Below, piece after piece: positions 1 through 64,000 of a DNA stretch of 64,000 nt. Position 1 is the stretch's first letter. Each line of letters opens with the position of its first letter. The stretch is from Cohaesibacter sp. ES.047 (lineage in GTDB: Bacteria > Pseudomonadota > Alphaproteobacteria > Rhizobiales > Cohaesibacteraceae): contig NZ_LT907844.1 of assembly GCF_900215505.1 (NCBI RefSeq), forward strand, positions 1,460,501-1,524,500. The letters run 5' to 3'. The position numbers and the translations under genes were made by a program. The notes under the pieces are model-generated. The model saw only the letters and a program-made list of their open reading frames with translations, was not told the origin of the DNA and did not search any database.

Positions 1-650
1 TCAATGACTTCGTCCAGCGCCGCACCGAAGGGTCGCAGCCGATGCTCGTCTTCTCCGACTCAGGCCGCTCCATGGGGCTGGTTGTTGATGAAATCGTCGA
101 TATCGTCGACGAACAACTCAACATCGAGGTCTCTTCCGAAGTTCCGGGCGTTCTGGGCACGGCTGTGATCAAAGGCAAGGCAACCGAGATCATTGATGTG
201 GGGCACTTCTTGCCGCAGGCATTCGAGGACTGGTTCCATCGCAAAGAAATGTCAATCGACGAGCCGCTGGTCAAGAAACTGCTGTTTGTTGATGACTCCA
301 GCTTCTTCCGCAACATGCTTGGACCGGTTCTCAAGGCTGCCGGGTATGAAGTGACCGTCTGCTCAAGTGGTGCCGAGGCTCTTGCCGCGCTGGAACGTGA
401 TCCGAGCTATGAAATCGTCGTCTCCGATATCGAGATGCCGGAAATGAACGGTTTCGAGCTTTGTGAGGCCGTCCGCCGGGCTCCGGCAACACGCGATATT
501 CCGATCATCGCACTGTCGTCGCTCTGCACGCCGGCAGCCATTGAACGCGGACGCAAGGCCGGTTTCAACGACTATGTTGCCAAATTCGACCGTCCGGGAC
601 TGATCGCATCCCTGAAAGAGCAGCACATTGAAGTGGGAGTTGCCGCATGA
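1..650 (+). CDS. cheA: Chemotaxis histidine kinase CheA with C-terminal receiver, 3' part only
   Basis: The 5' end lies outside the window; the frame is open from base 3. The visible part begins in the CheW-like regulatory (P5) domain (segment GLVVDEIVDIVDEQ) and continues into a receiver domain of about 120 residues. That receiver has the acidic pair in LLFVDDSS, a phosphoacceptor Asp in VVSDIEMPEMNG and a Lys in YVAKF. CheA autophosphorylates and passes phosphate to CheY and CheB; a receiver tail is common in alphaproteobacterial CheA and can act as a phosphate sink. The stop codon overlaps the cheW start as ATGA, which points to translational coupling. Identity is secure from the neighbours, although the kinase core is not visible. 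Confidence 0.9.
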   Translation, partial: NDFVQRRTEGSQPMLVFSDSGRSMGLVVDEIVDIVDEQLNIEVSSEVPGVLGTAVIKGKATEIIDVGHFLPQAFEDWFHRKEMSIDEPLVKKLLFVDDSSFFRNMLGPVLKAAGYEVTVCSSGAEALAALERDPSYEIVVSDIEMPEMNGFELCEAVRRAPATRDIPIIALSSLCTPAAIERGRKAGFNDYVAKFDRPGLIASLKEQHIEVGVAA

Positions 651-1138
651 GTGAGCACAAATTCACAGACGAACTGGAAGACGACAACGCAAGTGAAACC
701 ATCCAGTATGTGACCATCTATATTTCCGAGCAGTTGTTTGGGCTTCCGATCAACCGGGTTCATGATGTCTTTGTCCCCGAGTCCGTCACGCAGGTGCCTT
801 TGTCCCAGTCAGAAATTGCCGGTGTGTTGAACCTTCGTGGTCGCATCGTCACCGCGATTGACATGCGCAAACGCCTTGGCATCAAGCCGCTGGAAAATGC
901 GAACAGCCTGATGGCAATCGGAATAGAATTCCGTGAAGAATCCTATGGCCTGATTATCGACAGTGTTGGTGAGGTTCTGGACCTGACTGAGACGAGCCGT
1001 GAAGCAGTGCCAAGCAACCTTGATCCGCGCTGGGCAGATGTAGCGGCCGGTGTTCATCGTCTCAAGAACGACCTGATGGTCATTCTCGATGTGGACCGGG
1101 TTCTGGGTGATATGGTGACAACTGGTGTTGCTGCCTGA
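647..1138 (+). CDS. cheW: Chemotaxis coupling protein CheW
   Basis: A 163-residue protein made of one CheW domain. It opens with a short acidic tail, then VTIYISEQLFGLPINRVHDVF and the typical core VLNLRGRIVTAIDMRKRLG. CheW bridges chemoreceptors and the CheA kinase in the polar signalling array. It lies between cheA and cheY and starts inside the cheA stop codon. The length is normal for the family and no residue looks odd. Confidence 0.95.
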   Translation: MSEHKFTDELEDDNASETIQYVTIYISEQLFGLPINRVHDVFVPESVTQVPLSQSEIAGVLNLRGRIVTAIDMRKRLGIKPLENANSLMAIGIEFREESYGLIIDSVGEVLDLTETSREAVPSNLDPRWADVAAGVHRLKNDLMVILDVDRVLGDMVTTGVAA

Positions 1139-1172
1139 TCATCCGAATTGACGGTGCCTTTGGAGTAGAAAA

Positions 1173-1538
1173 ATGAAGACTTGTTTGGTTGTTGACGATT
1201 CCAGCGTTATTCGCAAGGTCGCCCGCCGAATCCTTGAGGATCTCGACTTCGAAATAGCTGAAGCCGAAGATGGCAAGGAAGCCTTGGAGAGCTGTGCGGA
1301 CAATATGCCCGATGCTGTCCTGCTCGATTGGAACATGCCAGTAATGGATGGCCTGGACTTTTTGGTGGAGCTTCGCAAACTCGATGGCGGCGCTGATCCG
1401 AAGGTGATTTTCTGCACGACGGAAAACGATGTTTCTCATATCGCCAAGGCCATTCGTGCCGGTGCGAATGAATACATCATGAAACCGTTCGATCGCGAGA
1501 TCGTAGAGGCCAAGCTGCAGGAAGTCGGCCTGATCTAA
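1173..1538 (+). CDS. cheY: Single-domain response regulator CheY
   Basis: A 121-residue lone receiver. The acidic pair is in CLVVDDSS, the phosphoacceptor Asp in LLDWNMPVMDG, the switch Thr in FCTTEND and the conserved Lys in IMKPFD. Phospho-CheY made by CheA binds the flagellar switch. It sits 34 bases after cheW and 48 bases before cheB in the same operon. All key residues are kept, so it should be phosphorylatable. Other CheY paralogues may exist outside the window. Confidence 0.93.
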   Translation: MKTCLVVDDSSVIRKVARRILEDLDFEIAEAEDGKEALESCADNMPDAVLLDWNMPVMDGLDFLVELRKLDGGADPKVIFCTTENDVSHIAKAIRAGANEYIMKPFDREIVEAKLQEVGLI

Positions 1539-1586
1539 TCTCTGGTCAATGCAACAATAATATCAATCTAACAGCGAGTTGGAACT

Positions 1587-2816
1587 ATGGGTCTGATGAC
1601 TGCCAATGCTCCGGCATCTAGTGCCACATCTCGCCAGATCAAGGTCATGGTGGTCGACGATTCCGTCGTGATCCGCGGTCTGATTGGCAGATGGGTCAAT
1701 GATGATCCAGACCTTACTCTGGTAGGCTCGCACAGGAATGGACGTCTGGCCGTCGAGGACGTTGCGAAATCGAAGCCAGATATCGTTGTTCTTGATATTG
1801 AAATGCCGGACATGGACGGCCTGACGGCATTGCCGCAGCTGCTTAGGAACAATCCCACCAGCAAGATCATCATGGCGTCGACACTGACGCGCCGCAATGC
1901 GGAGATCAGCTTGCGTGCGATGTCCCTTGGTGCGACGGACTATGTTCCCAAGCCCGAATCCAACAGCCAGATCACGACGTCCAAGGAGTTCCGCGTCGAG
2001 CTCCTCGAAAAAATCAAGGCGATCGGCGGTGTGCCGGATGGCGGGGCTTCGGGCTTCCGTGCCTCCAGAGCTGGACCACTTAATGCTCGCGGCGCTGCAC
2101 AGCCAACCGCACGCACGCAACACAGCCGCCAAAGTCTTGCTAAGAGTGGCACCAAGGTCGTGCAGGCCACTCCTGAGAAGGCTGCAAGCGCAACCGCATC
2201 AGGCATTCAGCTGCGCAAATTAGGGTCTGCACGGCCCAGAGCCCTTCTGATTGGCAGTTCGACGGGAGGGCCGCAGGCCCTTGAGAAACTGCTGCACGAG
2301 ATCGGCCCGCAGATGCGTTCGGCTCCCATTCTGATCACTCAGCATATGCCGGCAACCTTCACTGCCATTCTGGCGGAGCATTTGGCCCGTTCCTCGGGGA
2401 TGCCAGCCGCAGAAGCGCAGGACGGTGAGGCCGTGCAAAATGGTCACATCTATGTCGCGCCAGGGGGCAAGCATATGTTGCTGACCAAAAAGGCGGGGCA
2501 GACGTTCATCAAGCTGACAGATACGCCGCCAGTCAATTTCTGTAAGCCTGCCGTGGATCCGTTGTTCGAGACGGCTTCCGAGGTCTATGGCTCAGCCATT
2601 CTGGCTGTCGTACTGACCGGGATGGGCCACGATGGGGCTGCCGGTGCTAAGTTCATTGTCGATGCTGGTGGCAGTGTCATCGCTCAGGATGAAGCAACCA
2701 GTGTCGTTTGGGGTATGCCGGGCGCTGCCGCTCAAGCTGGGGTTTGTGCTGCAGTTCTTCCGCTGAACCAGATCGGTTCCAAAGTTTTGAGAGTATTTAG
2801 GGGTGAGCGATCATGA
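1587..2816 (+). CDS. cheB: Chemotaxis-specific methylesterase/deamidase CheB
   Basis: A 409-residue response regulator. The N-terminal receiver (about residues 15-135) has VMVVDDSV and the Asp in VVLDIEMPDMDGL. A long Ala/Ser-rich linker follows, then the CheB methylesterase domain (about 215-405). The Ser of SSTGGP, the His of ITQHMP and the Asp of LTGMGHDGA form the catalytic triad. CheB removes methyl groups from chemoreceptors during adaptation. The stop overlaps the cheR start by four bases (ATGA), pairing the two opposing adaptation enzymes. The linker, about 75 residues, is longer than in enteric CheB. Confidence 0.95.
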   Translation: MGLMTANAPASSATSRQIKVMVVDDSVVIRGLIGRWVNDDPDLTLVGSHRNGRLAVEDVAKSKPDIVVLDIEMPDMDGLTALPQLLRNNPTSKIIMASTLTRRNAEISLRAMSLGATDYVPKPESNSQITTSKEFRVELLEKIKAIGGVPDGGASGFRASRAGPLNARGAAQPTARTQHSRQSLAKSGTKVVQATPEKAASATASGIQLRKLGSARPRALLIGSSTGGPQALEKLLHEIGPQMRSAPILITQHMPATFTAILAEHLARSSGMPAAEAQDGEAVQNGHIYVAPGGKHMLLTKKAGQTFIKLTDTPPVNFCKPAVDPLFETASEVYGSAILAVVLTGMGHDGAAGAKFIVDAGGSVIAQDEATSVVWGMPGAAAQAGVCAAVLPLNQIGSKVLRVFRGERS

Positions 2817-3775
2817 CGCCACAAGACTACGCTTTCCTGCAGGGCTTTCTTAAGGAAAAATCCGGCTTGGTTCTCTCCAATGACAAGCAATATCTGGTCG
2901 AAAGCAGGCTCATGCCGATCGCTCGCAAGGCGAACCTTTCGAGCATTGCCGATTTGATCGGCAAGTTGCGTGGCCTTGGTGACCGCACCTTGCAGACGGC
3001 TGTCGTGGAAGCGATGACCACCAACGAGTCGTTCTTCTTTCGCGACAAGACGCCGTTCGAGCATTTTGCCGACACCATCCTGCCCCACCTTGTTGCAACA
3101 CGTAAAACCGGTCGCGTTCGGATCTGGTGCGCGGCGGCTTCCACCGGGCAGGAGCCTTATTCGCTGGCCATGAGCCTCAAGGAGAACGCCAGCAAGCTCC
3201 GTGGTTTGTCCTTCGAAATTATCGGTACCGACATTTCGCAAGAAGTGCTCGAGAAAGCCCGGTCTGGCTTCTATAGCCAGTTTGAAGTCCAGCGCGGCCT
3301 GCCTGTTCAGATGCTCATCAAATACTTCAAGCAGGTTGGGGAAATGTGGCAGATTGCGCCGGAGATCCGGTCGATGGTCACCTACCGTCCGTTCAACCTG
3401 CTCGAGAGCTTCGCATCCATGGGGCAGTTCGATGTCATCTTCTGTCGCAACGTGTTGATCTATTTTGATCAGGCGACCAAATCGGACATCATGAACCGCT
3501 TGTCCAAGCAGTTGGCGGGCGATGGTTATCTGCTGTTGGGTGCTGCCGAAACCGTTGTCGGGCTGACAACTTCGTTCCAGAATGTGCAAGGAAAGCGCGG
3601 CCTCTATGTCAATGCGCGTGGCGCGACCCAAACTGCCAGTGCTCCACAGACGCCTCGGGCTGTCGTAGGGGGAGCGTCACCGACGCGCAGTTCTCTTGAT
3701 ACGGGCGTCGGGTCCAGCAGCGTCAAGCCGCTTGGTCATTCCCGGTTTTCGTCCATCCCCGGTGGGCGCCGCTAA
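2813..3775 (+). CDS. cheR: Chemoreceptor glutamate methyltransferase CheR
   Basis: A 320-residue SAM-dependent methyltransferase. It has the N-terminal helical CheR domain followed by the methyltransferase fold: RIWCAAASTGQEPYS is the SAM-binding loop, EIIGTDIS the acidic turn, and FDVIFCRNVLIYFD the core. It methylates receptor glutamates and opposes CheB. The last 45 or so residues form a low-complexity Ser/Gly/Arg tail beyond the usual family length, of unknown purpose. It is the last gene of the operon and is followed by a clear terminator. Confidence 0.95.
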   Translation: MTPQDYAFLQGFLKEKSGLVLSNDKQYLVESRLMPIARKANLSSIADLIGKLRGLGDRTLQTAVVEAMTTNESFFFRDKTPFEHFADTILPHLVATRKTGRVRIWCAAASTGQEPYSLAMSLKENASKLRGLSFEIIGTDISQEVLEKARSGFYSQFEVQRGLPVQMLIKYFKQVGEMWQIAPEIRSMVTYRPFNLLESFASMGQFDVIFCRNVLIYFDQATKSDIMNRLSKQLAGDGYLLLGAAETVVGLTTSFQNVQGKRGLYVNARGATQTASAPQTPRAVVGGASPTRSSLDTGVGSSSVKPLGHSRFSSIPGGRR

Positions 3776-3796
3776 ATTCATCAATCGATGAACAAG

Positions 3797-3830
3797 TAAA
3801 ACCGTCCGGCAATAGCCGGGCGGTTTTTCG
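3797..3830 (+). terminator. Rho-independent terminator after cheR
   Basis: The stem AAACCG-T-CCGGC pairs with GCCGG-G-CGGTTT across an AATA loop and ends in a T run. It lies 22 bases after the cheR stop and closes the chemotaxis operon. Confidence 0.85.
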
Positions 3831-3887
3831 TTGGGCGCTAACCAGACACGGTGCGAAACGGCCGGATTCCCAATGAAGCTGAAATAA

Positions 3888-3917
3888 GAAAAGCCGCCCG
3901 GATTGAGGGCGGCAAAT
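3888..3917 (-). terminator. Rho-independent terminator after ctrA
   Basis: GCCGCCC and GGGCGGC arms surround a short loop. Read on the minus strand the hairpin is followed by TTTTCTT. It lies about 90 bases past the ctrA stop and faces the cheR terminator. Confidence 0.75.
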
Positions 3918-4003
3918 CAAAAATGAAAGGGTATTGGTACGGGTAGGCACAGGCCTGCAGCGCTCGCAAATGGTCGATGCGAGCCACTGTCAGGGCATTG
4001 ATA

Positions 4004-4705
4004 TCAGGCGCTTTCCCGCAAACTTTCTTCGTCCGGCTCGCGCAGCACATAGCCGCGGCCCCAAACGGTTTCGATATAGTTGCGGCCACCGGTTGCTGTC
4101 GCCAGTTTCTTGCGCAGCTTGCAGATGAAGACGTCGATGATCTTCAGCTCTGGCTCATCCATGCCACCATACAGGTGATTGAGGAACATTTCCTTGGTGA
4201 GCGTGGTGCCCTTGCGCAAACTCAACAGTTCGAGCATCTGGTATTCCTTGCCTGTCAGGTGGACGCGCTGGCCCTGAACCTCAACAGTTTTGGTGTCCAG
4301 ATTGACTGTCAGCTCGCCAGTCGTGATGACCGACTGGGCATGACCTTTCGAGCGGCGGACGATCGCATGAATGCGTGCGACCAGTTCGTCCTTGTGGAAC
4401 GGTTTGGTCATATAATCGTCTGCGCCGAAGCCCAAGCCCCGAACCTTGTCTTCGATGCCAGCAAGGCCGGACAGAATAAGAATCGGAGTTTTCACCTTTG
4501 ACACGCGCAGGGTACGAAGCACTTCGTAGCCGCTCATGTCCGGAAGGTTCAAATCCAGAAGTATGATGTCATAATCGTACAACTTGCCGAGATCGACGCC
4601 TTCTTCGCCAAGATCAGTCGTGTAGACGTTGAAGCTTTCAGACTTCAGCATCAACTCGATGCTCTGTGCTGTGGCGCCGTCGTCTTCAATTAGCAAAACG
4701 CGCAT
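4004..4705 (-). CDS. ctrA: Cell-cycle master response regulator CtrA
   Basis: A 233-residue OmpR-type regulator. The receiver (1-120) begins [11 protein letters not shown] and carries the phosphoacceptor Asp in [12 protein letters not shown] and the Lys in MTKPFH. The winged helix (about 125-220) contains [12 protein letters not shown] and [13 protein letters not shown], both highly typical of CtrA. CtrA binds TTAA-N7-TTAA boxes and controls flagellar, division and methylation genes. In many Rhizobiales it is essential; in others it governs mainly motility. Unlike Caulobacter CtrA, which ends in two Ala, this one ends ESLRESA, so a ClpXP-type Ala-Ala degron is not obvious. It is divergent from fliI. 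Confidence 0.96.
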
Positions 4706-4879
4706 GCCAATCCCCTTGGTTTGCCTTTCTGGGCACGAAGCAACCCGCCGTTCTGACGGTTGCTTAGGACCAAATTAATCCCAGTTAATAAGGCTATGAC
4801 ATAATGGTTAACAAAAACTGATTCCGCTGCCAAGCCTCACATTGCTACTTCACAGGAAAAAGTGTTATCTCATTGAATC

Positions 4880-4898
4880 CTAGGAAAAATTTTCCTAG
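4880..4898. promoter_or_regulatory. 19-bp palindrome CTAGG-N9-CCTAG, copy 1
   Basis: CTAGGAAAAATTTTCCTAG is a perfect 9-bp inverted repeat around one base. A second copy with 17 of 19 identical bases lies before fliF at 16217-16235. Its shape and its presence at two flagellar control regions suggest a dimeric regulator's operator. The regulator is unknown. Confidence 0.6.
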
Positions 4899-4906
4899 TG
4901 TCCTAG

Positions 4907-4923
4907 TTAAAGTTTCACTTTAA
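4907..4923. promoter_or_regulatory. Inverted repeat TTAAAGT-TTC-ACTTTAA
   Basis: A perfect 7-bp inverted repeat with a 3-base centre, 8 bases after the CTAGG palindrome and 148 bases before the fliI start. It contains two TTAA half-sites but not at CtrA-box spacing. It may be an operator, or part of an extended site with its neighbour. Confidence 0.4.
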
Positions 4924-5071
4924 GAAACTTATGTAAGCGATTCTCGAGACTCCACAACGTCGCGGAAGTTCCAACTGGGAAATAATTACCTCTCTAAATG
5001 CCTCGTGATAATAATTAACCAATCAGGTAAACGAATCATTACCATGGAAAAGAATCATTAAAGGCTCGGCA

Positions 5072-6412
5072 ATGGTCCAGAACCTCATCGGAAAAGTCGA
5101 AGATGTCACCGCGCGCCATGCCTATGGCCGCGTTACGTCGATTCAAGGCCACCTAGTTGAGGTCACGGGCCCGCTGTTCGAAATGAGCGTTGGATCGATG
5201 CTGTCCATTCATGCTCAGGGACGCGAACCGGCCCAATGCGAGGTGGTCGGGTTTTCTGATGATCGCGCCTTGTGCCTGCCCTTTTCCGAGCTCGACGGCA
5301 TCAGACTTGGGTGTAGAGCCGTGCTGCATGGCCCGGCGGTGATCCGGCCCACGCGCGGTTGGCTGGGGCGCATGGTCAATGCCTTTGGCGAGCCAATCGA
5401 CGGCAAGGGCCCCTTGCCGCGGGGCTATCGGTCCGTTCCGCTCAAGCGAAAGCCGCCTCAGGCGCATATGCGCATGCGCGTGGGCGGGCCGATGGATTTG
5501 GGGGTCCGCTCGCTGAATGCCTTTGCAACACTTTGTGAGGGCCAGAGAATGGGCATCTTCGCAGGCTCTGGTGTCGGCAAGTCGGTTTTGATGTCGATGC
5601 TGGCCCGCAACGCCAGTTCAGAGGTGAACGTGATCGGCCTGATCGGAGAGCGGGGACGCGAGGTCCAGGAGTTCGTGCAGGATGATCTGGGCGAGGAAGG
5701 CCTCAGGCGCTCTGTCGTTGTCGTGGCCACCTCCGACGAAATGGCCCTTATGCGGCGACAGGCAGCCTATCTGACAATGGCGCTGGCAGAATATTTCAGG
5801 GAGGACGGCAAGCAGGTCCTGTGCATGATGGACTCGGTGACACGCTTTGCGCAGGCGCAGCGGGAAATCGGTCTCGCGGCCGGAGAACCCCCCACTTCTA
5901 AGGGATATACGCCAACCGTTTTCGCAGAATTGCCGAAACTTCTCGAAAGAGCGGGGCCTGGTGAAAAAAATGAGGGTGCTGTTACGGGACTTTTTACTGT
6001 TTTAGTGGAAGGTGATAATCACAATGAGCCTGTAGCGGATGCCGTCCGGGGTATATTGGACGGTCACATCGTTATGGAAAGGGCCATTGCCGAGAGGGGG
6101 AGGTATCCCGCGATAAACATTTTGAAATCTGTTTCGCGTACACTTCCCAAAGCTGCCGATCCGGCCTACTGGCCAGCAGTTTTGCAGGCTCGGCAACATA
6201 TGGCGACCTATTCGGATATGGAAGAGTTGATCCGACTGGGCGCTTATAAACAGGGAAGCGACCCAAATGTGGATTTGGCAATCGCTCTTCATGAACCGCT
6301 GGAAGCCTTCCTTTCTCAACGAAAGGAAGAGGCAACCGGTTTGACTGAAGGGTATCAGTTGCTGGCATCCATCCTTGGAATGCAGTCAGAACAGGGCAAT
6401 TCGGGGCTTTAA
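5072..6412 (+). CDS. fliI: Flagellar export ATPase FliI
   Basis: A 446-residue F1-like ATPase of the flagellar type III export apparatus. The Walker A motif is [12 protein letters not shown] (about residue 167), the Walker B region is [12 protein letters not shown], and the export-ATPase signature continues as [13 protein letters not shown]. It sits at the cytoplasmic face of the basal body and unlocks export substrates together with FliH and FliJ. The start is supported by AAGG nine bases upstream. fliJ follows after 13 bases. It is separated from the main flagellar operon and diverges from ctrA, which suggests early, CtrA-linked expression. Confidence 0.96.
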
Positions 6413-6425
6413 GGAGTATTGAGTA

Positions 6426-6839
6426 ATGAAGTCGCGTGATAGTCTCCTCCGCCTTAAGCGCTTTCAGGTTGATGAAAAGCGCCGTCAGGTTGGACAGATT
6501 GAATTGATGATCACAGAATTCGAAGGCATGATCCGGGATCTCGATACCCAGATTGCTGTCGAAGAGGAAAAAGCCGGCATCAACGATGTCGGGCATTTTG
6601 CCTATCCGACCTTCGCGAAGGCTGCGCATCAGCGTAAGGAGAATCTGCTCGTTTCGATTTCTGATCTGAACGAACAGCTCGACCGTGCGCAGGATCAATT
6701 GCGTGAAGCGATTGGCGAGATGAAAAAGGTTGAAAAGCTCGAAGAGCGGGATCATCAGCGTGAGCAGGCTGCCATCGAGCAGGCCGAGCAGGACGAACTT
6801 GACGATTTTACCATGATTGGTCGCCATCGAACTCGTTAG
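6426..6839 (+). CDS. fliJ: Flagellar export protein FliJ-like coiled coil
   Basis: A 137-residue charged protein that is almost entirely helical, with heptad-rich stretches such as ELMITEFEGMIRDL and LNEQLDRAQDQL. This is the expected form of FliJ, the stalk-like partner in the FliI ring. FliJ proteins diverge strongly, so the call rests on length, coiled-coil character and position 13 bases after fliI. The SD-like AAGGAG lies just upstream of the ATG. Confidence 0.85.
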   Translation: MKSRDSLLRLKRFQVDEKRRQVGQIELMITEFEGMIRDLDTQIAVEEEKAGINDVGHFAYPTFAKAAHQRKENLLVSISDLNEQLDRAQDQLREAIGEMKKVEKLEERDHQREQAAIEQAEQDELDDFTMIGRHRTR

Positions 6840-7046
6840 ACGCCATTCAAGTCAAACATTCCCCTGTCGGCCGACACCAGTGTCGGTCGTGAGAGCTAGG
6901 TTGTGGCTTTCTTACTTCACCGGCGGGAATGCGCCGTGCCGACTGTGCTTTTGCCAGTGGGCGGTTTATTTGTCATCTGGGGTGGTTCCACACCCTATGA
7001 TCGGCTAAGCAAAGGGCAATCATGAAACCGTAAGCTTTGGTTCGAC

Positions 7047-7583
7047 ATGTCGCTGATTGCCATATATTTCGCCAGCCAGGATGGTCAGGCAGCCAAGGTT
7101 GCCGCCTTTATAGGCGAGCAGATCGAACAAACCGGGCCGTGCGTCACGGTTTCTGACCTAAACGCAGGTACTCCCTCAGATATAACACTTGATCGTGCAG
7201 ATGTGGTGGTGGTCGTTGCGGCCATTCGCTATGGGCGGCATCTCAAACCCGCAGAGCGATTCCTCTCCTACCATGAAGCCGCTTTGAGCCAAAAGAAGCT
7301 GGTGCTCATTTCCGTCAATCTGACCGCGCGAAAGCCTGAAAAGCGCAGTATCGAGCGCAGCATCTATTTGCAGAAGTGGGTGGCACGCTATCCGACCCTG
7401 TCGCCTGTGCTCGTGCGCGCTGTGGCCGGTCGGCTCGATTATCCCCGCTATTCACGGTTTGACCGATTTATGATCAGACTGATCATGTCGATCACCAAAG
7501 GGCCGACTGATCCCACCTCCACGATCGAATTCACCGATTGGGACGAGGTTGGTGAGCTGGCCAGCGAGATTGCAGCAATCTGA
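7047..7583 (+). CDS. hemG: HemG-type menaquinone-dependent protoporphyrinogen IX dehydrogenase
   Basis: A 178-residue long-chain flavodoxin. The N-terminal strand and FMN loop IYFASQDGQ are followed by VVVVAAIRYGRHL and then by segments nearly identical in pattern to Escherichia coli HemG: SVNLTARKPEKR, LDYPRYSRFDRFMIRLIM and a terminal YTDW-like FTDWDEV. HemG oxidises protoporphyrinogen IX to protoporphyrin IX in heme synthesis, passing electrons to quinones at the membrane. Most alphaproteobacteria use HemJ instead, so the gene is unusual here. No other heme gene is adjacent; a PqiA-like gene follows. Confidence 0.88.
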   Translation: MSLIAIYFASQDGQAAKVAAFIGEQIEQTGPCVTVSDLNAGTPSDITLDRADVVVVVAAIRYGRHLKPAERFLSYHEAALSQKKLVLISVNLTARKPEKRSIERSIYLQKWVARYPTLSPVLVRAVAGRLDYPRYSRFDRFMIRLIMSITKGPTDPTSTIEFTDWDEVGELASEIAAI

Positions 7584-7647
7584 TAATGTCTGTAGCGTCA
7601 GGCTCGCCGATTCATACCAGCCGCTGATTCAGTCGGGGGAGCCTGTC

Positions 7648-8079
7648 GTGACGTCCATTCTGTTGCCGATCCTTGTCGCCATCTCCGCCTTTTCATTCGG
7701 ATTGGGTCTGACCCTGCCGTTGGTTTCGCTCGACCGGCTGCTGTTTTTCACCGAGACGCCGTCGCTCGTCAGCATCATAGAAGGCTTGTGGCTTGAGGAA
7801 AGGCTGCTGGCGATCATCGTGGCGCTCTTTTCCATCATTCTGCCAGCGCTGAAGATCCTTCTGTTGCATGTCGCTGCCTACCGGGGACGCAAATCGCGTT
7901 CGGTGGTTCTGCTCAGTCTGGCGAGCAAATGGTCTATGATGGATGTGTTGCTCGTGGCGTTGGTCATCTTTTCCGCCAAGACCAGTGGGCTTGCCGAGGC
8001 GACAGCGCAACCGGGGATCTGGTTCTATGGGGCCGCGACGCTCTGTTCGGTGCTGGCGTCTGCGATGATCCGGAAATAG
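7648..8079 (+). CDS. Single-domain PqiA-like inner-membrane protein
   Basis: About 143 residues from a GTG start at 7648, chosen because GGGGGA lies seven bases upstream; an open frame reaches back to 7549 inside hemG. It has three or four hydrophobic segments and the PqiA signature SLASKWSMMDVLLVALVIF. PqiA proteins sit in the inner membrane and often work with MCE proteins in lipid transport between membranes. Classical PqiA has two such domains; this has one and no pqiB is next to it. It may be cotranscribed with hemG (64-base gap). The exact role is unknown. Confidence 0.7.
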   Translation: MTSILLPILVAISAFSFGLGLTLPLVSLDRLLFFTETPSLVSIIEGLWLEERLLAIIVALFSIILPALKILLLHVAAYRGRKSRSVVLLSLASKWSMMDVLLVALVIFSAKTSGLAEATAQPGIWFYGAATLCSVLASAMIRK

Positions 8080-8083
8080 ACGA

Positions 8084-8122
8084 TAAAAAAACGGGGCAGT
8101 GATCGGATGATCAGCTGCCCCG
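8084..8122 (-). terminator. Terminator hairpin between pqiA-like gene and flhA
   Basis: CGGGGCAG pairs with CTGCCCCG, with an inner GATC/GATC pair. A run of seven A on the plus strand gives the U tract for transcripts from the minus strand, so it mainly ends the fliF-flhA operon, leaving a 3' UTR of about 190 bases. It may also slow the hemG-pqiA transcript. Confidence 0.75.
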
Positions 8123-8307
8123 AAGGTTTATTGGCCTCTCTCATGTGTTCGCAAGCTGTCGGTCCCGAAAGGCCACTTTCACGGGAGGCCGACTTTCGTG
8201 AAGCTTTTGGTCGCTGTCCTCATCCTTTGTTTCATTAAACGATTTGGAATGCGTTTGGTTCCCCATTGAATTGGCTTGTCTCATTCTTTGCCGGATGGAG
8301 ACAGGCG

Positions 8308-10476
8308 CTAGATGCTCCCGACGGTTTTCAGACGGATCCGTGTGTGGATTTCGCTCTGGCTGAGGACAGTGGTGTGAGCCCGGAAGCGTTCGACGATGGA
8401 GCGCACATAGGGGCGGTTGCCCGGCGAGGTGAGCAGAACCGGGATTTCGCCAACCTGAGCTGCATCCTCGTAGCCGTCGCGCACCCGTCCGACAAATTCC
8501 TGCAGCTTGCTTGGTGCCATGGCCAACTGCTTGTCTTCGCCGTCGCCTATCAGGGCCTGGGTGAACTCGTTTTCCCAGGCCGGCGACAGGGATAGGATGG
8601 GCAGATAGCCGCCCGGGGCAAGGTGGCTGGCGCAGATCTGCAGCGCAAGGCGCGAGCGGACGTGTTCGGTCATGGACTGCACAGAGCGGGTGAAGCCCGA
8701 AGCATCGGCGATGCCTTCGAGAATGGCCGAAAGATCGCGGATCGAGATACGCTCGGAGAGCAGCGACTGCAGGACACGCTGGATGCCCGAAACCGTGATC
8801 TGGCTCGGGACGATATCGTCGACCAGCTTTTTCTGATCCGACGGCAGTTCGTCGAGCAATCCCTGCACTACCGCGTAGGAGAGCAGCTCGTCCATGTTGG
8901 CCTTGATGATCTCGGTCAGGTGGGTAGAGATCACAGTTGCCGGGTCGACAACGGTAAGGCCGAGAATACTGGCTTCCTCGCGCAGGGAGCCGTCGATCCA
9001 TGTGGCGGGCAGACCAAAGGTCGGCTCGGTGGTCTCGATACCGGGCAGGGAGATTGGGGCGCCGGTCGGGTCCATGGTCATGAACTGTTTGGGATAGACC
9101 ACACCACGCCCCACCTCGACTTCCTTGACCTTCAGGACATAGTCGTTGGATTGCAGCTGGACATTGTCCATGATGCGCACGGCTGGCATGACGAAGCCCA
9201 TTTCGGCGGCGAGCTGGCGGCGCAGGGCCTTGATCTGATCCGTAAGGGCCTGCGAATCCGCGCCATTGGCCATGCTGATGAGGCCGTAGCCCAGCTCCAG
9301 GCGAAGCTCGTCCATCTTGAGAACCTGACTGATGGGCTCTTCTGCGGGTGGCTCTGCCTTGGCGAGTTCTACCTGCTTTTCCTCAATGACCTTTGCAAGC
9401 GCTTCCCGCTTGTGCGTTTGAGATGATCGATAGGCGAAGTAGCCTGCCGCACCACCAAGAGCCATGAAGGGAATGAAGGGCATGCCGGGCAGGAAGGCCA
9501 TGACCACCATGACGGCCGCGGACATGCCAAGCGCTTTCGGGTAGCCAGAAAGCTGTCTCACGAGCGCACGGTCTGCTGAGCCGGATACGCCTGCCTTGGA
9601 GACGAGGATACCCGCTGCCGTGGAGACAATGAGGGCAGGGATCTGGGAGACAAGGCCATCACCGATCGTTAGCAGAGTGTAAGACTGTGCTGCGTCGCCA
9701 AAGGCCATTTCCTTTTGCACGACCCCGATGACGATGCCGCCGATGACGTTGATGAAGGTGATGATCAGGCCAGCGATGGCATCGCCGCGAACGAATTTCG
9801 AGGCACCGTCCATGGCCCCGAAGAAGGTGCTTTCATCCGACAATTCCTTGCGGCGGTGCTTGGCGTCCTGTTCGTTGATCAGGCCTGCGGACAGGTCGGC
9901 GTCGATGGCCATCTGCTTGCCGGGCATGGCGTCAAGGGTGAAGCGGGCAGCGACCTCTGCGATACGGCCAGAACCCTTGGTGATAACGACGAAGTTGACG
10001 GTAACCAGAATGGCGAAGACGATCACACCGATGACGAAATTACCGCGCGTGACGAAATTGCCAAAGGCTTCAATGACATTGCCCGCAGCGCCTGTGCCCT
10101 CGTGACCATAGCCCAGAATGAGGCGCGTGGAGGCAAGGTTGAGCGCCAGCCGCAACATGGTCGAGACCAGAAGCACGGTCGGAAAGGATGAGAATTCCAG
10201 TGGTGCCTTGATGAACAGGGCGGTCATCAGGATGAGAATCGAGAAGATGATCGACACCGCCAGAAACAGATCCATGAACGCGGACGGCAACGGCAGGATC
10301 ATGACCACCAGAATGGTCATGACGCCAAAAGCAAGGCCAAGGTCACCATTTCTGAGAAAAGTGACAAATTCACCGATCCGCGCAAGGGGAGACGGTCCGC
10401 CAGCTCCGGCCGGAGGGGTGCCTGTGGGGGCTACATCAGCTGCATCTGCTGTCACTGCTGCGTCTGCGTCACTCAT
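8308..10476 (-). CDS. flhA: Flagellar export gate protein FlhA
   Basis: A 722-residue inner-membrane protein. Multiple transmembrane helices fill the first 330 residues, including the FHIPEP-family segment LDAMPGKQMAIDADLSAGLI. A cytoplasmic domain of about 370 residues follows, with the LSPAWENEF and EIPVLLTSPGNRPYVR segments of the C-terminal FlhA fold. FlhA forms the nonameric export gate ring and docks substrate-chaperone complexes. It is the last gene of the fliF operon, 69 bases after flbD, and is preceded by an AGGA ribosome site. Length and motifs are normal. Confidence 0.96.
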   Translation of the reverse strand: MSDADAAVTADAADVAPTGTPPAGAGGPSPLARIGEFVTFLRNGDLGLAFGVMTILVVMILPLPSAFMDLFLAVSIIFSILILMTALFIKAPLEFSSFPTVLLVSTMLRLALNLASTRLILGYGHEGTGAAGNVIEAFGNFVTRGNFVIGVIVFAILVTVNFVVITKGSGRIAEVAARFTLDAMPGKQMAIDADLSAGLINEQDAKHRRKELSDESTFFGAMDGASKFVRGDAIAGLIITFINVIGGIVIGVVQKEMAFGDAAQSYTLLTIGDGLVSQIPALIVSTAAGILVSKAGVSGSADRALVRQLSGYPKALGMSAAVMVVMAFLPGMPFIPFMALGGAAGYFAYRSSQTHKREALAKVIEEKQVELAKAEPPAEEPISQVLKMDELRLELGYGLISMANGADSQALTDQIKALRRQLAAEMGFVMPAVRIMDNVQLQSNDYVLKVKEVEVGRGVVYPKQFMTMDPTGAPISLPGIETTEPTFGLPATWIDGSLREEASILGLTVVDPATVISTHLTEIIKANMDELLSYAVVQGLLDELPSDQKKLVDDIVPSQITVSGIQRVLQSLLSERISIRDLSAILEGIADASGFTRSVQSMTEHVRSRLALQICASHLAPGGYLPILSLSPAWENEFTQALIGDGEDKQLAMAPSKLQEFVGRVRDGYEDAAQVGEIPVLLTSPGNRPYVRSIVERFRAHTTVLSQSEIHTRIRLKTVGSI

Positions 10477-10545
10477 GCCGGTTTCCTGTTATCGCACGTT
10501 GGCTTGGGGTTTGGCGTGTTCATCGTTGGATTGGGGGACAGCGGA

Positions 10546-11919
10546 TCAACTGGCGATCCGACTATCCCCGGGCAGTGGGATCTCAACCCCGTCTTCGGAA
10601 TATTGCTTGAGCTTGTTGCGCAGGGTCCGGATCGAGATGCCCAGAATGTTGGCGGCATGGGTCCGGTTGCCCAGACAATGGTCGAGGGTTTCGAGAATCA
10701 GTTCCTGTTCCACGTCAGATACCGTGCGGCCCACCAATGTGCGCGTCACGCCTTCTGCGGCCATCACTGCCTGTGCAGCAGGGCCGGAGGCCATGCCGAT
10801 AATGGTCTGATCCATTCGGCTGCCATCGGGCAGGCGCAACGCCTCTGCCCCGATTTCGACGCCGGTGGCCAGCAGCACGGCGCGATGAATGGTGTTTTCC
10901 AGCTCGCGCACGTTGCCGTCCCAATTGTTGGCATGAAGGTGACGCGAGCAGGATGTGCTCAGCTTGCGCTGCGGCAGGCCGTTGGCCTGTGCATATTTGT
11001 CGGCAAAATGAGCCGCCAGCAGATCGATGTCCTGCGGGCGTTCGCGCAAGGGCGGGATTTGCAGGTTGATCACGTTGAGACGGTACAGCAGATCCTCGCG
11101 GAAGGTGCCGGCGCGCACTTCATCGGCCAGATTGCGGTTGGATGTCGCAATGATGCGGATGTCGATGGGCACGGGCTTGGCACCGCCAACCCGGTCGATG
11201 ACCCGTTCCTGAATGGCGCGCAACAGTTTGGCCTGCAAGCGGATGTCCATTTCCGAAATCTCGTCGAGCAGAAGCGTGCCGCCGTTGGCTTCCTCGAATT
11301 TGCCGATGCGGCGGGCGACAGCACCGGTAAAGGCACCCTTTTCATGACCGAACAGTTCGGATTCAAGTAGGTTGTCGGGAATAGCGGCGCAGTTAACCGA
11401 AACGAAGGGGTGAGATGTGCGGCGGGATTTGGCATGCACATGGCGGGCAAGGACTTCCTTGCCGGTGCCGCTCTCGCCTGTGATCAGGACCGATGCATCG
11501 CTTGGCGCGATCTGATTGGCAAGCTGAACCACGTTGGACATGGCCGGATCGCGGTGGATCAGAGTGCCCTGATCACGCACGACCGCTTCCAGTACTGCGG
11601 CGATGATTTCGGGGTCTGGCGGCAGCGGAATATATTCCTTGGCACCAGCCCGAATGGCGTTGACGGCTGCGCGGGCATCGTTTTCAACGCCGCAGGCGAT
11701 CACCGGCAAGGTGATATGCTCTGTTTCAAGGGCATTGATGAGTTTTGCGATGTCCAGCTTGACGTCGACCATCATCAGATCGGCGCCACGGCCCGCCCGC
11801 AAATGGGTGAGGGCCATGTCGATGGTTTCCGCGTGGGATACCTGCGCACCGCGGTCCAGGGCGATTTTGGTTGCCTGGGAAAGCTGGCCGTTCAGGGTTC
11901 CGGTGATCAAAAGGCGCAT
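10546..11919 (-). CDS. flbD: Sigma-54-dependent flagellar regulator FlbD
   Basis: A 457-residue NtrC-family activator. The N-terminal receiver-like domain (1-115) lacks the usual acidic pair, reading LLITGTLNG. The AAA+ domain (about 125-365) has Walker A GESGTGKE, the sigma-54 contact loop GAFTGA and Walker B GGTLLLDEIS. A Fis-type helix-turn-helix closes the protein (NRTHAANILGISIRTLRNKL). In Caulobacter FlbD activates late flagellar sigma-54 promoters and represses fliF. The same place in the operon, after fliN, supports the name. The degenerate receiver suggests control by a partner protein rather than by phosphorylation. A sigma-54-like site lies before fliK. Confidence 0.92.
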   Translation of the reverse strand: MRLLITGTLNGQLSQATKIALDRGAQVSHAETIDMALTHLRAGRGADLMMVDVKLDIAKLINALETEHITLPVIACGVENDARAAVNAIRAGAKEYIPLPPDPEIIAAVLEAVVRDQGTLIHRDPAMSNVVQLANQIAPSDASVLITGESGTGKEVLARHVHAKSRRTSHPFVSVNCAAIPDNLLESELFGHEKGAFTGAVARRIGKFEEANGGTLLLDEISEMDIRLQAKLLRAIQERVIDRVGGAKPVPIDIRIIATSNRNLADEVRAGTFREDLLYRLNVINLQIPPLRERPQDIDLLAAHFADKYAQANGLPQRKLSTSCSRHLHANNWDGNVRELENTIHRAVLLATGVEIGAEALRLPDGSRMDQTIIGMASGPAAQAVMAAEGVTRTLVGRTVSDVEQELILETLDHCLGNRTHAANILGISIRTLRNKLKQYSEDGVEIPLPGDSRIAS

Positions 11920-11934
11920 TCTACTCTCCCAATC

Positions 11935-12273
11935 CTACTTCTCTGTTTTGATGATCTCGGTCATGGTGACGCCGAGTTTTTCTTCAACGAGCACCACTTC
12001 ACCGCGCGCCACGAGGCGCGAGTTGACGTAGATGTCGACTGCTTCACCGACCTTGCGGTCAAGCTCGAGGACGTTTCCGACATCGAGATTCAGCAATTCA
12101 CTAACGGGCATTTTGGCGCGGCCCAGAATGGCGGATACGCGCACGGGTACATCGAACACCGCTTCCAGATCGGCGGCGTTCTTGTGGGTGTTTGCATCTG
12201 CTGCAAAAGCGTTTGATGCCTTCCCATCCTGCTCCTGGAGGGCGAGGCTGTCATCTTGTGTTTCATCACTCAT
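11935..12273 (-). CDS. fliN: Flagellar motor switch protein FliN
   Basis: 112 residues. A variable N-terminal 30 residues precede the SpoA domain: LEAVFDVPVRVSAILGRAKM, LLNLDVGNVLELDRKVGE, VNSRLVARGEVVLVEEKLGV. FliN forms the cytoplasmic C-ring with FliG and FliM and binds phospho-CheY and FliH. The start codon overlaps the fliH stop as ATGA, and flbD follows after 15 bases. Confidence 0.95.
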   Translation of the reverse strand: MSDETQDDSLALQEQDGKASNAFAADANTHKNAADLEAVFDVPVRVSAILGRAKMPVSELLNLDVGNVLELDRKVGEAVDIYVNSRLVARGEVVLVEEKLGVTMTEIIKTEK

Positions 12274-13397
12274 AGCATGTCTTCCTCGGTTTCAGGGGCC
12301 GTGTCAGAGACCGGTCCGCCGCCGATTTCAGGGTCGACTTCAGGGGAAAAGTCGCTAGAGAAGTCAGCGTCCGGTATCTCGGTGGCCGGGATGCTTTTGG
12401 ATTGTTCCGGAAGATCGTCCAGATCGGCATTGTCTGCATCGGGGGTGTTGGAGTCCTGATTTGAGGCAAGGGGGGACTCCTGCGCTTCCTGTTGCATATC
12501 ATCGCTTTCCATGGCGCGATCTTCGAATGCTCCTTCCTGCTGTTTGGTCTCAGCGTCGGTGTTGTCAGTTGGGCTTTCGTTTGGTTCGAAAGCGGCGTCT
12601 GGATTTGTCTCGTCCTTTGCTTCGTTGTCCTGTGCTTTGTTGTCCTGTGCTTTGTTGTCCTGTGCTTCGTTTTCCTGAGCTTCGGGGTCTTTGTCTTCGT
12701 TTGTGTGCTGATTGGCTTCCCCGTCAGAAGTGTCTTCATCTTCATCTTCATCGGGCGGAACATGGGCGAAATGTTCTGCCACGATCTGCTCGACCTGACG
12801 GATTGCTGAGCGCATGTTGCGTCCGATGCCGCCATCGGCCCATTCCACTTCACAGTCTCCGGGCATGATGGCCGGGTCGGGAAGAACGGTAAGGGTGCCT
12901 TCAAAACCGAGTTCTGCCATCTGCAGATCCACTGCGACCCGGATCTCCTCAGCAATTTCGTCATTGAGGCGGATCGAGATATGTGGGGTCTTGCGCAAGG
13001 GAGCGAGAATCTGGTGCAGCAAGGCCTGCACTTCCGATTTGGGCTCCTGGGCAACCAGATGCTCAGCAAAGCGAGAGGCAAATGCGAAGGCCAGATTGGA
13101 GGCATCGCGTTCGAGACGCTGAAGCAGCACGCCAACCTCGGTATAGATCATGCCGACTTCTTCCAGAATTGTCTTCTGGATGGTAAGGCTCTCTTCACTG
13201 GCGAGCTGCTCGCGGTCCGCGCGCGCGGCTTGTTCGCCGGCCAGCCGTGCGCGTTCGACGGCCTCTGCAAGAAGGCGCTCGTGCTCGGCAACCGTAATCA
13301 TCGGCTCTGGTGGCGTCTCTTCGATCACTTCCTGAACTTCCGGCTCCGGTGGCGCCGAAAAGTCCAGATCGAAAAGATAACGAGCGGCGTTTGCCAT
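12270..13397 (-). CDS. fliH: FliH/FlbE-like export regulator with long acidic tail
   Basis: About 375 residues from the ATG at 13397; a TTG three codons upstream is also possible. Residues 1-215 resemble FliH/FlbE: a charged coil (EHERLLAEAVERARLAGEQA), then a C-terminal domain with MPGDCEVEWADGGIGRNM, like the FliH segment before its last helix. FliH holds FliI and FliJ at the export gate via FliN. The remaining 150 residues are Asp/Glu/Gln-rich and disordered, with a five-fold AQDNK-type repeat. This makes the protein far longer than usual FliH. Position between fliG and fliN matches flbE of Caulobacter. Confidence 0.82.
   Translation of the reverse strand: MANAARYLFDLDFSAPPEPEVQEVIEETPPEPMITVAEHERLLAEAVERARLAGEQAARADREQLASEESLTIQKTILEEVGMIYTEVGVLLQRLERDASNLAFAFASRFAEHLVAQEPKSEVQALLHQILAPLRKTPHISIRLNDEIAEEIRVAVDLQMAELGFEGTLTVLPDPAIMPGDCEVEWADGGIGRNMRSAIRQVEQIVAEHFAHVPPDEDEDEDTSDGEANQHTNEDKDPEAQENEAQDNKAQDNKAQDNEAKDETNPDAAFEPNESPTDNTDAETKQQEGAFEDRAMESDDMQQEAQESPLASNQDSNTPDADNADLDDLPEQSKSIPATEIPDADFSSDFSPEVDPEIGGGPVSDTAPETEEDML
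12611..12685 (-). repeat. 15-bp in-frame tandem repeat in fliH tail
   Basis: Five 15-bp units, the central three nearly identical (TGTCCTGTGCTTTGT on the plus strand, starting 12626, 12641 and 12656) and the outer two degenerate. Each encodes a pentapeptide of the AQDNK/E type. As a whole number of codons, copy number may vary without breaking the frame. Confidence 0.85.
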
Positions 13398-13466
13398 GGT
13401 ATCCAATCCAATGTGTCGGGGCTTGTTGCCCGGACGGTGAAGAAGCCTTTTAAGCGGCTCGGTGTT

Positions 13467-14525
13467 CTAGTAAACCAGTTCGTCTTCGCCATTGCCCTTG
13501 GCGATAATGATCTCGCCGCGAGCGGCCAGGTCCTTGGCCATGTTGACCATCTCGCCCTGCGCCTCGTCGACGTCGCGCAGGCGTACCGGGCCCATGCTTT
13601 CCATGTCTTCCTGCAGCATCGCGCCAGCGCGGGCCGACATGTTGTCGAAGAACAGCGTGCGGACATTTTCGTTCGCGCCTTTGAGGGCGAGGCCGAGGGT
13701 GTCCTTCTCGATATTCTGCAACAGGGCCTGAACACCGGAGGCATCGAGCTTGGCGAGATCCTCGAAGGTGAACATCAACTGCTTGATCTTCTCGGCGGAT
13801 TCCCTGTTTTCTTCTTCGAGAGCAGCCAGCAGGCGTGCTTCGGTCTGGCGGTCGAAATTGTTGAAGATGTCGGCCATCACCTCATGCGCATCGCGGCGCT
13901 GGGTGGTGGACAGGTTCGACATGAATTCGACACGCAGGGTCTGTTCGACCTTTTCGAGCACTTCCTTTTGAACCGCTTCCATCGACAACATGCGGTTGAT
14001 GACTTCGAGGCCAAAATCCTCCGGCATGATCGACAGAACGCGCGCAGCGTGGTCGGATTTGATCTTGGACAGAACCACGGCGACGGTCTGCGGATATTCG
14101 TTCTTGAGATAGTTGGCGAGGACATTCTCCTGAACGTTGGAGAGTTTCTCCCACATGTTGCGACCGGCCGGTCCGCGGATCTCTTCCATGATGACGTTCA
14201 CCCTGTCTTCGGGCAGGAAAGACAGCAGCAAGCGCTCGGTGGAATCAAAGTTGCCAGTGACGGCGCCTTTCGATGACAGGCGCGCGACAAAATCAACGAT
14301 CAGGTTGTCGAGCATATTGGGCGTGATGCCGCCAAGCTTGGACATGGCGATCGAGACCTGCTTGATCTCGATATCATCAAGCCGGCTCCAGATCGGTCCG
14401 CCGTGATCATCCCCGAGCGCAAGCAGCATGATCGCAGCTTTTTCGGCTCCGTTGAGTTCACGCTCTTCGTTGTTGACAGAAACGGAAGTGTTTGCCCCCA
14501 GATCTGTGAATGCCTTGCCTGCCAT
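13467..14525 (-). CDS. fliG: Flagellar motor switch protein FliG
   Basis: 352 residues in the normal three-domain layout. The N-terminal MS-ring-binding part contains [19 protein letters not shown]. The middle domain contains the HPQ-like segment [13 protein letters not shown]. The C-terminal torque domain carries the charged helix segment [18 protein letters not shown]. FliG couples the stator to rotor rotation. It starts eight bases after the fliF stop behind GAGGTAGAG. A 69-base spacer separates it from fliH. Confidence 0.96.
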
Positions 14526-14533
14526 ACTCTACC

Positions 14534-16177
14534 TCACGCCGCATCCTGGAGCCAAAGACGAATGATCTTGGCTGCCTCTTCGGGGTTCTCTTTGACCATC
14601 TCGCCGACCTTGATAAGAGTGTCGGCCTGCAGTGCGCCCTGAAGCTGGGCGTGCTCGATGGCGCGCATTGTCGGGTGATCCAAATCCTCGCCGCTCTCAG
14701 AGGCAGGAACGAGTTCACCATTTTCACCGACGATCATCGGCACACCATCCACACCGACCACGACGTGCTCGCCATCCTTGATCTGCTCAGGTTTTTCGAA
14801 CATGCGTTTCATCAACGGACGAACGACCATCAGCAGCACCAGAAGGGTCATGATCAGAAGGATGCCCAGTTCGGCAAAGCGCACATAGTCATCCTTGGTG
14901 AAGGCGAACAGCTCGGAGCCTTCATCATCAAAGATCGGTTCCGGTCCTTCGGCGAACTGAAGGTTGATCACTTCGATCTTGTCGCCGCGGGTCTGGTCAT
15001 AGCCGACTGCGGAGCGGACAAGCGTTGCGATCTGGTCGAGTTCTTCGGGTGAGCGAGGCTGATAGACAAGGTCGCCGTTGGCATCCTTCTCATAGTCGCC
15101 ATCGACGAGAACGGCGACCGACAGGCGTTTAACCCGCCCACCCTGAACCACTTCGGTTTTGGTGACCCGAGAGATCTCATAGTTGATGAGTTCCTCGGTG
15201 GTATTGGAATTTTCCTTGCGGCCTGCCGCGTCATTCTGGTTTTCTTCGGCGTTGGGCAACTCGTTCCCAACCGTGACACCGTCCGTGTTTTCGGTTTCCT
15301 GACTGTTGGCAGCTTCCGAGCGTGTTTGGGTCGAGCGAACCACCTGACCATCCGGATCGAAGGAGTCAGAGGTTTCGGTGATCTTGTTGAAGTCCATCTC
15401 GGCGTTGACTTCAATGCGGGTGCGACCCTGACCAACAATGGAGGTGACAATTTCCTGCACCTGATCGCGCAGGCGGTTTTCCATTTCGATGCGGCGCTCA
15501 TCCATGCTTGTGGACAGGAAGCTGTCGCCGCTTCCTCGGCCGGTGGCCAAAAGTCGTCCGCGGCCATCGATGATGGTCACATTCTGCGGATCGAGCCCTT
15601 CAACGGCCGAAGCGACCAGATGCTGGATCGCCTGAATCTGTGTCGGGTTAAGGCTGCCCTGAAGCTTTACCGCGATGGATGCCGAGGGCGGTTTCTGATC
15701 GCGCTTGAAAAGCTGGCGCTTGGGCAGGACCAGATGGACCCGGGCCTTGCGAACATTGCGGATGGTGCGGATCGAACGCGACAGCTCACCCTCCAGGGCG
15801 CGCAGATGGTTGACATTCTGAACGAAGCTCGTCGTGCCCAGAGTTTCGCTCTTGTCAAAGATCTCATAGCCAACATTGCCGCCGTTCGGCAGGCCACTCT
15901 CGGCCAGCTGCATGCGCAGGCGCAGAATGTCGGGCTTGGGGGCAAGAATGACCGCGCCTTCGTCACGGATCACGTGGGTAACATTCTGTGCTTCCAGAAG
16001 TTTGGTGATCTGGATGGAATCCTCGAACGACAGGTCGGTATAGAGTGGCGCAAGGGTTGGTTCCGTTACACGCAGCATGATGAAGGCAAAGAAGCCTATC
16101 AGGGCTGCGGTCACCACACCCATGGCTGCGAGTCTCGCTGGACCAAGCGTTTTTAAAAAGTCGAGAATGCCGTTCAC
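14534..16177 (-). CDS. fliF: Flagellar MS-ring protein FliF
   Basis: A 547-residue inner-membrane ring protein starting at GTG, with AAGG eight bases upstream. There are two transmembrane helices: near residues 20-40 (AAMGVVTAALIGFFAFIML) and about 430-450 (ELGILLIMTLLVLLMVVRPL). A large periplasmic YscJ/FliF region lies between, with TLAPLYTDLSFEDSIQI and ARVHLVLPKRQLF. The cytoplasmic tail binds FliG. It is the first gene of the operon fliF-fliG-fliH-fliN-flbD-flhA and lies under CtrA boxes and the CTAGG palindrome. Confidence 0.96.
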   Translation of the reverse strand: MNGILDFLKTLGPARLAAMGVVTAALIGFFAFIMLRVTEPTLAPLYTDLSFEDSIQITKLLEAQNVTHVIRDEGAVILAPKPDILRLRMQLAESGLPNGGNVGYEIFDKSETLGTTSFVQNVNHLRALEGELSRSIRTIRNVRKARVHLVLPKRQLFKRDQKPPSASIAVKLQGSLNPTQIQAIQHLVASAVEGLDPQNVTIIDGRGRLLATGRGSGDSFLSTSMDERRIEMENRLRDQVQEIVTSIVGQGRTRIEVNAEMDFNKITETSDSFDPDGQVVRSTQTRSEAANSQETENTDGVTVGNELPNAEENQNDAAGRKENSNTTEELINYEISRVTKTEVVQGGRVKRLSVAVLVDGDYEKDANGDLVYQPRSPEELDQIATLVRSAVGYDQTRGDKIEVINLQFAEGPEPIFDDEGSELFAFTKDDYVRFAELGILLIMTLLVLLMVVRPLMKRMFEKPEQIKDGEHVVVGVDGVPMIVGENGELVPASESGEDLDHPTMRAIEHAQLQGALQADTLIKVGEMVKENPEEAAKIIRLWLQDAA

Positions 16178-16216
16178 AACAGGTACCTTGAGGCTTTCCG
16201 GGACAGAAGCAAATCA

Positions 16217-16235
16217 CTAGGCAATATTTTCCTAG
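16217..16235. promoter_or_regulatory. 19-bp palindrome CTAGG-N9-CCTAG, copy 2
   Basis: CTAGGCAATATTTTCCTAG differs from the ctrA-fliI copy at two of 19 positions. Its centre is 49 bases upstream of the fliF start and it lies between the CtrA boxes and the gene, a position suited to repression. FlbD represses fliF in Caulobacter from a site near the promoter, so FlbD is one candidate binder, but this is inference. Confidence 0.6.
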
Positions 16236-16241
16236 GGGATG

Positions 16242-16257
16242 GTTAACAAGGTGTTAA
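16242..16257 (-). promoter_or_regulatory. CtrA box 1 before fliF
   Basis: On the minus strand this reads TTAA-CACCTTG-TTAAC, an exact match to the consensus TTAA-N7-TTAAC. It lies 65-80 bases upstream of the fliF start. Confidence 0.8.
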
Positions 16258-16264
16258 GGATTTG

Positions 16265-16280
16265 GTTAACGACTGATTAA
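16265..16280 (-). promoter_or_regulatory. CtrA box 2 before fliF
   Basis: On the minus strand this reads TTAA-TCAGTCG-TTAAC, a second exact match, 23 bases (about two helical turns) upstream of box 1. Both boxes would face the same side of the DNA. Confidence 0.8.
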
Positions 16281-16511
16281 TCATGCAGTTTGCACGGGAC
16301 AGAAAAATTGAAAAGACACAAAAAAGACGCGAAAAAAGCTTGGAAAGGGGCATTTTTGTGTTCAAATCGGGCATTCGGCCGGTAAATGCGCTTAAGACAC
16401 TTTTTCAAAACAGGCTTAATTTTCTTTTTTTGATAAATCGCGCGGGTCTGTATGCGCCGATCCTGAGCGGTATCGGGAGTGATCCTGGCGTGTGTTGATG
16501 GTCTGGACAAT

Positions 16512-16542
16512 AAAAAAGGCCGAGGATGATCCTCGGCCTTTG
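16512..16542 (-). terminator. Terminator after sciP
   Basis: GGCCGAGGAT and ATCCTCGGCC form a 10-bp stem with almost no loop. A six-A run on the plus strand gives the U tract for the minus-strand sciP transcript. Confidence 0.8.
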
Positions 16543-16582
16543 TATCGCTAAACGTATCGGACTTGTCCGATACGACCATCTG

Positions 16583-16855
16583 TTACCGATACTGTTGCAC
16601 CCGCGTTGCTCGAAGACCGGCCAGACCATGTTGATCGATGGAGCTCTGCCAGCTAAGGAATTCCTCAACTGTCAAAGTGTATTTCTGGCACGCTTCTTCA
16701 AGGCTCAGCAAGCCACCGCGAACGGCAGCAACAACTTCGGCCTTGCGTCTGATCACCCACCGTCTTGTATTTTCGGGTGGTAGATCCGCAACTGTCAAAG
16801 GACTCCCATCGGGGCCGATGACATACTTTACTCTCGCACGTATTTGATCGGTCAT
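16583..16855 (-). CDS. sciP: CtrA inhibitory protein SciP (DUF1153)
   Basis: 90 residues that match SciP of Caulobacter almost throughout: RVKYVIGPDGSPLTVADLPP, RRWVIRRKAEVVAAVRGGLL, SLEEACQKYTLTVEEFLSW and a terminal GLAGLRATRVQQYR. SciP has a helix-turn-helix, binds CtrA and blocks its recruitment of RNA polymerase in G1 cells. It is a single gene with its own terminator, placed between the fliF promoter and flgD. Its position among flagellar genes and near ctrA hints at coordinated control. Confidence 0.96.
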   Translation of the reverse strand: MTDQIRARVKYVIGPDGSPLTVADLPPENTRRWVIRRKAEVVAAVRGGLLSLEEACQKYTLTVEEFLSWQSSIDQHGLAGLRATRVQQYR

Positions 16856-17039
16856 TGTACTCTCACACTCAACCTGACCTCATCGAAGTTGAGCATAGGA
16901 CAATGCCTTTAAAAGAGTCCTAAGCGACTGGATACACTTTAGTAATAGTTTTTCTCATTCTGGAAAAAGCCTTGCAGAATGGGAGATTAGCAGTGACCAA
17001 AAAAAATGGGGAGGCCTTCGCAAAGCGTTGCCAAAGCCT

Positions 17040-17065
17040 TAAAGAAAAGGCCGCACGCGGCGGCC
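17040..17065 (-). terminator. Terminator after flgD
   Basis: GGCCGC and GCGGCC arms with a 5-base loop. Read on the minus strand it is followed by TTTTCTTT. It lies 47 bases after the flgD stop. Confidence 0.75.
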
Positions 17066-17111
17066 AGGTCTCGCAAGTTGCGAGTTTTCTTCAAGATTGT
17101 CGAAATTTCCC

Positions 17112-17789
17112 TTATTCGGTTTCCGTCTGGACGGCTGCAGCGACAGACTTGATCTGGGACGTGGGAATAAGTTGGCCTCCGACCAAAAGCATGGGCTCGT
17201 TCGATGAAATATCGACATTCTCCACAACGCCTGTGGTGTCTGTTTCGATGGCGATGGGGTCCTCGTTGGTATCGGTGGCATCGATTTTGATGCTGTAGGT
17301 GCCCCTCGACATCCGGTTGCCGGCGTTGTCGGTACCATCCCACCGGAAGGCCTGATTGCCCTGACTGATGGGCACCTCTGTCTGGCTGTATATGGTCTGA
17401 CCATTCTCGTTGGTGATGGTGATGTCCGCGGTGCCCTCGCTCTCGGCATCGAATGCGAAGCTGGCTGAGCCGTATTCACCCAGAACGGCCCTCGAGCCAT
17501 CGATCGTTACCGTCGTGCCAACGAAGTTGAGGACGCCCAGAGCGTTGGACGACGTCATCATGTTGGCGAGGTTCTCCAACTGCTCGTTGGATCGGATCTG
17601 TTGCTCGACACCAGAGAATTGGACCAGCTGTTCCGTGAACTGGTTGGAATCCATGGGGTCCATCGGATCCTGATGCTGCAATTGCGTTGTCAGGATCGTC
17701 AAGAAGGTCTCGTAATTCTGGACCAGCGTGTCCGCATCCTTGGACGCGCTTCCGCTGGTTTGGGGAATGATCGAGCCAATGCTTGTCAT
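17112..17789 (-). CDS. flgD: Flagellar hook capping protein FlgD
   Basis: 225 residues. The N-terminal export region contains ETFLTILTTQLQHQDPMDPMD and NQFTEQLVQFSGVEQQ, the hallmark of FlgD. A FlgD-type Ig/tudor domain follows, with QAFRWDGTDNAGNRMSRGTY. FlgD caps the growing hook and is itself exported, so it lacks a Sec signal. It lies 23 bases downstream of fliK, and hook-length control and capping are therefore coexpressed. Confidence 0.95.
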   Translation of the reverse strand: MTSIGSIIPQTSGSASKDADTLVQNYETFLTILTTQLQHQDPMDPMDSNQFTEQLVQFSGVEQQIRSNEQLENLANMMTSSNALGVLNFVGTTVTIDGSRAVLGEYGSASFAFDAESEGTADITITNENGQTIYSQTEVPISQGNQAFRWDGTDNAGNRMSRGTYSIKIDATDTNEDPIAIETDTTGVVENVDISSNEPMLLVGGQLIPTSQIKSVAAAVQTETE

Positions 17790-17812
17790 GATTGATGTCT
17801 CCTAGGCGGCAA

Positions 17813-20149
17813 TCAAATCACCAGATTGACGCCATTCGACGCCATGTAGGTGCCGGAGTAATTTGGCTCCACAATGGAGGGTGGGGGCAATGACTCGTCC
17901 TCTGTCTGCCGTTTGCCGGCAAAGCCATCCTGTTCAAACTGTTGCTGCTGGTTCTGCTCGCCAGCCATTTGCTGCTGTCGTCCCTGCTGGTTCATCAGGG
18001 AGTATTCGACGCCCTGTTTGTCCAGATTGATGCCGCTCTGTTGCAGGCTGCGCTCAAGGAAGCGCTGATCCCGCATCAGGAAGTCCATGGTTTCTGACTT
18101 CTCGACAAACAGATGCGCACGGGCCTGACCGTCAGAGCCGATGGTCAGGCGCACATCGACCTTGCCAAGGTCCGCAGGGTCAAGACGGATCTCGAAGCGG
18201 GTTTCGCCCTTGTTGGCGAACTTGGAGATCTGCGCGGCAAGGGCCTGAGCATTCGCCATGGCAGCCTGTTGTGGCATCTGTCCGGGGCGACCCAAATGTT
18301 CCATGCCGGTCAGGCGTACGGTGCTGGCATCACCCTGGGTGGCTGCTGCCGTATCAAACCGCAAGGTCGGGTCTGTTTGCATCCCTTGATCCTTCAGGCC
18401 GTTTGCGCCATCAAGCTTGGCCATCAGTTGCGAGAAGGCTTCGCCCTTGGGTGCCTGCTTTCCAGCTTCCTTGGGGGCTTCTGTTGATCCCTCTGGAGAT
18501 CGTGCGGAGCGGGACCTGTCGGCGTCATTCACTCCGTCATTGGCGGATGGCTGACTATCCGACGGGCGGGCGCTGGGCTTTGGATCCGCGTCCGTGCTGG
18601 CCGTTTGAGGCTGCTGGGTTGGCCCATCAGTTGATTTGCCTGCCTGTTTCGGTGCGGGCTGGTCCGGGCGAGCGGCTTTGACCTCCTCTTTGCCCGTTTG
18701 CTGTCCTTGTGCATCCGCGTCAGTGCTGGTGTCCGCATTCACGGTCTTGGCTTCAGGGGGCGTTTCGGTGCCTGTCGCAGGTGTGGTCACTTGAGCGTTC
18801 GGCTTCTTGTCCTTGGTTGCGACCTGTTCTGCGCGGGTGTTCGAGACCTGTGCCTCAGTGGTTAGGGTTTTTGCATCTTGCGGTGCACTTTGCTCGGCAG
18901 CCGCCTTTGTTGCGATCACGTCACCTTGCTGCCCAGTCGCTTGAGGCGCGGATTGCTGCTGTTCGGGGAGCGTCAGGGCGACCGGGTCGCGCTTCTTTGG
19001 TGCATCCGTCTGGTTCGCGCTGTCCGTCTCTTTCGTTACCGTCTTGTCGGAGACCTGCGTGTTGCCATCGCCTGACTGGCCGTCAGATGGTGCTGAGGCC
19101 GCGGTTTGCTGACCGACCACGGCGCCATCATCTACATGGACAGTCTCGGTCGCCCCTTTGTTCGCGGCGGCTGTGTCGGAAGCGGTTGCGGTGGCAGCCT
19201 TGTCAGTCTGGTCAGGCTGTGAGGTGACTGGAGCAGGGCGGGAGCCGGTGTTGGCCTCGTCAACATGATCGGCGTCTGACGCCTTTCCAGTCGAGCCAGT
19301 CGCTCCTGTCGGATCAAGAGGCGTGACGGGCGGTGTCGCAGCCGCCTTTGTCGTCGCGTCCTCATGTGTCTGTGGATTGGTCTGGGTGTTGGTCACAGCC
19401 GGTGCATTCGAACCCGTGGCGGCCTCTTGTGCCTGCTTCGCGGCAGAGCTTTCGCCATCGGCGGTCGGTATGTCAGGTGTCGCAGGGGCGGTCGGGGTCA
19501 GAGGTGCGGTCTCGCTGCCTGCCTGACCATTGGCAGGGCCGTCGGGTGCCGCGCCTGTCCCGGGCTGTCCGGGCGTGGTGTTCGCCGGGCTCTCAGCCAT
19601 ATCGCCGGCAACATCAGTCATGTCAGGAGAGGTCGCGGGCGGACCATTCGTGGTTTTGCCGGCCAGTTCCCCTTCGCTGCTTTCATCGGGCATGTTCGTT
19701 GCGGGCAACTCGGCAATGATATCGGTTGCTGCTTGCTGCGTGGCTGCCGCTTCGGCGTCTTCGGTCTTGGTATCGGGCGTCGCCTCATCGGCCTGCTGCT
19801 CGATCTGCAGGGTGATCTCCGAATGGGTCGAGGCGGACTGTGTCACGTCCTCTGCCTTGTCGGATGATGCTTTCGCAGATTGAGCCGAACGGGATTGATC
19901 TGTTGCCGCAGCTTTGGTGGTCTGGTCAACCTCATTGGACGTGCGCGAGGACGTGCGCGCGCCGGTGTCGGCCGCACGTGCATCCTGTTCCGTCCGGTTG
20001 TCTCTGGACGAAGCCGCTTTGGTCTGTTCCTTCAGATGCTGATCAAAGCTCGTGCCCGAACGATCGCTGCGCGTCTGCCCCTTGCTGTTCGCCACAGACG
20101 AGCGCGCACTGGCCATCACATCGGTCATTCCTGTATACTGAACTACCAT
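17813..20149 (-). CDS. fliK: Flagellar hook-length control protein FliK
   Basis: About 778 residues from the ATG at 20149, chosen for GAGG five bases upstream; an earlier ATG at 20173 and a later one at 20128 are possible. Roughly the first 620 residues are low-complexity Ala/Thr/Gln/Asp/Pro sequence. The C-terminal Flg_hook domain follows, with FEIRLDPADLGKVDVRLTI and a Gln-rich coda. FliK is the exported molecular ruler that switches substrate specificity; longer proteins generally give longer hooks, and this one is about twice the enteric length. It is the first gene of fliK-flgD and is preceded by a sigma-54-like promoter. Confidence 0.9.
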   Translation of the reverse strand: MVVQYTGMTDVMASARSSVANSKGQTRSDRSGTSFDQHLKEQTKAASSRDNRTEQDARAADTGARTSSRTSNEVDQTTKAAATDQSRSAQSAKASSDKAEDVTQSASTHSEITLQIEQQADEATPDTKTEDAEAAATQQAATDIIAELPATNMPDESSEGELAGKTTNGPPATSPDMTDVAGDMAESPANTTPGQPGTGAAPDGPANGQAGSETAPLTPTAPATPDIPTADGESSAAKQAQEAATGSNAPAVTNTQTNPQTHEDATTKAAATPPVTPLDPTGATGSTGKASDADHVDEANTGSRPAPVTSQPDQTDKAATATASDTAAANKGATETVHVDDGAVVGQQTAASAPSDGQSGDGNTQVSDKTVTKETDSANQTDAPKKRDPVALTLPEQQQSAPQATGQQGDVIATKAAAEQSAPQDAKTLTTEAQVSNTRAEQVATKDKKPNAQVTTPATGTETPPEAKTVNADTSTDADAQGQQTGKEEVKAARPDQPAPKQAGKSTDGPTQQPQTASTDADPKPSARPSDSQPSANDGVNDADRSRSARSPEGSTEAPKEAGKQAPKGEAFSQLMAKLDGANGLKDQGMQTDPTLRFDTAAATQGDASTVRLTGMEHLGRPGQMPQQAAMANAQALAAQISKFANKGETRFEIRLDPADLGKVDVRLTIGSDGQARAHLFVEKSETMDFLMRDQRFLERSLQQSGINLDKQGVEYSLMNQQGRQQQMAGEQNQQQQFEQDGFAGKRQTEDESLPPPSIVEPNYSGTYMASNGVNLVI

Positions 20150-20182
20150 TCCCACCTCACAACACACTGTCATGCGTGTTAA

Positions 20183-20198
20183 TTCAAGAAACGTGCCA
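20183..20198 (-). promoter_or_regulatory. Sigma-54-like promoter before fliK
   Basis: On the minus strand TGGCACG-TTTC-TTGAA matches the -24/-12 consensus TGGCACG-N4-TTGCW except for the last C, here A. Transcription would start about 24 bases upstream of the fliK ATG at 20149. FlbD, encoded in the adjacent operon, is the natural activator. The lost GC at -12 may weaken the promoter. Confidence 0.6.
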
Positions 20199-20447
20199 GT
20201 GTTGTGTGATCAATAAAACTCTTTTGTTTCAATATATTGCTGAATTGCGAGCTGCGACCGTATCTGCCTGTCGGGTCAAGAATTGCCGCATGAGGGGAAA
20301 ATTATGCCGGGTTGGGACCGGCAATTTTCTGATTTGGGCTTTCAAACTGGAGCAAAATCGCTATATAAGGCTCATTCAAAAACCGGCAACATCATAAGCA
20401 GGACCAGAGCTCGTTGCCGAAGAACGTTCGAAGATTGGAATCGACAG

Positions 20448-21653
20448 ATGCTAAACAGTCTCGATTTGCCTGGTCGCCCAGAAGACACCCGTGTTGTTGT
20501 AGCCATGTCCGGCGGTGTGGATTCGTCGGTAACGGCGGCTTTGCTCAAACATCAGGGGTACGACGTCATCGGCGTGACCCTGCAACTCTATGATCATGGC
20601 AAGGCAATGCACCGGGCTGGTGCCTGTTGCGCCGGTCAGGATATCCAGGATGCGCGCCGTGTGGCCGAGCATCTCGATATTCCTCATTATGTGCTCGACT
20701 ACGAAAGCCGCTTCAAGGAAGCGGTGATCGACCGCTTTGCCGAGAGCTACCTATCCGGTGAGACGCCGGTGCCGTGCGTGACGTGTAACCAGACGGTCAA
20801 GTTCGAGGATTTGCTCGAAACGGCCAAGGAATTTGGTGCCGACTGCATGGCGACCGGCCATTATATCTCGTCCAAGATGGTCGGGAATCAGCGGGTATTG
20901 TTCCGTCCCTACGACGAGGATCGCGATCAGACCTATTTCCTGTTTGCTACCACGCAGGAGCAGATCGACTTTCTGCGCTTCCCGCTGGGCGGTATGCCCA
21001 AGCCGGAAGCCCGTGCTCTGGCGCGTGAGCTTGGCCTTAGCGTCGCTGACAAGCAGGACAGTCAGGATATCTGTTTCGTTCCAACGGGCAAATATACCGA
21101 TGTGATTGAGCGCCTGCATCCCGGTGCTGCCGAACCCGGCGACATCGTCCATATCGATGGTCGGATTTTGGGCGAGCACAAGGGGATCATCCATTATACG
21201 GTGGGCCAGAGACGGGGACTTGGCATCTCGTCAGGCGATCCGCTCTATGTGGTCAAACTCGATCCGGTGCGCCAGCAGGTGATTGTCGGGCCGCGCGATG
21301 CGCTCGTCACCCGGCGGCTGAAGCTCAGGGAGGTCAATTGGCTCGGGCCTCAGACCTTTGCGGAATTTCCCAAGAGCGGGCTTGAAATCTATGCCAAGGT
21401 ACGCTCAACGCGTCCACCCAAGGAAGCGCTGCTGTTTGCCATGCCGGATGGTGGCTTTGAAGTGGAGCTGATGGACGGCGAACAGGGTGTCGCGCCCGGT
21501 CAGGCCTGTGTCTTTTACAACGGTGTCGAGAAGGAATCCCAGCTTTGGGGCGGCGGCTGGATCGCGAGCACCAAGACGGATGTCGTTATCCCGGACGTGA
21601 TCCGCGTCAACGGGGATCAGGCGCTCAAGACGACTATAGTCGGTGCCAAGTAA
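20448..21653 (+). CDS. mnmA: tRNA-specific 2-thiouridylase MnmA
   Basis: 401 residues from the ATG at 20448; an in-frame extension to 20283 lacks family sequence. The PP-loop [18 protein letters not shown] lies near residue 20. The catalytic Cys pair is in PVPCVTCNQ and later in [10 protein letters not shown], and GHYISS and [12 protein letters not shown] complete the family signature. MnmA thiolates U34 of tRNA-Glu, -Gln and -Lys using sulphur from the IscS relay. It is a single housekeeping gene divergent from fliK, with a strong terminator. An AAAATT-TGCCGG hairpin sits in the leader at about 20298-20331. Confidence 0.96.
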
Positions 21654-21679
21654 TCCGACTTTCCTGCCTTTGAAACAAA

Positions 21680-21707
21680 AAGCCGGCCTCTTGGGCCGGC
21701 TTTTTTG
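21680..21707 (+). terminator. Terminator after mnmA
   Basis: AGCCGGCC pairs with GGCCGGCT across a short loop, followed by a T run. It lies 27 bases after the mnmA stop. Confidence 0.85.
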
Positions 21708-21727
21708 TGTCGCTGAATCTGGGACGA

Positions 21728-22393
21728 TCAAGCTGACAGGGCCTTGTATTCTCTTGGAGCGCAATAGGCATCTGCGTCTTCGAGCTCCTTCACCCACATC
21801 TGCATGGGAGTATGGACTTTGTTGACTGATCTCTCCGCTGGGCCATTAAAACCGTAGCGCTTGGCCGGCAGGCTAATGAGCGTTTCTTTGAGCGGATAAT
21901 AGTGCTGCCCCATCCAGAATGCGCGTACATTATCTGTTTGATCCAGAATGCTCTGAGGTTTGACGGTGTCGGATTTGTCTGGAGAAAAGAAGGCAACGCG
22001 CTGGAAGCCGATTTCACACGCATGGGCTTCGATGGTCTCAATCAGCTTTTTCTCGACATTCTTATTGAGGTAGGCGGGCTCAAGGAGCAATTCCGCCAAA
22101 TAGAAATAGCTTTCTATCCTCTGTCCTATCTGCTTCAGGGGGGTGGCAAGAGCCATTTGCTCATGGATAAGTGGCTCTCCGCTCGCCATGGCGATGATGC
22201 GGCCCTCATGCAGTGCAACGACGACCACGGCCCCCAGATTCAGCGCGAAGCCTTCCAGATTGAGCGCCTTTCCGGTCAGTTTTGATGCTTCGAAACTTGG
22301 TGATGTGCGCCTGATGGACTGGCGAAGCTGTGCGTATCTTTCTAGATACTCGCCAATGCTGACGCCGCACAGAATCTTCAGTTCGATTTCCAT
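21728..22393 (-). CDS. Possible GNAT-fold acyltransferase-like protein
   Basis: 221 residues. I do not recognise a named family. The centre alternates beta strands (AVVVVALHEGRIIAMASGEPL and YFYLAELLLEP) with a helix and the segment GFQRVAFFSPDK, which recalls GNAT N-acetyltransferases; a clear acetyl-CoA loop (Q/RxxGxG/A) is not visible. The last 60 residues, with FWMGQHYYPLKETL, are distinctive. It could bind acyl-CoA or be a fold relative without activity. It stands alone, 151 bases from the HerA-like gene. Confidence 0.4.
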   Translation of the reverse strand: MEIELKILCGVSIGEYLERYAQLRQSIRRTSPSFEASKLTGKALNLEGFALNLGAVVVVALHEGRIIAMASGEPLIHEQMALATPLKQIGQRIESYFYLAELLLEPAYLNKNVEKKLIETIEAHACEIGFQRVAFFSPDKSDTVKPQSILDQTDNVRAFWMGQHYYPLKETLISLPAKRYGFNGPAERSVNKVHTPMQMWVKELEDADAYCAPREYKALSA

Positions 22394-22544
22394 TTCATGT
22401 CCCCCAAGGTTGCGCCCGTTGTGCCATCCATATGCTGGGAGGTCATGTTACAAATGTGCTGAGGAGAGTTTGTTCAGTGGCAATGTCCGGGTTGGTTAAC
22501 AAAAGATTGAGCAACTGCCTAAACTGTTACCAAAGCGCTTGCGC

Positions 22545-24029
22545 TTAGTCGGGACTTCCCGGCTCGGTCTGCACACCAAGATCCTTGAGTGTCACAATGC
22601 GGTTGCCGCGAAGGTCATTGGCGCAGACCAGAAACCCGCGCTCTTCCATGTAGGTGAGAAGGAAACGGGCGCGGGACGGGGAGCGCGTGCCATAAGCAGT
22701 GGCGAGCTCGATGTTCGTCGGGCAGGCCTTCTTGCCAAGGGCTGCTTTTGCCAGCAGCAGATAGACCCCACGCATATCTTCGGGCAACTGATCGGCGATC
22801 AGCCCAGCCTGATTCCATTGTTGTTCGTCAAGCGCATCTTCCTTCTCGTCGACACCGGCACGGGCGACGGCCAGAAGCTGCCTGAATTCTTGCAGACCCG
22901 GGGTGATCTTCATTTTCTTTTCAATGCGGCAACGGACCTGAAAGTCCTGATAGAGCACGGAAACCGGTTGATAGGCGGCGTCCGGGTCATCGAGAAGATC
23001 GGCCAGAATCGTGTGCAGGATTTCCTCGCGCTCCTGAGCGCTCAGCCCGGGATCTAGATCCAGTGTCGGTTCCGTCTCGCCGCCAAACTGTTCATCAAGG
23101 CGGATGTTCGAAAGCTGTTTGAGCACATCTGCTGTGGTCTTGGGTGGCGGCATGATTGCCGGACGCGGTTCGTCATCGGTGCCGGGTTTGAAGAGAAGCT
23201 CGTCGAGATTTTCCCGGTTCATTTCCGGCAGGGGCATTAGCTTGGGGCTTGATGAGCGCGCCGATGTTTCAACCGGACCGATCTTCACCGTCTCCGAGCG
23301 GCGATAAAGCGCTGGGCCGAGGGCGACGAACTGGCCGCGATCAAGATTTCGAAAGGTTTCGGCTTGTCTGCGTTCAAGGCCGAGAAGGTCGGCCGCGCGG
23401 GCCATGTCGATGTCGAGGAAGGTTCGACCCATGAGGAAGTTCGAGGCTTCGGCGGCCACGTTTTTGGCGAGCTTGGCCAAGCGCTGGGTGGCGATGATAC
23501 CGGCAAGGCCGCGCTTACGGCCACGGCACATCAGGTTGGTCATGGCACCAAGGGACAGGCGGCGGGCTTCTTCGCTGACCTCACCACCGGCAGCAGGCGC
23601 AAAGAGCTGTGCTTCATCGACGATGACGAGGGCCGGATACCAATATTCGCGCTCGATATCGAACAGACTATTGAGAAAGGCGGCTGCCGCGCGCATCTGG
23701 CGGTCCGCATCCAACCCCTCAAGGTTGAGCACAGCGGAGACGCGATGCTGACGAACGCGAGCGGCAATCATGGCCAGATCGGCCTCGGTGCCGACGGCAT
23801 CAACCACGGCGTGACCAAACTTGTCCGCAAGCGTCACGAAATCCCCTTCGGGGTCGATGATGATCTGTTGCACCCACGGGGCGCTCTGCTCAAGCAGGCG
23901 GCGCAGCAGGTGGGACTTGCCCGAGCCGGAGTTGCCCTGAACCAGCAGGCGCGTTGCCAGCAATTCTTCCAGATCCATCTCGGCCGGTTGGCCCAGTTTC
24001 ATGGTCCCCAGATCAATGCTGACGGTCAT
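22545..24029 (-). CDS. HerA/DUF87-type ATPase
   Basis: 494 residues from the ATG at 24029; 45 further codons upstream have unlike composition. It is a P-loop ATPase of the HerA-FtsK class: Walker A GNSGSGKSHLL near residue 34, then IIIDPEGDFVTL, Walker B LVIVDEAQLFAP, and an arginine-rich segment CRGRKRGLAGIIATQRLA typical of HerA. The C-terminal 200 residues are an unassigned helical region, perhaps with a winged helix near SRARFLLTYMEERGF. HerA proteins pump DNA, often with the NurA nuclease; no nurA is adjacent, but an exonuclease-domain gene lies just upstream. A role in DNA metabolism is inferred. Confidence 0.7.
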   Translation of the reverse strand: MTVSIDLGTMKLGQPAEMDLEELLATRLLVQGNSGSGKSHLLRRLLEQSAPWVQQIIIDPEGDFVTLADKFGHAVVDAVGTEADLAMIAARVRQHRVSAVLNLEGLDADRQMRAAAAFLNSLFDIEREYWYPALVIVDEAQLFAPAAGGEVSEEARRLSLGAMTNLMCRGRKRGLAGIIATQRLAKLAKNVAAEASNFLMGRTFLDIDMARAADLLGLERRQAETFRNLDRGQFVALGPALYRRSETVKIGPVETSARSSSPKLMPLPEMNRENLDELLFKPGTDDEPRPAIMPPPKTTADVLKQLSNIRLDEQFGGETEPTLDLDPGLSAQEREEILHTILADLLDDPDAAYQPVSVLYQDFQVRCRIEKKMKITPGLQEFRQLLAVARAGVDEKEDALDEQQWNQAGLIADQLPEDMRGVYLLLAKAALGKKACPTNIELATAYGTRSPSRARFLLTYMEERGFLVCANDLRGNRIVTLKDLGVQTEPGSPD

Positions 24030-24264
24030 ATTGGCATACTGCTCGTTTGGCTGTTGGAATGCAGGCGTGCAAACTCTCAGATTCGGGGCGCGCGCGCAAG
24101 AAACGGGTGATGATGCGTGTAGCGGCCTTGAGGCGCGCCGTGTCGACATCAATGAGGAAGACATATCGTTCTACCCGCCAAAGTCAAGCCCAAGCACCTA
24201 TAGACCGAGCCTTTGAGATTGATTTGCGCAGGCTTTCGTGCGTCTCAGCCTTGGGCTTCTCGCC

Positions 24265-26412
24265 TCAGTATCGCGATTGCTGGCGGCGGATGGCGACGGC
24301 CTTCTGTTCGATTTCGATCGCCTGATAGAGGGTTCTGACGCCGGTGGCCTCTAGAAGATCGATGAGCTTGAGCAACAGGTCTGCAGTGGCAAGGGAATCA
24401 CCGAGCGCCGTATGACGCACATCTGGGGCGATTTCGATGCCGAACTGTTCGGCGAGCGCATCAAGGGTGAGGCTTGATGTCTGGCCCTGAACGTGAGCGG
24501 CGAGCAGCACGGTATCAAGCACCGGATTGTCAAACTGCACGCCGGCCTCTTCCTGCTTCATGCTCAGAAACTTCATGTCAAAGGCGGCATTGTGTGCCAC
24601 CAGCACGGCATCGCCGACGAAGCTGTGAAAGCGCGGCAACACCACTTCGACCGGGGGGGCATCGGCCACCATGGCATCGGCGATGTGGTGGATTTTGGTG
24701 GAGGCTGGCGGAATCGTGCGTCCGGGGTGTATGAGCTGGTCGAACCGCTCTCCCCTGATGATCCGGCCATTGACAATGCGCACGCCTGCAATCGAGATCA
24801 TCTCGTCGCCGCCGGACGGATCAAGACCGGTCGTTTCAGTGTCAAAGACCACGAAATCCAGCTCGCTGAGGGGCGTGTCTTCCAGATCGGCCAGATCCGT
24901 GCGTTCCATCAGATCGAAATCATAAAATTCCAAGCGCTCGGGGATCATCTGATCAGTGTTTGCCTCGCCTTCATCGTGGCGGTCGCGTGGGGGAGCCAGC
25001 GGCAGGCGCAGGCGGATTGGACCATTCGCGCTTCGGGTACACCAGAAATCGGTCTTGTGCCGGTTGAGCACGTCCCTGCCGGTGACGTCGCCGAGATCCG
25101 GATCCAGCGGATCGTCCAGCCAACTGTTGATGGTCGAGACGCTGAGAATGTCCCTCCCGTGCCAAAAGACATCAATATAGGTCTTGTTGTCTTTTGGCGT
25201 TGCTTCAAGCTGGAAAGCGCGGGACTCATGCCAAGCCGCGATCTTGCGCAGGATATGCTCGATCAGCTCGACGATGGTGACCGAGTCGCAATGGATCCAG
25301 ACCGGCTCGCCGATGAACTCGCAGGAAAGCTTCAGGGTTTCGGAGCTGTTACGGCGCAGGATGGAGTTGAAGAGGGACGCAGAGTAGACATCACTCATCG
25401 GCCAGGCGCTGGCCAGCATACCCTGTGCCTTGAGATCCAGCGTTTCGATGCTGTCAGACAGGGCCACCGTTTCCTTTGCCACCATCTGCTCAAGAGAGCG
25501 GCGCACGTCGGGCGACAGGTCATAGTTGCTGGCGAGCAACTCCGCTGTGGCGCGCAGGTTGGCCGCCGGGTGGCGCAGATCGAGAAGCGCACGCTGAAGC
25601 AGCCTGTCGCGTTCGACATTCTCGGCCAGTTGCCGCGTTACATCCTCGAACGTGACGGTGAACCCGCTCGGCGCGGTTTCATCCTGATTGAGCAACAGGG
25701 AAACCCGGCCCTGAAGGGTATGGCGACCGTCTGCGGTGGCGCAGATGACCATCTGGCTGAGGCCGTCGGGATGATGTCTGTGGCGTGCGGTCTCGAAGCG
25801 ATGGCTGAGCCGGTCGAGGGCATGGCGGAAGGGCGCAGCCGAGACCACCGAGAACAGCGAACGCCCGAGGCCCATTTCGCCAGAGACATGCAGGATTTGC
25901 AGGGCGCGGCGGTTGTAGAGCAGGATCCTGTTGTCGAGGTTGCAGATCAGCACCCCCTGATCCAGCTCTTGAAGCACGCTTTCAAGGCGCTGCTTCTGCC
26001 TGCTGGCGCTGGCGGTTGCTGCCGCCACTTGACTGTCGGTTTCCTCTCTTGCCTCGACAAGCGCGGCCGAGATTTCGCGAATGGCAGGATTGAGGAAGCC
26101 GAGATATTTGCCTGTTTCACCGGTCAGATGCTGGGGGGCTCCGGCGTGCACCAGCGAGCGCACATCCTTGACAATCAGGTCTATGGGCTGGGCGACGTTG
26201 ATGTCGAACTTTTGCCAGACCCAGAAGGACACAAAGGCGATGCCAAAACAGGCTAGGCCGCCAGAGAGCACCAGATGCGGCAGGGCATCAGACCCGATGC
26301 GCTGGAGCGCAAAATAGAGCGCGGCCATCAGGATGGCCGATGACGCCACGACGATCAGGGCAAAGAAGAGAAAAATGCGAACACGCAGGCTAAGGCGTTC
26401 CAGTCTGGTCAT
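24265..26412 (-). CDS. Membrane sensor (PAS, degenerate kinase) fused to DEDDh 3'-5' exonuclease
   Basis: 715 residues from the ATG at 26412; a GTG at 26460 is possible. Two transmembrane helices (about 11-34 and 45-66) precede a linker, a PAS-like domain (144-259), a kinase-like dimerisation helix (270-330) and an ATPase-like region (350-474). The C terminus (519-690) is a DnaQ-type exonuclease with all five DEDDh residues: FDTETTG, HNAAFD, and HTALGDS. The usual HDLRxP phosphoacceptor motif reads LDLRHP and no N box or DxGxG is seen, so kinase activity is doubtful. A lone receiver gene is 61 bases upstream. The likely role is membrane-sensed nucleic-acid trimming; this is inference. Confidence 0.75.
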   Translation of the reverse strand: MTRLERLSLRVRIFLFFALIVVASSAILMAALYFALQRIGSDALPHLVLSGGLACFGIAFVSFWVWQKFDINVAQPIDLIVKDVRSLVHAGAPQHLTGETGKYLGFLNPAIREISAALVEAREETDSQVAAATASASRQKQRLESVLQELDQGVLICNLDNRILLYNRRALQILHVSGEMGLGRSLFSVVSAAPFRHALDRLSHRFETARHRHHPDGLSQMVICATADGRHTLQGRVSLLLNQDETAPSGFTVTFEDVTRQLAENVERDRLLQRALLDLRHPAANLRATAELLASNYDLSPDVRRSLEQMVAKETVALSDSIETLDLKAQGMLASAWPMSDVYSASLFNSILRRNSSETLKLSCEFIGEPVWIHCDSVTIVELIEHILRKIAAWHESRAFQLEATPKDNKTYIDVFWHGRDILSVSTINSWLDDPLDPDLGDVTGRDVLNRHKTDFWCTRSANGPIRLRLPLAPPRDRHDEGEANTDQMIPERLEFYDFDLMERTDLADLEDTPLSELDFVVFDTETTGLDPSGGDEMISIAGVRIVNGRIIRGERFDQLIHPGRTIPPASTKIHHIADAMVADAPPVEVVLPRFHSFVGDAVLVAHNAAFDMKFLSMKQEEAGVQFDNPVLDTVLLAAHVQGQTSSLTLDALAEQFGIEIAPDVRHTALGDSLATADLLLKLIDLLEATGVRTLYQAIEIEQKAVAIRRQQSRY

Positions 26413-26473
26413 GGCATGGTATTCGGTGTTGGTCGAGAGAAGCGGTCGGTCTGCAAACACCGGCGATCAGAGG

Positions 26474-26866
26474 TCAGGCGCAAGCGGGATGCTGGGTGTT
26501 GTCCGCGAGAATAGTCTCGACGGTCTGAACGATTGAGAACATCGAAAAGGGTTTGCTGAGATAGGCATCTGCACCAACCGCAAGGCCTTTCTCGATTTCA
26601 ATGTCCCGACTGCGGGCGCTCATCATGACGATCTTGACGTCATGCATTTTGGGTTCGCTGCGCAACGTCTGGCAAACATCATAGCCATCGCGGCCCGGCA
26701 GGCACACGTCCAGCAGGATCAGGTCAGGATGATGAGCGGCGGCTGCGTCCAGAGCCTTCTCGCCATCGTTGGCTACGGTTACGTCATAGCCTTCGGCTTT
26801 CATGAGATGCTCAAGGGCAAAAGCGATGGACGCTTCGTCATCAACGACAAGGATTGATTTGGCCAA
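26474..26866 (-). CDS. Single-domain response regulator
   Basis: 130 residues, one receiver domain and nothing else. The acidic pair is in ILVVDDEA, the phosphoacceptor Asp in ILLDVCLPGRDG, the Ser switch in MMSARS and the Lys in LSKPFS. It lies directly upstream of the sensor-exonuclease gene in the same direction, so the two are probably cotranscribed. Whether the degenerate neighbour can phosphorylate it is unclear; another kinase may be the donor. No output domain means it acts by protein contact. Confidence 0.88.
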   Translation of the reverse strand: MAKSILVVDDEASIAFALEHLMKAEGYDVTVANDGEKALDAAAAHHPDLILLDVCLPGRDGYDVCQTLRSEPKMHDVKIVMMSARSRDIEIEKGLAVGADAYLSKPFSMFSIVQTVETILADNTQHPACA

Positions 26867-27144
26867 TTCGGTGCTCCTCCCAGAAACCGGTCATGACATG
26901 ATGGCCCGAGTATCGCGATTAGCCCCGCACAGCGCAATTGGCCATTCGGGTCAGCGGGAAGGGATGGGTGGGGGGGAGATTGGCCGGATAGAGCCCCATA
27001 TATATGTACCGGCTGCTATTCGCAAGAGATTTCTTTGCATGTTGCAGGAAGTCGCTCATATGTATTCGATGGGGTGGACACCCCTCCGACGGCATAAGTG
27101 TGCCAAACTGGAGAGGTACTCACCAAGCTGAGTAGGAGATTTTC

Positions 27145-28167
27145 ATGAAGCAGGTTTTCATAATCGGGATAGATTTGGCAAAGAACACATTTCAGGTTCA
27201 TGGCGCAACGAAAGCTGGCAACCGCATCTTCAACAAGAAGGTAACACGTGCCAAGCTGATTTCTTTTCTCACAGAGATCCCCAACTGCATAGTTGCAATG
27301 GAAGCCTGTGCCAGTTCGCATTATTGGGGGCGCAGAATTGAGGCGCTCGGGCATACCATCAAGCTGATCCCACCTGCTTACGTCAAACCATATGTCAAGC
27401 GGCAGAAAAATGACGCCAATGATGCCGAAGCGATCGCAGAGGCGGCCTCTCGTCCCACAATGCGCTTTGTTGCGGTAAAGAGTGTTGAAAAACAGGCTTC
27501 TGGAATGGCTCTCCGCACCAGAGATTTGCTCATACGGCAGAAGACGCAGACAATTAATGCCTTACGTGGGCATTTAGCCGAATATGGAATTATAGCCCCT
27601 TGCGGAACGGTTTATCTCAATCGCCTGCAAGAAGCCGTAAATGACCCGGAAACAGAGTTACCTGATGCCGTAATTGCCAATGCTCAGATACTTCTTGATC
27701 ACATTGCGTCTTTAGCAGGTCAGATTAGCCAATTGGAAAAGGATATTCGTGAGGCGGCAAGGCAAGATGAGCGCGCAAGGAAACTGATGAGCGTTCCTGG
27801 AATTGGTCCGATCACCGCCGTAGCTCTAACCGCCCTTGCACCTGACCCGGCAAGCTTTCGCAAAGGTAGAGATTTCGCCGCTTGGACGGGTTTGACGCCA
27901 AAACAATATTCATCGGGAGGAAAGGAACGCATCGGTCATACCTCGAAAATGGGGCAACGCGACTTGAGGCGGCTTCTCATCATTGGAGCGGCGTCAGTTG
28001 TTAGGTGGGCTATACGGCGTGGTTCCGATCAAGGTGGCTGGCTCGGGCAAATGTTGGCGCGCAAGCCAAGAATGCTGGTAACCGTCGCATTAGCCAACAA
28101 AATGGCCCGGGTTGCATGGGCCTTGATGTCTAAGAACGAGAAATATAAGGATCCCGCGATGGTATAA
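27145..28167 (+). CDS. IS110-family transposase, intact
   Basis: 340 residues. The N-terminal RuvC-like DEDD domain shows Asp in IIGIDLAKNTFQVHG, Glu in VAMEACASSHYWG and Asp residues in KNDANDAEAIAEA. The C-terminal transposase_20 domain holds LMSVPGIGPITA and the conserved Ser region LTPKQYSSGGKERIGHTSKMG. These enzymes recombine DNA guided by an RNA encoded in the element. GGAG sits ahead of the ATG. It is the only complete transposase in the 27-34 kb cluster, so the element could still move. Confidence 0.93.
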   Translation: MKQVFIIGIDLAKNTFQVHGATKAGNRIFNKKVTRAKLISFLTEIPNCIVAMEACASSHYWGRRIEALGHTIKLIPPAYVKPYVKRQKNDANDAEAIAEAASRPTMRFVAVKSVEKQASGMALRTRDLLIRQKTQTINALRGHLAEYGIIAPCGTVYLNRLQEAVNDPETELPDAVIANAQILLDHIASLAGQISQLEKDIREAARQDERARKLMSVPGIGPITAVALTALAPDPASFRKGRDFAAWTGLTPKQYSSGGKERIGHTSKMGQRDLRRLLIIGAASVVRWAIRRGSDQGGWLGQMLARKPRMLVTVALANKMARVAWALMSKNEKYKDPAMV

Positions 28168-28410
28168 TCCATCTTTATTGCCATAGCGAGGCATGTAGGA
28201 AGGGCGTAGGTAAGTAAGGACAAACGATCAACGAGACAGGGTTGGGAGAACCAGACACAGGCCGTGCGCCGCAGAGCGCGCGTATCCGAATTGGACCCGA
28301 CCCGCGTATCTCCATACGGGCCCGTGGCGTGTTGATGCCACATCTGGAGGCCGAACACACGACAGCACCTGATCCTTGTTCATATTGACCAAAAACTTCT
28401 TGCATTTTCC
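28168..28410 (+). ncRNA. Candidate bridge/seek RNA region of the IS1111-type element
   Basis: About 240 non-coding bases between the transposase stop and the right inverted repeat. Two compact hairpins are visible: CCCG-c-GTAT / ATACGGG at 28301-28320 and GTGGC / GCCAC at 28324-28341. In IS1111-group elements the guide RNA is encoded downstream of the transposase. The guide loops cannot be assigned without an alignment of relatives. Confidence 0.4.
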
Positions 28411-28421
28411 GGGGTGTCCAC

Positions 28422-28594
28422 ACACGGCCTGTTTATCGGCGCGCGGGCCGTGGCCATGTTGGGATTACGCTCGCACCGTGATCTTATTACTAGAAAGGTC
28501 CAAACTGACCGAATGGGCTCTCAGATTCTGGGGGCGTAATTGTTCCGTTCCATGCATTCAATCAATCGCGAACTCCTTCGAGATCGTGGTTGCT
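28422..28594 (-). other. Non-coding tail of the second IS110 element
   Basis: This stretch follows the broken IS110 gene on the minus strand. It contains a CACGGCC/GGCCGTG hairpin (28423-28452) that includes TAAACAGGCCG on the minus strand. The same word and layout occur 3' of the third IS110 gene near 32984. It is probably the guide-RNA or right-end region of that element. Confidence 0.4.
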
Positions 28595-29655
28595 TCAGAT
28601 GCTAACCACGGCCGCATTCTTGGGCGCATCAAACGCCGTTTTGTGTCTGAGGATACTCCAAGCCATCCGGGCCAGTTTGTTGGCCAAAGCTATCGCCAGC
28701 TTGTTCTGGTTCATGCGTTCTGATGCCCTTATCAGCCATTCACCAAAACTGAAGTCTGGCCATCGATTGGATCGCATCAGAATAACCCTCGCCGCTTGCA
28801 CAAAGAGCATCCGCAAATATCGGCTGCCCCGTTTCGATATGCGTCCAAGTATTGTTCGGCCTCCTGTGCTGTGTTGACGGGGAACCAAACCGACCCAGGC
28901 GGCAAAATAGCGCCCTTAATCAAAGGCTTCTCCAGTTCTGACAGCAGCAACCATCGCAGTCGAGATTACCGGACCAATGCCAGGGATCGTCATCACGTTG
29001 ATGCAGTTTTCTTCCGTCCGGCTGATTTCTTCGATCTCATCCGAGATGGCATCAATCCGACCATCAAGCCAGAGCCAGTCACCGTATAGGCCATACAGAA
29101 TGTTACGCATGCTGGTCGATATCTCGTCTTTTCGCTGCTCCAGAATGATTTCAAATGAATTCTTCAAGGCCCGCAGTCCTTTGCGGACTGTAATGCCTTG
29201 CTCAATCAGGAATGCGCGGATCTGATTGATGGTGGCTGTCCGACGTGACACCAGGCGAGAGCGGACACGATGCAGAGCTTGCAGGTCGAGCTGGTCATGG
29301 CTTTTCTCTGGAACCGTCGGCAGGTTTGGCCGCAATACAGACTCCGCGATAGCCTCGGCATCATTGTAGTCGTTCTTCTGGCCCTTGGCGAAAGGCCGGA
29401 CATAGACTGCAGGGATGATCCGAGGTTCAAAGCCCAGCTTGCGCAAGGAGCGACTGACAAAATGGGCGCTCAGACACGCTTCCATGCCGACAACACATCT
29501 TGGAAGCCTTTCGAAAGTCTGCTCCAAGGCATGCCGCTTGATTTTCTTTTCCGCGGGACCAGTTCGCCATCGCAGTCGAAGCCAATCAGATTAAATGTGT
29601 CTTTGACGATATCGATGCCAATCGACATCAAATTCTCAGTTGCCTTCTTCGTCAT
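28595..29655 (-). pseudogene. IS110-family transposase, frameshifted twice
   Basis: The remains of one transposase of about 350 codons on the minus strand, split over three frames. Piece 1 (from 29655) has LMSIGIDIVKDTFNLIGFD. Piece 2 (to 28916) has GMEACLSAHFVSRSLRKLG and QKNDYNDAEAIAES, then TIPGIGPVI. Piece 3 (28888 to 28595) has RQHSTGGRTILGRISKRG. The first frame change falls in an A-rich run near 29545, the second near 28910. It belongs to a different IS110 lineage from the intact neighbour, reading ID rather than LD in the first motif. It should be inactive. Confidence 0.85.
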
Positions 29656-29871
29656 GCCACTTCTCCATTCCACAGGTGAAACAGTCAAACTATAACCTGC
29701 TGAGTTGGGGGAAGCAGCCGGTACATCCCATTAGTGGACATTGGAAATAGTAGGTCCTTTCGCACATGCTAAAGAGACAACCACAAATCTCGGCCGATGC
29801 CGTTGAAAAAGTAGGCGTTGCTTTGGTGTTGAAGTCCTGGTTCAATTCCTTTGAGGATGGAGGATCGGGGC

Positions 29872-30935
29872 ATGATGGGCAACCAGAGCGGGGTGCAGGC
29901 TTCGCTGTTTTACGCGTTCAATCTCGAAGACCACATACCGCGGGATCATCTGTTGCGGTCCATTGATCGCTTCATTGATCTTGCAAACATCCGACGTCAT
30001 CTAGCGCCTTTCTATAGTTCCATAGGTCGTCCCTCGATCGATCCAGAACTGATGATCAGGATGCTGCTGGTTGGCTACATCATGGGGATCCGGTCTGAGC
30101 GCCGACTCTGCGATGAAGTGCATCTCAATCTTGCCTATCGGTGGTTTTGCCGCCTGGATCTGACAGATCCTGTCCCGGACCATTCAACCTTTTCCAAGAA
30201 CAGGCATGGTCGGTTCCGCCAGAGCGATCTGTTCAGGAAGCTGTTCGAGGATGTTCTCAGCCGCACGATCGCCGAGGGGCTTGTTGGCGGGGAAGCCTTC
30301 GGGATTGATGCTTCGCTGATCAAGGCAGATGCAAACCGTGAGGATGGCATTGAACCTAAGGACTGGTCACCAGACGACCACGCAAGCCGGGCGACAGAGG
30401 AATATCTACAGACGCTGGATGATGAGGCCCTTGGCTCTGCCACACCGGTCCCTCCGAAATACATCTCGCCCGTGGATCCGGCTGCGCGATGCCTCTCAGC
30501 GATTGCAAGCAATCGCTTGCCGGTAATAGACTGCAGCTGATCGCGGTAAGGCGCACTTCATCTATTCAACCAACTATCTGGTCGATCTCGACAACGGGAT
30601 CATCGTAGATGTGGAACCGACAGCTCCCATTCGTCAGGCCGAGAATAAAGCGGCCCGCGACATGATCGAGCGAGCCATGGATCAGACCGGCCTCTATCCT
30701 GCGCGACTTGTCGGGGACACCGGCTATGGCAGTGCGGAGATGCTGGGATGGCTTGTCTATGAATATGGGATCGAGCCACACATTCCGGTGTTCCATTGCC
30801 TGGCAGGCAAGCGAAGCGCCGCCGAGAAGGTACAAATCTGGGAGACGCGATGGTACCTTCTCACGCTCCGACTTCATCTACGATCCTGACGGGGACGTAT
30901 ATTACTGTCCCGGCGGCAAATCCCTGCATCAATAA
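29872..30935 (+). pseudogene. IS1182-family transposase, frameshifted and truncated
   Basis: The first 220 codons are open and typical of IS1182-type DDE transposases: SLFYAFNLEDHIPRDHLLR, SIGRPSIDPELMIRMLLVGY, SERRLCDEVHLNLAYRWFC, PDHSTFSKNRHGRF and FGIDASLIKADANR. Near 30500 the frame is lost at a small insertion carrying an 8-bp inverted repeat (GCGATTGC-AA-GCAATCGC). Homology resumes in two further frames (YSTNYLVDLDNGIIVDVE, then SDFIYDPDGDVYYCP). The gene stops at the edge of the IS30-type element, so the C terminus is gone. Confidence 0.85.
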
Positions 30936-30953
30936 CGTCTTCCCGAATTCCGT

Positions 30954-31949
30954 CGTGAAGTGCAACACTCCCGCCTCGATATGGTATCGAGGTGGTTGTT
31001 GAGACCGTCAGGAGTGTTGCGATGCCATGCTATTCCCATCTTTCTATCGATGAAAGAGAACAGATTTCCACCTTGAGACATTCCGGTCACTCGATCGGTT
31101 CAATCGGCGAGCTTGTTGGTCGTTCCAAATCCACGATCAGTCGCGAGTTGAGCCGTAATCGGCTGCCGTCAGGTCGCTATTCACCCAGCCATGCCGATGG
31201 GAGCTATTTGCTTCGTCGGCAGCGTCTTGCCATTCTTGAAGATGTTGAGAAGCTCGGCCAGTTTGTTCGGGACCGACTGTCGGAAGGCTGGATGCCGGAG
31301 CAGATTGCAGGCTGGCTGAAGGCAGGTAACGAGAAGGTTTGCGCCCTATATGCTTTGAAACGATCTATAGCTTCATCTATCGAGCTGGCCAGAAAAGTGA
31401 AGAATTGTGGAAGCTTCTGACCCGTGGACATCGCATCCGCAGGCCTATGCGTGCCCGCCGTTCACGCGACAGGATCAAGGATCGGGCATCCATTCATGAT
31501 CGGCCAGAAGCGGCAGAAAACCGCCAAGAAGCAGGGCATTGGGAAGCGGATCTGATCATCTGCAAGCGAACCCGCCCTGTGCTTGTGATCCACGAGAGAA
31601 AATCCCGGGTTACCCTGGCTGCTCGCATGACCGGCAAGAGCGCGGCCGAAACAGTCTCGGTGATGATGTCTATCTTCCGTCGCCTGGATCCGGCCTTGCG
31701 CAAGTCAGTCACATTCGACAATGACACAACCTTCGCCCAGCACAGCCTACTGCGCTCCATGTTCAACATGACGACATGGTTTTGCGATGCCTATGCCTCT
31801 TGGCAAAAGGGGGGAGTAGAGAATGCGAATGGTCGATTGAGGCGATGGTTGCCAAGGGACTTCGATATTGACGCGATGGACGACGAGGAGCTGCAAGACC
31901 TTGGTAAAGACGCCAAAATCTGCTTTGCTTAAACCTGTTGCACTTCGCG
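30954..31949 (+). mobile_element. IS30-family insertion sequence, defective
   Basis: Terminal inverted repeats match at 13 of 14 bases: CGTGAAGTGCAACA at 30954-30967 and TGTTGCACTTCGCG at 31936-31949. At 996 bp it is shorter than a typical IS30 element, in line with an internal deletion in its transposase. Different elements flank its two sides (IS1182-type left, IS5-type right), so insertion was accompanied or followed by deletion. Confidence 0.75.
31022..31932 (+). pseudogene. IS30-family transposase, frameshifted with internal deletion
   Basis: The N-terminal part (31022 on) has the IS30 helix-turn-helix HLSIDEREQISTLRHSGHSI and SKSTISRELSRN. Near 31338 the frame shifts; FETIYSFIYRAG and the catalytic core GHWEADLI, TFDNDTTFA and CDAYASWQKGGVENANGRLR continue in another frame. 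At the end DEELQD joins straight to LGKDAKICFA; in relatives about 25-30 residues separate these. Two independent lesions make it inactive unless frameshifting restores the first. Confidence 0.85.
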
Positions 31950-32760
31950 ATGGAATCCACCATCCGAGGCCGTGTTGCCCTTACGCAAAACATGCTTCAA
32001 TTGACGCCCGTCAGCATCCGCAGCCGACGTTACCATGCTGCCCCTAGGAAGCCAAACTTGCGATCAATGCTGATATGGCTCTTGTAGCCAAATACTGGAA
32101 GGGCAATCTGAGGCAATGGCATTCCGTCAGGCCGATAGCGCACTTTCCCGCCAACCTTCAGCGTCCAGAGAACACTGGTATCCTTCTGTGCGACCTTGTT
32201 CGGCTGATCTGGCCAAATCTCTTTGGCAGTTTTGCCTTCCTTTATCGCTTCCTTCTCACCATCCGTGTTGCGCTGCTTGGGAACGGGAACTAAAGTGGCG
32301 TCGAGAATCTGGCCTGACATCGGTTGCCAGGCAGGCAAGCAGGGGGAATGTAGCCCTTCTTGTGCAATTGCTAATCAAAGGCTTTCATGACGCGCTTCAG
32401 GGTACCCATTTCCTTCATCCGATTGCGGAAGTGTCGGATGGTGTTCTCGTTCGGGGTGGTGCCACCCAGTTCAAAATTAAGAAACCGCATCCAAGAAAAC
32501 CGGTCTCTAATCATGAATTCCATTTTGGCACCGGACAAATTGTGTTGCGCTTGCAGGATCAGGACCTTGAACATCGATACCGGGTCAAACGGCGGCCGAC
32601 CGCCTTTGGAACCATCGCCATAACCGAGACCTTCAACAAGCCAGCCGCGGAAATACTCGAAGTCGATCGTGGCATCGAGAGCCTCGAGAGGATCACCATG
32701 TTTGCTCAGACGCTCAAGATGTTCGGAAAGGCTGAAAAGACTGCTGGGTTTCATCGGCAC
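31950..32760 (-). pseudogene. IS5-family transposase, broken and truncated
   Basis: Read on the minus strand from 32760: SLSEHLERLSKHGDPLEAL, KGGRPPFDPVSMFKVLILQ and PNENTIRHFRNRM are IS5-type. A TAG replaces the expected Trp codon after MKAFD (32371), a frame change follows, then QILDATLVPVPKQRN and FGYKSHISIDRKFGF (to about 32040). A further frame change leads to VTSAADADGRQLKHVLRKG, cut at the IS30 right end. The catalytic C terminus is missing. Confidence 0.8.
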
Positions 32761-33161
32761 ACCTCCATGACATCAGGGAATCAAACGGCATCACAAATTA
32801 CGAAGGGTTTTTACGGGTCTCCAGATCCCTGGAATGTCCGCTATCCGCAGGTTGTGTTAATTGGGTCTCTAACTGGCAATTTGCCTCCGGAATTTGGCGA
32901 ATGTCTCAAAGGTCCTGTGTGGATGGCTCCTTTTTTGCAAGTCCTATTTGGTGTTTTCCATTGTCAGAAGCGGTCTTGTGTTCGGCCTGTTTACGCGACA
33001 TACATGGCCGCTGGCCCTGATGGTTTCCACTAACCAAGTCCCATTCCGCATATCGAACAGCTAGCGTTCGGGACCTTTGTCGGGTTTCTTGGTTTCGGGC
33101 TGACAATTTCCATCACTTCATGGGTCTTGCAATTATTCTATTTCGTTTGGTTCGGTTCAGT
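32761..33161. other. Non-coding spacer between IS5-type and IS110-type remnants
   Basis: About 400 bases with no supported gene. The part at 32984-33020 repeats, on the minus strand, the TAAACAGGCCG word flanked by GGCC arms that also occurs 3' of the second IS110 gene, at nearly the same distance (about 140 bases) from the transposase stop. It is probably the right end or guide-RNA region of the third IS110 element. Confidence 0.4.
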
Positions 33162-34181
33162 TCAGACTGTTCTTACCTTGTAAGGTTCGTTGCGTGTTAG
33201 TACCACCCAAATCATTCGAGCTGTCTTATTGGCCATGGCTATCGCAGCCAGCATACGTGGCTTGCGCGACAAGACCTCTGCAAACCATGGATCGAATTTC
33301 TCCGGTTCTGCTTGGATTCTGCGAATACGAGAAGTCATGCCGAAGAATAATAGACGGCGAATATATTGGTCTCCCATCTTGGATATGTGACCTAGCCGCT
33401 CTTTCCCACCGCTCGATTTGTTGAGCGGGGCAAGTCCCAGCCAAGCAGAAAACTGTCGGCCATTCTTGAATTGTTTGCCACTGCCAATCGTTGCAACAAT
33501 CGCTGAGGCAATCACAGGCCCAACTCCCGGAATTGTCTCAAGCAGTGCAACCCGGTTTTCATTCTTGGCAATCTGCCTGATCTGACGAGTACAGCGGTTG
33601 ATTTTTCCATGTAATTGCCGCAACAGCTCACAGAGTTCGAAAATCACATCGCTGGCAATTGAGGGAATGGCTGGCTGTTCTCCGTTCAGACCTTCTTTTG
33701 CAAAATGTAGCGCGTGATAAACACCCTATGCGATGACAATACCAAATTCAGCCAATTGTGCCCGCAGCATATTGATCAGCTGGGTTCGTTGTCGAACCAG
33801 AAGATTTCGAATGCGATGAACCGACAATATTGCTTGCTGCTCCGGGGTCTTGATTTCAACAAATCTCATCGTTGGGCGGGTTACGGCTTCGCAGATCGCT
33901 TCCGCATCTACAGCATCAGATTTGCCGCGCTTTACATATGGCTTGACGTATGCAGGTGGGATCAGTTTGACAGGGTGACCTAAATTGCTAATTTCGCGTG
34001 CCCAGTAATGACTGGTACCGCAGGCTTCAATGCCAACTAAACATGGCTTGTGGCTTTCAAAGAACGCGAGGACCTGGGATCTACGCAAAGCCCGGTTGAA
34101 TGCTATCTTACCGTTGGCGTCGATGCCGTGGACCTGAAATATGTTTTTCGCTAAATCAAGGCCGATTGTTGTAACTTGCAT
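33162..34181 (-). pseudogene. IS110-family transposase with a single amber codon
   Basis: A 339-codon frame on the minus strand, whole except for one TAG at 33726-33728 after EFGIVIA. The first part has TIGLDLAKNIFQVHG, GIEACGTSHYWA and KSDAVDAEAICEA. The second, in the same frame, has LETIPGVGPVIASAIVA and LNKSSGGKERLGHISKMG. Start, length and both domains otherwise match the intact copy at 27145, but the sequences differ too much to be recent duplicates. One nonsense change separates it from function. Confidence 0.88.
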
Positions 34182-34250
34182 GGGTTGGCTCCTCTCAAAC
34201 AGTCTATGACAACCGCAGTATGGCGTATTTCAACACCGATGGTGCAGGAG

Positions 34251-34277
34251 CCATCCACACCATCCACACCATCCGCA
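34251..34277. repeat. 9-bp triplicate repeat
   Basis: CCATCCACA occurs twice in tandem, followed by CCATCCGCA. It lies in the 256-bp spacer between the third IS110 remnant and the FAH gene. The rest of that spacer shows no gene. Confidence 0.6.
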
Positions 34278-34437
34278 AAGCGGCCGGGTTTTAACTGCCT
34301 ATGCTGCAGCTTGGCTCAACGGCGGCTTTCAAAAGCTCGGGTTTGGTATCAGGCCATCTCTTCCGGTTGCCTGAACGGGATTTGTATAGGTTTTACGGCC
34401 ATTTGACCGGGCGTTGGTGCTCAGATCCGTCTTGTCC

Positions 34438-35142
34438 TCAAACGACCTTAAAGGACAGATCTGCGATATCTTCGACCGCGCAATGAATGCTGTCTCCCAC
34501 ATCCACGGAGCCGACACCGGCGGGTGTGCCGGTAAAGATGACATCACCGGCGGCCAGCTCAAATTGCTTGGATAGCTCGCTGATCACTTCCGGCACAGCC
34601 CAGATCAGATGATCAAGATCGCTATCCTGTTGAACCGCGCCATTTTTCTCAAGCCAGATGCGTTTTTTCGCAAGGGTAGGAATCATGTCGGCAGGAACGA
34701 TCGCTGAGGCGGGGGCAGATGCTTCAAACGCCTTGGCGGCGGCCCAAGGGCGGCCCTGTTTCTTGGCCTGAGCCTGAAGGTCTCTGCGTGTGAAGTCGAC
34801 ACCGACACCATAGCCGAAAATGAGGCTGTTCGCGGCGTCGACGGGAATATCACACCCGCCAGCCTTCAGCGTCACGAACAATTCCACCTCAAAATGCACA
34901 TCCTTGCTCAGAGGCGGGTAGGGGAAGTCCTTTCCGTAGAGGATGTTGTCCGGATTTTTCTGGAAGAAGAAGGGCAGCTCACGGTCGGGATCGTGCCCCA
35001 TCTCGATGGCATGAGCAGCATAGTTGCGCCCGACACAATAGACCCGTCTGATTGGAAAAACCGTCTCCGAGCCGGTGATGGGCAAAGTCGGAACAGCCGG
35101 CTGGGTAATGGCATAGATTGGGTCAGTCTTCTTGTTATTCAT
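34438..35142 (-). CDS. Fumarylacetoacetate hydrolase-family protein (possible fumarylpyruvate hydrolase)
   Basis: 234 residues with the FAH fold: IRRVYCVGRNYAAHAIEMGH, the metal-binding Glu residues in VHFEVELFV, the Asp in GVDFTRRDLQ, and the closing GDVIFTGTPAGVGSVDVGD. Members cleave or decarboxylate beta-diketo acids and oxo acids, using Mg2+. The sequence looks most like bacterial fumarylpyruvate/acylpyruvate hydrolases. It diverges from the dehydrogenase gene by 208 bases at the edge of the catabolic island and right after the IS cluster. The substrate is not known. Confidence 0.85.
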   Translation of the reverse strand: MNNKKTDPIYAITQPAVPTLPITGSETVFPIRRVYCVGRNYAAHAIEMGHDPDRELPFFFQKNPDNILYGKDFPYPPLSKDVHFEVELFVTLKAGGCDIPVDAANSLIFGYGVGVDFTRRDLQAQAKKQGRPWAAAKAFEASAPASAIVPADMIPTLAKKRIWLEKNGAVQQDSDLDHLIWAVPEVISELSKQFELAAGDVIFTGTPAGVGSVDVGDSIHCAVEDIADLSFKVV

Positions 35143-35350
35143 GGTGAAACCTGATGAGATAGTAAGACGGGATAGATGTTTAGAATCAATTAAATACCGG
35201 AGTTGATGCCCTCGTCAATAGACGCTGCACATAGTTGGTACCGGGCGGCAGGTGCCCGCATGAAGATGGCGCTCAAGACCATCAGTCTGGCCGTTTTGCG
35301 AGGGTGGATCAATATCAGATTTCATAACGATAGAAAGAGGGAAGAAAGAC

Positions 35351-36196
35351 ATGACAAAGACCATTGCAATACCATTGGCCGGGGAGATGGGCGGCGGCGT
35401 CGGGGGCGTGCTCACCGACCATGGTGCGAAAGTGTTGACCTGCACCGAGGGGCGCAGCCAGACAACCAAGGATCGGGCCAAGTCCTTTGGCATGAAAGAC
35501 GTTAGCTGGTCGAAGATTGCCGCTGCTGACATCATCCTCTCCATCGTTCCGCCCGGAATTGCCCTTGAGGTGGCCGGACGCCTCGCGGATGCCTTGCCGG
35601 TTGGTGCGTCTCCCCTTTTCCTTGAACTCAACGCCATCAGTCCATCGACGACAGTGGAGGCCTGCACGAGGGTGAGCAAGGCGGGCATGCGTGCCGTTGA
35701 TGGCGGCATCATTGGTGGCGCGCCAAAACCGGGCAAATCCCGGCCACGGCTCTATATATCTGGTGAGTTGGCGCAAGAGGCACTCTGCCTCAACGATTTC
35801 GGGCTCGATATTCATGCCATCAAAGGCGATATCGGTGCCGCATCGGCGTTGAAACTGTGCTACGGCGCCATGAACAAGGGCGAGACGGGCCTGATGGCGG
35901 CGATGATGAGCGCCGCAGAGCGCAATGGCATCGGGGCGGAACTCCATGCCGAGATGGTCCGCAGCCGACCCGCCGCCCAAAAGCAGGCCGAAGGCGCGCT
36001 CCCGAGAATGTATCCCAAGGCCTATCGCTGGGTGGATGAAATGCGCGAAATAGCAGAATTTCTTGGCAAGGATCGGCCCGAATACAAGCTTTGGCAGGGC
36101 ATGGCGGACCTCTATCAGGCACTCGCCGATGATTACGCTGGCGCGAAGGAGCAGGTTAGCTCCCTCGACAGATTTCTCGCGCGCAAGGAGAGTTAG
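35351..36196 (+). CDS. NAD(P)-dependent 6PGDH-like dehydrogenase with DUF1932
   Basis: 281 residues. The N-terminal Rossmann region has IPLAGEMGGGVGGVL in place of the normal GxGxxG loop, followed by ADIILSIVPPG. The helical C-terminal domain (SALKLCYGAMNKGETGLMAAM) is of the DUF1932 type. These beta-hydroxyacid dehydrogenase relatives act on small hydroxy acids; the catalytic Lys would be in LKLCYGAMNKG. It converges on the citryl-CoA lyase gene and the two stop codons overlap. It is the only plus-strand enzyme in the island. Confidence 0.75.
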   Translation: MTKTIAIPLAGEMGGGVGGVLTDHGAKVLTCTEGRSQTTKDRAKSFGMKDVSWSKIAAADIILSIVPPGIALEVAGRLADALPVGASPLFLELNAISPSTTVEACTRVSKAGMRAVDGGIIGGAPKPGKSRPRLYISGELAQEALCLNDFGLDIHAIKGDIGAASALKLCYGAMNKGETGLMAAMMSAAERNGIGAELHAEMVRSRPAAQKQAEGALPRMYPKAYRWVDEMREIAEFLGKDRPEYKLWQGMADLYQALADDYAGAKEQVSSLDRFLARKES

Positions 36197-36996
36197 TCCT
36201 TCGCCTTGGGCGTATAGTGCCAGGTTGCATCCCGGGGGAGCGGACCCTTGTTGCGTTCCCCCCGCTGCATCTGCTCCCACGTGTGCGCGAGCACACCGAC
36301 CGAGCGGCTGAGGATGAACAGACCGCGACAGAGCGGTGGCGGGAAATCGAGTTCGGCATAAACAACCGCCGTGGCTCCGTCGATGTTCATCGGGATGCGC
36401 CGCCCCTTGCGCCGCTCAAGCTCTTCCTCGACGGCGCGTCCAATGGCCGCGAACCGCCCGGAGACCAATCCCTCCTTAGCAGCGCTATCGACCAGAGAGA
36501 GCAATCTTGGCGCCCGTGGATCGATGGGGTGGAACCGATGGCCGAAGCCGGGCACGAATTTCTGACCTGTGGCCATCAGGGCATCCATCTCACGGGACAC
36601 AGCTTCGCAGAGCGTCATCTCATCGGAAAGAGCCGCAACGTTCTGATAGAACTCGACCGCCTGTTCGCCCGCGCCCCCATGCACATCTCCCAGGGCATTG
36701 ACCGCAGACGCCATCGCTCCGTTGATGCCGATGCCGCAAGTCGCCGCCATTCGGGCAATTGCGATAGAGGGGGCTTGCGGGCCGTGATCGACCGCTGCGA
36801 CAAGGGCACATCCAAGCAAGTTAGCCTGCCCCTTGAGCGGATGCTCGCCCCGCAACATGAACCAGATCATTTCGGGGAAGCTGAGGGTGCCAATCAGATC
36901 TTCGATGGCTTCGCCATGATAGCGAATGACACCCGGCGACATTTCGATGATGGAGGTCTCCCACCAGGCTTCCGCCTTGTCTTTCCAGTCGGTCAT
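36193..36996 (-). CDS. Citryl-CoA lyase (short citrate-synthase family)
   Basis: 267 residues from the ATG at 36996, which overlaps the aconitase stop as ATGA. It is a citrate-synthase fold lacking the N-terminal third, as in citryl-CoA lyases. The catalytic triad is visible: His in GDVHGGAGEQ, His in GFGHRFHPIDPRAP and Asp in MNIDGATAVVYAEL. The predicted reaction is cleavage of citryl-CoA (or a substituted analogue) to acetyl-CoA and an oxo acid. It is the last gene of the operon after the CoA-transferase and aconitase, which would supply the CoA thioester. Confidence 0.8.
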   Translation of the reverse strand: MTDWKDKAEAWWETSIIEMSPGVIRYHGEAIEDLIGTLSFPEMIWFMLRGEHPLKGQANLLGCALVAAVDHGPQAPSIAIARMAATCGIGINGAMASAVNALGDVHGGAGEQAVEFYQNVAALSDEMTLCEAVSREMDALMATGQKFVPGFGHRFHPIDPRAPRLLSLVDSAAKEGLVSGRFAAIGRAVEEELERRKGRRIPMNIDGATAVVYAELDFPPPLCRGLFILSRSVGVLAHTWEQMQRGERNKGPLPRDATWHYTPKAKD

Positions 36997-39617
36997 GATG
37001 CTGTATCCTCTTGCTTTTCTTGTTGCGACAAAAGCTTCTTGGCAACGCTTGGCAGAATGCCGCCAGCCTTCAGGCATCTCAGCTCGTCGAGCGTATCGAC
37101 ACGTGCAATCACTTTCGCGATCCGTTCGCCAGCAGGCCCCGTGATCTTGAGATCAAGCTCTTGCAAGGGTTCGAGGGTCTGAAAGTCGCTGTCGAGCGAT
37201 ATCCGGTCCTCCGGTGTGATCCCGAGCGCATCCGCTTCGGCTTCATCGGTAAACTGCAACGGCAGAACACCGAGCCGTACGAGGTTGGAGCGATGGATCC
37301 GCTCAAAGCTCTTCGCGATCACGGCAGCGCAGCCCAGAAGGCGGGTGCCCTTTGCGGCCCAGTCCCGGGCCGAGCCTGCCCCATAATTGCGCCCGGCCAC
37401 CACAACGATGGGCTCCTTGCGTTTGGCATAGGTCTCCGAGGCCTCAAAAACACTCGCCTCTTGACCGTCCGGCATGATCCGGGTCCAGCCACCGGTGCGA
37501 TCCACCATGGTGTTGGTGAGGCGGGTGTTGGCAAAAGTCCCGCGTACCATGATGTTGTGATCCCCGCGACGCGCGCCATAGGCGTTAAAATCACGAGGGA
37601 CAACATCATGGTCGCGCAGGTAGTCAGCTGCGGGGCTGTCATTTGCAATCGCACCAACTGGCGAAATGTGGTCTGTCGTTATGTGATCGCCAAGGATCAA
37701 CAGCGGTCTTGCCTCCTTGAGCATGGCATGACCGTCGGTGAACAACGGCGGCAGATCGAAGAAGGGCGGGCGCTGAAAATACGTGCTGCCCGGCGACCAT
37801 GGAAAGACGCTTCCATCGGGAGCAGCCAGCGCTTGCCAGCCAGCCCCACCTTCGAACACCTTGTCATAGCGGTCTTGGAACTGGCTCGACGTAACCTTTT
37901 TCGCCACCAACTGTTCGATCTCCGATGCATCGGGCCAAATGTCAGAAAGCATCACCGGCTCACCCTGTTCATTCATGCCGATTGGCTCGACCGCCAGATC
38001 CTTGCAGACAGTTCCCGCAAGGGCGTAAGCGATGACCATCGGTGGAGCCATCAGATAGTTGAGGCGAACCTTGCCGTGGATGCGGCCCTCGAAATTGCGG
38101 TTGCCGGACAAGACCGCCGCGACATTGAGGTTCTCGGCATCAATCTCCTTGGCAATGGTCTCCTGCAAATCGCCCGAGTTGCCAACGCAGGTGGTGCAGC
38201 CAAAGCCGACGATCTCGAAGCCCAGCCCGGCCAACTCTTCAAGCAGACCCGCTTCTTGTAGATAGTCCCGCACGACCCGAGACCCCGGAGCGAGGGAGGT
38301 CTTGATCCGGTCTGGCACCTTGAGCCCGTGCTTGCGGGCGTTCCGGGCGATCAAGCCCGCTGCGATCATGGCCTTCGGGTTGGACGTGATCGTACAGGAG
38401 GTAATGGCGGCAATGACGATATCCCCGTCGTTTAGTGTCGGGCCAGCCTGTGCCGGCTCGGGGACTGTCGCAGGCAAGCTCGAAAGATCCCGGCGCTCTT
38501 CGGGGCGCTTTGGTCCGGCGATGACATGCCTGACCTTCGACAGGTCGATTTCAATCACGTCCGCATAATCTGTTGGGCGCTCGTCATCAGCCCAGAACCC
38601 GTTGGACTTGAGGTAAGAGGCGATGTTGGCAACGCTGTCGGGTGCCCGCCCGGTCAATTGCAGGTAGTCCATGGTTTTGAGATCTGGCGGGAACAAGGCT
38701 GCCATCGATCCGAATTCAGGGCTCATATTCGCGATGGTCGTTCGGTCGGCGACCGGTAGGGCTTTGACGCCGGGGCCAAAGAATTCGAGGATGGCACCAA
38801 CAACGCCATGCTTTCTGAAAATCTCGGTGAGATGCAGCGCGAGATCCGTCGCCAGAATGCCTGCGGAGAGGTCTCCGGTCAGCCGGACGCCAATGACCGG
38901 CGGGATCAGCATCGAGATCGGCTCCCCGAGCATCACCGCTTCGGCTTCGATGCCGCCCACACCCCAGCCGAGCACACCAAGCCCGTTGACCATGGTGGTA
39001 TGACTGTCCGTCCCGATCACGGTGTCAGGCATCAGCCACTTGTTGGCACCGCTGGTCCGTTCGGATACCACTTCGGCGAGATATTCGATATTGATCTGAT
39101 GGATGATCCCCTGTCCCGGCGGGACGACGTGAAGACCTGAGAAGGCTCCTTCGGCCCATTTGAGAAAGGCGAAGCGTTCCGCGTTGTCTGCGAGCTCGCG
39201 CTGCAGATTCTGCTCAAATGCGTCCGGTGAGCGAGCATTATGCACCATGACGGAATGGTCGATGACAAGATCCGAGGGGACCTGCGGGTTGATGCTGTCT
39301 GGCGCAAGACCCACCGCAACCGCCTTGTCCCGAAGGGCCGCGAGATCGATGAGTGCCGGCGTGCCCGCGTAATCCTGCATCAGCACCCGCGATGGCCGGA
39401 AGGCAATCTCGTTGACATCGCCACTCGCACTTGCGGCCACACGCCGGATATCTTCAGCCGTGACAGAAACCCCGTCTTCATTGCGCAAGAGGTTTTCAAC
39501 GATCAGCCGAATGGCAAGTGGCTTTCGATCAAGACCGGGAAGGGCTGCTTCTGCCCGCTTCATGTCCACGATCCTATGATCGCCTGATGATGAAAAGGTG
39601 GAGAAACTGTCCGTCAT
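36993..39617 (-). CDS. Aconitase-family hydratase (AcnA/AcnD type)
   Basis: 874 residues with the full AcnA layout. TDSHTTMVNGLGVLGWGVGG and the cluster Cys segments are present (AITSCTITSNPK and GCTTCVGNSGDL). The swivel domain has GRNYGAGSARDWAAKG and ERIHRSNLVRLGVLPLQF. Two normally fixed positions differ: the Asn of CTNTSNP is Ile, and the second Ser of GSSR is Ala. These may alter substrate range, so it need not be the housekeeping aconitase. It starts in the CoA-transferase stop (ATGA). In this operon it could hydrate aconitate, methylaconitate or a related acid. Confidence 0.85.
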   Translation of the reverse strand: MTDSFSTFSSSGDHRIVDMKRAEAALPGLDRKPLAIRLIVENLLRNEDGVSVTAEDIRRVAASASGDVNEIAFRPSRVLMQDYAGTPALIDLAALRDKAVAVGLAPDSINPQVPSDLVIDHSVMVHNARSPDAFEQNLQRELADNAERFAFLKWAEGAFSGLHVVPPGQGIIHQINIEYLAEVVSERTSGANKWLMPDTVIGTDSHTTMVNGLGVLGWGVGGIEAEAVMLGEPISMLIPPVIGVRLTGDLSAGILATDLALHLTEIFRKHGVVGAILEFFGPGVKALPVADRTTIANMSPEFGSMAALFPPDLKTMDYLQLTGRAPDSVANIASYLKSNGFWADDERPTDYADVIEIDLSKVRHVIAGPKRPEERRDLSSLPATVPEPAQAGPTLNDGDIVIAAITSCTITSNPKAMIAAGLIARNARKHGLKVPDRIKTSLAPGSRVVRDYLQEAGLLEELAGLGFEIVGFGCTTCVGNSGDLQETIAKEIDAENLNVAAVLSGNRNFEGRIHGKVRLNYLMAPPMVIAYALAGTVCKDLAVEPIGMNEQGEPVMLSDIWPDASEIEQLVAKKVTSSQFQDRYDKVFEGGAGWQALAAPDGSVFPWSPGSTYFQRPPFFDLPPLFTDGHAMLKEARPLLILGDHITTDHISPVGAIANDSPAADYLRDHDVVPRDFNAYGARRGDHNIMVRGTFANTRLTNTMVDRTGGWTRIMPDGQEASVFEASETYAKRKEPIVVVAGRNYGAGSARDWAAKGTRLLGCAAVIAKSFERIHRSNLVRLGVLPLQFTDEAEADALGITPEDRISLDSDFQTLEPLQELDLKITGPAGERIAKVIARVDTLDELRCLKAGGILPSVAKKLLSQQEKQEDTAS

Positions 39618-40819
39618 TTTTCCGCCCTTTCTTGCTGGGTGACCACAATGCCTTCCTTGATCAGATGTGCGATGCTCTCGGAGCTGAGACCAAGCTCGGC
39701 AAGAATGGCTGCGCTATCAGCGCCCTGAAGGGGCGGATTGGCATGAAGGCCCGGCTGGAAACGCTCCATCTCCAGTGGCAGGGCAGGGAGTGTCGATTGC
39801 ACACCGCCCGGCAGCATGGTGGGCAACAAACCATGACGAGAGGAAAGATGGGGATGGTCGAACAGATCTTCGGGGCGGGCAACATGAGCAAACGGAACCT
39901 CGGCCTCAAGGGCGCGGCGCTCGACCTCTGCCAGTGTCATGTCCTTGATCATGGCCGCAAGATCCGGCTTCAGCCAGTCGGCAGCATCAATGCGCTCACC
40001 ATTGGTCTTCAGACTCTCATTCTCAAGCAGATCGTCCCGATCAAACGCGCGACAGAATGCGGGCCATTGGCGATCCGAGGTGACGCCAAGAAACACGGTT
40101 TCATCGTCCAAGGTGTGAAACTGGTCATAGATCGCCCAGGCTGACACCCTTGCGGGCATCGGGGGGACCGGTCTATCTGAGTAGGAGGCATAGGCAAGAT
40201 GCTGCCCCATCAGGAACACCGCGCTTTCGAACAGCGAGCTGCGAACCAACTGCCCCTTGCCGGTGCTGTCCCGTTCACGCAAGGCGGCAAGGACCGCGAT
40301 GACGCCGAACATGCCGCCCATGATGTCGATCACGGAGGAGCCAGCCCGCAACGGCTGACCCGGTGGGCCGGTCATATAGGCAAGGCCGGACATCATTTGC
40401 ACAACTTCATCAAGAGCTGTGCGTTTTTCGTAAAGGCCGGGCAGAAAACCCTTCAGTGACAGATAGATCAGACGCGGGCAATCGTCCTTCAAGGCGTCAT
40501 AACCCAGACCAAGCCGGTCGATGGTTCCCGGCCCGAAATTCTCGATAAGCACGTCAGCCGTTGAGAGCAGGTCCTTGACCACCTTCAGGCCCTCCGGCGA
40601 TTTCAAATCGACCGAAAGAGAGCGCTTGTTGCGGTTGAAGAAAGGAAAATAGCCGGTGCCAAATCCCTTCAGGCGGCGGGTCGGATCACCCTTGCCAGCC
40701 GGTTCAACGCGTATGACGTCAGCGCCTAAATCTGCGAGGATGAGGGCGGCGCACGGCCCCATGACCGTGTGACCAAAATCGATCACACGGATCCCGTCCA
40801 GTGGTCCTACTTGTGTCAT
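39614..40819 (-). CDS. CaiB/BaiF family III CoA-transferase
   Basis: 401 residues. The N-terminal Rossmann part has IRVIDFGHTVMGPCAALILADLGA and VIRVEPAGKGDPTR, followed by FFNRNKRSLSVDLKSPEG. The catalytic Asp lies in KRTALDEVVQMMSG, and a C-terminal VPFAHVARPEDLFDHPHL is typical. It moves CoA between carboxylic acids through an Asp-anhydride intermediate. Overlaps of four bases with both neighbours imply strict co-translation. The most economical role is making citryl-CoA or an analogue for the lyase downstream. Confidence 0.9.
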   Translation of the reverse strand: MTQVGPLDGIRVIDFGHTVMGPCAALILADLGADVIRVEPAGKGDPTRRLKGFGTGYFPFFNRNKRSLSVDLKSPEGLKVVKDLLSTADVLIENFGPGTIDRLGLGYDALKDDCPRLIYLSLKGFLPGLYEKRTALDEVVQMMSGLAYMTGPPGQPLRAGSSVIDIMGGMFGVIAVLAALRERDSTGKGQLVRSSLFESAVFLMGQHLAYASYSDRPVPPMPARVSAWAIYDQFHTLDDETVFLGVTSDRQWPAFCRAFDRDDLLENESLKTNGERIDAADWLKPDLAAMIKDMTLAEVERRALEAEVPFAHVARPEDLFDHPHLSSRHGLLPTMLPGGVQSTLPALPLEMERFQPGLHANPPLQGADSAAILAELGLSSESIAHLIKEGIVVTQQERAEK

Positions 40820-41982
40820 TTGAAATATGCCTTACCGTCCATCAGAAGCCGGGCTGTCCGGCCAATGAGAGCTTTTGAGACCGTGATCCCGTCGCTGGTA
40901 TCCACTTCAGCTGCGACTTCCAGCACACCGCCGGGATGGCCAACCCTGATCCCGAAAACACCTTTGCTCTGACCGATGTCGCCCGCGGCGTCGGCGGCAA
41001 GGTTGCCGGGAATGCCTGCCGCGACCGAGGTGCCTGCAGCACCCGAACCGGGATAGGCTTTTGAAAATTCGAAACGCGACAAAGAGCGCGAGAAGAGGTC
41101 ATACTCGCTCGCCTTGATCAGTGATCCGTCGTTCGACATATAGTCGCAAGGCGAGGCGACTGCGAAGATCAACGGGTTCATCGAGACCTTCAGCTCTTCG
41201 TCGGCATTGGGGCCCGTGATGAAGCCGACATGCGCCGCAACAGCCTTGCGCACCGCTTCGAGCCGTCCGACCAGCGCTTCATCTGCCTGCAGGTCATAGA
41301 TGGAAAGATCTGTAGCAAGGCCGATATCGCTGGCCCGCACGAAGATATGCAGATTGGCCATGTCAACGATGGAGATGTCTAGATTGCCGATGCCGGGAAC
41401 GTCGATTGTCTCACAGGCGTTGCCTGTCGGCAGAACCTCGCCACCAAGGGCGGAGCCGGCAAACTCACCGAAATCGACATCGATGCGGGCACCTGAGCCC
41501 GGAACGCCGCCGATGGCAAAATCGCCCTCCACAGCAGGGGAGCCGTTCCTCATCGGAACGCTCGTGACCAGCTTCCTGCCGGTATTGACCTGATGCACGT
41601 TGATGATGACATGGTCCCCCATGTCCCTTCCGACCCCTTGCAGTGCGCCATAAAGGGCAGCGCCGGATGAGATGTTCCCGCAGTTTGACGACCAGTCGAT
41701 GCGCGGCAATTCCGTATTGACCTGACCGAACAGATAGTCGATGTCGCAATCCTCCCGCGTTGGAGGACCCATGACGGCCACCTTGCTCGTCAATTTGTCG
41801 GCACCGCCCAACCCGTCAATCTGACGCCGATCCGGAGAACCGAAAACCCCAAGGACGACTTCGTCCCGTTCCGGCCCGGCTTCTGGCAGATCGCGTATGT
41901 CCAGAAAAACGCCCTTGGACGATCCGCCGCGCATGATCTTGGCGTCGATACTGCGCATGTTCAAAGTCCGACTGATAGGCAT
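40816..41982 (-). CDS. PrpF/GalD-family isomerase (aconitate or 4-oxalomesaconate isomerase-like)
   Basis: 388 residues from the ATG at 41982, behind GGAG; a GTG five codons upstream is possible. Family signatures are AKIMRGGSSKGVFLDI, VFGSPDRRQIDGLGGADKLTS, WSSNCGNISSGA and LIGRTARLLMDGKAYF. PrpF interconverts cis/trans (methyl)aconitate; GalD tautomerises 4-oxalomesaconate. Its length is closer to PrpF. It is transcribed after tctC and before the CoA-transferase. Both readings fit: aconitase next door favours aconitate, galB and galC nearby favour 4-oxalomesaconate. Confidence 0.8.
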   Translation of the reverse strand: MPISRTLNMRSIDAKIMRGGSSKGVFLDIRDLPEAGPERDEVVLGVFGSPDRRQIDGLGGADKLTSKVAVMGPPTREDCDIDYLFGQVNTELPRIDWSSNCGNISSGAALYGALQGVGRDMGDHVIINVHQVNTGRKLVTSVPMRNGSPAVEGDFAIGGVPGSGARIDVDFGEFAGSALGGEVLPTGNACETIDVPGIGNLDISIVDMANLHIFVRASDIGLATDLSIYDLQADEALVGRLEAVRKAVAAHVGFITGPNADEELKVSMNPLIFAVASPCDYMSNDGSLIKASEYDLFSRSLSRFEFSKAYPGSGAAGTSVAAGIPGNLAADAAGDIGQSKGVFGIRVGHPGGVLEVAAEVDTSDGITVSKALIGRTARLLMDGKAYFK

Positions 41983-42013
41983 TCTGCTTGCTCCCACATC
42001 CTGATAATTAGGG

Positions 42014-42041
42014 GTGCAGGCGACCCGTTTGCCGCCTGCAC
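42014..42041 (-). promoter_or_regulatory. Intercistronic hairpin between tctC and the PrpF gene
   Basis: GTGCAGGCG and CGCCTGCAC form a perfect 9-bp stem with a 10-base loop and no U run. Such hairpins after a binding-protein gene often protect the upstream mRNA and raise its level. That role is inferred. Confidence 0.6.
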
Positions 42042-42057
42042 AAGGTTCGGACCTTGA

Positions 42058-43023
42058 TCACTGCATCAGCGACAGGTTTTCCTTGACGACATTGATCAGG
42101 CGATCATAGGTGGCCTGAGCCTTGGCGGTGTCGGAATAGATCACCTCTTCGCCGATATTCTTGATCAGGGAAGCAACCGATTTGTCATCAAGTGTGGCTT
42201 TCAGACCGGCTTCCAGTTTGGCGACGAGTTCGTCCGGCGTATCCGGATGCACGCCGATCCAGCGAGGCTGGGCAACGCCCTGATAGCCAAGATCGCCAAC
42301 CCATGGCACCTGAACGCCAAGGTCCTTGGTCAGGTTCTCGCTGTTCTGCTGGTTGCCCACGTTGAGAACAGGAATGGCCTTTTCACCAAGAGACACGGCG
42401 GTTGCGGGTGTGACCACGGCGGCATCAATATGCCCGCCGAGCATATCGGTCACAGCGGCACTGGTGCCCGGATAGGGAATGAAGGTCGCATCAAGACCGG
42501 CTTCCTTGAAGACAGCTGCTGCGGCAAGAGCCTGAGCCAGCGTGCCGCCGACTGTCAGTTTGCCCGGGTTTTCCTCAGCATAGGCCTTCATCTTGTCCCA
42601 ACTCTCGAAACCACCACCCGGCAACGTCATGACGTGCGGGTTGAAGTCCGAAAGAATGTTGACGATCTTGATGTCATCAATCTTGATCGGCGAGTTCGGT
42701 TCGCTGAGTACTGAGATCATCGGGCTGAGTGATCCGATCATGATGGTGTAACCGTCCGCGGGCTGGTCCAACAAATAGCGCCAACCGATCGTGCCACCGG
42801 CCCCGGCCCGAACTTCCACATTGAGGGAATGGCCGAAATGGGATGAGGCACCCGAAGAGACCATGCGGGCCCAACGGTCCTGACCGCCACCGGCGCTGTA
42901 TGGCACGACGAACTGGATTGATTTTTCCGGAAAGGCACTGGCATCCTGTGCCTGACTGGTGAAGCTGGTCCCTGCGATGGCCAAAGTGGCAGCGGCGAGG
43001 CCAATGAATAGACGTCTTTTCAT
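42058..43023 (-). CDS. tctC: TctC-type periplasmic tricarboxylate-binding protein
   Basis: 321 residues with a Sec signal peptide (KRRLFIGLAAATLAIAGTSF, cleaved near AQA). The mature protein has the Bug/TctC opening FPEKSIQFVVPYSAGGGQDRWARM, then RAGAGGTIGWRYLLDQPADGYT and YPGTSAAVTDMLGGHIDAAV. It captures a carboxylate in the periplasm and delivers it to TctAB. GGGAGGAG precedes the ATG. The ligand cannot be told from sequence; many Bug proteins bind dicarboxylates or other ligands. Confidence 0.9.
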   Translation of the reverse strand: MKRRLFIGLAAATLAIAGTSFTSQAQDASAFPEKSIQFVVPYSAGGGQDRWARMVSSGASSHFGHSLNVEVRAGAGGTIGWRYLLDQPADGYTIMIGSLSPMISVLSEPNSPIKIDDIKIVNILSDFNPHVMTLPGGGFESWDKMKAYAEENPGKLTVGGTLAQALAAAAVFKEAGLDATFIPYPGTSAAVTDMLGGHIDAAVVTPATAVSLGEKAIPVLNVGNQQNSENLTKDLGVQVPWVGDLGYQGVAQPRWIGVHPDTPDELVAKLEAGLKATLDDKSVASLIKNIGEEVIYSDTAKAQATYDRLINVVKENLSLMQ

Positions 43024-43104
43024 GAGAAAACTCCTCCCTTATTCTCAAGTATCAATTTCTGGTTTGGTGCCGGCGCACTCAGGCCCGGCTGGTTCTTCAA
43101 TGTG

Positions 43105-44628
43105 TCAGCCTCCCTTCATGCGGCGGCCCAATTGGGCACGGCTCAAAAGCACGAGCAGGACGGCAGCGGCAACGGCAAGGCCGATGGCAAGCCATGAGCC
43201 GAACAGGGCTTCATTCCAAACGCCCCGGTTGATGAGCAGAGCGCGACGCAGATTCTGCTCTGCAAGCGGTGTCAGCAGGAATGTGATGATCAGGGGCGCA
43301 ACGGGGATGCGGGCCAGCTTCATCAGCCACCCCATGATCCCAAAGAACAGGGCCATTGCCACGTCATAGCCGCTCTTCTGGTAGGCAAAGGCTCCCACCA
43401 GCGCCATTGCCATGATGACGGGCACCAGCATTTGCGGCTTGAGGGTGCCGAGCTTGGCGAACAGGCCGGACATCGTATAGCCAAAGAAGAGAACAAGCAC
43501 GTTGGCAACAATCAGGATGATGAACAGCGAGTAGACCTGAACCGGAAACAGCTCGAACATCCGCGGGCCTGCCTGCACGCCCTGAATGGCGAGCGCGCCG
43601 CCGAGCATCGCGGCAATCGTGCCGCCCGGAATGCCAAAGGCAAGCAGCGGAATGAGGGTCGGTCCGGCAGTGGCATTGTTGCCCGCTTCCGCCGCGGCGA
43701 CCCCTTCAAGGCGGCCAGTGCCAAGGTTCTTCTCCGGCGATAGCTGGCGCGCCACGCCATAAGACAGAAAGGCTCCCACTGTCGCTCCAAGTCCGGGCAG
43801 GATCCCGGCGAAGGCACCAACACCGGTGCCAATGGCAATTTCCTTTTTGGCACTGAGATATTCGCGGAAGGTCAGGCCTTCCTCCTTTTTGGACAGCTGC
43901 GCCATGATCCGTTCGGATTTTTCGGATCGGGACCTGCGCGCCATGATGATTTCGATGATCCGTTCAATCATGTTGGCGATGGCAAATAGGCCGATGATCA
44001 GCGGAATGAGATGCACGCCATCTGAAAGCCACCATTGGCCGAAAGTGTTGCGCGGGACCATGCTGACCGGATCAGAGCCGATTGTGCCGATGAAGAGGCC
44101 GAGGGCGGCGGCAAAAATGCCCTTCGCGAAATGCTCCCCTGACAGGGCTCCCACCAGCGTGATGGCCAGAATGATCAGCCAGAGCCGCTCTGAAGGTCCG
44201 AACTTCAACGCGACAAGCGCCAGTGACGGGGCCAGAAACACGGTGAGCAGCGAAGTTAAAAGGTCGGCGGTGACCGAGGCGTAGAGTGCCATTTGCAAGG
44301 CTTTGCGGCCCTTGCCCTGTTCCGTCAGCTTGTAGCCGTCGAGCACAGTTGCGCCTGCTTCTGCCGTGCCCGGTGTGGCAAAGCTGATGGCCGAAATCGA
44401 ACCGCCGTAGATGCCCCCCTTATAGACACCGATCAGAAGGCCCAACGCCGAAGGCAGGCTCATGGTGAAGGTGAGGGGCAATAGCAGCGCGATGGCAGGG
44501 GCCGGGCTGAGCCCGGGCATGGCTCCGACGCTGACACCGACGGCCACGCCCACCACGGCCCACATCATGGTGTTGAGGGCAAAGACCAAATCGATGGCTT
44601 CGCCGATGTTGGCAAAATCAAAACTCAT
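43105..44628 (-). CDS. tctA: TctA-type large permease subunit
   Basis: 507 residues, about 12 transmembrane helices. Family motifs are VGVSVGAMPGLSPAPAIALL, GIYGGSISAISFATPGTAEA, and in the second half GAFAGILPGLGATVGAFLSY and AAAEAGNNATAGPTLIPLLA. TctA is the transport subunit of tripartite tricarboxylate transporters, driven by an ion gradient. It starts four bases after tctB. Confidence 0.95.
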   Translation of the reverse strand: MSFDFANIGEAIDLVFALNTMMWAVVGVAVGVSVGAMPGLSPAPAIALLLPLTFTMSLPSALGLLIGVYKGGIYGGSISAISFATPGTAEAGATVLDGYKLTEQGKGRKALQMALYASVTADLLTSLLTVFLAPSLALVALKFGPSERLWLIILAITLVGALSGEHFAKGIFAAALGLFIGTIGSDPVSMVPRNTFGQWWLSDGVHLIPLIIGLFAIANMIERIIEIIMARRSRSEKSERIMAQLSKKEEGLTFREYLSAKKEIAIGTGVGAFAGILPGLGATVGAFLSYGVARQLSPEKNLGTGRLEGVAAAEAGNNATAGPTLIPLLAFGIPGGTIAAMLGGALAIQGVQAGPRMFELFPVQVYSLFIILIVANVLVLFFGYTMSGLFAKLGTLKPQMLVPVIMAMALVGAFAYQKSGYDVAMALFFGIMGWLMKLARIPVAPLIITFLLTPLAEQNLRRALLINRGVWNEALFGSWLAIGLAVAAAVLLVLLSRAQLGRRMKGG

Positions 44629-44632
44629 GGGT

Positions 44633-45154
44633 CTATCCTCCGATCAGGAAGGACAGGGGGCCGTCCTTGACAGATACATCGAGCAGCATCAGCAGCACGC
44701 GCAGCGCGCTGGCCGTCACCAAGCCAAGAAACAGCGCAGCCCAGAGCGGTTTGTAGCCGAGGATCAGCGCGCCGCCTGAAACGATCACGGTGAAGGCGGG
44801 AACAAAGCCCAGAAGATCGACACTCAGGAACAGGAGGCCGAAATAGGCGATGGTTGCCAGGGCCAGCACCACGTGAATGAAGCGCAGGTCCGCGATCTCT
44901 GGTGTGACCTGTTGTGCCTGTTGGTCAAACAGCATGACGAACATCGACAGTCCCATGATCGACAGCGACAGCAGCGGGAAGAACCCAAGCTTGAAGCCGT
45001 CGCGTACTTCGTCGTGTGCCCAGTCCGAAGACCAGATCGACAAGGCCAAAGCGCCCGTGATTGCCAGTAAGATGAGCGAAATGCCTCTGTTTCGCCTGAA
45101 GAAAGCTGTGCTGGCCGATGCACTTTCGTGCGTCGGTAGTTCGAGACCTGTCAT
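44633..45154 (-). CDS. tctB: TctB-type small permease subunit
   Basis: 173 residues from the ATG at 45154, six bases after a strong GGGGAGGA. It has four predicted transmembrane helices (RGISLILLAITGALALSIW, LGFFPLLSLSIMGLSMFVML, VVLALATIAYFGLLFLSV, PAFTVIVSGGALILGY). TctB proteins are poorly conserved, so the call leans on the position before tctA and the four-helix profile. It is the first gene of the island's minus-strand operon, diverging from a LysR gene. Confidence 0.88.
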   Translation of the reverse strand: MTGLELPTHESASASTAFFRRNRGISLILLAITGALALSIWSSDWAHDEVRDGFKLGFFPLLSLSIMGLSMFVMLFDQQAQQVTPEIADLRFIHVVLALATIAYFGLLFLSVDLLGFVPAFTVIVSGGALILGYKPLWAALFLGLVTASALRVLLMLLDVSVKDGPLSFLIGG

Positions 45155-45291
45155 GTATTCCTCCCCTATATGAAGCCGGAGCACGTAAGAAGCTTTGTTC
45201 CTGGCTCATATATCCAATTCGTAGATTGACTAATTTTGAACCGTTTTTACAATGAAAAAACTTTCAGCAACCTTTGAGAAAAAGTCAAAGC

Positions 45292-46227
45292 ATGAAGCGA
45301 ACGCCAACCCGCATCCCCAGTTTTCGTGCCCTGCGCTGCCTTGCCATCGCTTTGCAGGAGGGATCGATTTCTGCCGCAGCGCGTGAACTCAACATCACCC
45401 CCGGTGCCGTCAGCCGCCAACTGGCGGCGCTTGAAGAGGATCTGCAGCAGACGCTGTTTGTCCGGCATGCCCGCGGAGTGAGCGCCACATCGGCCGGTCA
45501 ACGGCTCGCGGATCGCCTCTCTGCGGCGTTCGATGATATCCAGCGGGCGGTCATCGAAACCAGACAGTTGGTCGAAGGAAAGGCCCTGACGGTGAACGCG
45601 CTGCCCAGCCTCTGTATCCATTGGCTGATGCCGATTCTGCCCGAGTTTCAAGGCCAGCATCCCGACATTGATCTGAGGATTTTCACGTCGGGCCGCCCCG
45701 ATCGCTTCGATGATAACGAGATCGACGTGGCGGTGGCAATCGGGCCCGTCGAGGACGACCGCTTTATCTCGATCCCGATGCTCGGGCGGTATTTCGCACC
45801 AGTTTGCAGCCCCATGACCCTTGAGTCCTATGGTGATTTTGAACCGAAAGATTTGCTGAATGCTCCGATCTTCTATTCTGAACTGCAACAAAATTCTTGG
45901 CGACTGTGGTGTGATACCGCAGGCATAGAAACGATTGATGTGAGAAAGAACGGGGTGCGGTTTGAAAATACCTCGCTTGCCTATCAGGCTGCGCGACAAG
46001 GCACCGGGTTTGTCATCGGGCAGGAGCTGCTTTTGCGTGATGAACTGGATATAGGGCGCATGGTCATGCCGTTCGATATCGTTGCGCGAAGCACCGTCGA
46101 ATATTGCCTCGTCTTTCGGCAGCAGGATATCAACAATCCGATGGTTCGGGCCTTTGTCGAATGGGTTTTGGTGCAGGCCCGCAAGATGCCCGAAGGCTTG
46201 CCAGACATCCAGTCCCCATTCAGCTAG
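45292..46227 (+). CDS. LysR-family regulator divergent from tctB
   Basis: 311 residues from the ATG at 45292. The N-terminal winged helix reads FRALRCLAIALQEGSISAAA and NITPGAVSRQLAALEEDL, of the GcvA/AmpR-like subgroup. The effector domain follows (LTVNALPSLCIHWLMPILPEF). Divergence from the tct operon with a 137-bp gap is the classic LysR layout, so it likely controls transporter and enzyme genes in response to the imported acid or a product. The spacer contains CCAAT-tcgtag-ATTG-like dyad sequence near 45215. Confidence 0.9.
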   Translation: MKRTPTRIPSFRALRCLAIALQEGSISAAARELNITPGAVSRQLAALEEDLQQTLFVRHARGVSATSAGQRLADRLSAAFDDIQRAVIETRQLVEGKALTVNALPSLCIHWLMPILPEFQGQHPDIDLRIFTSGRPDRFDDNEIDVAVAIGPVEDDRFISIPMLGRYFAPVCSPMTLESYGDFEPKDLLNAPIFYSELQQNSWRLWCDTAGIETIDVRKNGVRFENTSLAYQAARQGTGFVIGQELLLRDELDIGRMVMPFDIVARSTVEYCLVFRQQDINNPMVRAFVEWVLVQARKMPEGLPDIQSPFS

Positions 46228-46355
46228 AGGGGCACGGGTCTGGCTTACTGGCTATTTTTTGCGGAATTGCGCTGTTGAGGATCCGGGACAGATCGTCAGC
46301 AAGGAATTAGCTTCCCTCCGGCGTTCCACCCCGCATCCGCATGCACCCAATGCCA

Positions 46356-47027
46356 TCAGACATATTTCAGCCCTTTTAGCGCCAACTCTTCGCGCATGCC
46401 GTAAACATCAAGGCCAACTTCGCCAGCAAGGAACCGGGCCCGATTGCGGGCCTCTTTCTCTTCGCGTGCTTTTGATGCCTCGATTGCTTTGCCAACGGTC
46501 TGTTGTGGCACGACACAGACACCGTCATCATCGGCAATAATCACATCACCCGGACAGATCCGTTGACCAGCGCAGACAATTGGCACATTGATGTCTCCAA
46601 GGGTCGCCTTGACCGTGCCTTGAGCCGAGACGAAGCGCGACCACACAGGAAAGTCCATTTCCTGCAATTCCCGCAAATCCCTGACGCCCGCCTCGATGAC
46701 GAGGCCCCGCACACCGCGCAGCTTCAGGGCCGTTGCAAACAGCTCACCGAAATAGCCCGCATCACATAGCGAAGTAGGAGAGATGACGAGAATATCGCCT
46801 TCGCGGCATTGCTCCACCACGACATGGATCATCCAGTTATCCGCTGGCGGAATTGAAATCGTCACGGCATTGCCTGCGACCCGCGCGCCGGGATAGATCG
46901 GGCGCATGTAGCTTTTCAAAAGACCCGTGCGGCCTTGCGCCTCATGGACGGTGGCGACGCCGAATTGGGCGAGTTGATCGACTTGGGTGAGCGGTGTGCG
47001 ATCAATAGTCTGTACGACAACAGCCAT
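46356..47027 (-). CDS. galC: 4-carboxy-4-hydroxy-2-oxoadipate aldolase / oxaloacetate decarboxylase
   Basis: 223 residues of the RraA-like class II aldolase fold. Segments [39 protein letters not shown] and [20 protein letters not shown] match LigK/GalC enzymes closely; the Asp and Arg in AGVRD bind the metal and substrate. The enzyme splits CHA into pyruvate and oxaloacetate and decarboxylates oxaloacetate. The ATG at 47027 overlaps the galB stop (TGATG), so the two are coupled. Confidence 0.92.
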
Positions 47028-47761
47028 CACAATTCATCCACGGTGCGAGGAAAGACAGATTCGAAACCTTCGGCATGCGTGGCGGCGCGTCCGCCGGCCT
47101 GACCGCCGGAGTTGCGGCGGAAGTGATTGCCCCGGTTCTCCGCCACGTTGGTGTAATAGTGCCACAGATGCTCCTGACCCTGCATGCATTCGATGGCGGC
47201 CTTCTTCTTCTCCCAAACCGATGAAATATCAAGGAACACGTCCGGCTTCCATCCCATCCGCTCGGTCTGATGCGGCTCGAACAGATAGAGCTGCGGCGCC
47301 CCCAGAACTTGTTCGCCCGGGTTGTGGCCCCAGGCCTGAGCGATCATGCGGGCTTCCAGAGCGACTTGTGTGGTATACATGTGATCGGTGTTGTAGGGGT
47401 CAAACCGGGAGTGGCTTAGCATGAAGGCGGGTTGCGTCTTGCGAATGACGTCGACCAGCTTGTATTTCGCATCGCGGTCGAGCTCCAAAGGATAATCACC
47501 AAGATCGAAAAACTGGATGTCGGCGACGCCGAGCGCCTTGGCAGCATTCTCAGCCTCGATGCGCCGTTCCATCTTGACCTTCTCAAGCGTCATGCCTTCC
47601 TGCTTCCACAGCTTGGCGCTCTCTCCCCTTTCGCCATAAGACAGGCAAACCACTGTGACGTCATATCCCTTATCGGCATGCAGTGCGATTGCGCCACCAC
47701 ACCGCCACACGAAATCAGCCGAATGCGCACTGATCACAAGGGCCGTTTTGTTCTCGTTCAT
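47027..47761 (-). CDS. galB: 4-oxalomesaconate hydratase, PIG-L type
   Basis: 244 residues of the PIG-L/LmbE fold. It reads [20 protein letters not shown] where deacetylases have AHPDD, a change shared with Pseudomonas Gal[40 protein letters not shown] and a C-terminal [13 protein letters not shown] also match GalB. It hydrates 4-oxalomesaconate to CHA, the step before galC. It is the first gene of a two-gene operon divergent from a LysR gene. Confidence 0.92.
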
Positions 47762-48016
47762 TCATTCCTCCACAATGCTGTCTGATACTCCGACAAATTG
47801 CCGGACTGATTGAGAGAAGTATGAAACCGGTTCGAAGCAAAAGCCAATTCAAAGAGGCCGTATTCATTTTCAAATTATTCATTTACCGAAATTTTCTTGA
47901 ATTTATCCGCATCTAGATCGGCCTTGGGAAATTATAAACACATGTATTAATTGATCTATTTCTAGATTAAGGCTAGAATTAATTTATAAGTTTAGAACCA
48001 GAAGGCGTTTAGAACC

Positions 48017-49198
48017 TTGGCCAAATTGCGTAGTCTGCACATATTCGACAGCATTTGTCAGTTTGGCAGCATCACCGAAGCGAGCCAGCATATTCATGTT
48101 TCTCAGCCCGCCATGACTCAGAGCTTGTTGAAGCTTGAACGCATGCTCGGAGTGAAGCTTTTCGTGCGCAGCCAGCGCATGATCATGACGGATGTTGGCA
48201 AGCTGTTTCATAAACGCGTGCGCAGCGGCATGCTCCGGCTTGAGGAAGCTGTTTTGAAACATGGCAGCCCGCAGGTACAGAGCAACCCCCACCTCTACCG
48301 ACAGATCTCGGACAGTCAGCTCACCGCGCTGCATGCTGTGCTTGAGATGAACAGTTTCAAAGCAGCAGCCGAAAGCCTCAACAAGACCACCTCAACAGTG
48401 CATCGCAATTTTCGCAGTCTGGAAGTCTTGCTGGAACAGAAATTGGCTGACACCCGACCCAATCAAATTCGCGCAAATGCAGAAGGCGAGGCTTTCTACG
48501 CGCTAAGCAAACTCGCTTTGCGAGAGTTTCGGCAAGCCCAGTCTGATGTTGAAGCTTGGAAAGGGAATTTTGACGAGGCGTTCACAGTCGGCGCTTTGCC
48601 ACTTGTCCAGTCGTCCATCTTGCCCAGAGCGCTTTTGGCTTTTGCGCAGGAGTTTCCGCAAGTCACCGTTTCCGTTGTTGACGGCACCTATGCCAGTATG
48701 GTTCGGCAGATGCAAAGGGGTGAGATCGACTATGTCATAGGCGCGTTGAGGCAAAGCTTAATGTCCGATTCAATCGAGCAGTTTCCCCTGTTTGACGATG
48801 CACTCATCATCGTTGCCCGCATTGGGCATCCTCTTAGCAAGCTAAAGCAAATTACATTAAGGGATCTGGCGGCTTATCCGTGGGTTATGCCACGCACTGC
48901 ATCTCCCTCCCGTGCCTATTTCGATCGCTTTTACCAAAGTCTCAACCGACCAAGTCATCTACAATGCCCTATTGAAACGGGGTCATTCGGTGTTCTGCGC
49001 TGCATTCTTCAAGAGAGCGACAGACTTGGCATTATTTCTGCGCAGCAAGCCACCTATGAACTGCAACGAAGCATTCTCGTCAAACTGGATTTTCCTCTTG
49101 AAAACAGCACGCGCGCCATTGGGGTCGCCAACCGGTCAGGTTGGTTTCCCAGTCCCCCCCAATCGCGATTTCTCGAATTGCTGGGTCAACGGCAATGA
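48017..49198 (+). CDS. LysR-family regulator with a second helix-turn-helix
   Basis: 393 residues from a TTG at 48017 (AGAAGG 11 bases upstream, in-frame stop just before; no ATG fits). The N-terminal winged helix is LHIFDSICQFGSITEASQHI and SQPAMTQSLLKLERMLGVKL. A second unit at about 98-150 repeats the pattern (LTALHAVLEMNSFKAAAESL, TTSTVHRNFRSLEVLLEQKL), followed by the effector domain. This is about 90 residues longer than ordinary LysR proteins. It diverges from galB by 255 AT-rich bases and probably controls galBC. Confidence 0.85.
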   Translation: MAKLRSLHIFDSICQFGSITEASQHIHVSQPAMTQSLLKLERMLGVKLFVRSQRMIMTDVGKLFHKRVRSGMLRLEEAVLKHGSPQVQSNPHLYRQISDSQLTALHAVLEMNSFKAAAESLNKTTSTVHRNFRSLEVLLEQKLADTRPNQIRANAEGEAFYALSKLALREFRQAQSDVEAWKGNFDEAFTVGALPLVQSSILPRALLAFAQEFPQVTVSVVDGTYASMVRQMQRGEIDYVIGALRQSLMSDSIEQFPLFDDALIIVARIGHPLSKLKQITLRDLAAYPWVMPRTASPSRAYFDRFYQSLNRPSHLQCPIETGSFGVLRCILQESDRLGIISAQQATYELQRSILVKLDFPLENSTRAIGVANRSGWFPSPPQSRFLELLGQRQ

Positions 49199-49261
49199 CC
49201 GGGGCTCCCTTCATTCGAGCTTTATGAAAAACGAGAGAACCATGCGCGATTGAAACTGTCC

Positions 49262-50461
49262 TTACGCCAAAGATGAGCTTGAGTAGGAGTTGAGCAGCAG
49301 TTGCCGGAAGATCGGGTTGCTGGCCGCACCAATCGCCCGCGCGTTACTGCCGACGCTTCCAGCTTCAATGCGCGGGACAATGAGGCCGCGTGTGTCCTGA
49401 TTGACCAGATAGCGCCGAACACGACTGACCAGTTCTTTCCGCACAGACGAAGGGAAGGCGCCATCAATCACGATGGCCTCAAAATCAATCACCGAGCAGA
49501 CGGAAAGCGCCGCCTTGGCCAGTTCCTGCGCGGTTTGCCCGAGCCACGGGTCGACATAGCGGGCGATAGCCTCCCAATCCTGCGGCTCCTGCCACAGAAG
49601 CCGCGGATTGAGACCAGCCTCAATCAGCCGTGCTTCGAGAAGATGGATAGAGGCAACATCAATCAACTGCCGACTTTCCCCCGACGGCCCCGTGCTGCGC
49701 ATGGACCCCAGTGCCCCGGCGTTGCCCTGATGACCCTCGAACACCGTGTTGTTGATCACCACCCCGCCGCCAATGAAAGACCCGATGAAGAAATAGGCAT
49801 AGTCCTCGAAAGACTTGTCTTCCCCATAAAGGTGCTCGGCCTGACAGGCAGCGGTTGCGTCGTTGAGGGCAAAGACCGGCAGGTCACTAAAGCGAGCAAC
49901 CTCAGCGGCAAAGCTGATGTCCTTCCATAAGCGGAACTTGTCGGCGGGAGCCCCTGCGAGATCGTGCCAGCGCCAGAGTTCAAAGGGAGCCGCGATGCCA
50001 ATGCCGCACACGCGGCTCTGCATGGCCGGATCAAGGGAGCCAAGAATGGCGGTTATTGACTCATCAAGAAAGCGGAAGATCGCGTCGGGCAGGGGATAGT
50101 CGAAAGCAATGCTGGCTTGCTGGCAAACAGCCCCGGTGAAGTCCAGCAACAAGAGGTCAGCGCTGCGGCGTCCAATCTTCAGCCCGAAGGAAAGGACCCC
50201 TTCCGGAGCCAACGCCATCGGGATGGAGGGTTTACCAACCTTGCCCCGGATGGGTTGGCCGCGCATCAGCAAACCATCTCGTTCCAGCTTACGCAGAATA
50301 ACTGAGACAGTTTGTGTCGACAGGCCCACATAGCGTGACAACTCGATCCCAGGCATGGCTCCATGCCTCTGAATCATCGACAGAATCAGCCGCTCGTTAT
50401 AATCGCGAACACCGCTCTGATTGAAGCCGCTTCTAAGGGATATGACTTTCTCGTTTTGCAT
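49262..50461 (-). CDS. ROK-family transcriptional repressor (FrcR-like)
   Basis: 399 residues. An N-terminal winged helix (ERLILSMIQRHGAMPGIEL, STQTVSVILRKLERDGLL) precedes a sugar-kinase-like ROK domain with FALNDATAAC and GHQGNAGALGSM. The zinc motif of ROK kinases (CxCGxxGC) is absent, reading MRSTGPSGES, and kinase activity is unlikely. It diverges from the ABC sugar operon as frcR does in Sinorhizobium. The AT-rich palindrome at 50513-50537 is its probable operator. Confidence 0.88.
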   Translation of the reverse strand: MQNEKVISLRSGFNQSGVRDYNERLILSMIQRHGAMPGIELSRYVGLSTQTVSVILRKLERDGLLMRGQPIRGKVGKPSIPMALAPEGVLSFGLKIGRRSADLLLLDFTGAVCQQASIAFDYPLPDAIFRFLDESITAILGSLDPAMQSRVCGIGIAAPFELWRWHDLAGAPADKFRLWKDISFAAEVARFSDLPVFALNDATAACQAEHLYGEDKSFEDYAYFFIGSFIGGGVVINNTVFEGHQGNAGALGSMRSTGPSGESRQLIDVASIHLLEARLIEAGLNPRLLWQEPQDWEAIARYVDPWLGQTAQELAKAALSVCSVIDFEAIVIDGAFPSSVRKELVSRVRRYLVNQDTRGLIVPRIEAGSVGSNARAIGAASNPIFRQLLLNSYSSSSLA

Positions 50462-50512
50462 GAGATGACCATATTCAACTCTGCAGGGATATGGAAGATA
50501 CCAGACATTTAT

Positions 50513-50543
50513 TTAATAAATAAAGTTTATTTATTAATTGACA
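50513..50543 (+). promoter_or_regulatory. 25-bp AT palindrome abutting a TTGACA box
   Basis: TTAATAAATAAA and TTTATTTATTAA (50513-50537) form a perfect inverted repeat around one G. TTGACA follows at 50538-50543 and could be the -35 element of the sugar operon; no good -10 is seen. ROK repressors such as NagC, Mlc and XylR bind AT-rich dyads of this kind, so the divergent ROK gene is the likely partner. Confidence 0.7.
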
Positions 50544-50651
50544 TGCCAGAGATCCTGTGGCTTTTTGGTGGGCAACCTGAGGTCATTATCCTGCAGGTCT
50601 GGACTGGGAGGAGCCATGTCCAGGAGCAAAAATGCATTACCGGAGGAACTC

Positions 50652-51665
50652 ATGAAGAAACTTGTCACCAGCTTTGCGCTTGCAACTCTACTTGCGAGCG
50701 GCGGAGCTCAGGCGGAAGACATCAGCGCCTGCCTGATCACCAAAACCGACACCAATCCCTTTTTCGTGAAAATGCGTGAAGGCGCGAGCGCCAAGGCCAA
50801 GGAATTGGGCATCGAGCTCAACAGCTATGCGGGCAAGATTGATGGAGACCATGAGACACAGGTCGCTGCAATCGAAACCTGCATAGCCAACGGCGCAAAA
50901 GGAATTCTTCTGACGGCTTCAGACACTGGCTCGATTGTTCCCGCTGTGCAGCAGGCCCGCGATGCGGGGATCCTTGTCATCGCCCTTGATACGCCGCTTG
51001 ATCCGATTGATGCCGCTGACATGACCTTTGCAACGGACAACTTCCTTGCGGGCGAATTGATCGGCAAGTGGGCTGCCAAAAGCCTCGGTGACGATGCGGC
51101 CAATGCCAAGATCGCAATGCTTGATCTGGGTGTCAGCCAACCAACCGTCGGCGTGCTGCGCGATCAGGGTTTCCTCAAGGGTTTTGGCATCGATCTGGTT
51201 GATCCCAACAAATGGGGTGATGAAACCGATGAACGTATCGTCGGAAATGATGTGACTGCTGGCAACGAGGAAGGTGGTCGCAAGGCGATGGAAAACCTTC
51301 TTGCCAAGGATCCCATGATCAATGTGGTCTACACCATCAACGAGCCTGCTGCTGCGGGTGCCTATGAGGCGCTGAAAGCGATCGGTCGCGAAAATGACGT
51401 TCTGGTCGTTTCCGTTGACGGCGGTTGCCCGGGCGTTGCCAACGTCAAGGACAACATCATTGGAGCGACGTCCCAGCAGTATCCGCTGCTGATGGCCTCA
51501 AAAGGGATCGAAGCCATTGCAGCCTGGGCCAAGGATGGCACCAAGCCGGAGGCAACCGAGGGCAAGAACTTCTTTGACACCGGCGTTTCGCTCGTCACCG
51601 ACAAACCGGTGGACGGCGTTGAAAGCATCGATTCCGACGAGGGTGCAAAACTCTGTTGGGGTTAA
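50652..51665 (+). CDS. frcB: ABC sugar-binding protein, FrcB-like
   Basis: 337 residues from the ATG at 50652, four bases after GGAGGA region. A Sec signal ([21 protein letters not shown]) precedes a periplasmic type I sugar-binding fold: [19 protein letters not shown], the ligand Asp region [10 protein letters not shown], and [16 protein letters not shown]. It closely resembles rhizobial fructose/ribose/mannose-binding FrcB. It is the first gene of an operon with permease, ATPase and kinase. Confidence 0.85.
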
Positions 51666-51685
51666 GTCCAGCTCGTGACATCGGG

Positions 51686-51720
51686 CCATTTCGGGGTGGA
51701 TTCTGTCCACCTCGGAATGG
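51686..51720 (+). promoter_or_regulatory. Intercistronic hairpin after the sugar-binding gene
   Basis: Two 15-base arms, 51686-51700 and 51706-51720, pair with few mismatches (GGTGGA/TCCACC core) around TTCTG. There is no U run. It probably stabilises the binding-protein message relative to downstream genes. Confidence 0.65.
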
Positions 51721-51754
51721 CTGTTAATGCTGACTTCCGGGGAGGAGAAAAGAC

Positions 51755-52816
51755 TTGTCCCAAAAGCATAATTACGAAGCCGCCGCCTCTGGCGCGACGT
51801 CGGGCGTCGCTTCGTTCAAACCCAGCAATAAGGGCCCGGCGGAACGATTCCATCATGCCCTCCATTCCACTCCGGCCCTTGTGCCGCTGATTGTCCTTGT
51901 AACGTCCATTGCCATTTTTGGGGTGCTGCTCGGCAGCAAATTCTTCTCGCCCTTCGCCCTGACGCTCATCCTTCAGCAGGTTCAGATTGTCGGTATCGTC
52001 GCCGCTGCTCAGAGTCTGGTGATCCTGACGGCTGGGATTGACCTCAGTGTCGGCGCGATTGCCGTGATCTCGTCGGTGGTGATGGGCCAGTTTGCTTTTC
52101 GTTATGGCCTGCCTACCGAAATTTCTATTCTGTGCGGGCTAATGTTCGGCACCGGGATCGGTGCTGTAAACGGCTGGTTGGTCGCGGTGATGAAACTGCC
52201 GCCTTTCATCGTGTCTCTGGGCATGTGGCAAATCGTGCTCGCTGCAAACTTTCTCTATTCCGCCAATGAAACCATTCGCAGTCAGGTCATTGCAGAAGAA
52301 GCGCCCTTGCTCCAGTTTCTCGGTGAAAAGATCAATATCGGTGGGGCCATTTTCACCTATGGCGTGATCTTCTTGCTTCTTCTGGTCGCGTTGCTGGCCT
52401 ATGTCCTGCGGCACACGGCTTGGGGACGCCATGTTTATGCGGTTGGCGATGATCCAGAAGCTGCCGAATTATCCGGCGTCAATGTCAAGAAGACCCTGAT
52501 TTCCGTTTATGCTTTGGGCGGTCTCATTTGCGCTTTTGCCGGCTGGGCCCTGATCGGCAGGATCGGGTCAGTCTCCCCAACCTCGGGCCAGTTGCTCAAC
52601 ATTGAAAGCATTACCGCCGTGGTGATCGGCGGCATCTCGTTGTTCGGTGGCAGAGGCTCCATTCTGGGAACCTTCTTCGGAGCGCTCATTGTTGGTGTCT
52701 TTACGCTCGGGCTGCGCCTCTTGGGGGCAGACGCCCAATGGACCTACCTGCTGATCGGAGCCCTCATCATTGCGGCGGTTGCCGTGGACCAGTGGATCAG
52801 AAAGGTGGCGGGATGA
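51755..52816 (+). CDS. frcC: ABC sugar permease, FrcC-like
   Basis: 353 residues from a TTG start behind GGAGGAG. It has a hydrophilic N-terminal 40 residues and then 8-10 transmembrane helices, with the BPD_transp_2 signatures SLVILTAGIDLSVGAIAVIS and ITAVVIGGISLFGGRGSILG. It forms the membrane channel for the sugar bound by FrcB. The stop overlaps the ATPase start as ATGA. Confidence 0.9.
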   Translation: MSQKHNYEAAASGATSGVASFKPSNKGPAERFHHALHSTPALVPLIVLVTSIAIFGVLLGSKFFSPFALTLILQQVQIVGIVAAAQSLVILTAGIDLSVGAIAVISSVVMGQFAFRYGLPTEISILCGLMFGTGIGAVNGWLVAVMKLPPFIVSLGMWQIVLAANFLYSANETIRSQVIAEEAPLLQFLGEKINIGGAIFTYGVIFLLLLVALLAYVLRHTAWGRHVYAVGDDPEAAELSGVNVKKTLISVYALGGLICAFAGWALIGRIGSVSPTSGQLLNIESITAVVIGGISLFGGRGSILGTFFGALIVGVFTLGLRLLGADAQWTYLLIGALIIAAVAVDQWIRKVAG

Positions 52817-53586
52817 CGGACCCTATTCTCAAGGCGCGTGGCCTTAGCAAACGCTACGGACGCGTAACCGCGCTCGATGATTGCGATTTCGATCTGATGC
52901 CCGGTGAAATTCTCGCCGTCATCGGCGACAACGGCGCGGGCAAGAGCTCGCTCATCAAAGCGGTGTCCGGCGCCGTGGTTCCGGATTCGGGCACGGTCAC
53001 TCTGGAAGGGCAGGAGGTGAATTTCACATCCCCCATTCAGGCAAGAGAGGCTGGCATCGAAACGGTCTATCAGACCCTCGCAATGTCTCCGGCGCTGTCC
53101 ATTGCGGATAACATGTTCATGGGGCGGGAGCTGCGCAAACCGGGGTTTCGCGGCACCTGGCTCCGGCAGCTTGATCGATCGCGGATGGAAGAAATTGCCC
53201 GCGAGAAGCTCAGCGAGCTGGGGCTGATGACCATTCAGAACATCAATCAGGCGGTTGAGACCCTGTCCGGCGGTCAGCGACAGGGGGTGGCGGTGGCGCG
53301 TGCCGCGGCCTTTGGCTCAAAGGTCATCATCCTTGATGAGCCAACCGCTGCGCTCGGGGTCAAGGAGAGCCGCCGGGTGCTGGAGTTGATCCTTGACGTC
53401 AAGGCACGCGGCATTCCGATCATATTGATCAGCCACAACATGCCGCATGTCTTCGAGGTTGCCGACCGCATTCATGTCCATCGGTTGGGCAAGCGGCTTT
53501 GTGTCATCGATCCCAAGGACTATACGATGTCCGACGCGGTGGCCTTCATGACCGGGGCCATGGATGCCCCGGCCGAAGTCGCATGA
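52813..53586 (+). CDS. frcA: ABC sugar transport ATPase, FrcA-like
   Basis: 257 residues, a single nucleotide-binding domain, unlike the double domain of RbsA. Walker A GDNGAGKSSLIKAV, signature LSGGQRQGVAVARAA, Walker B VIILDEPTAALGV, and the switch His in ILISHNMPHV are all present. It powers import through FrcC. Four-base overlaps join it to frcC and the kinase gene, in line with the frcBCAK layout. Confidence 0.92.
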   Translation: MTDPILKARGLSKRYGRVTALDDCDFDLMPGEILAVIGDNGAGKSSLIKAVSGAVVPDSGTVTLEGQEVNFTSPIQAREAGIETVYQTLAMSPALSIADNMFMGRELRKPGFRGTWLRQLDRSRMEEIAREKLSELGLMTIQNINQAVETLSGGQRQGVAVARAAAFGSKVIILDEPTAALGVKESRRVLELILDVKARGIPIILISHNMPHVFEVADRIHVHRLGKRLCVIDPKDYTMSDAVAFMTGAMDAPAEVA

Positions 53587-54224
53587 CGGTCGAGCGGGAA
53601 AAAGAAATGGATGAGCTGCTGGAAGGCATTCTGGCAGCTCGTCCCAAGGGACATCGGCGACTTGTTGCTCTCGCCGGCCCGCCCGCCTGTGGCAAATCCA
53701 CCCTGGCGGTTGACCTCGCTGCACGCCTTGAGCAAGCAGGACATCCGACCAAGGTTGTGCCGATGGACGGCTTTCACTTGCACAATCAGATCCTTCTTGA
53801 TCGCGGCCTTTTATCGAGAAAGGGCGCCCCGGAGACCTTCGACGTCGCCGGGTTTGCCTCTCTGGTGGCAAGGTTGACCAAGAAGCAGGAGATCTTCTTT
53901 CCAGTCTTTGACCGGCAACGGGATATCGCAATCGCCGGGGCAGAGGTGGTTTCAGAGGCTTGCCAGACCGTTATTCTTGAGGGCAATTACCTTCTGTTGG
54001 ACGCCCCTGAATGGCGAGGGCTGTGCGAACACTGGTCGCTGTCCATCTGGCTCGATGTGCCTTTTCCTGTTTTGCGGGAAAGGCTGATCAAGCGCTGGCT
54101 CGTGCATGGCTTGATGCCGGAAGAAGCGGCACAGAGAGCCGAGGAGAATGATCTGAGAAATGCAGCGCTTGTCGGCGAAGCGCGTCTTAAGGCCGATCTG
54201 ATCTTAAGAGGTGTCTCAGTTTGA
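53583..54224 (+). CDS. frcK: P-loop kinase of the uridine/pantothenate kinase type, FrcK-like
   Basis: 213 residues. Walker A is AGPPACGKSTLAVDLA, then VVPMDGFHLHNQILLDRG, and a lid with RLIKRWLVHGLMPEEA. It belongs to the phosphoribulokinase/uridine kinase-like group. In rhizobial frc operons a kinase of this kind follows the ATPase and was proposed to phosphorylate the sugar or influence transport; the substrate here is not proven. It is the last gene, overlapping frcA by ATGA. Confidence 0.78.
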   Translation: MTVEREKEMDELLEGILAARPKGHRRLVALAGPPACGKSTLAVDLAARLEQAGHPTKVVPMDGFHLHNQILLDRGLLSRKGAPETFDVAGFASLVARLTKKQEIFFPVFDRQRDIAIAGAEVVSEACQTVILEGNYLLLDAPEWRGLCEHWSLSIWLDVPFPVLRERLIKRWLVHGLMPEEAAQRAEENDLRNAALVGEARLKADLILRGVSV

Positions 54225-54966
54225 TTTCCCCAATCACTGGGCTCTAGCCAGATGGCAGGCAACCTTATGGGCTCCAAGTTGCCGGGACGCCAAAAACCTT
54301 TGCATTCCAACACGCCGTCTGTGCGCTTGAAGGTGAGCTCCGTACCATTGCGACAGTTTCCGGGCTGTGAGCTGAACCTTGCCCGGAGTGCCTGAAGACG
54401 CCGCTCTGGTTCGATCGCAAATTGGCCTTAAGAATATCGAGGGCTTGAAGGCTGATCTGGAACAGTCTTTGTTGTTCATGAACCAATATGGATGTCAGTT
54501 GGAAGGAGGATGTTTGCTTTCTCTGGTTCCGCGATGTCTTGACCGTGGGCCGCGACCCTGTTGGAAAAGAGCGGGAAGTGTAAAGGAAAAATGCAACCGA
54601 TAAGTTGAAGTCTTCGAGTGCTCAGAATCGAAATAATTCTTAATGCTTGGGTTGCAAATATATATTTCTGAAATTCTAAATATCATTAGTTTTCAATGTT
54701 CTAATTAATAATTCAAATTATTAATTATATTTTTTATTACTATTGAATAGGGATATTATCCTAGTGAATAGGTCTACACATCTATCTTAATATGAAATGT
54801 TAAAGAATTTTTAATCAATTTCGTTAAGAAGATTGTAGCTACAAATTTGATCAAAGTTGCGCAAAACACCTGATGAAATGACGATCATCATCGTGACTTG
54901 TCGAATTCCCGCCGAGCTTAAATGTGGGCGAGCTCCAATTGTTCAATAACACGGAGATCAGCTGCG
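54225..54966. other. Long AT-rich non-coding region
   Basis: 742 bases without a supported gene. The first 270 bases have ordinary composition and show short open frames on the minus strand (54234-54486) that I cannot tie to any family; they may be a decayed gene. From about 54600 to 54850 the DNA is very AT-rich, with many TTAAT words. A weak relative of the CTAGG palindrome (ATAGG-N8-CCTAG) sits at 54747-54764. The receptor promoter should lie in the last 100 bases. Confidence 0.5.
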
Positions 54967-57060
54967 ATGTCTAGTCTTTCTACGAATCCCGGCCTTGGAA
55001 CTGGGACGGATCATCCCTCTAGTGAACCAGGTTCGAATAAATCGAGATCTTTCTTGTCTCGATTTAAAGTCGGTTCACGGATTTATGCAGGCTTTGCGGC
55101 TGTTCTGGTCCTGCTTGTTTGTCTTGCTAGCTTTTCAATCATTTCATTCAGCAATCAGAAGCTAAGCTTTTCAAGCTACAGCGATATATCTGAAGACGCT
55201 TTGCTGGTCAACAATCTCGAGGGAGCAGTCTTAGCTTCGCAGTTGTCTTTGAAAGAGTTTTATGCGACCTCTGATGACGCCGAAAAGGCTGAGTTCGGCA
55301 AACGCTACAACGACATTATGACGTTGATGGATAAGGCGAACGAAGAAATCCATAACCCCACACGCGTTGCTCTGCTCGACAAAATTCGTTTGTCTCTCGC
55401 TAACTATAAGGCCGGCTTTGATCGAGTGGTTGAGTTGGCTGATCAGCGCAACGAACTCGTTTATAAAAGATTGGGTGTGGCTGAAACTAATATTCGCAAG
55501 AATCTTTCGGATATTCGCGAGGGTGCGTTTGCTGCAAATGACTACGAGGCAGCCAGTTTTGCCGGCACGGCACAAGAGCATTTGCTGCTCGCTAGACTGT
55601 ATGTCATGAAATTCCTTGATGACAACACGCAAGAGTCGATTGATCGCACCTTGTCAGAGCTTTCCACTCTAGATGGCGCGTTGACTGAGCTTGATGCAAG
55701 CCTTCAGAATCCTCAACGTCGCGCTTTATTGTCGCAAGTGCAAAAGAACCTTCCAGACTATCTTCAGGGCGTAAAGGATCTGAACAAGACAATCCTTGCG
55801 CGCAATTCAATCCGGGATGGGGATCTGAGGTCAGACGCAACGGCTATAATGGAAGCGTCCGAAGCAATTGCTGCATCAGCCGATCAGGACCAACAAAAAC
55901 TGCAAGAAAGCGTCAATGCCAGTCTCAATACAGCTGAGTATTTGATGGTCATCGTTAGCGCCATTGCCTTTGTGGCAGGTCTCGCGGCTGCCTTCTTCAT
56001 TGCCCGGGGCATCACCAAACCGGTCCTTAGCTTGACCAGTGCAATGGGGCGGCTCGCCAATCAGGATTATTCCACCGTCGTTCCAGGTGGCGAAAGAGGG
56101 GACGAGCTTGGGCAGATGGCTCGGGCGGTTGATGTCTTTAAGAAAAATGGCATACGGGCTCAAGAGCTCGAAGCCGAGCAGCACGAGCGGGAACAACGGG
56201 CTGAAGCAGAAAAACGCAAATTGATGATGGATATGGCCGAAGAGTTTGATACTCAGATTGGCACCATTGTCAATTCCGTTTCGGCTGCATCCGAGCAATT
56301 GAATACGAGTGCAAAACTGATGTCCGATGTGGCCGTTGAGACCGAGCGTCAAGCGACCGAGGCTTCGGCTGCCTCCCAGCAAACCTCCAGCAATGTCCAG
56401 ACAGTTGCAACCGCAACAGAGGAAATGAACAGCACGATTTCTGAGATTTCCGTACAAGTGGGCAACGCATCGAAAGCTTCAATCGACGCGGTAGAAAAGG
56501 TCGGCGCAACCAACGTGCAAATGTCCACTTTGGCGGAAACCTCTTCCAAAATTGGTGCCGTCGTTGAGATGATTTCCCAGATCGCAGAGCAAACCAACCT
56601 TTTGGCACTCAACGCGACGATTGAATCTGCCCGAGCCGGGGAAGCAGGCAAAGGGTTCGCCGTGGTTGCCGCCGAAGTGAAGGATCTGGCGGGTCAAACC
56701 GCAAAGGCAACGGAGGAAATTGCCCAGCAGATCGGTGAGGTTCAGTCAGCAACCAATCAGGCTTCTATCTCAATGCAAGGCGTCAGCCATGCCATTCAGC
56801 AAGTGAATGAAATATCTGCGGCCATTGCATCAGCGATGGAAGAACAGACCGCCGCCACCGGCGAGATCTCCAGCAGCGTGCATCAAGCCGCGCAGGGGAC
56901 TGAAGTCGTTAACGCCAATGTGTTGGCCGTGTCGAAAGCCTCTGAAGAGGCCGGGGCGGCTTCTGGACAGGTGATGTCGGCAGCCGCGGAGCTTGGGCAG
57001 CAGTCCGCTACATTGAAGACTGAGGTCGACAAGTTCATTGCTCAGGTCCGCGCAGGATAA
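54967..57060 (+). CDS. Methyl-accepting chemotaxis protein
   Basis: 697 residues from the ATG at 54967 (GGAG upstream). Transmembrane helices lie at about 35-55 and 325-345. The 270-residue periplasmic part is all helical, with the look of an HBM-type double four-helix bundle. A HAMP domain follows ([20 protein letters not shown]). The signalling hairpin tip is [20 protein letters not shown], with methylation helices on both sides. It has no C-terminal NWETF-like pentapeptide. It feeds the CheA/CheW array; the ligand is unknown. Confidence 0.93.
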
Positions 57061-57078
57061 ATGCGCTTCAAGGAAAAT

Positions 57079-57117
57079 CAAAAGAGGCTCCCAAATCCTT
57101 GCGGAGCCTCTTTTCTA
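57079..57117 (+). terminator. Terminator after the chemoreceptor gene
   Basis: AAAAGAGGCTCC pairs with GGAGCCTCTTTT. The symmetric A and T tracts let it serve both the receptor and the converging LacI gene. Confidence 0.85.
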
Positions 57118-57182
57118 TTGGCGCAGGTGCGCAAACCCAATCGGTCCCGATAGAAGTTTTCATCAGGAACAGAGTGCGATAA

Positions 57183-58205
57183 CTAACCTGCAATATAGGG
57201 TCCTGCAGACCCTCGCTCTATGAGATGGGCACTGGCAAGTTTTCGAAGAGTCTCTGGTGTAGATCCGTGCAGTTGCTCGACAAGAAGATCAACCAGATCT
57301 GCTCCTGCAGTGCAATGATCGACGGAGTAGGTGGTCAGTCCCGGTCTGGCATATGCGCCTTCATTGATGCCATCATAGGAAATCACCGACAGGTCGCGAC
57401 CAATTTGAAGATTTAGCTCTTCGGCTGCCTCATAGAGACCCAGAGCAGCCAAGTCCAATGCACAGATAATGGCGCTTGGAGGGGGCTCTTGCTTTAGCAG
57501 AATGCGCCCCTCTCTTAATCCGTCCGTCTTGGAAACAGCTTCACTGCGAACAATATTGTCATTGAATGCCAAACCCGCCTCCTCAAGCCCGGCTTTATAC
57601 CCTTCGAGCCTTAGTCGCGCATACATGTAGCTGCTGAGGCCGTTGATAAAGCCGATGCGCGTGTGCCCTAACGCGGCGAGTGTCTTCACGGCTTCATGCA
57701 TGGCGCGCTCGCCATCAATGTCGAACCAGCTACAGCCTTGTGTGTCTTCCACGCGACCGTACATTGTGAAAGGCACTTTCGCATGCTGCAAATATTTGAC
57801 CCGCGGATCCTTCGCTTTTGTTCTGGGCAGGATGAAACCGTCGACGACTTTTTCCTCACACAGACGCTCCATCATCTCCAGAGTGCCTTGCATATCCGGC
57901 GCGGTCGTCACGGTCACCGTCCAATGATGATCATACGCCCGCCTTGAAATTCCATCGATCAGTTCAGTGAGGTAAGTGCGGTAGCCATAACTCCCCTCGG
58001 AATTGAATATCACACCAAGTGACCGCACCAGGCCGGTCCGGATCGCCTGGGCCTGAACCATTGGCTTGTAACCCATATGTTCAGAGGTTTGCCTGACCTT
58101 GTCCCGTGTGGCTTCCGAAATGTCGGGATATCCATTCAAAGCCCTCGAAACAGTGCTTTTGGATAGGCCCAATGCTTTTGCGACATCGCTAATGGTGCAA
58201 CGCAT
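57183..58205 (-). CDS. LacI-family transcriptional regulator
   Basis: 340 residues from the ATG at 58205. The N-terminal HTH CTISDVAKALGLSKSTVSRALNG and hinge region MGYKPMVQAQAIR are typical LacI. The effector domain includes DGFILPRTKAKDPRV, RIGFINGLSSYMYARLRLEG and ICALDLAALGLYEAAEE. It would bind a palindromic operator and a sugar-like ligand. No transport or sugar gene is adjacent, so its targets lie elsewhere. A GCCTTCC/GGAAGGC dyad (58234-58258) is just upstream of its own start. Confidence 0.92.
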   Translation of the reverse strand: MRCTISDVAKALGLSKSTVSRALNGYPDISEATRDKVRQTSEHMGYKPMVQAQAIRTGLVRSLGVIFNSEGSYGYRTYLTELIDGISRRAYDHHWTVTVTTAPDMQGTLEMMERLCEEKVVDGFILPRTKAKDPRVKYLQHAKVPFTMYGRVEDTQGCSWFDIDGERAMHEAVKTLAALGHTRIGFINGLSSYMYARLRLEGYKAGLEEAGLAFNDNIVRSEAVSKTDGLREGRILLKQEPPPSAIICALDLAALGLYEAAEELNLQIGRDLSVISYDGINEGAYARPGLTTYSVDHCTAGADLVDLLVEQLHGSTPETLRKLASAHLIERGSAGPYIAG

Positions 58206-58644
58206 TCTGATTCTCTGTGTGGAATGAAGTGTTGCCTTCCAGTTGCTGCACGGAAGGCCTTCATGCGACTTCAGATTGCGCTGCGAAACCTGTTTTGACA
58301 AGAGAGCTGCGTGACATGTGTGGACCATCGGCATTTGGCAAGGACACTTTGCCGCTGTGGCAGATTGGTCCCGCGCAGGCACCTATTCGGCCGTTCACCG
58401 ATAGTCCTTTCTGTTCTTGTTGACTGGTCCCGTTGAGTCTGCTTTGAGACGGGCTCAAAAATTCTAGAAACCAAGCGCCGTCTATACCGAAAAAGTTGCA
58501 ATTTACAGGACTACTACTCACGCAATTGGTTTGCTGCCACTCACCATGACTTGAAGGAATATTAATCAGATTATAGCAAAATGATGTGTAACCAATGCTA
58601 CGATTGTTGCAAAACAGGAATGAGGCTTCTCTAGAGATAACTAT
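58206..58644. other. Spacer between LacI gene and GGDEF gene
   Basis: 439 bases, no supported gene. It holds the GCCTTCC-N11-GGAAGGC dyad at 58234-58258 near the LacI start, a possible autoregulatory site, and AT-rich sequence before the GGDEF gene. Minus-strand frames here lack family features. Confidence 0.5.
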
Positions 58645-59973
58645 ATGGAATATGGAAGAAATTTTACAAAGGCAGTAGAGAAATTTCGAAACTTGTCTCT
58701 TAGAAACTGGTTGACGCTTGGGATGTGTATCGTGCTGTTGCCGTTCGCGAGCACCTCATTTTATGGCTACAAGCTTTACCACGACGAAATATCAACGACT
58801 TTTGAGAATACTATTCACGCCCAGAACCGCATGCTGCTTCCGTTAGAGCGGATCCAAGACATTTTTTGGAATATCTCAGACGAGATCAACAACTCTTCGC
58901 AAGAAGGTGGAGGCGGCGACAGACTGTCTTTTGAAGCCTCGGCTAAAGCCGTACAGACGCAACTGTCGGACATGAGGTCTGCGATTACGGAAAACAGTCG
59001 CTATGAACACATCCTTCGCGGTGTGCAGTTGCACTGGGACAAGGTCCTTAAAGTGGCGCCCGGTGTTATCAGAAGCGCACCAAACTCGGTAGATGCCAAG
59101 CTGCGGATCTTTGAAAGCGAGATTTCTCAGGCGGGGCGACAACTCGGCCAACTTGCAGAACAACTCCGATTGGAAAGCGAAGTGGCGCATCGAAGCACTT
59201 TGAACGCCATCAAAAGGTTTGAGACCGTTGCCCTGTTGGCCGTTTTTCTGGCAATCGGATTTGCCGTTGTTACCATATACACGATTGATCGTGTGCTGAT
59301 GAACAGCACAGACAAACTCGTAGAGGGGGCGATGCGAGTGGCCTCCGGAGACCGAGAGCAGGAGATTCTGGTCACGGTACCACCTGAATTGGCATCAGTT
59401 GCCAACGCGTTCAACTCGATGACACGGCAAATTGTGATCCAGGAAGCCCAGCTGCAATCAGCGGCGCGGCTTGATGGTATGACTGGCTTGAAGAATCGGC
59501 GCGAATTTGATCTCAGAATGGCCGAGCAAATCGACGCGACCGGCACCCAAGCTGGTTCTGTTGCTCTTCTGATGATTGATGTTGATCATTTCAAGAAGTT
59601 CAACGACACGCATGGGCACTTGGCTGGAGATGATGCCCTGCGCCTTGTTGCCAAGGTTCTGGCCGCTGAAGCCAGAGAGACAGATGAAGTCTTTCGCTAT
59701 GGCGGTGAGGAATTCACAGTGCTTCTTTCCGATATCCAGAAGGATCAGGTTCTTCAGGCGGCCGAGAGAATTCGCAGCAAAGTTGCGGAGACGCAGATCC
59801 CTTTGCCCAACGGAGAACATGGGACGGTTACGATTAGCATCGGCGTCAAGGAATTTGCCAGTGGGCTGTCTTTCAATGACATCGTAGGGCAGGCAGACAA
59901 GGCACTTTATCAGGCGAAGGCCTCTGGAAGGAACAAGGTCATTATGGCCAAGTCCGACGCCGTGAACTCATGA
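58645..59973 (+). CDS. Membrane diguanylate cyclase (HAMP-GGDEF)
   Basis: 442 residues. Transmembrane helices are near 22-41 and 195-215, flanking a helical periplasmic sensor of about 150 residues. A HAMP-like segment follows, then a GGDEF domain (about 285-435) with the opening DGMTGLKNRREFD, metal-binding LLMIDVDHFKKFND and active-site FRYGGEEF. It should make cyclic di-GMP. An RxxD inhibitory site is not seen ahead of GGEEF. The link to motility is plausible since cyclic di-GMP lowers swimming, but its signal is unknown. Confidence 0.93.
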   Translation: MEYGRNFTKAVEKFRNLSLRNWLTLGMCIVLLPFASTSFYGYKLYHDEISTTFENTIHAQNRMLLPLERIQDIFWNISDEINNSSQEGGGGDRLSFEASAKAVQTQLSDMRSAITENSRYEHILRGVQLHWDKVLKVAPGVIRSAPNSVDAKLRIFESEISQAGRQLGQLAEQLRLESEVAHRSTLNAIKRFETVALLAVFLAIGFAVVTIYTIDRVLMNSTDKLVEGAMRVASGDREQEILVTVPPELASVANAFNSMTRQIVIQEAQLQSAARLDGMTGLKNRREFDLRMAEQIDATGTQAGSVALLMIDVDHFKKFNDTHGHLAGDDALRLVAKVLAAEARETDEVFRYGGEEFTVLLSDIQKDQVLQAAERIRSKVAETQIPLPNGEHGTVTISIGVKEFASGLSFNDIVGQADKALYQAKASGRNKVIMAKSDAVNS

Positions 59974-60528
59974 GCGGGTTCACATAGGCGTTCCCTGTGT
60001 CGCGTTTTTCATAAAAGAGCCGAGGCGTTCCGCACAAAATCTGTGGGCCTTGTAGAAGCTGGCGTAACCGCCCTCACCATAATCCCCTGCTCATGTCCCC
60101 AAGTGTCATCCGTAACTGCGCGACGCTGCAATAGGGACAAACCGGGTCAATAGCAACCCGGCCTGAAAAACGACGAGCAGGGCAGGGCAGCTCTTTGTTG
60201 AAGCACATTCAGCTTTGAATGATCATGGTCGCAATGCATGACGCGCCTGCTTAAAACTGGCAGATCAAGACAATCACCATCTATTGTGTTCGTTGTTCGA
60301 AAATACGAACAATGAATTTCATTAATGCCCGCTTATCGAATTGCGGATTTGGTACTACATATGTTGCATGAGTTCGGTGAGAAAGAATTACTCATTGAAC
60401 AGGCTTTAGAAAAAAGAACATTCCTGTATCTTTGAAACAAATCTGAAGTCTAGAACCAAGAAGTCCCGGAAACCAGACTAAGGCTGGGGCTAATGCAATA
60501 TTATAAGTTTCTTGAAAGGAACAATTCG
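59974..60528. other. Spacer before the small secreted protein
   Basis: 555 bases with no supported gene. Two dyads stand out: CCGGGT/ACCCGG (60142-60161, 8-base loop) and the palindrome at 60293-60312 listed separately. The last 100 bases before the small gene should hold its promoter. Confidence 0.5.
60293..60312. promoter_or_regulatory. Palindrome TTGTTCG-N6-CGAACAA
   Basis: A perfect 7-bp inverted repeat with a 6-base AT centre, about 217 bases upstream of the small secreted-protein gene. The spacing of about two half-turns suits a dimeric regulator. No regulator gene is adjacent. Confidence 0.5.
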
Positions 60529-60831
60529 ATGAACAAGTTTACTGTTGCTCTTTCCGCGCTTGCTGTCACTCTTGTTGCCTCTGGCGCACAGGCAAGCGCC
60601 GACGCTCGTGTGGATTCCCAGAAAATGAGCACCTCCGCGCTGCAGGAACTCATTCAGGATCGCGGTGCTGTCATTCTGACAACCGGTGAAGATCTGTTTG
60701 ACCGCTATGTGGCAAGCAAATCAGAATGCCTCATCGGTGAGAGCACCGAACGAGCCTATGTTCCGACCGCTGATTCCTCCTCAGCCTTTGTCGGGTACAC
60801 CTGCGTCTCTCCAGACCCGCTGAATGACTAA
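60529..60831 (+). CDS. Small secreted protein of unknown function
   Basis: 100 residues from the ATG at 60529, behind AAAGGAAC. A Sec signal peptide (NKFTVALSALAVTLVASGAQA) is followed by a mature part of about 78 residues. That part contains GAVILTTGEDLFDRYVA and two Cys residues (SECLIG and GYTCVS) able to form a disulphide. Small rhizobial proteins with the pattern TTG...YDRYV...C...FVGYxC look similar from memory, but I know no function. It has its own hairpin downstream. Confidence 0.7.
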   Translation: MNKFTVALSALAVTLVASGAQASADARVDSQKMSTSALQELIQDRGAVILTTGEDLFDRYVASKSECLIGESTERAYVPTADSSSAFVGYTCVSPDPLND

Positions 60832-60875
60832 AACCTGCTGGTTCTGAGTTTCTGACGCTATCAAGAGCCATCAAC

Positions 60876-60924
60876 TTTCCGCCACGGCATTTTGCTCTCC
60901 CAAGGCAATTTGTTGTGGCGGAAA
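60876..60924 (+). terminator. Hairpin after the small secreted protein gene
   Basis: TTTCCGCCAC (60876-60885) pairs perfectly with GTGGCGGAAA (60915-60924) across 29 bases. The U tract is weak, so it may be a processing or stability hairpin rather than a strong terminator. Confidence 0.5.
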
Positions 60925-61095
60925 CGCATTGGCTTGAGCGTTCCGAATAAATGCGACACCATTTCAAACGCTCAAGTCTTTGTTCTATTGCCTATCCTTC
61001 TGCGAAAACCGTACAGCCGTTTCGGTGACAAGGCCTCGCTTCAAACACAATGAAGACTTGGCTTGACCACGCTTGCAAACATGGACGCAGGCCAA

Positions 61096-62016
61096 TCAAT
61101 CGACTGAAGCATGTCTTCGACGTGCACCCTGCGGGTTCGGTAAATTTTGGATCAAATAGTCGACCAGTTTGCGCGCCAGGCTGTTGCGTGAGGAATTGGC
61201 TGGGTAAACGGCATAGATTCCCGGTGCCTTCAATTTCCATTCAGGCAGCAGTTTGACCAACCGTCCATCTTCGAGGGCTTGCTTTACCGAGAAATCCAAA
61301 ACCATCGTCACGCCTGCGCCAGCCAGCGCGAAGCCAACAATGGCGCTGCTGCTATCAACGGAAATCTGATCTTTACCCAAGATGACAACTTTGCCTTCCT
61401 TTGGGTGAAACAGTTCGACTTCATCCTTGATATATTCGTGGCGAATGAATTTCCATTCCTCCAGATCTTTGGCATGGGTCAGCAATTTCTGCTTCGCGAC
61501 ATAGTCGGGGCTTGCGACCAAAAAAAGGGGAATTTCACCAAGTTTGCGGGCTTTAAGGCTGCTGTCTTCGAGCGATCCGACGCGCAGCACCAAATCCAGC
61601 CCATCCCTGACCATGTTGCTTTTTTCATCCGTAAACATGATGCGCAGAGCGATGCCGGGGTAGAGATCGGCGAAACGGGTCAGAAGTCCCACGATAACCG
61701 CGTTATTCAGGATGCGTGGCAAGGACATGCGGATCACACCGACCGGTTCGCTGGCAATATCGGAAAAGACATCAAGCCCTTCTTCGGCAGCGGCCACCAT
61801 TTTTTGCGCTGAGCTCAGCAATTTTTCCCCGTCGGGAGTGAGCGAGAAGTTTCTCGTCGACCTGTAGATCAAGGGCAAGCCAAGGCGCGTCTCGAGATTG
61901 GAAATATGCTGGCTGACCACGGAAGGGGACAAGCCGAGCAAGCGCGCCGCTCCACGGAAAGAACCGGCTTCGGCAACTTTGGCGAAAATGGCCATGGAGC
62001 GAATCTGATCAATCAT
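61096..62016 (-). CDS. LysR-family regulator divergent from DUF2218 gene
   Basis: 306 residues. The N-terminal HTH has SMAIFAKVAEAGSFRGAARL and SPSVVSQHISNLETRLGLPL, of the CrgA/DhcR-like subgroup. The effector domain starts EPVGVIRMSLPRILNNAVIV. It diverges from a DUF2218 gene with a 119-bp spacer carrying a GATTTATT/AATAAATC dyad, which fits mutual regulation. No effector can be inferred. Confidence 0.92.
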   Translation of the reverse strand: MIDQIRSMAIFAKVAEAGSFRGAARLLGLSPSVVSQHISNLETRLGLPLIYRSTRNFSLTPDGEKLLSSAQKMVAAAEEGLDVFSDIASEPVGVIRMSLPRILNNAVIVGLLTRFADLYPGIALRIMFTDEKSNMVRDGLDLVLRVGSLEDSSLKARKLGEIPLFLVASPDYVAKQKLLTHAKDLEEWKFIRHEYIKDEVELFHPKEGKVVILGKDQISVDSSSAIVGFALAGAGVTMVLDFSVKQALEDGRLVKLLPEWKLKAPGIYAVYPANSSRNSLARKLVDYLIQNLPNPQGARRRHASVD

Positions 62017-62034
62017 GACAGATTTCCTACGTTT

Positions 62035-62064
62035 GATTTATTGAACAATGAAGTTGAATAAATC
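62035..62064. promoter_or_regulatory. Dyad GATTTATT-N14-AATAAATC in the LysR/DUF2218 spacer
   Basis: A perfect 8-bp inverted repeat 19 bases upstream of the LysR start. Its placement in a divergent LysR spacer suggests the regulator's binding site. Confidence 0.5.
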
Positions 62065-62135
62065 TAATTTATTGTAGAATAGCAAGATCGTAAAATATCC
62101 ATAGCATCGAATATTCATGCAAGAGAGAGACCCAA

Positions 62136-62423
62136 ATGCAATCGATAGCCACCGTTAAAACACTCAAGGCCGAGCGCTACTTGGTTCAATTGTGCGAGCA
62201 TTTCTGTCGCAAAGTTCCCGCTGAATCTGAAGGGGGTGTCGGGTGGGTGGACTTGCCGATAGGGAGATTGGATCTGAAAGCCTCGGATCAAGGCCTGACG
62301 TTGACGCTGGCTGGCGACGATAGCGACAAGCTCACCCAGCTTGAAGAAATCACACAACGGCATCTGGAGCGATTTGCTTTTCGTGAAGACCTTACGATCG
62401 TTTGGCACCGCAAGAAAACCTGA
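62136..62423 (+). CDS. DUF2218-family protein
   Basis: 95 residues. The features seen are a start with two Cys in YLVQLCEHFCRKVPAE, then GWVDLPIGRLDLKASDQGLTL, and a C-terminal RFAFREDLTIVWHR. These match the DUF2218 family as I know it. No function is established; such genes often sit near siderophore or iron-transport genes, and here an ABC importer of the iron-siderophore/cobalamin class lies just downstream on the other strand. Confidence 0.8.
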   Translation: MQSIATVKTLKAERYLVQLCEHFCRKVPAESEGGVGWVDLPIGRLDLKASDQGLTLTLAGDDSDKLTQLEEITQRHLERFAFREDLTIVWHRKKT

Positions 62424-62565
62424 TCAAGCAATCAAATGCAGTGAATTTACCACCGAAATTGTAGTCACTTTATTGCCTTGGTCGGAAGGCAAGGAGAGCC
62501 GGGCCGAAAGCCAATAGCAAAAGCTCCCGCAATTACATGGGGCCTTGTCGTCAGCTAGGCTGAAG

Positions 62566-63333
62566 CTATAGCGACGAATTCGGCCGAAAGCGGATGTGCA
62601 GCGCCCCGTTGTCGTGTTTCACTTCGGAATCGGTTCTGAAAACATCCCGTATCAGGTCTTCCGTCAACACCGTTTGCGGCGTACCGCATGCGCGCAGGGC
62701 TCCTCCTTCAAGGATCATGATCCGGTCGCAGAACATGGCCGCGAGATTGAGATCATGCAGGGCAATCACGCTGGTCAAATCGAGGTCTCGCACAAGACGC
62801 AGGATCTCGATCTGGTGATGAATATCAAGGTGATTGGTTGGCTCATCAAGGAACATGACTTTCGGGTCCTGAGCCAGGGCTCTGGCTATATGGACACGCT
62901 GGCGCTCGCCACCTGACAGGGTCTGCCATGCCTGCCTGCTGAGGCTCGTCATATCCACCCGTTCAAGAGCCGTCGTCACCGCAACCTCATCGGCATCCGT
63001 CCAACCCGACAAAGCAGAGCGGTGCGGCGTCCGGCCCAATCGCACCACATCGCGTACTGTGACATTGGTGTCCGTCGCCGCATTCTGATGCACAAAGGCA
63101 ATTTCGCGCGCCAAAGCCCGTCTTGGCACTTTGGCAATATCCCTGTCGTTGATTGCCACCAGTCCGGAGTGCGGCGATTTGAGACCTGCCAGCAAGCGCA
63201 ACAGCGACGACTTGCCGGATCCGTTTGGTCCAATAAGACCGATGGTCTCTCCTTCGCTCACATTAAGGGAAACATCGCGGACAATCTGCCTGCGCTTGAC
63301 GCCCCACACGAGATTTTGGGCTTTCACGCTCAT
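62566..63333 (-). CDS. Iron-siderophore/cobalamin-type ABC ATPase (FecE/FhuC/BtuD-like)
   Basis: 255 residues. Walker A is GPNGSGKSSLLRLLAG, the Q-loop VHQNAATDTNVTVRDVV, the signature TLSGGERQRVHIARAL, Walker B VMFLDEPTNHLDI and the switch His in IALHDLNLAAMFCD. These are typical of ATPases that work with FecCD-type permeases. Its start overlaps the permease stop as ATGA. The substrate could be a ferric siderophore, heme or cobalamin; the window edge hides the binding protein. Confidence 0.9.
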   Translation of the reverse strand: MSVKAQNLVWGVKRRQIVRDVSLNVSEGETIGLIGPNGSGKSSLLRLLAGLKSPHSGLVAINDRDIAKVPRRALAREIAFVHQNAATDTNVTVRDVVRLGRTPHRSALSGWTDADEVAVTTALERVDMTSLSRQAWQTLSGGERQRVHIARALAQDPKVMFLDEPTNHLDIHHQIEILRLVRDLDLTSVIALHDLNLAAMFCDRIMILEGGALRACGTPQTVLTEDLIRDVFRTDSEVKHDNGALHIRFRPNSSL

Positions 63334-64000
63334 GTCTGGGGCCTCGCACGATATAGAATGATGGCAAAGAATGGGACGCCAACCAGAGCTGTCACAACCC
63401 CGATGGGAACTGTTTGCTGACCTGCGATCACCCGGGATGCAATGTCGGCAACGACCATGAAGATGGCCCCCACCATGGCAGAGGCGGGCAGCAGGCGCAG
63501 GTGCATTGGCCCCACCACATAGCGTGCTGCATGGGGCACCACCAATCCGACAAAGCCGATTGCGCCCACCATGCTGACGATGGTTGCTGTCATCAAGGCG
63601 GTTATCGCAAACAGGATTAGGCGGATCCGCGTTACGGGGACACCAAGAGCGGCGGCATCCTCATCACCAAATGTGAAGGCATCCAGCGCCCGGCCCATCC
63701 AGATGCAGATCGCAAGGCTGATCGCAATTACAACCAGCAAAAGATGGAAATCGGGCCAGCGAACACCCCCGAAACTGCCCAGAAGCCAGAACATGACATC
63801 CCGTGCCTGCTGGGCGTTTCCCGACGTTGTGACAATATAGGACGTCAGCGCATTGAACAGTTGGGAGGCAGCAACACCGGCAAGAATTGTGTGGTTCGGC
63901 CCGCTGGTGGCGCCGTTCGAAAGCAATGCAACCAATCCGAATGCGACAAAGGCGCCCGCAAACGCACCAAATTGCAAGGACAGGCTTCCCGCTCCAATCC
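63330..64000 (-). CDS. FecCD-family ABC permease, 5' end outside window
   Basis: The visible 223 codons reach the right edge and stay open, so the N terminus is missing. It is hydrophobic with at least six helices and the FecCD signatures FALVALLSNGAT-like region, LGVPVTRIRLILFAI, GAIGFVGLVVPHAARYVVGP and the closing IGVVTALVGVPFFAIIL. It is transcribed ahead of, and coupled to, the ATPase gene. It forms the membrane channel of the importer. Confidence 0.92.
   Translation of the reverse strand, partial: IGAGSLSLQFGAFAGAFVAFGLVALLSNGATSGPNHTILAGVAASQLFNALTSYIVTTSGNAQQARDVMFWLLGSFGGVRWPDFHLLLVVIAISLAICIWMGRALDAFTFGDEDAAALGVPVTRIRLILFAITALMTATIVSMVGAIGFVGLVVPHAARYVVGPMHLRLLPASAMVGAIFMVVADIASRVIAGQQTVPIGVVTALVGVPFFAIILYRARPQT

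Follow-up and report, generated by a model that had tools for sequence, protein, structure and literature searches.

Within the 64,000-nucleotide stretch of the Cohaesibacter sp. ES.047 genome analysed here (the window), genes were identified for a single-domain receiver and, directly behind it, for a membrane-anchored protein in which a PAS domain and a kinase-like module are fused to a DEDDh exonuclease. Both genes are intact and are part of an operon that is split in this genome. The fusion protein belongs to a widespread family, and comparisons of its members support the view that the kinase module is dead in the whole family. The genes surrounding the fusion in its relatives suggest a signalling pathway with a nuclease output, not a gene switch, in organic-acid uptake clusters. 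Pseudokinase read-out as such is of a known kind; here, two-component signalling with such a read-out would be joined to a nuclease. In the open-licence literature searched, no description of a pseudokinase-exonuclease fusion was found.

The fusion is encoded on the minus strand (24265..26460) and comprises 731 aa if translation starts at a GTG codon, but comparison with relatives weakly points to the ATG at 26412 (715 aa) as the likelier start. Searches against Pfam matched PAS and RNase_T, and no match to HisKA or HATPase was obtained up to an E-value of 5. Two transmembrane helices are predicted within residues 25-85 (26206..26388), with hydropathy peaks at 29-47 and 63-81 and, in an AlphaFold model based on 59 aligned sequences, long N-terminal helices at 25-55 and 57-105. 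The model continues with a long helix (123-165) and a PAS core (169-273), the latter in agreement with the PAS domain assigned to residues 158-278 (25627..25989; Pfam PAS 158-230, PAS_4 to 276, PAS_7 to 278). A DHp-like helical hairpin (residues 275-351; 25408..25638), apparent from the model and from profile and fold comparison, and a CA-like domain of the ATPase fold (residues 356-489; 24994..25395) follow. The CA-like domain is devoid of the N-box Asn, the G1 Asp (Trp433 instead) and the F box. Residues 509-516 (24913..24936) form a linker motif, R-x-E-F-Y-D-F-D, of which R509, D514 and F515 are present in all 87 fusions of the family alignment described below; similar motifs occur in four of 23 other exonuclease relatives (L011-L033). 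Within the linker of the model, confidence is lowest at residues 497-514. The C-terminal part (residues 536-730; 24271..24855) is a DEDDh exonuclease, recognised as RNase_T with an E-value of 6e-36 and by PolC/DnaQ structures, with D, E, D, H and D all in place.

Foldseek searches with the whole model returned the WalK integrative model (9e-20), VicK (5e-16) and DivL (4e-9), in addition to DnaQ/PolC exonucleases. When residues 276-495 were modelled alone, a pLDDT of 89.5 was obtained and the fold matched kinase cores including that of DivL (4q20). A sequence profile of the same segment likewise matched kinases in the PDB, DivL among them at 5e-6. A preliminary description, made by inspection of the sequence, had listed two transmembrane helices, a PAS-like domain, kinase-like DHp and CA regions and an intact exonuclease, and had proposed structure prediction as a check. 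All of these elements were confirmed, and the DHp-CA histidine kinase fold is present.

To what extent the kinase motifs are missing in the family was evident from an alignment of 87 fusions, window included, some of which are near-duplicates. The residue at the phosphoacceptor position 293 is Glu in 62 of them, Gln in five, Asp in four and another one in the remainder, Leu in the window and His in none. At the positions of the N-box Asn, His402 and Lys406 are found in the window; the commonest residues among the relatives are His (36%) and Arg (47%). Trp433 replaces the G1-box Asp in 86/87 fusions, and in all 58 fusion rows of an alignment with the active kinases encoded at these loci. In that alignment the F box has disappeared from the fusions, and only a single one of the three G2 glycines survives in most of them (69%). 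The dead kinase recognised in the preliminary description is thus borne out for the family. A displaced phosphoacceptor was considered and rejected, since the DHp hairpin contains no conserved His at all; the most frequent one, at residue 289, occurs in 26/87 fusions, and residue 297 is His in 5/87. Other residues of the pseudokinase are near-invariant (W433 in 86, G435 in 85, W447 in 86, H468 in 87 and R485 in 83 of 87), which argues that the sensor module is not decaying. The exonuclease likewise proved as complete as it had been described: D540, E542 and D628 are found in 87/87 fusions, H683 and D688 in 86/87 with one gap each. Given this conservation across 87 sequences, a decaying pseudogene was rejected for the full fusion copy.

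The genes next to the fusion were examined in 80 fusion loci retained by the scan, with representatives identified via Pfam and NCBIfam. DUF294 was detected in 52 loci, an SLC5-type histidine kinase in 46, an SSS symporter in 31, DUF4212 in 25, a DUF3311-like small protein in 23, and acetyl-CoA synthetase in eight; these counts are lower bounds, because many contigs end nearby. All 47 loci with wide flanks contain the SLC5 kinase and/or DUF294, and 16 of the 47 gave no DUF294 match. In Paracoccus denitrificans PD1222 (PDEN_RS25395-RS25415) the order is DUF294, small protein, kinase (annotated as 'ATP-binding protein'), receiver and exonuclease, with overlapping reading frames. The H-box of this kinase reads HELRTPL, and EASRASL is found at the aligned place of the fusion. 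In Marivivens sp. JLT3646 the order is acs, DUF4212, SSS, DUF294, a hypothetical gene, receiver and '3'-5' exonuclease'. Two other named records, the plasmids H18 and H4, have no annotated features at the locus. The symporter in the Cohaesibacter locus L037 is a member of the VC_2705 family (NCBIfam, 845 bits with a cut-off of 321) and presumably carries acetate or pyruvate. The symporter part of the kinases gave a weak Pfam SSF match for one query out of three (1e-4), shows nine and 11 predicted transmembrane segments in two examples, and aligns at 45% with a counterpart in the genome of the window; we take the SLC5 label to be justified also by likeness to described SLC5 kinases. No REC match was obtained in 49 SLC5-kinase frames, three of which are truncated. 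Between DUF294 and the receiver, L037 also specifies a protein with two TM segments and about 176 aa (6768-7295) without a Pfam match; relatives of it occur in 10/80 loci. Frames of about 543-547 aa are located near the loci L155, L149 and L159, and those of L155 and L149 match the kinase profile through the DHp part only.

The receiver gene of the window (26474..26866, minus strand) starts with TTG and specifies 130 aa, residues 5-116 of which match Pfam Response_reg, leaving a single-domain receiver. The acidic pair D9/D10, D53, S83 and K105 are intact, and among 70 receivers D10 is kept in 70, D53 in 69, T or S at position 83 in 69 and K105 in 70. Such a gene is found immediately 5' of the fusion on the same strand in 70 of the 87 cases, window included, and is not found there in 17. 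The pairing, noticed before in the window alone, is therefore conserved. A search with a profile built from these receivers detected one in 66/80 fusion loci: in 46/46 with an SLC5 kinase versus 20/34 without one, 17 of these 20 being short-flanked. For the 47 wide-flank loci, the corresponding numbers are 35/35 and 3/12, and nine loci hold no receiver by this search. In L170, the receiver adjoins the SLC5 kinase on the other strand.

A receiver exclusive to the pseudokinase forms was indicated by a short-flank count, in which it was found in 69/84 loci with the pseudokinase versus 0/20 without (five rows with less than 200 bp upstream omitted). This idea was dropped after wider flanks of 15 loci had been inspected. 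All five loci with the pseudokinase have receiver and SLC5 kinase, and of the ten without it, eight have neither and two (L159 and L160) have both, next to an exonuclease lacking the pseudokinase. Since the receiver tracks the kinase (46/46) and occurs without the pseudokinase in these two loci, it is primarily the partner of the SLC5 kinase; its presence in L159 and L160 also means that it may have another target. Two receivers per locus, neither of them immediately 5' of the fusion, are found in L039 and L040. The Marivivens receiver (L177:7579-7959) is diverged (96 bits) with ED as acidic pair, and no kinase is annotated in this stretch.

Comparison of the pseudokinase with the kinase encoded next to it revealed a clear resemblance. 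Profile-profile alignment (hhalign) yielded a probability of 99.2 and an E-value of 5.8e-20, or 98.9 and 4e-17 with other settings. The consensus sequences are identical at 26/63 positions in DHp and 27/136 in CA; the likeness is thus strongest in the helices on which receivers dock, and the DHp sequence common to both goes beyond general kinase motifs. When the pseudokinase profile was searched in 13 genomes, seven of which carry fusions, five of these seven (G087, G051, G079, G233 and G131) gave as best non-self match the adjacent SLC5 kinase, encoded no more than about 4 kb away. The best match was a 447-aa kinase frame in the genome of the window (G000) and a 418-aa frame on another contig in G064. 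In a tree of 45 rows, the pseudokinases form one clade (100/100), located on the same side of a branch as the SLC5 kinases with a support of 92/87, which is below the threshold of the tool. Because of the profile similarity, the best non-self matches and the tree, it is likely that the pseudokinase descends from the core of the neighbouring kinase, as far as sequences can tell.

The exonuclease is also tied to the DUF294 nucleotidyltransferase. In a sample of 289 genomes of the class, 44 of 55 strong DUF294 matches (42 of 52 genomes) were located within 10 kb of an exonuclease match, a lower bound determined with no chance control. Among the fusions of this sample, only those of G087, G079 and G131 are no more than 10 kb away from DUF294; it is far from the fusion in G000, G051 and G233, and G064 has none. 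PP_0354 of Pseudomonas putida, considered below, is probably a DUF294 protein as well. Exonuclease relatives without the pseudokinase possess TM-PAS, TM-only or EamA N-termini, and the exonuclease is therefore a module accepting several membrane inputs, of which the pseudokinase is one. A single open frame of L032 (1360-3582) combines exonuclease, two CBS domains, DUF294 and DUF294_C; equal frame lengths suggest that seven further genomes look like L032. In L015 (664-2169) and L018 (1501-3009), a DEDDh exonuclease of this type is joined to an EamA transporter with two EamA units. For a function in defence, PADLOC returned general DEDDh, PDC-S48 and receiver-level matches only.

A nuclease-output two-component circuit would best accommodate these arrangements, and we consider its chances of being correct about even. 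The SLC5-symporter histidine kinase would sense or transport a small organic acid and, in the arrangement present in most relatives, would phosphorylate the lone receiver. The receiver, which has no output domain, could then dock on the DHp helices of the pseudokinase module, which is itself probably derived from the core of that kinase, in the way that DivL, also a pseudokinase, is bound by phosphorylated DivK. Docking, together with PAS and membrane input, would rearrange the pseudokinase dimer and thereby switch the C-terminal exonuclease at the membrane, either on or off, towards a presumed nucleic-acid (or nucleotidylated) substrate. Lone receivers abound, and for many of them no output has been identified. 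Here, a probable output is encoded in the same operon and carries a module that looks like an inactive duplicate of the kinase partnering the receiver, and the role of this receiver is therefore directly testable. If the circuit exists, the acetate/pyruvate switch gains a post-transcriptional or post-translational arm, and the recurrence of exonuclease and DUF294 nucleotidyltransferase beside acetate-type symporters is explained. A more specific version is improbable in our estimation: the receiver would read out on the duplicated, inactive kinase core and so switch an exonuclease that undoes nucleotidylation by DUF294, the modified protein or RNA being one that controls the uptake of organic acids.

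Alternatively, the pseudokinase could be a mere spacer for dimerisation and membrane tethering. In that case, PAS/TM input or the level of expression would control the exonuclease, and the receiver would act on something else in the locus, such as the symporter or the DUF294 enzyme. Exonuclease relatives that do without a pseudokinase, and the two loci with receiver and SLC5 kinase but no pseudokinase, could be understood in this way. A spacer, however, would not be expected to keep its kinase likeness concentrated in DHp, nor is it easily reconciled with a receiver directly before the fusion in 70/87 cases, also where no SLC5 kinase was seen (20/34). We regard such a spacer as possible, though rather unlikely. 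An ordinary DnaQ-like exonuclease of repair or RNA turnover, with a decayed sensor and unrelated neighbours, is brought to mind by the PolC/DnaQ proofreading exonucleases, the closest solved relatives. With near-invariant pseudokinase residues and an SLC5 kinase and/or DUF294 in each of the 47 wide-flank loci, this explanation is disfavoured and very improbable.

The recurrence of DUF294 (44/55 matches near an exonuclease, 52/80 fusion loci and the single frame of L032) could also mean that the two enzymes are antagonists, DUF294 attaching nucleotides to the 3' end of an RNA or to a protein and the DEDDh enzyme removing them, with the receiver balancing organic-acid uptake. One report fits in so far as a P. 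fluorescens protein with cNMP, CBS and nucleotidyltransferase domains is predicted to act by nucleotidylation (PMC5715377). Linkage indicates partnership, however, not antagonism, and the 16 of 47 wide-flank loci without a DUF294 match are not accounted for. Moreover, deletion of the exonuclease in P. putida impairs growth on pyruvate and deletion of PP_0354 does not (PMC9927547). Antagonism of this kind is therefore doubtful, with a small chance of being right.

That P. putida exonuclease, PP_0353, is the described protein set beside the fusion, a comparison by description only. It is a putative stand-alone exonuclease of the MxtR/ErdR (CrbS/R) regulon, without which growth is impaired on pyruvate but not on acetate; the authors speculate on mRNA degradation by it, and its homologues adjoin actP/yjcH in P. 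aeruginosa PAO1 (PMC9927547). Like the fusion, PP_0353 is an RNase_T exonuclease, and its operon contains the CBS-domain gene PP_0354; it is described in sections 7 and 8 of that paper without a pseudokinase or a lone receiver (PMC9927547). The SLC5-STAC kinases CrbS, CbrA and RpuS combine an SLC5 symporter domain with a histidine kinase core, as do the kinases in most relatives' loci. CrbS has been classed as a hybrid kinase, and transcription of acs is activated by CrbR (PMC5715377). Unlike the hybrid CrbS, the kinases of the fusion loci gave no REC match and have a lone receiver adjoining. The word 'exonuclease' is absent from the main text of PMC5715377, PMC5436829, PMC9100948 and PMC13022988. 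In Caulobacter, the transmitter core of DivL became a sensor of DivK phosphorylation, and DivL keeps its N, G1, F and G2 boxes with Tyr in place of His, as stated in PMC4211667, whereas in the fusion the boxes are largely lost and the His is mostly replaced by Glu. Also unlike DivL/DivK, the fusion carries its output, the exonuclease, on the same polypeptide, and the receiver is encoded by a linked gene. With the DEDDh exonucleases of DnaQ/PolC the fusion has the fold and the five catalytic residues in common, but it has a membrane-anchored sensor input and no polymerase domain in the ORF.

In the genome of the window, no SLC5 kinase of the locus type is found beside the receiver-fusion pair; the only SLC5 kinase found in it is a distant, longer frame of 1186 aa at about 2374664-2377822, in which REC was matched weakly (22.8 bits). 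The genes for DUF4212, SSS and DUF294 are located at 1603830-1608195 of contig C1, about 117 kb from the fusion. In the closest relatives, Cohaesibacter MAGs with 68% identity, all these genes are found together. Directly 3' of the fusion, the window contains a gene for a HerA-like ATPase (22545-24164), 83% identical to the ATPase near the Cohaesibacter fusion of L037. Since the genes occur together with this downstream ATPase in the MAGs, the operon must have been split, and its downstream half is the part found in the window. A block of 1389 bp (window 25587-26974), containing the receiver gene and the first 291 or so codons of the fusion, is repeated with 98.6% identity at 1588822-1590209 of C1, about 14 kb from the DUF4212, SSS and DUF294 genes, and this second copy of the fusion is truncated. 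It is followed by a transposase-like ORF (1587417-1588379), labelled by eye. Further transposase-like ORFs, also assigned by eye, are located 5' of the receiver gene in the window (27145-31420), at 27145-28167, 28916-29527, 29851-30540 and 30992-31420.
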